A stretch of DNA of 13,785 nucleotides from a bacterium (GTDB taxonomy: Bacteria; AUK180), in the NCBI GenBank assembly GCA_023144005.1, contig JAGLGN010000009.1:1-13785 (forward strand). Reading direction: 5' to 3'. A program made the position numbers and the translations under genes. A model generated the notes under the pieces. The model saw only the letters and a program-made list of their open reading frames with translations. It made no database searches and was not told the origin of the DNA. Shown here one piece after another: positions 1 through 13,785 of the stretch (position 1 is the first letter of the stretch; every line of letters starts with the position of its first letter).

Positions 1-124
1 GCGGGAAGGAAATAAAGAAATAGTTAACATATCTATGTATTAGAACACTTTCTCCTTCCGGAACTCTCGGTTGGGCGCACGGCTGCGCCGTGCTCGAGGG
101 TGGTGAGAGACGAAGCAGAGAAAA
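1..124. repeat. Left arm of the inverted repeat flanking glnS
   Basis: Bases 1-98 are the reverse complement of 2064-2161 with a single mismatch (position 51 against 2111). Similarity continues with a small gap to about 124 (against 2042). The repeat starts at the window edge, so it may extend further left. It contains a GC-rich hairpin at 77-93 (arms GCACGGC and GCCGTGC, loop TGC) beside a CTCGAG palindrome. No reading frame or transposase is visible in it. It is best described as one copy of a dispersed intergenic repeat; whether it is mobile is unknown. Confidence 0.9.
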
Positions 125-184
125 TACCATCAGCCATTACTCCTGTATTTATGGATCAGATCACTAAGCCCCAGCTAAAAATAA

Positions 185-212
185 TTGCAAATCCCCAGAA
201 ATAAGGTAAAAT
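185..212 (+). promoter_or_regulatory. Putative sigma-70-type promoter of glnS
   Basis: TTGCAA at 185-190 and TAAAAT at 207-212 are separated by 16 bp. The predicted transcription start is near 219, so the leader would be only about 11 nt. It would still contain the GGAG ribosome binding site at 221-224, five bases before the ATG at 230. The -10 context (GGTAAAAT) also occurs at 6374-6381 before the cyclase gene, which supports a shared promoter type. This is a pattern match only. Confidence 0.5.
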
Positions 213-229
213 AAAACAATGGAGAAGAT

Positions 230-1924
230 ATGAACGAGGAAACAGAAAGAAGAGAAGGGCATAATTTCATTGAAGCGATAATCGAAGAGCACAATAAAAA
301 TAATAAATACGGTGGAAAGGTGCAGACCAGATTTCCTCCCGAACCGAACGGTTATCTGCATATCGGCCACGCGAAATCGATCAATATCAATTTCGGCTTT
401 GCCGAGCAATACGGCGGGAAGTGTAATCTGAGATTTGACGACACCAATCCGAGCAAAGAGGAAGTTGAGTATGTGAAGTCGATCAAAGAAGATGTGAAGT
501 GGCTGGGCTTCGATTGGGAAGACCGCCTGTATTTCGCCTCGGATTATTTTGAACAATTCCATCAATACGCTATCGACCTCATAAAAAAAGGGCTCGCATA
601 TGTTGATGACCTTACTCCCGAACAGATCAGGGAATTCCGAGGCACATTAACAACGCCCGGAAAGGAAAGTCCAAACAGGGACAGAAGCATTGAAGAGAAT
701 CTTGATCTTTTTGAAAAAATGAAAGGTGGAGAGTTCGCCAATGGAGAAAAAACCCTGAGGGCAAAGATAGATATGACCTCTCCGAATATGAATATGCGTG
801 ATCCGGTGCTTTACCGCATTCTGCACGAATCGCATCACCGCACCGGCGATAAGTGGTGCATATACCCGATGTACGACTGGGCGCATGGTTTGGAGGATTC
901 GATCGAGGGGATCACTCATTCCATCTGCACACTTGAGTTTGAAGACCACAGGCCTCTTTATGACTGGTTTCTAGATAATTTGGGTATACATCACCCGCAA
1001 CAGATAGAATTCGCAAGACTGAACATGACATATACCATCATGAGTAAAAGAAAGCTTCTAAAGCTTGTTGAAGGAAAGCATGTGTCCGGATGGGACGACC
1101 CGCGGATGCCGACGATCTCAGGGATGAGAAGAAGGGGATTTCCACCTGAGGCCATAAGAGAATTCTCTTCACATATCGGCGTAAGCAAAAGTAATAGCAC
1201 CGTCGATCTTGAATACCTTGAGTTCTTTGTGAGAGAGCAATTGAATCGGCAAGCTCCAAGGATCATGGCAGTACTAAACCCATTGAAGATCATAATCACA
1301 AATTATCCTGAAGATAAGGAAGAGATCCTTGAATCCCAGATCAATCCTGAAAAGCCGGAATTGGGCCTTCGAAAGATCCCGTTTTCCAGAGAGCTCTATA
1401 TTGAACAGGAAGATTTTATGGAAGAGCCGATGAAGAAGTTCTACCGTATGGCGCCGGGAAGGGAGCTTCGCTTCAGAAATGCCTATTTTATTACCTGCAA
1501 TGAAGTAATAAAGGATGATAATGGCGGGATCAAAGAGCTTCATTGTACCTATGATCCCGAAACAAAGGGCGGGAACGCCCCTGACGGCAGAAAATCAAAG
1601 GCGACACTGCACTGGGTTTCCGCAAGGCATGCGGTCAGATCCACGGTAAGGCTTTACAAAAATCTTTTCACTACGCTGAATCCCGATGATACTGAAAAAG
1701 GACAGGACTTCACGATAAATCTGAACGCCGATTCACTGAAAGTGCTGGTAGATGCTTATGCGGAGCCCGGCGCAAAAGATATTGAGCCCGGAACCGTGTG
1801 CCAATTCGAACGACTGGGATATTTCTGCGTTGATATCAAAGATTCTTCAGCTGACGATCTCGTATTCAACAGAGTGGTAACACTCAGGGATACCTGGGCG
1901 AAGATCAAGAAAAAGATGAGATGA
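230..1924 (+). CDS. glnS: Glutaminyl-tRNA synthetase (GlnRS)
   Basis: This cytoplasmic class Ic synthetase charges tRNA-Gln with glutamine using ATP. The 564-residue product is close to the bacterial GlnRS length (about 555 in E. coli) and reads as full length. The HIGH signature is at residues 44-47 inside PNGYLHIGH. The KMSKS-type loop is MSKRK at 271-275. Other recognisable GlnRS blocks are [31 protein letters not shown] and HWVSA in the C-terminal anticodon-binding beta-barrels. The ATG at 230 follows GGAG by five bases. The gene stands alone, is flanked by inverted repeats and faces the minus-strand genes convergently. From family knowledge, GlnRS is patchily distributed in bacteria and is generally traced to transfer from eukaryotes; many lineages use the Glu-tRNA amidotransferase route instead. 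No damage or frameshift is visible. Confidence 0.98.
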
Positions 1925-1933
1925 GAAGTGAAC

Positions 1934-1954
1934 AATGAAGAATGAAGAATGAAG
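1934..1954. repeat. Heptamer tandem repeat (AATGAAG x3)
   Basis: Three perfect tandem copies of AATGAAG start ten bases after the glnS stop codon, with a degenerate unit (GTGAACA) before them and AATTGGA after. This is one of several sequence-unrelated repeats with a 7-bp period in the window. Confidence 0.85.
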
Positions 1955-1971
1955 AATTGGAGAAAGAAATA

Positions 1972-1995
1972 AGAGAAATTGACAGTTGACAATTA
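1972..1995. repeat. 24-bp direct repeat, copy 1 (TTGACA heptamers)
   Basis: This 24-bp stretch is identical to 2565-2588. Its core is ATTGACA-GTTGACA-ATTA, i.e. heptamer units, and the last 18 bases recur at 8691-8708. Copies 1 and 2 lie on opposite sides of the right arm of the glnS inverted repeat. Confidence 0.9.
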
Positions 1996-2041
1996 TTAAT
2001 AAGTGACCCCGTAACCTAGGAATCCTCCTTCTTCTATTCTC

Positions 2042-2161
2042 TTTTCTCTGCTTCTCCCCCACACTCGAGCACGGCGCAGCCGTGCGCCCAACCGAGAGTT
2101 CCGGAAGGAGCAAGTGTTCTAATACATAGATATGTTAACTATTTCTTTATTTCCTTCCCGC
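2042..2161. repeat. Right arm of the inverted repeat flanking glnS
   Basis: This is the reverse complement of 1-124, with 97 of 98 bases matching over the outer part. It includes the hairpin at 2069-2085 (GCACGGC, loop GCA, GCCGTGC). It lies between the glnS stop and the minus-strand gene ending at 2619. The two arms bracket about 1.9 kb holding only glnS and short repeats. The GC-rich hairpin may also reduce read-through between the convergent genes, but there is no U-tract to make it a standard terminator. Confidence 0.9.
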
Positions 2162-2176
2162 ATCCGCTCAACGGGA

Positions 2177-2193
2177 GCCCGGCAGCGCCGGGC
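2177..2193. repeat. GC-rich hairpin beside the right inverted-repeat arm
   Basis: GCCCGGC and GCCGGGC form a perfect 7-bp stem around an AGC loop. It has the same architecture as the hairpins inside the inverted-repeat arms (7-bp GC stem, 3-base loop with a GGC-NGC-GCC core), which suggests a related family of small palindromic elements. There is no following T-run. Confidence 0.7.
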
Positions 2194-2378
2194 GACCAAC
2201 CCAAAAGAGTTTTGAACCGTTTAAGCGACATTGACATTTTTAACGGCATGAATGAGTGGTGGCGAAGCTAAAAATATCCAATTGTCTGAGTGAGCTAAAG
2301 CTAACGAGTTTTGGGATTTTAATGAGTGATGGCCGTGGTGAGTATCGTCGCAAAAAATGACGCGGGAACGAAGATGGC

Positions 2379-2398
2379 TCAAAACTCCATTAAATAAT
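2379..2398 (+). repeat. Dispersed repeat block M2, copy 1
   Basis: Nineteen of twenty bases match the reverse complement of 13735-13754, with core AAAACTCCAT. The block lies 37 bp before block M1 here, whereas at the right end of the window the block order is reversed. Confidence 0.8.
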
Positions 2399-2435
2399 AT
2401 ATTATTTTCTTTTTGAGCATCATGAAATGATGTGA

Positions 2436-2460
2436 GAAAAGCATATGTTAATAATGAAAG
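2436..2460 (+). repeat. Dispersed repeat block M1, copy 1
   Basis: All 25 bases match the reverse complement of 13761-13785, which ends at the window edge, so the match could be longer. The core is AGCATATGTTAATAATG. A dRS3-like palindrome follows a few bases later. Confidence 0.9.
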
Positions 2461-2464
2461 ATGG

Positions 2465-2486
2465 ATTCCCGATCTGTGTCGGGAAT
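2465..2486. repeat. dRS3-like palindromic repeat (ATTCCC-N10-GGGAAT)
   Basis: ATTCCCGA and TCGGGAAT form a perfect 8-bp stem with a 6-base loop, flanked by GG on the left and GACG on the right. The layout resembles the neisserial dRS3 palindrome (ATTCCC-N8-GGGAAT) and similar GGGAATGAC repeats in other genomes. Only this copy is present in the window. Homology to dRS3 is not implied. Confidence 0.65.
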
Positions 2487-2564
2487 GACGAAAAGTAGTG
2501 AACAATTGAGGAAAAGATTGAGACGATCGAAAGTTGAGAAAGAGGTTAGGGCAGAAAGGAAAAT

Positions 2565-2588
2565 AGAGAAATTGACAGTTGACAATTA
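2565..2588. repeat. 24-bp direct repeat, copy 2 (TTGACA heptamers)
   Basis: Identical to 1972-1995 over 24 bp, with the ATTGACA-GTTGACA-ATTA core. It lies 30 bp beyond the stop codon of the minus-strand barrel-like gene. Confidence 0.9.
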
Positions 2589-2618
2589 GAGAGAAGAGTT
2601 CACAGATTTAAATAAGTT

Positions 2619-3302
2619 TTACAGGGAATATGCCAGGTGTAATAGCACGTAACGCTCCGTGATTGAAAGGTAGTCCCGTTGTGCATAACGCACGCCAATA
2701 GTGAAATTTTTTATTTTCACATATGGTTCCACTCCGATCGAGGAATGATCATAGCCCAGCGTGCCACCGCCGCGTGATACTAATAATTCACATCCGAATG
2801 CCTTATATTCCAGATCGATCTGGCAAAAAGCGGTATTTATCTGAGACAGGAACTGGAGCTCCACCAACAGTTTGATCCGTAAGTTTTCACCATCCGCAAG
2901 GAGCAGTTTGAATCCAAGAAAATGCCTTGTTGATGTATCTACGCCGAAATCATTTACCGGAGTAGTGACATCAAATCCGTAGTAAAAAGAGGGCATGTGG
3001 AGAGTAACTCCTATGCCGACATCATCTGTCGTATAACTGGATCTATAATTATGGACGAATACGCCCCTCAGGGCAAGATTCGGAAGCCAATGATAGACAA
3101 GGTCTCCGCGCATTTCAAAACTATCAGTGGTAAATCCATCTGATGTTAAATAATCAGAACTTTCGGATGATACACCACCCATAATATCCAGAACAAATTT
3201 ACTCTCGTCATTGATAAGATCGCCGCCAGGAAGAAAAAACATATATGAAGAAACATTCAATACTAATAGAAGATAAAGCAATAGCGCTATCGACCTTTTC
3301 AT
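2619..3302 (-). CDS. Predicted exported beta-barrel-like protein, family unknown
   Basis: The 227-residue product begins with a signal peptide (KR, then a leucine-rich core to about residue 18). The rest lacks hydrophobic helices and shows repeated alternating-polarity strands with aromatic residues, separated by short Asp/Gly/Ser/Thr turns, for example near residues 60-85, 100-112, 125-170 and 190-227. That pattern suits a small outer-membrane barrel of about 8-10 strands, but I recognise no specific family. The ATG is only 3 bp after the stop codon of the upstream lipoprotein gene and has no clear Shine-Dalgarno sequence, so translation is probably coupled. The C-terminus ends in Leu rather than the usual Phe/Tyr of BAM substrates, a small point against a classical porin. 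A membrane-associated role with the partner lipoprotein is inferred from context only. Confidence 0.7.
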   Translation of the reverse strand: MKRSIALLLYLLLVLNVSSYMFFLPGGDLINDESKFVLDIMGGVSSESSDYLTSDGFTTDSFEMRGDLVYHWLPNLALRGVFVHNYRSSYTTDDVGIGVTLHMPSFYYGFDVTTPVNDFGVDTSTRHFLGFKLLLADGENLRIKLLVELQFLSQINTAFCQIDLEYKAFGCELLVSRGGGTLGYDHSSIGVEPYVKIKNFTIGVRYAQRDYLSITERYVLLHLAYSL

Positions 3303-3305
3303 CTT

Positions 3306-4343
3306 TTATATGGAGAGGACGCGCTCCTTGATCGTTATATTGCCGGATGAGGAGGAAATACTTAATTTACGCGTTCCATCACCGATGACCACAGACCCGC
3401 TGCCGGGTGAGACGGGGCCGGAAGTGGTATGGATATCGATGTCGGCTTTGCCGCGGGATGTGTCGTATTCTATCGTTATATCGGTCAAGGCGATCAATCT
3501 CAAAGTAATATCACCCGTAGTGGATTCCACCAGTGAGGTGGCGCCAAGATCGGAGATCTCCATTGTAATACCTCCACTTGTCGTCCCGATTTCACCAATA
3601 GTAATATTGCCCTTGGCCAGGATCTCTCCGCTGACAGTGGAGCTGCTCAATTTTCCGATAAGATCGGTCACTTTTATATCGCCGCTAACCGCATTCGCCG
3701 ATATATCTCCCAGAACGAGCAGAGGCGTGATATCACCGCTGACTGTTTTTAATATGCAATTTCCTTCGACATTAGTGATGAATTGATCACCGCTGGTGGA
3801 GCTGATCTTTGCCGTTCCTTTATGTTTGCTGAGGTATGTATTTCCGCTCACTGTACTGATATCGATCTTTTTACTGCAGCCCGCGACAATGATATCGCCG
3901 GATGTGGTTGAAATTCTTTTCACTGACGAAATGTTTTCAATGAAGATCCTCCCGCTTATCGAGGCTGCCTTGCTGATGGTGACGCCTTCAGGCAGAAACA
4001 CCTTATAATTAATACCACCCCGCCCTACGATTTTGCTCGTAAATTTTGTATGGATTCTGAACATATCGGCGGCCCTGGTCTCAACCATCTTAATTTTACC
4101 AAGGTTTGTTTCATTATTCGAAAAGGCTTCAGCCTCGATCAAGAGGATATTATCTTGAGCGGGAAGTATAGTGATGCTTCCTGAAATACTCGAAATTTGA
4201 AAGGCCTTAATGCCCTTCACTTTAAACTGCTTCACCTCATTGCGCATGACCTTCACATTATCATCGCCACCTGTAAAATCAGAGACAGTGAGCGTACAGC
4301 CCGCAAAAATTATGAGAACGATCAGTAAATATATCTTTTTCAT
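3306..4343 (-). CDS. DUF4097-like lipoprotein with exact 18-residue repeats
   Basis: The signal peptide ends in the lipobox FAGC with Cys16, so the 345-residue product should be a lipoprotein. From residue 130 it is built of a short repeat of the form T-[TV]-S-G-[DNE]-I. The Ser-Gly pairs fall at 130, 148, 166, 184, 202, 220, 238 and 256, an exact 18-residue period; looser copies sit at 54, 276, 308 and 333. This is typical of DUF4097 / 'putative adhesin' proteins predicted to fold as a right-handed beta-solenoid, one turn per repeat. It has its own promoter (4360-4387) and a strong AGGAGGG site five bases before the ATG. It is followed after 3 bp by the barrel-like gene. Adhesion or envelope scaffolding is a family-level guess; no catalytic residues are apparent. 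Confidence 0.85.
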   Translation of the reverse strand: MKKIYLLIVLIIFAGCTLTVSDFTGGDDNVKVMRNEVKQFKVKGIKAFQISSISGSITILPAQDNILLIEAEAFSNNETNLGKIKMVETRAADMFRIHTKFTSKIVGRGGINYKVFLPEGVTISKAASISGRIFIENISSVKRISTTSGDIIVAGCSKKIDISTVSGNTYLSKHKGTAKISSTSGDQFITNVEGNCILKTVSGDITPLLVLGDISANAVSGDIKVTDLIGKLSSSTVSGEILAKGNITIGEIGTTSGGITMEISDLGATSLVESTTGDITLRLIALTDITIEYDTSRGKADIDIHTTSGPVSPGSGSVVIGDGTRKLSISSSSGNITIKERVLSI

Positions 4344-4348
4344 AGATA

Positions 4349-4355
4349 CCCTCCT
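4349..4355 (-). promoter_or_regulatory. Strong ribosome binding site (AGGAGGG)
   Basis: On the minus strand AGGAGGG lies five bases before the ATG at 4343. The predicted transcription start from the -10 box at 4360-4365 is about 4353, so the leader is extremely short and the Shine-Dalgarno sequence sits almost at the 5' end of the mRNA. Confidence 0.75.
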
Positions 4356-4359
4356 AAAG

Positions 4360-4387
4360 ATTATAACAAAATAATGGTAATTTTCAA
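4360..4387 (-). promoter_or_regulatory. Sigma-70-type promoter of the DUF4097-like gene
   Basis: Read on the minus strand, TTGAAA (4387-4382), a 16-bp spacer and TATAAT (4365-4360) form a near-consensus promoter inside the 53-bp gap after the lytic-transglycosylase gene. The lipoprotein and barrel pair can therefore be expressed independently of the upstream gene. Confidence 0.7.
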
Positions 4388-4396
4388 TTGCCGGGA

Positions 4397-5371
4397 TTAC
4401 TTTCTGCGAACAGGAGAAGCATGCAACACCTTGAGTTTCGCGTCAAGCGGAAGCTCAAGAAATCTCTTTTTCACATCATCGTTTTTAAAATAGATCCTAA
4501 CCTCATCCTTTTCCAGGACCCTTGTTATCTGATCCCTGAATTCGGTAAGCGCTGATGCACCGATGCTGCTTTGCGGTTCAGTTTTCACTTCTTCTGTGCT
4601 TTTTACCGTATCTTTGCGCTGTATTTTATTCTCTGAGGACGGCTTCGCGTTCAAAGCCTCATGCGCCTGAGCTACCACTTCATTGAAGGAATCGCGCTGC
4701 TGATCCAGAATATTCTCGAACTCCTGGTCCATCTTTTCGAAGTAATTGAAGTCCGTTTCGGGCAATGGTCTCTTATTTCCTTTGAGATAATAATTAGTTT
4801 TGAAATAGATCCTTTGAAGTTCGGGCTTGATGCGCTTTTCACTCATCTTGAGCCGAGTGGAGGCCCCGGGGGACTTCGCTGTTTTAGTGAAAAAGTGACC
4901 TGTCCTCGTAAAATATGCAGCATTCTTCAAAACCTTACTCACATAAACCATATGATAAAGGTCGATATGTTTTTTCTTCAGATGTGCGGGACCGGCATAA
5001 TAGCCCTGAAGCATCTTTTTGATCCGATATTCAGCAGAATACCCGTATTTTGATGCTTTTTTTCCCAGGTATGAGAGAAAACGGCAACATGCCTCAATAT
5101 TTTTTGCGGGTTTGTAGAGGTCTTTTACAGAATATCCCATCCCTTTCCCCGTAGCAGGCATGATCTGACAGAGCCCGATGGCACCCTTGTGTGATACCGC
5201 TGAGGGGTTGAAATCTGATTCCGTTTTTACAAGGCCTTTAACAAGATGAGGGTCCAGGCCGTATATCCCCGCATATTTGTGGATCAATCCATCATATGTA
5301 CTATTACCCCATATCTGAGGATTCACGAGCAAAAAGACAATGAAGAGAAGAAATGTTACTTTTTTACACAT
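4397..5371 (-). CDS. Exported lytic-transglycosylase-like (SLT) protein
   Basis: The 324-residue product has an N-terminal signal peptide (hydrophobic core residues 5-16, likely cleavage near 22) followed by an SLT/goose-lysozyme-like domain at about 30-150. The catalytic Glu is E51 in KTESDFNP, and GAIGLCQIMPAT at 63-74 matches the family GxxGLxQxMP block. The usual AYNAGP motif appears as GYYAGP (123-128), with Tyr replacing the Asn. Such enzymes cleave peptidoglycan glycan strands in the periplasm to give 1,6-anhydro ends. The remaining half (about 150-324) is charged, partly coiled-coil-like, and matches no domain I know. AAAAGGAG six bases before the ATG supports the start. A palindromic operator-like site lies upstream. 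Activity is plausible but the Asn change makes it less certain; a structural role is the alternative. Confidence 0.85.
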   Translation of the reverse strand: MCKKVTFLLFIVFLLVNPQIWGNSTYDGLIHKYAGIYGLDPHLVKGLVKTESDFNPSAVSHKGAIGLCQIMPATGKGMGYSVKDLYKPAKNIEACCRFLSYLGKKASKYGYSAEYRIKKMLQGYYAGPAHLKKKHIDLYHMVYVSKVLKNAAYFTRTGHFFTKTAKSPGASTRLKMSEKRIKPELQRIYFKTNYYLKGNKRPLPETDFNYFEKMDQEFENILDQQRDSFNEVVAQAHEALNAKPSSENKIQRKDTVKSTEEVKTEPQSSIGASALTEFRDQITRVLEKDEVRIYFKNDDVKKRFLELPLDAKLKVLHASPVRRK

Positions 5372-5399
5372 TTTTAACTCCTTTTCCTTTCTTGTTCAA

Positions 5400-5441
5400 T
5401 TTATATGCCTGTAATGGAAGGGATGGTGATAATTGTCACCA
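5400..5441 (-). promoter_or_regulatory. Candidate activator-dependent promoter with CRP-type palindrome
   Basis: An 18-bp palindrome (5424-5441, TGGTGATAATTGTCACCA) contains GTGA-N6-TCAC, the core layout recognised by CRP/FNR-superfamily regulators. On the minus strand a TATAAA -10 candidate lies at 5405-5400 and no good -35 is present. The palindrome centre is about 40 bp upstream of the predicted start, the usual position for class II activation. The regulator is not encoded here, and the overlap with the window's common TTGACAATT motif is a reason for caution. Confidence 0.45.
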
Positions 5442-5487
5442 AATACGCGCAATTATCGCAAATAATCTCAAAAGCCACCTAATGTCC

Positions 5488-6294
5488 TTATTCAATGGTG
5501 GGCTTGTAAAAGATCGCCATCCTGTTCCACTTGTCCTCAAGTTCTGCCGCCGGCCATTTCTCTGTACCCGAAGCGGGATCTATGACAATGAAAACGCCGT
5601 CTTGAAATCTTTCGATCACAACGGCATGATCAATTAATGCGTTAAGACGAAAGGTCGTTATTACAGGAATCCTGATATTCTTCAACTCTTCTATGGTCGT
5701 AAAGACCAGAACAGGAGTGAGTGTGGGATTATTCATCTTCTTTGACAATGCATAGAGAATACCCGCATCACCAACGCCCCGGCCGGGAATTGTCTTCGAG
5801 ATACTAGCCATCTCGCCTTCATGTGCATCAATGCCGTAATATGAAAGCAGATTTACCATTGAAGCAGCGCCGCATGTATAATGCGTGGTTTGAATACACA
5901 CATTGTCAATATCACACCTATTGTCAAATTCATAGGCCTTGAATGGAATAAAAAAGGAGAGGTTCATCAGAAAATAATAGGTAAACAATACTCCGGCCAG
6001 GATGTGAAGCAAACTACGGGTGAATTTTCTTTTCATCGGAAATGATGCAAGCAGAAAGAAGGAGACGGAAAAGGGAGCGACCCAAAAAGTACCAAAGAAA
6101 AGGTAATACTTAAAGGTGTTCACGCTCCAAATATAATACGAGCGAACGGATAAAGACAGAACAAAGAGAATTATAAAGGCCAGTAAAGGAAGCAAGAACC
6201 ATTCATGCCGTCTGATACGAGAGCCGAAACGGAGGCTTATCAAGGCGGTTGATATAAGCAGAAATAAATTTATGACAGGCAGAAGCAATTCCAT
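5488..6294 (-). CDS. Membrane-anchored C39-type cysteine peptidase
   Basis: The 268-residue product has four predicted membrane segments (about 3-21, 32-51, 63-85 and 95-118) followed by a papain-like C39 domain. The peptidase hallmarks are all visible: Q135 (oxyanion hole) six residues before the nucleophile C141 in YTCGAAS, then H223 in DHAVV and D239 in DPASG. C39 enzymes classically trim double-glycine leaders as the N-terminal domain of bacteriocin ABC exporters. This one has no ABC half, and no exporter or leader-bearing peptide gene is in the window, so it resembles stand-alone C39-like (YvpB-type) proteins. Which side of the membrane the catalytic domain faces is not determined. The first ATG is 5 nt after a TATAAT box and lacks a Shine-Dalgarno sequence, suggesting a leaderless mRNA. 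The substrate is unknown. Confidence 0.85.
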   Translation of the reverse strand: MELLLPVINLFLLISTALISLRFGSRIRRHEWFLLPLLAFIILFVLSLSVRSYYIWSVNTFKYYLFFGTFWVAPFSVSFFLLASFPMKRKFTRSLLHILAGVLFTYYFLMNLSFFIPFKAYEFDNRCDIDNVCIQTTHYTCGAASMVNLLSYYGIDAHEGEMASISKTIPGRGVGDAGILYALSKKMNNPTLTPVLVFTTIEELKNIRIPVITTFRLNALIDHAVVIERFQDGVFIVIDPASGTEKWPAAELEDKWNRMAIFYKPTIE

Positions 6295-6299
6295 AGAAT

Positions 6300-6327
6300 A
6301 TTATACGGTGATTTCACTATATTTCAA
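6300..6327 (-). promoter_or_regulatory. Promoter of the C39 gene, predicted leaderless
   Basis: On the minus strand TTGAAA (6327-6322), a 16-bp spacer and TATAAT (6305-6300) are followed by only five bases before the ATG at 6294. Transcription should therefore start at or next to the A of the start codon. No Shine-Dalgarno sequence is present. Confidence 0.65.
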
Positions 6328-6353
6328 AATTTATTGAATGAATGGGAATTATT

Positions 6354-6381
6354 TTGAATATTTTGAGAATTCAGGTAAAAT
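6354..6381 (+). promoter_or_regulatory. Promoter of the cyclase gene, predicted leaderless
   Basis: TTGAAT (6354-6359), a 16-bp spacer and TAAAAT (6376-6381) end five bases before the ATG at 6387. An in-frame TGA at 6381-6383 rules out a start further upstream, and no good alternative start follows before the folded domain begins. The mRNA is therefore predicted to begin at the start codon. This mirrors the geometry of the divergent C39 promoter. Confidence 0.6.
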
Positions 6382-6386
6382 GAAGG

Positions 6387-8045
6387 ATGAGGGAAACAGA
6401 AAACAAAAGACTTGACGATAGAGAGCCCATTGAGATCACTCAAGGTATCTGGTGGCTGGGTTTCGCAGATTATGAAGCGGGATTTTCAAATAACCCGTAT
6501 CTGATAGTTGATGGGGAAGAAGGCGTTCTCTTTGACCCGGGGCCGGAGCACCCTTTCTTCAGGGAAATGCTGATCCAGAAGATCAGGAAGGTGATGAAGC
6601 CGGAGAAGATCAAATATGTGGTCGTCCACCATCAGGATCCGAATTTATGGGGATCTATCCCCCATTTGGAGCGCATACTTCACCCCGATCTGGTGATCAT
6701 AACCCACCCCGGCACCTTCCCTTTTATTTCGTATTACGGCATCAGAAAGAGGATATTGCCTGTAGGCGACAATGACACTCTGGAATTAGCATCCGGAAGG
6801 AAATTGCGATTCATTCATCTTCCCTATATGCACTTCGCCGGAAATATGGCGGCATTGGACGAGAAGAGCCAAAGTCTGTTCTCCTCAGACATATTCGGCG
6901 TTTTTGACCATAGCTGGTCTCTATACGCGGACGAATCCTATCTTGAGAAGACCCGATACTTCATCGAACATTATGTGGGAAGCAAGAAAGCGATTAAGTA
7001 CGCATACAAGAGGATCGCCGGTTTAAACCCAAAGCGCATCATACCTCAGCACGGAAGCATTATAGAGGAGAATCTCGAAGGATTCTTAAATGTACTCCGA
7101 GATGCTGAGCCGGGAAAAATGGTTGAGGAATTGGACAACAAACCCTCGACAGCTCAAGAAAGTCAGTTGACCGAAATAGGGCTGGAGAAACTGAAAGCGG
7201 TAACAGGCCAGGATCTTAAGGCATCCGATTTTTCTCAATTGTTGGAACACCTGCTGAACGAAGATGCTATCAATGTCATTTCCGTAATGGAATCCATCTA
7301 TAGAGCGGCTCACGAAATGGGAGTAAGTAATCCATTGAATTTCGGGCGGAATCACCGCTGGGGAACAATAGACCGTTCACAGGCTTTTTATATGTACAAT
7401 GCGATAAACAAAAGACTTATCAGCAAGCAATTTGACCTGTATCACGGAGAATCTTCCAAAATGAATAGTATCTTAGAGCAGGGACTTCAATCCATAACTG
7501 AAGACGCTACTGTAATGTTCATCAATATCCGCGGATTTACCGAATGGTCGGGCGGAAGGTCGCCATCAGAGATCGTTCACACATTGAATACTCATTTTGA
7601 ATTAGCGGCAAGGGTCATTCATCAGCACAATGGGCAGATCAATAAGATCATGGAGGACATGATCCTCGCATATTTTTCAAAGGACGATTGTCGAAACTGG
7701 CTTGAAGCTGCAAGAGAGATCCATCAGGCGATCGAAGAAAACTTCATGCTGCCGGTAGGTATAGGTTGTTCTTACGGCAGAATTATTTTGGGAGATTTCG
7801 GTATAGAGTCGAGATTGAACTATACCGTTATCGGGGACACTGTAAATATGGCATCACGGCATTGTTCTTTCGCGGACAAGGGAGAAACATCCATCTCCGA
7901 TCAACTCTTTGATACATTGACTAAAGAAGAAAAAGAGCTTATAGAGCGATTGCCGGGATTTCATCAATTCACTACAAGGGTCAAACCCAATGATACGGAA
8001 ATAAAGGGATTTAAATTCAAATTCAATAAACTTGAGGAGGAATAA
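6387..8045 (+). CDS. ODP-type di-iron domain fused to class III nucleotidyl cyclase
   Basis: The 552-residue product has no membrane segment and should be cytoplasmic. Residues about 15-230 form a metallo-beta-lactamase fold of the flavodiiron/ODP type; candidate metal ligands are H82 and D84 in HHQDP, H149 in PYMHFAG, D168 in FSSDIFG and H222 in PQHGS, with the classical HxExDH motif altered. Residues about 230-365 are a helical linker. Residues 370-500 are a class III adenylate/guanylate cyclase domain with RGFT, K420, D424, YTVIG and NMASR (T480, N487, R491 kept; a Lys/Thr pair usually indicates ATP). The first metal-binding Asp is Asn (N380, codon AAT), so catalysis may be reduced. An iron- or oxygen-responsive cyclase is inferred from the fusion. 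The gene shares a divergent promoter region with the C39 peptidase and is directly followed by a membrane protein. Confidence 0.88.
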   Translation: MRETENKRLDDREPIEITQGIWWLGFADYEAGFSNNPYLIVDGEEGVLFDPGPEHPFFREMLIQKIRKVMKPEKIKYVVVHHQDPNLWGSIPHLERILHPDLVIITHPGTFPFISYYGIRKRILPVGDNDTLELASGRKLRFIHLPYMHFAGNMAALDEKSQSLFSSDIFGVFDHSWSLYADESYLEKTRYFIEHYVGSKKAIKYAYKRIAGLNPKRIIPQHGSIIEENLEGFLNVLRDAEPGKMVEELDNKPSTAQESQLTEIGLEKLKAVTGQDLKASDFSQLLEHLLNEDAINVISVMESIYRAAHEMGVSNPLNFGRNHRWGTIDRSQAFYMYNAINKRLISKQFDLYHGESSKMNSILEQGLQSITEDATVMFINIRGFTEWSGGRSPSEIVHTLNTHFELAARVIHQHNGQINKIMEDMILAYFSKDDCRNWLEAAREIHQAIEENFMLPVGIGCSYGRIILGDFGIESRLNYTVIGDTVNMASRHCSFADKGETSISDQLFDTLTKEEKELIERLPGFHQFTTRVKPNDTEIKGFKFKFNKLEEE

Positions 8046-8627
8046 ATGGAAAAGTATCTGTTTATCAAAGCTACACTGGAAGCATTTGCCAAAGAAGATT
8101 TTTTCAAAAAAATTACTGCGCTTGTGATCCGCATTCTCTGCGGCATTGTTGTGATCTTCTCATTAGTATCCTGGATCAAATTGTGGAAAGTTGTTTTTGA
8201 TATGAAAGGGTCGGATGTGGTTGGCGGTATTTTCTTCCAATTATTATTTATCGTTGGTGTTTACATGATCGTACACATTCTGCTCATCAGGGCAAAAGAG
8301 GTTTCCGGAATGCGGAAGGAAGAATTCTATGTATTGCCGATCATTTCAACCGTCTTAAAGATGCTTGGCGAAGTTCACGCGGCATTATTTGTATTCACGG
8401 GTTGGGCCGGCGGTATTTTCATATGGATCGCAGGGCAAGAGGCCAAAAGCGTTATCAATACTCTACCCCTCATAAAATCAGCGGGCAGAGTCTCGTCGGA
8501 CTTCATGGGTGGCTTGACATTTATCATTAAATTGACGCTCATGGGTTTTCTCGCCATTGTCTTAATGTATGCTGCCGCTGAAGTAGTAAAAATATTTCAT
8601 AGAGTGGAGAAAAATACGAAGAAATAA
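8046..8627 (+). CDS. Four-helix integral membrane protein, function unknown
   Basis: The 193-residue product has four hydrophobic segments at about 24-45, 59-82, 108-130 and 157-183, with Lys/Arg-rich stretches at 82-91 and at the C-terminus suggesting cytoplasmic faces. I recognise no family. The ATG begins on the base after the cyclase stop codon, and a strong GAGGAGG ribosome binding site lies at 8034-8040 inside the cyclase gene, so the two are almost certainly co-transcribed and co-translated. That makes a partner or effector relation with the ODP-cyclase protein the best contextual guess. The second half is glycine-rich around its third helix (GWAGGIFIWIAGQ). The 3' end touches a heptamer repeat array. 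Confidence 0.75.
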   Translation: MEKYLFIKATLEAFAKEDFFKKITALVIRILCGIVVIFSLVSWIKLWKVVFDMKGSDVVGGIFFQLLFIVGVYMIVHILLIRAKEVSGMRKEEFYVLPIISTVLKMLGEVHAALFVFTGWAGGIFIWIAGQEAKSVINTLPLIKSAGRVSSDFMGGLTFIIKLTLMGFLAIVLMYAAAEVVKIFHRVEKNTKK

Positions 8628-8654
8628 GGCTAGAGGTTAGAGGCTGGAGGTTAG
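8627..8654. repeat. Heptamer tandem repeat (AGGYTRG-type, four units)
   Basis: Four adjacent heptamers, AGGCTAG, AGGTTAG, AGGCTGG and AGGTTAG, begin at the last base of the membrane-protein stop codon. It shares the 7-bp period of the other intergenic arrays but is unrelated to them in sequence. Confidence 0.85.
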
Positions 8655-8675
8655 TTTGCAGAGGGGAATCAATAC

Positions 8676-8708
8676 AATTGACAATGGACAATTGACAGTT
8701 GACAATTA
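8676..8708. repeat. Heptamer tandem repeat (ATTGACA family)
   Basis: The units ATTGACA, ATGGACA, ATTGACA, GTTGACA and ATTA follow in register. The last 18 bases (8691-8708) are identical to parts of 1972-1995 and 2565-2588, so this is a dispersed family with internal 7-bp periodicity. Confidence 0.88.
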
Positions 8709-8775
8709 AAAAGTAGAACCCAAAGAGATTCTTATCTCAAATGGTTTTCCGGTTGCGGGTGTGTTTCTTTTTCCA

Positions 8776-8803
8776 CTTCGTACATCGCACCTCGTACCTC
8801 GTA
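8776..8803. repeat. Heptamer tandem repeat (CCTCGTA family)
   Basis: Four units, CTTCGTA, CATCGCA, CCTCGTA and CCTCGTA, lie in register. Weaker heptamers (TGTACTG, GTGCACT, GTTCAGG) follow around 8831-8852. Together with 8627-8654 and 8676-8708 this accounts for much of the 308-bp gap 8628-8935, which holds no gene I can support. Confidence 0.8.
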
Positions 8804-8879
8804 CTGCTCTTATCACTTCACACTTTCTTTTGTACTGGTGCACTGTTCAGGAAGTAAAGCTTTCCGAACATCTTTTTTG

Positions 8880-8908
8880 TTGAATTAATTATTAAAAAGC
8901 TTTATAAT
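8880..8908 (+). promoter_or_regulatory. Near-consensus sigma-70 promoter of the HEAT/HD-GYP operon
   Basis: TTGAAT (8880-8885), a 17-bp spacer and a perfect TATAAT (8903-8908) lie 27 bp before the ATG at 8936. GGAGG at 8925-8929 gives a six-base spacing to the start codon. Predicted transcription start is about 8915. It should drive the three genes up to 13604. Confidence 0.75.
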
Positions 8909-8935
8909 ATAGAATAATGTTCGTGGAGGTTTTAC

Positions 8936-9760
8936 ATGAAAAGATTTTCAGGATTTTTTGTCCTAGCTGCGATGATCGTTCTTATGATCGGATGCGGAAA
9001 TACCATAGACCTGCAGGTAAATAAGCTTTACTCGAAAGATACGAGAGCGGATGCCGTTAAGATACTGTCAAAGGCAGCACCGGAAGAAGCTTTCTACCCC
9101 GTTTCCGAGATACTCAAGGCGCAAGACGGAGACCTCGTGGCAACCGCAATTGAGATCATGAAGGCTTGGGGGCCGGAAGGTATTTCAGAACCCTTGAAAC
9201 AATTGATCATGGAAACTGATAACAACAATCTCGCTACCAATGGCCTGCATGCCCTTGCGGAGGTCGCAGGCACTTCTGAAGAAGACTTTTTTATCGCGAG
9301 GCTGAAAGACGAACGCCCTATGGTCGTTGTCCAAACACTTTCTGAACTGGGAAATATAAAGTCAGTGAAGGCCGTAGAGCCGCTGTATGATTTTTTAGAT
9401 CTTGAGTTAATGCGGACAGGAACCCTGCAAATGACGATCAACACCCTGACCAAGATCGGAGATAAGAAGGCGGCACCAAAACTTGAAGCATTACTCTATT
9501 CGGGAGTTGAATCGACAACTCTTAAGATAAATCTTGTCAAAGCGATCTCTTCGATCGATGCGGACAAGGGATTTGAGATCGCCGAGAAAGAAATTACTGC
9601 AAGTACCGGTGATATCAGATATTTTACCGCGCTGCTCAATGTTTTCTCCTCTATCAAAGATGTGCGAATAGTCCCTATTCTGAAGGACCTCAAGCAAGAG
9701 GTCGGGCCGGGACTGGGAAAGAAGATCGACGCGGCTGTTATTGCGATAGAAAAAGAATAG
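8936..9760 (+). CDS. HEAT-repeat lipoprotein
   Basis: The 274-residue product has a lipoprotein signal peptide with lipobox LMIGC, so Cys20 would be lipidated. From about residue 30 to the end it consists of paired amphipathic helices with PBS-lyase/HEAT-like spacing; recognisable units include RADAVKILSKAAPEEAF, EPLKQLIMETDNNNLATNGL, AVEPLYDFLD and APKLEALLYSG. Such solenoids act as protein-binding scaffolds, and no enzymatic motif is seen. Start choice is firm: GGAGG six bases upstream and a consensus promoter. It is the first gene of an operon with the GAF/HD-GYP protein six bases downstream and the secreted propeller-like protein after that, so it may link the envelope to a signalling output; this is inference. 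Confidence 0.85.
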   Translation: MKRFSGFFVLAAMIVLMIGCGNTIDLQVNKLYSKDTRADAVKILSKAAPEEAFYPVSEILKAQDGDLVATAIEIMKAWGPEGISEPLKQLIMETDNNNLATNGLHALAEVAGTSEEDFFIARLKDERPMVVVQTLSELGNIKSVKAVEPLYDFLDLELMRTGTLQMTINTLTKIGDKKAAPKLEALLYSGVESTTLKINLVKAISSIDADKGFEIAEKEITASTGDIRYFTALLNVFSSIKDVRIVPILKDLKQEVGPGLGKKIDAAVIAIEKE

Positions 9761-9766
9761 TTCAAT

Positions 9767-11764
9767 TTGGATAATTCACATTCTTTCCGACCATTTCTCA
9801 GCGATCTTCTGGAGTTATTTAAAGAAGTAACTCATTTGCAGGACAGGGATCATGTCCTTCAAAAGATCGGAAATTTCACCTACAAGTTCTTGGAATGTGA
9901 GAACATTGTGATCTGGTTATGGGATGATAGGGAAGAACTTCTGAAACCCTTCAAATATTGGGGGCTTACTCCCGACGAGATGGAGGGGCATACTTATGAA
10001 AAGGGAGAGGGGCTGCCGGGAACAGTTTTCAAAAAAGGAATACCTCTCTTTGAAAAATCTCTCAAGGACAATGAGAATTATGTTTTCAAGAACACAGCAG
10101 AAGACAGGATACGCAATTTATTAATGGTCCCCATCTTCTTTAAAGAAGAAGTGATCGGCGTATTGGATGTTTCCAATAAAACAGAGGGAACTTTTTCAAG
10201 CGACGATTTCAATAAATTGCTTCTTATTTCATTTATTTTATCAATAATTCTGAATATTTCGTCAAACCAGGATGAAGCCACAAAGAACTATCAGTACTAT
10301 TCTTCACTGGTGGATATCTTCGGCGCATTCAACTTTGCCAATAGCGATGAGGAATTCTTCTCCAATTTAAAGAATATTCTGGCAAATATTTTCCGGACCG
10401 AAGTTGTCCTCGTGCTCCGCAAGAACGGCGTCATATATTTTCCTCCGGCAATTGAAGACATTCCGGAAAATCTGCCTGTATTCTCTCAAGAATCAGATAT
10501 CGTCTATGAACTTGGAGCCGCCATTGTATTTATTCAAATACTGAATTATGATATCTATTTCATATTGAAGAGTTCGGAAACGTTCAGAGACCTTATTAAC
10601 GGGCCTGAAAAATCAATACTGATACGAGAGATATTGAAGAGGGTTGTGAGTCAGTATTTTGATCAAAGAAAGTTATCCACTAAGAATTACCAATTCGACC
10701 TTCTTTACCGTATCGGACAGCAATCCCTTGATACAAATATCTCAACCTCCGATCTACTTAAATCCTTTGCGATCGAGATCTATGAGACCTACAAGTTATA
10801 TTCATTGGAAATACTGGCAATAGACGGAAGTAAATATACGAATATAGTTACCGAAGGCCTTTACAAGCGGGATATTATCCTTGTCCCTGTAGAAGCCTCC
10901 ATCATCTCCCTGCTGAATACTCAAGATGTTTTCATTTTGAATGCCGAGAACTCAAATCTTTATGGAGATTTCGTCTTTAACCCTTCAACCGAGGACCATA
11001 CCGTCTCTCTATTTTCTACCGCTTTAAAAGATGAGAACGGGATACACTTCATTTTAATCTTCAGATGGGATGAGATATTCTCTCCGGAAATGAATTTTTT
11101 CAATTTCCTCGACCTTCTTAAGAAGGAAATACTTGCAAAGGATTATTCTGTCCAACTCATGGATAAACTGAACAGAACTACCAATGAGACCATCAAGCTT
11201 CTGATGACCGTGCTATCCTATAAAGATCCTGAGATCATCAGCCACTCTAAGAGAGTTGCCGAGGTCGCGGTCTGCCTTACAGAGCTTTTTTCATTGAATA
11301 TTAATTCCATGGACATGAGATTAGCGGCATATCTGCATGACCTCGGGAAGGTCGGTATAGAAGATTCTCTTTTAAAGAGTTCCAAGGAATTCACCAGCGA
11401 TGAATTTGATTCTGTTAAAAGGCATTCGGAGATCGGCTATGACCTGATAAAGAATTATGATTATCCTATGGATCTGAAAAAATCCATTCTGCTTCACCAT
11501 GAGAAATGGAACGGCGAGGGTTACCCTAAGGGCCTGAGCGGCGAGGAGATTCCCGTTTTTGTGAGAATAATGACGATCTCCGACTCCATTGATGCGATTC
11601 TTTCCGAGAGGCCGTATAAGATCAAAAAGAGCTTTTCTCAATTAAAAAAGGAATTACGGAATGAAAGTGGAAAATCATTTGACCCCACTTTGACTAATAT
11701 ACTGATAAATAATTGGGAAGTTTTCTTAGATAAGGTGAGTCATATCTATGAGAAAAGTCCTTAG
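9767..11764 (+). CDS. GAF-domain HD-GYP protein, likely c-di-GMP phosphodiesterase
   Basis: The 665-residue product begins with a clear GAF sensor domain (about 5-165, GEGLPGTVFKKG and VIGVLDVSNK). A 165-470 region follows that reads as one or two degenerate GAF-like modules, then an HD-GYP domain (about 475-650). H493, the HD pair H524-D525 (YLHDLGKVG) and HHEKWNGEGYPKGL at 577-590 are intact, so hydrolysis of cyclic di-GMP (or a related dinucleotide) is expected. No membrane helix or signal peptide is seen, indicating a cytoplasmic sensor. The start is TTG, six bases after the HEAT gene stop, with only a weak upstream purine run. No ATG exists before the GAF fold, so TTG with translational coupling is the best choice. 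It overlaps the next gene by 17 bp. The GAF ligand cannot be inferred. Confidence 0.9.
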   Translation: MDNSHSFRPFLSDLLELFKEVTHLQDRDHVLQKIGNFTYKFLECENIVIWLWDDREELLKPFKYWGLTPDEMEGHTYEKGEGLPGTVFKKGIPLFEKSLKDNENYVFKNTAEDRIRNLLMVPIFFKEEVIGVLDVSNKTEGTFSSDDFNKLLLISFILSIILNISSNQDEATKNYQYYSSLVDIFGAFNFANSDEEFFSNLKNILANIFRTEVVLVLRKNGVIYFPPAIEDIPENLPVFSQESDIVYELGAAIVFIQILNYDIYFILKSSETFRDLINGPEKSILIREILKRVVSQYFDQRKLSTKNYQFDLLYRIGQQSLDTNISTSDLLKSFAIEIYETYKLYSLEILAIDGSKYTNIVTEGLYKRDIILVPVEASIISLLNTQDVFILNAENSNLYGDFVFNPSTEDHTVSLFSTALKDENGIHFILIFRWDEIFSPEMNFFNFLDLLKKEILAKDYSVQLMDKLNRTTNETIKLLMTVLSYKDPEIISHSKRVAEVAVCLTELFSLNINSMDMRLAAYLHDLGKVGIEDSLLKSSKEFTSDEFDSVKRHSEIGYDLIKNYDYPMDLKKSILLHHEKWNGEGYPKGLSGEEIPVFVRIMTISDSIDAILSERPYKIKKSFSQLKKELRNESGKSFDPTLTNILINNWEVFLDKVSHIYEKSP

Positions 11765-13604
11765 AATATTCATTGCCATCTTAATCCTTTCAACAGGAAT
11801 TCATTCTACAAGATACATCACATTTGATGATAGCGAACCCTTTTTAAAACTGAAGGCTTTTCTGGGTGAGAATATTATCACCTTCCTTGTAAATTCTCCG
11901 GACGGCCGTATCTTTGGTGGTACCGGCTCGGGAGCTGACGGAGGAAACGCCATTATATTTCATTTTGACCCCACATTGATAACAGACTATAGCTACGGAT
12001 ATGGTTCACAATATTATCCTGCAGCCTTGCTTCGCCTTGCTGCCCAGGTTCCCCCCTATAAGAACATCCGGGGAATTTCAATTCTCGAGACCGATTCTCA
12101 GCCTGACACCATCCTTGTTTTCGCGGATGTGGAGTATGATATTGCTCAAACCCAGCCATACGGGATCTTCGCATTGGACTATGACCTCATATATTCGACC
12201 GATGTGGTGAGCGCGGTAAAGATTGGAACCAGTGCCAAGGATCTAAAGTATATCAGTGCTTTTTCCCCCGGGCCGGAAAGATCCGGGAAGAATCCCCTTC
12301 TATATATAGCAGCTGATAGTGATGGCGGATGGGTAGAAGTTTTCGATCCCGAAACTATGACCTTCATCGATACTATGGCCTTTGATATAAGGAGTGCCAC
12401 AGCCGACATCGATTATTTGGGAAATTCATTTGCATGCGACGGCACCGATGTTTTCCTTGGGTCGCTATCAATCGGTTCAACCGCTAAGATATTCTCTTTG
12501 CATCAGGACGGAAGCGGAGACCTTCTCTTTGCCCCGGGAATTGAGTTCTTCCGAAATGATGATACCGCCCCGACTCTTCAAACCGGGATTTCCGCAATGG
12601 AGTATTACAATGGCAGGATCTACTGCGGCACGCTGTCCGCCTCAACAAAATATGGGGGAAACCTCTTTTATTATGATCTCACCCAATCCACGGGAGCCAT
12701 TATCGGGGATGCCTACGCCGGCACGAAAACACTTTCCGTTACTGATATGATGGAGTGGGATGGGGAAATATACGGTGCTACAGGAACCAAAATTACGGAG
12801 ACAGATACATACGGCAACCCCATCGGATATTCACGCTTATTCAAGATATCATCTTCCGGAAGTATTGACTCCAGGGAAATGCTGGATTATAGAGCGCCTT
12901 CAACCGTGTATTACAACCCATCCTGGATAAGCGCCATTTGTAAGAGCCCTCTTTCCCGCGACATTGTATTTGGGACGAATTATAATGGAGGCGAGGATCT
13001 CTTCGGGGGACTGATCGGCTTGACCGATTTCTACCCTCCATCGGCACCGGCGATCAAAAGGATCGAGAAACATGAAGGGCGCTACCGCATCTACATCTCA
13101 CCGACCGGAGATGACTATCTCTTTGGAGAAGCGACCGAATATCGCATCAGCGGGGGGGATTCCGCGCTTGCCGACAATCCCTTTGGGATGAAAACCCCGA
13201 TCGAAACAACTGATCACGGCGATTATCTTGAGGCATTTTCAATTGATCACCCTTATCTCTATATTAGAGCATTTGACAATGTTTATAATTACTCTTCATT
13301 TGCCGATGTTCAATTCACACTTTCCAATATTAAAGTATTTCCTAACCCCGCTATTCAAAAGGATGGCGTCAATATCTATCTTCCCGCTTCAACCGATAAG
13401 GTGAACATTTATGATATTTCAGGTAATGAGATACCGGTATCTGATTTTGTGATATCGCAAGCAACTAATTCCGAGGGAATGCTCAACTACTTCTGGGACC
13501 TTAAAACATCAGACGGTGATAAGGTAGCAAGCGGAATCTATCTGATCAGCGTTTTTGATATCGACGAGAATACATATCATCTGAAACTTGCTATAATCAA
13601 CTAA
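11748..13604 (+). CDS. Secreted propeller-like protein with FlgD/type IX-like C-terminal domain
   Basis: The 618-residue product has a signal peptide (residues 1 to about 20). Residues about 35-425 contain repeated blade-like segments in which a [DN]G-[RE]-I-[YF] strand is followed by a GT/GG-rich turn (PDGRIFGGTG, YNGRIYCGT, WDGEIYGATG), suggesting a beta-propeller. A fibronectin-III-like stretch follows at about 430-525. The last 91 residues (VFPNPA at 530, then VNIYDISGNEI, WDLKTSDGDKVASGIY) match the general form of FlgD-like / type IX sorting domains. Translocation by a type IX-like system is possible, but no Por/Spr component is in the window. AGGTGAG lies eight bases before the ATG, and the 17-nt overlap with the HD-GYP gene indicates one operon. 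The ligand or enzymatic role is unknown. Confidence 0.82.
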   Translation: MRKVLRIFIAILILSTGIHSTRYITFDDSEPFLKLKAFLGENIITFLVNSPDGRIFGGTGSGADGGNAIIFHFDPTLITDYSYGYGSQYYPAALLRLAAQVPPYKNIRGISILETDSQPDTILVFADVEYDIAQTQPYGIFALDYDLIYSTDVVSAVKIGTSAKDLKYISAFSPGPERSGKNPLLYIAADSDGGWVEVFDPETMTFIDTMAFDIRSATADIDYLGNSFACDGTDVFLGSLSIGSTAKIFSLHQDGSGDLLFAPGIEFFRNDDTAPTLQTGISAMEYYNGRIYCGTLSASTKYGGNLFYYDLTQSTGAIIGDAYAGTKTLSVTDMMEWDGEIYGATGTKITETDTYGNPIGYSRLFKISSSGSIDSREMLDYRAPSTVYYNPSWISAICKSPLSRDIVFGTNYNGGEDLFGGLIGLTDFYPPSAPAIKRIEKHEGRYRIYISPTGDDYLFGEATEYRISGGDSALADNPFGMKTPIETTDHGDYLEAFSIDHPYLYIRAFDNVYNYSSFADVQFTLSNIKVFPNPAIQKDGVNIYLPASTDKVNIYDISGNEIPVSDFVISQATNSEGMLNYFWDLKTSDGDKVASGIYLISVFDIDENTYHLKLAIIN

Positions 13605-13610
13605 GAAGAT

Positions 13611-13628
13611 GCTGCGCAAGGGCGCAGC
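13611..13628. repeat. GC-rich hairpin downstream of the operon
   Basis: GCTGCGC and GCGCAGC pair over 7 bp around an AAGG loop, starting six bases after the stop codon at 13604. It is well placed to end transcription or protect the mRNA 3' end, but no T-run follows, so an intrinsic terminator is not supported. It resembles the other small GC-rich palindromes in the window. Confidence 0.55.
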
Positions 13629-13701
13629 GTTCCATATTCGCAGGTTCCAAGTTCACAGGTTGAGAAATATCATCCGGGATCAGAATCTCTTTCTATCCTA
13701 T

Positions 13702-13726
13702 AATTGTCAATGCAAAATTGACAATT
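13702..13726. repeat. Inverted TTGACAATT pair forming a hairpin
   Basis: AATTGTCAA (13702-13710) and TTGACAATT (13718-13726) are perfect 9-base inverted arms around a 7-base loop. The arm sequence is the same motif found in the 24-bp direct repeats and in the 8676-8708 array, here arranged head to head. Confidence 0.75.
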
Positions 13727-13734
13727 GAATAAAG

Positions 13735-13754
13735 ATTATTTGATGGAGTTTTGA
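13735..13754 (-). repeat. Dispersed repeat block M2, copy 2
   Basis: The reverse complement matches 2379-2398 at 19 of 20 bases. The two copies lie over 11 kb apart and in opposite orientation. Confidence 0.8.
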
Positions 13755-13760
13755 TCCTTC

Positions 13761-13785
13761 CTTTCATTATTAACATATGCTTTTC
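13761..13785 (-). repeat. Dispersed repeat block M1, copy 2 (cut by the window edge)
   Basis: The reverse complement is identical to 2436-2460 over 25 bases and reaches the last base of the window, so the element may be longer. Confidence 0.88.

Follow-up and report, generated by a model that had tools for sequence, protein, structure and literature searches.

The window, a stretch of 13,785 nucleotides from a bacterial contig, carries on its forward strand an intact open reading frame (6387..8045, ATG start) for a protein of 552 amino acids in which two domains are joined by a linker. The first half of the protein (residues ~10-245; 6414..7121, +) is a metallo-beta-lactamase domain of the ODP type, matched by Pfam PF19583 (ODP) at residues 34-223 with an E-value of 3.4e-49 and 167.8 bits against a cut-off of 27.2. 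The second domain (residues ~367-549; 7485..8033, +) is a class III cyclase, matched by PF00211 (Guanylate_cyc) at residues 371-518 with an E-value of 1.7e-14 and 54.2 bits against a cut-off of 21.9. Between the two lies a helical linker (residues ~246-366; 7122..7484, +), delimited by alignment and by the secondary structure of an AlphaFold model, which predicts several helices there; its end helix, INKRLISKQ, presumably resembles the helices that precede many bacterial cyclases. No transmembrane-like segment was found in the 552 residues (best 19-residue hydropathy 1.16). The original prediction of an ODP-like metallo-beta-lactamase fold and a class III cyclase in one polypeptide is thus borne out by both profile matches and by the ODPs being the closest structures.

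Directly after the stop codon of the cyclase gene follows a gene for a membrane protein of 193 amino acids (8046..8627, +), recognized by its hydrophobic segments, which has no match in Pfam, NCBIfam or PHROG and is likely to be on the same transcript as the ODP-cyclase. It occupies the same place in the congener (L103) and is absent from there in the other orthologues. Further downstream lie a HEAT-repeat gene and, on the same strand (9767-11764), a GAF and HD-GYP-type protein with the motif HHEKWNGEGYP, probably a c-di-GMP phosphodiesterase. The divergent neighbor of the ODP-cyclase gene encodes a membrane-anchored C39-type peptidase (5488-6294, -). As the neighborhoods of the orthologues contain no evident common gene outside the genus of the window, operon context does not settle the function of the protein.

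To which branch of the metallo-beta-lactamase superfamily the first half belongs is clear from profile, sequence and structure matches alike. In a search of PDB sequences the ODP chains 6qrq (E 1.5e-21) and 6qnm (1.1e-20) came out on top, followed by cyclases and flavodiiron proteins. The AlphaFold model reaches intermediate confidence (pLDDT 73, pTM 0.55; built from 6 sequences, without metals or a dimer), and in it residues 8-246 align with T. maritima ODP (6qwo) over 232 residues with a Z-score of 23.6 and 2.5 A, the other ODP entries coming next. The structure overlay proposed originally therefore ranks ODPs first and flavodiiron proteins lower (Z about 21), and the domain groups with ODP, the chemotaxis sensor of O2 and Fe, more closely than with the flavodiiron enzymes. 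The latter share the metallo-beta-lactamase fold with the window protein, but they carry a flavodoxin domain and a full HxExDH motif; the window protein has HQDPNL and no flavodoxin match, and on these two grounds it was ruled out as a flavodiiron enzyme.

The five residues originally named as the metal site (H82, D84, H149, D168 and H222) do sit at those positions in the protein. Their conservation among homologues was anticipated, and in a ligand table of 55 ODP rows (54 of them complete) and four flavodiiron rows all five are kept in 51 of the 54 complete ODP relatives. The window protein also carries the Gln of PQHG (Q221-H222; 7047..7052, +), a signature of nearly all ODPs; the corresponding residues of flavodiiron proteins are SHG or THG. 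In the T. maritima ODP, this Gln reportedly replaces the missing His as a ligand (PMC7785958). The first ligand motif, H82-Q-D84-P-N86 (6630..6644, +), had been flagged as an oddity, as HHQDPN stands in place of HxExDH. In almost every ODP the sequence here is HQDPD and then Leu, Ile or Val (HYDPD in two), in contrast to the HxExDH of flavodiiron proteins. With HQDPD and PQHG near-universal in the family, the motif is mainly the ordinary ODP signature: ODPs in general have Asp for Glu and lack the second His, in whose place the window protein has L87. What stands of the oddity is the change of Asp to Asn at position 86, which is specific to the genus, being present in the window protein and its congener (L018), whereas the remaining 53 ODP rows all have Asp. 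In the alignment N86 corresponds to the Asp of the flavodiiron HxExD, a ligand of the second iron.

The cyclase domain keeps K420, D424, T480, N487 and R491, which we take to be the adenylyl, class IIIb-type set; the base-selecting pair (K420 and T480) and the transition-state pair (N487 and R491) are both complete. Its fold aligns with those of Rv1900c, Cya2 and the class IIIb adenylyl cyclase CyaC of Spirulina (Z about 21), which share these five residues. Unlike them, however, the window protein has an ODP as its sensor and departs from the canonical active site in two places, both missed originally. Of the catalytic pair of metal aspartates, one is replaced by Asn (D380N; codon AAT at 7524..7526, +), and Glu replaces Gly directly before the other (G423E, next to D424). 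The first metal Asp is missing in just 3 of 31 distinct cyclase rows, namely the window protein, its congener and the degenerate L008. The congener has both changes, encoded by the same AAT and GAG, and because this second genome agrees codon for codon at N86, N380 and E423, sequencing errors at these positions were ruled out. Moreover, the window lineage departs from the rest at 12 otherwise invariant cyclase positions, compared with 1 to 6 in each of five other ODP-cyclases. In class III catalysis the metal aspartates are described as indispensable (PMC4886424). With D424 present and Asn at 380, the domain is a class III member by fold and descent and not a canonical active one.

Despite these substitutions the gene has not been left to drift. 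Between the window gene and that of the congener, a single genome pair that is 96% identical and offers few changes, dN/dS was 0.114 for the ODP domain, 0.272 for the linker and 0.150 for the cyclase, and amino-acid changes were fewer than expected under neutrality in each part (p about 2e-4, 8e-3 and 5e-5, respectively). The values of 0.11-0.15 show that both domains are still under selection and that the protein is retained.

A family search for the same architecture had been suggested, and it turned up full-length ODP-linker-cyclase genes in ten further genomes, at 33-96% identity to the window protein, which makes the fusion neither a chance product nor an assembly chimera. The holders are the congener RS_12_30, Abyssobacteria SURF_17 and a relative (G030), a Spirochaetales MAG and four more genomes of its class, a Thermoflexales MAG and a Victivallales MAG, in which the gene is split between contigs. 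ODP-cyclases were present in 4 of 386 genomes sampled across the domain (that of the window included), in 5 of 394 genomes sampled from the class of the Spirochaetales MAG, in 1 of 396 from the Thermoflexales class and in 1 of 197 from the Victivallales class. They are thus rare and patchy, across scattered phyla. In a tree of ODP domains all eleven ODP-cyclases fall into one group with a support of 100, so that a single origin of the fusion, followed by spread or by widespread loss, is most likely.

Members of this group differ in how much of the canonical machinery they keep. All nine ODP-cyclases outside the genus of the window have both cyclase aspartates, with Asp where the window protein has N380. 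Six of them (L010, L019, L020, L021, L031 and L064) retain every canonical residue of both domains, L031 being a sequence without its N-terminus. The remaining three (L065-L067), from the class of the Spirochaetales MAG, have lost H82, D84, H149 and D168 and kept the catalytic residues of the cyclase, and L066 and L067 have a common frameshift in the ODP part. Metal sensing would therefore not be universal in the family. Among the eleven sequences, D86N, D380N and G423E appear confined to the genus of the window, represented by two genomes that are 96% identical.

The reading that we favor, with somewhat better than even confidence, is that ODP-cyclases are di-iron-sensing adenylyl cyclases and that the copy in the window is derived, retained although its homodimer is predicted to have little or no activity. 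The protein would be a soluble one-protein sensor in which a helical linker connects a dinuclear-metal ODP domain to a cyclase domain of the class IIIb adenylyl type. In the family at large, binding of Fe(II) or O2 at the ODP site would shift the packing of the subunits, and the linker would pass this change on to the cyclase dimer and so alter cAMP output. In the window copy, D380N, together with G423E beside the other Asp, would leave the homodimer weak or inactive, and D86N would alter the metal site. Such a copy may have been kept as a sensing or regulatory member that acts through protein contacts or in partnership with another cyclase, and not as the main source of cAMP. The five cNMP-binding proteins in the genome were counted in favor of the sensor-cyclase explanation. 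The coupling of oxygen or iron status to a cyclic nucleotide, as originally proposed, is thereby supported for the family, given that ODPs are the closest structures and that their metal residues are kept so widely. It is doubtful for the window protein itself, with D380N, G423E and D86N at positions that are all canonical in six relatives.

One other explanation, an unlikely one, is that the window protein is a working adenylyl cyclase regulated by O2 or Fe, in which N380 supports one metal and the remaining catalytic residues are enough for slow but useful synthesis of cAMP. D424, K420, T480, N487 and R491 are all in place, the fold is predicted to be intact, purifying selection acts on the cyclase domain and the genome encodes proteins to bind the product; yet the metal aspartates are the residues held to be indispensable (PMC4886424), G423E adjoins the one that is left and many other fixed positions of the domain have changed. 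Because the half that serves base binding and the transition state is complete (K420, T480, N487 and R491), a C2-like role in a heterodimer is also possible. By analogy with mammalian C2, which pairs with C1, the window protein, having lost one Asp of the metal-donating half-site, may be a natural half-cyclase that pairs with another cyclase of the cell and places its partner under iron or O2 control. We regard this as distinctly improbable.

Slightly more doubtful again is that the gene is decaying, with the functions of both sensor and enzyme lost in the genus and the reading frame not yet broken. Key positions have changed in both domains, and two related genes elsewhere, L066 and L067, have a frameshift in common. 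However, the low dN/dS, the significant deficit of amino-acid changes and a reading frame that is intact in both genomes speak against decay. Finally, membership in the metallo-beta-lactamase/flavodiiron superfamily could mean that the N-terminal domain is an enzyme (an O2/NO reductase or a hydrolase) with the cyclase as a passenger. This is very improbable, as there is no flavodoxin domain, the ligands are those of an ODP and not HxExDH, a canonical flavodiiron protein (L004) is encoded separately in the genome, and the extended relatives of the ODP domain are mostly fused to GGDEF domains.

The best match in sequence and fold to residues 8-246 is ODP itself (T. denticola TDE2498 and the T. 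maritima protein; 6qnm, 6qrq, 6qwo and 6r9n), with HQDP and PQHG in common. The T. denticola ODP, which binds iron and O2, regulates a cytoplasmic chemoreceptor (PMC7666581, PMC6978683). These ODPs are separate proteins acting on a chemoreceptor, whereas in the window an ODP with Asn instead of Asp at position 86 forms part of a cyclase polypeptide. Among ODPs with C-terminal extensions, a GGDEF domain was found in 27 of 32 scanned and a response-regulator domain in 14 of 32. ODP-GGDEF and ODP-GGDEF-REC proteins likewise join a sensor ODP to an enzyme that makes a nucleotide messenger, but their output is a diguanylate cyclase, of a family unrelated to PF00211, and they lie on separate branches of the ODP tree. 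An analogue in working is Bhr-DGC of Vibrio cholerae, in which a di-iron hemerythrin domain controls a GGDEF enzyme (PMC9388753), although neither its sensor fold nor its cyclase is related to those of the window protein. Fusions of ODPs to signal-transduction domains have already been described, with no cyclase named among them (TREND, PMC7319448), and no fusion of an adenylate cyclase to an ODP or a flavodiiron domain was found in a search of open-licence papers. In the favored reading, the cyclase would be a new output for a known sensor.

The presence of monophyletic ODP-cyclases in several phyla suggests that a chemotaxis sensor of O2 and iron also drives cAMP-type signaling, which would need neither heme nor a membrane receptor. 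With canonical, metal-less and D380N members, the family also offers a comparison set of one architecture, in which the direction and the chemistry of coupling between ODP and effector can be tested within a single polypeptide.

Some further observations concern the wider surroundings of ODPs. The genome of the window encodes five MCP-type proteins and several other cyclase-like proteins. The class of the Spirochaetales MAG is rich in ODP-GGDEF fusions, many of which carry a response-regulator domain at the C-terminus (examples include L022, L071, L076, L079, L085-L090 and L092). Two stand-alone ODP genes (L041 and L049) adjoin genes for sensor-kinase-like and response-regulator-like proteins, and these neighbors suggest that ODPs also provide input to two-component systems.
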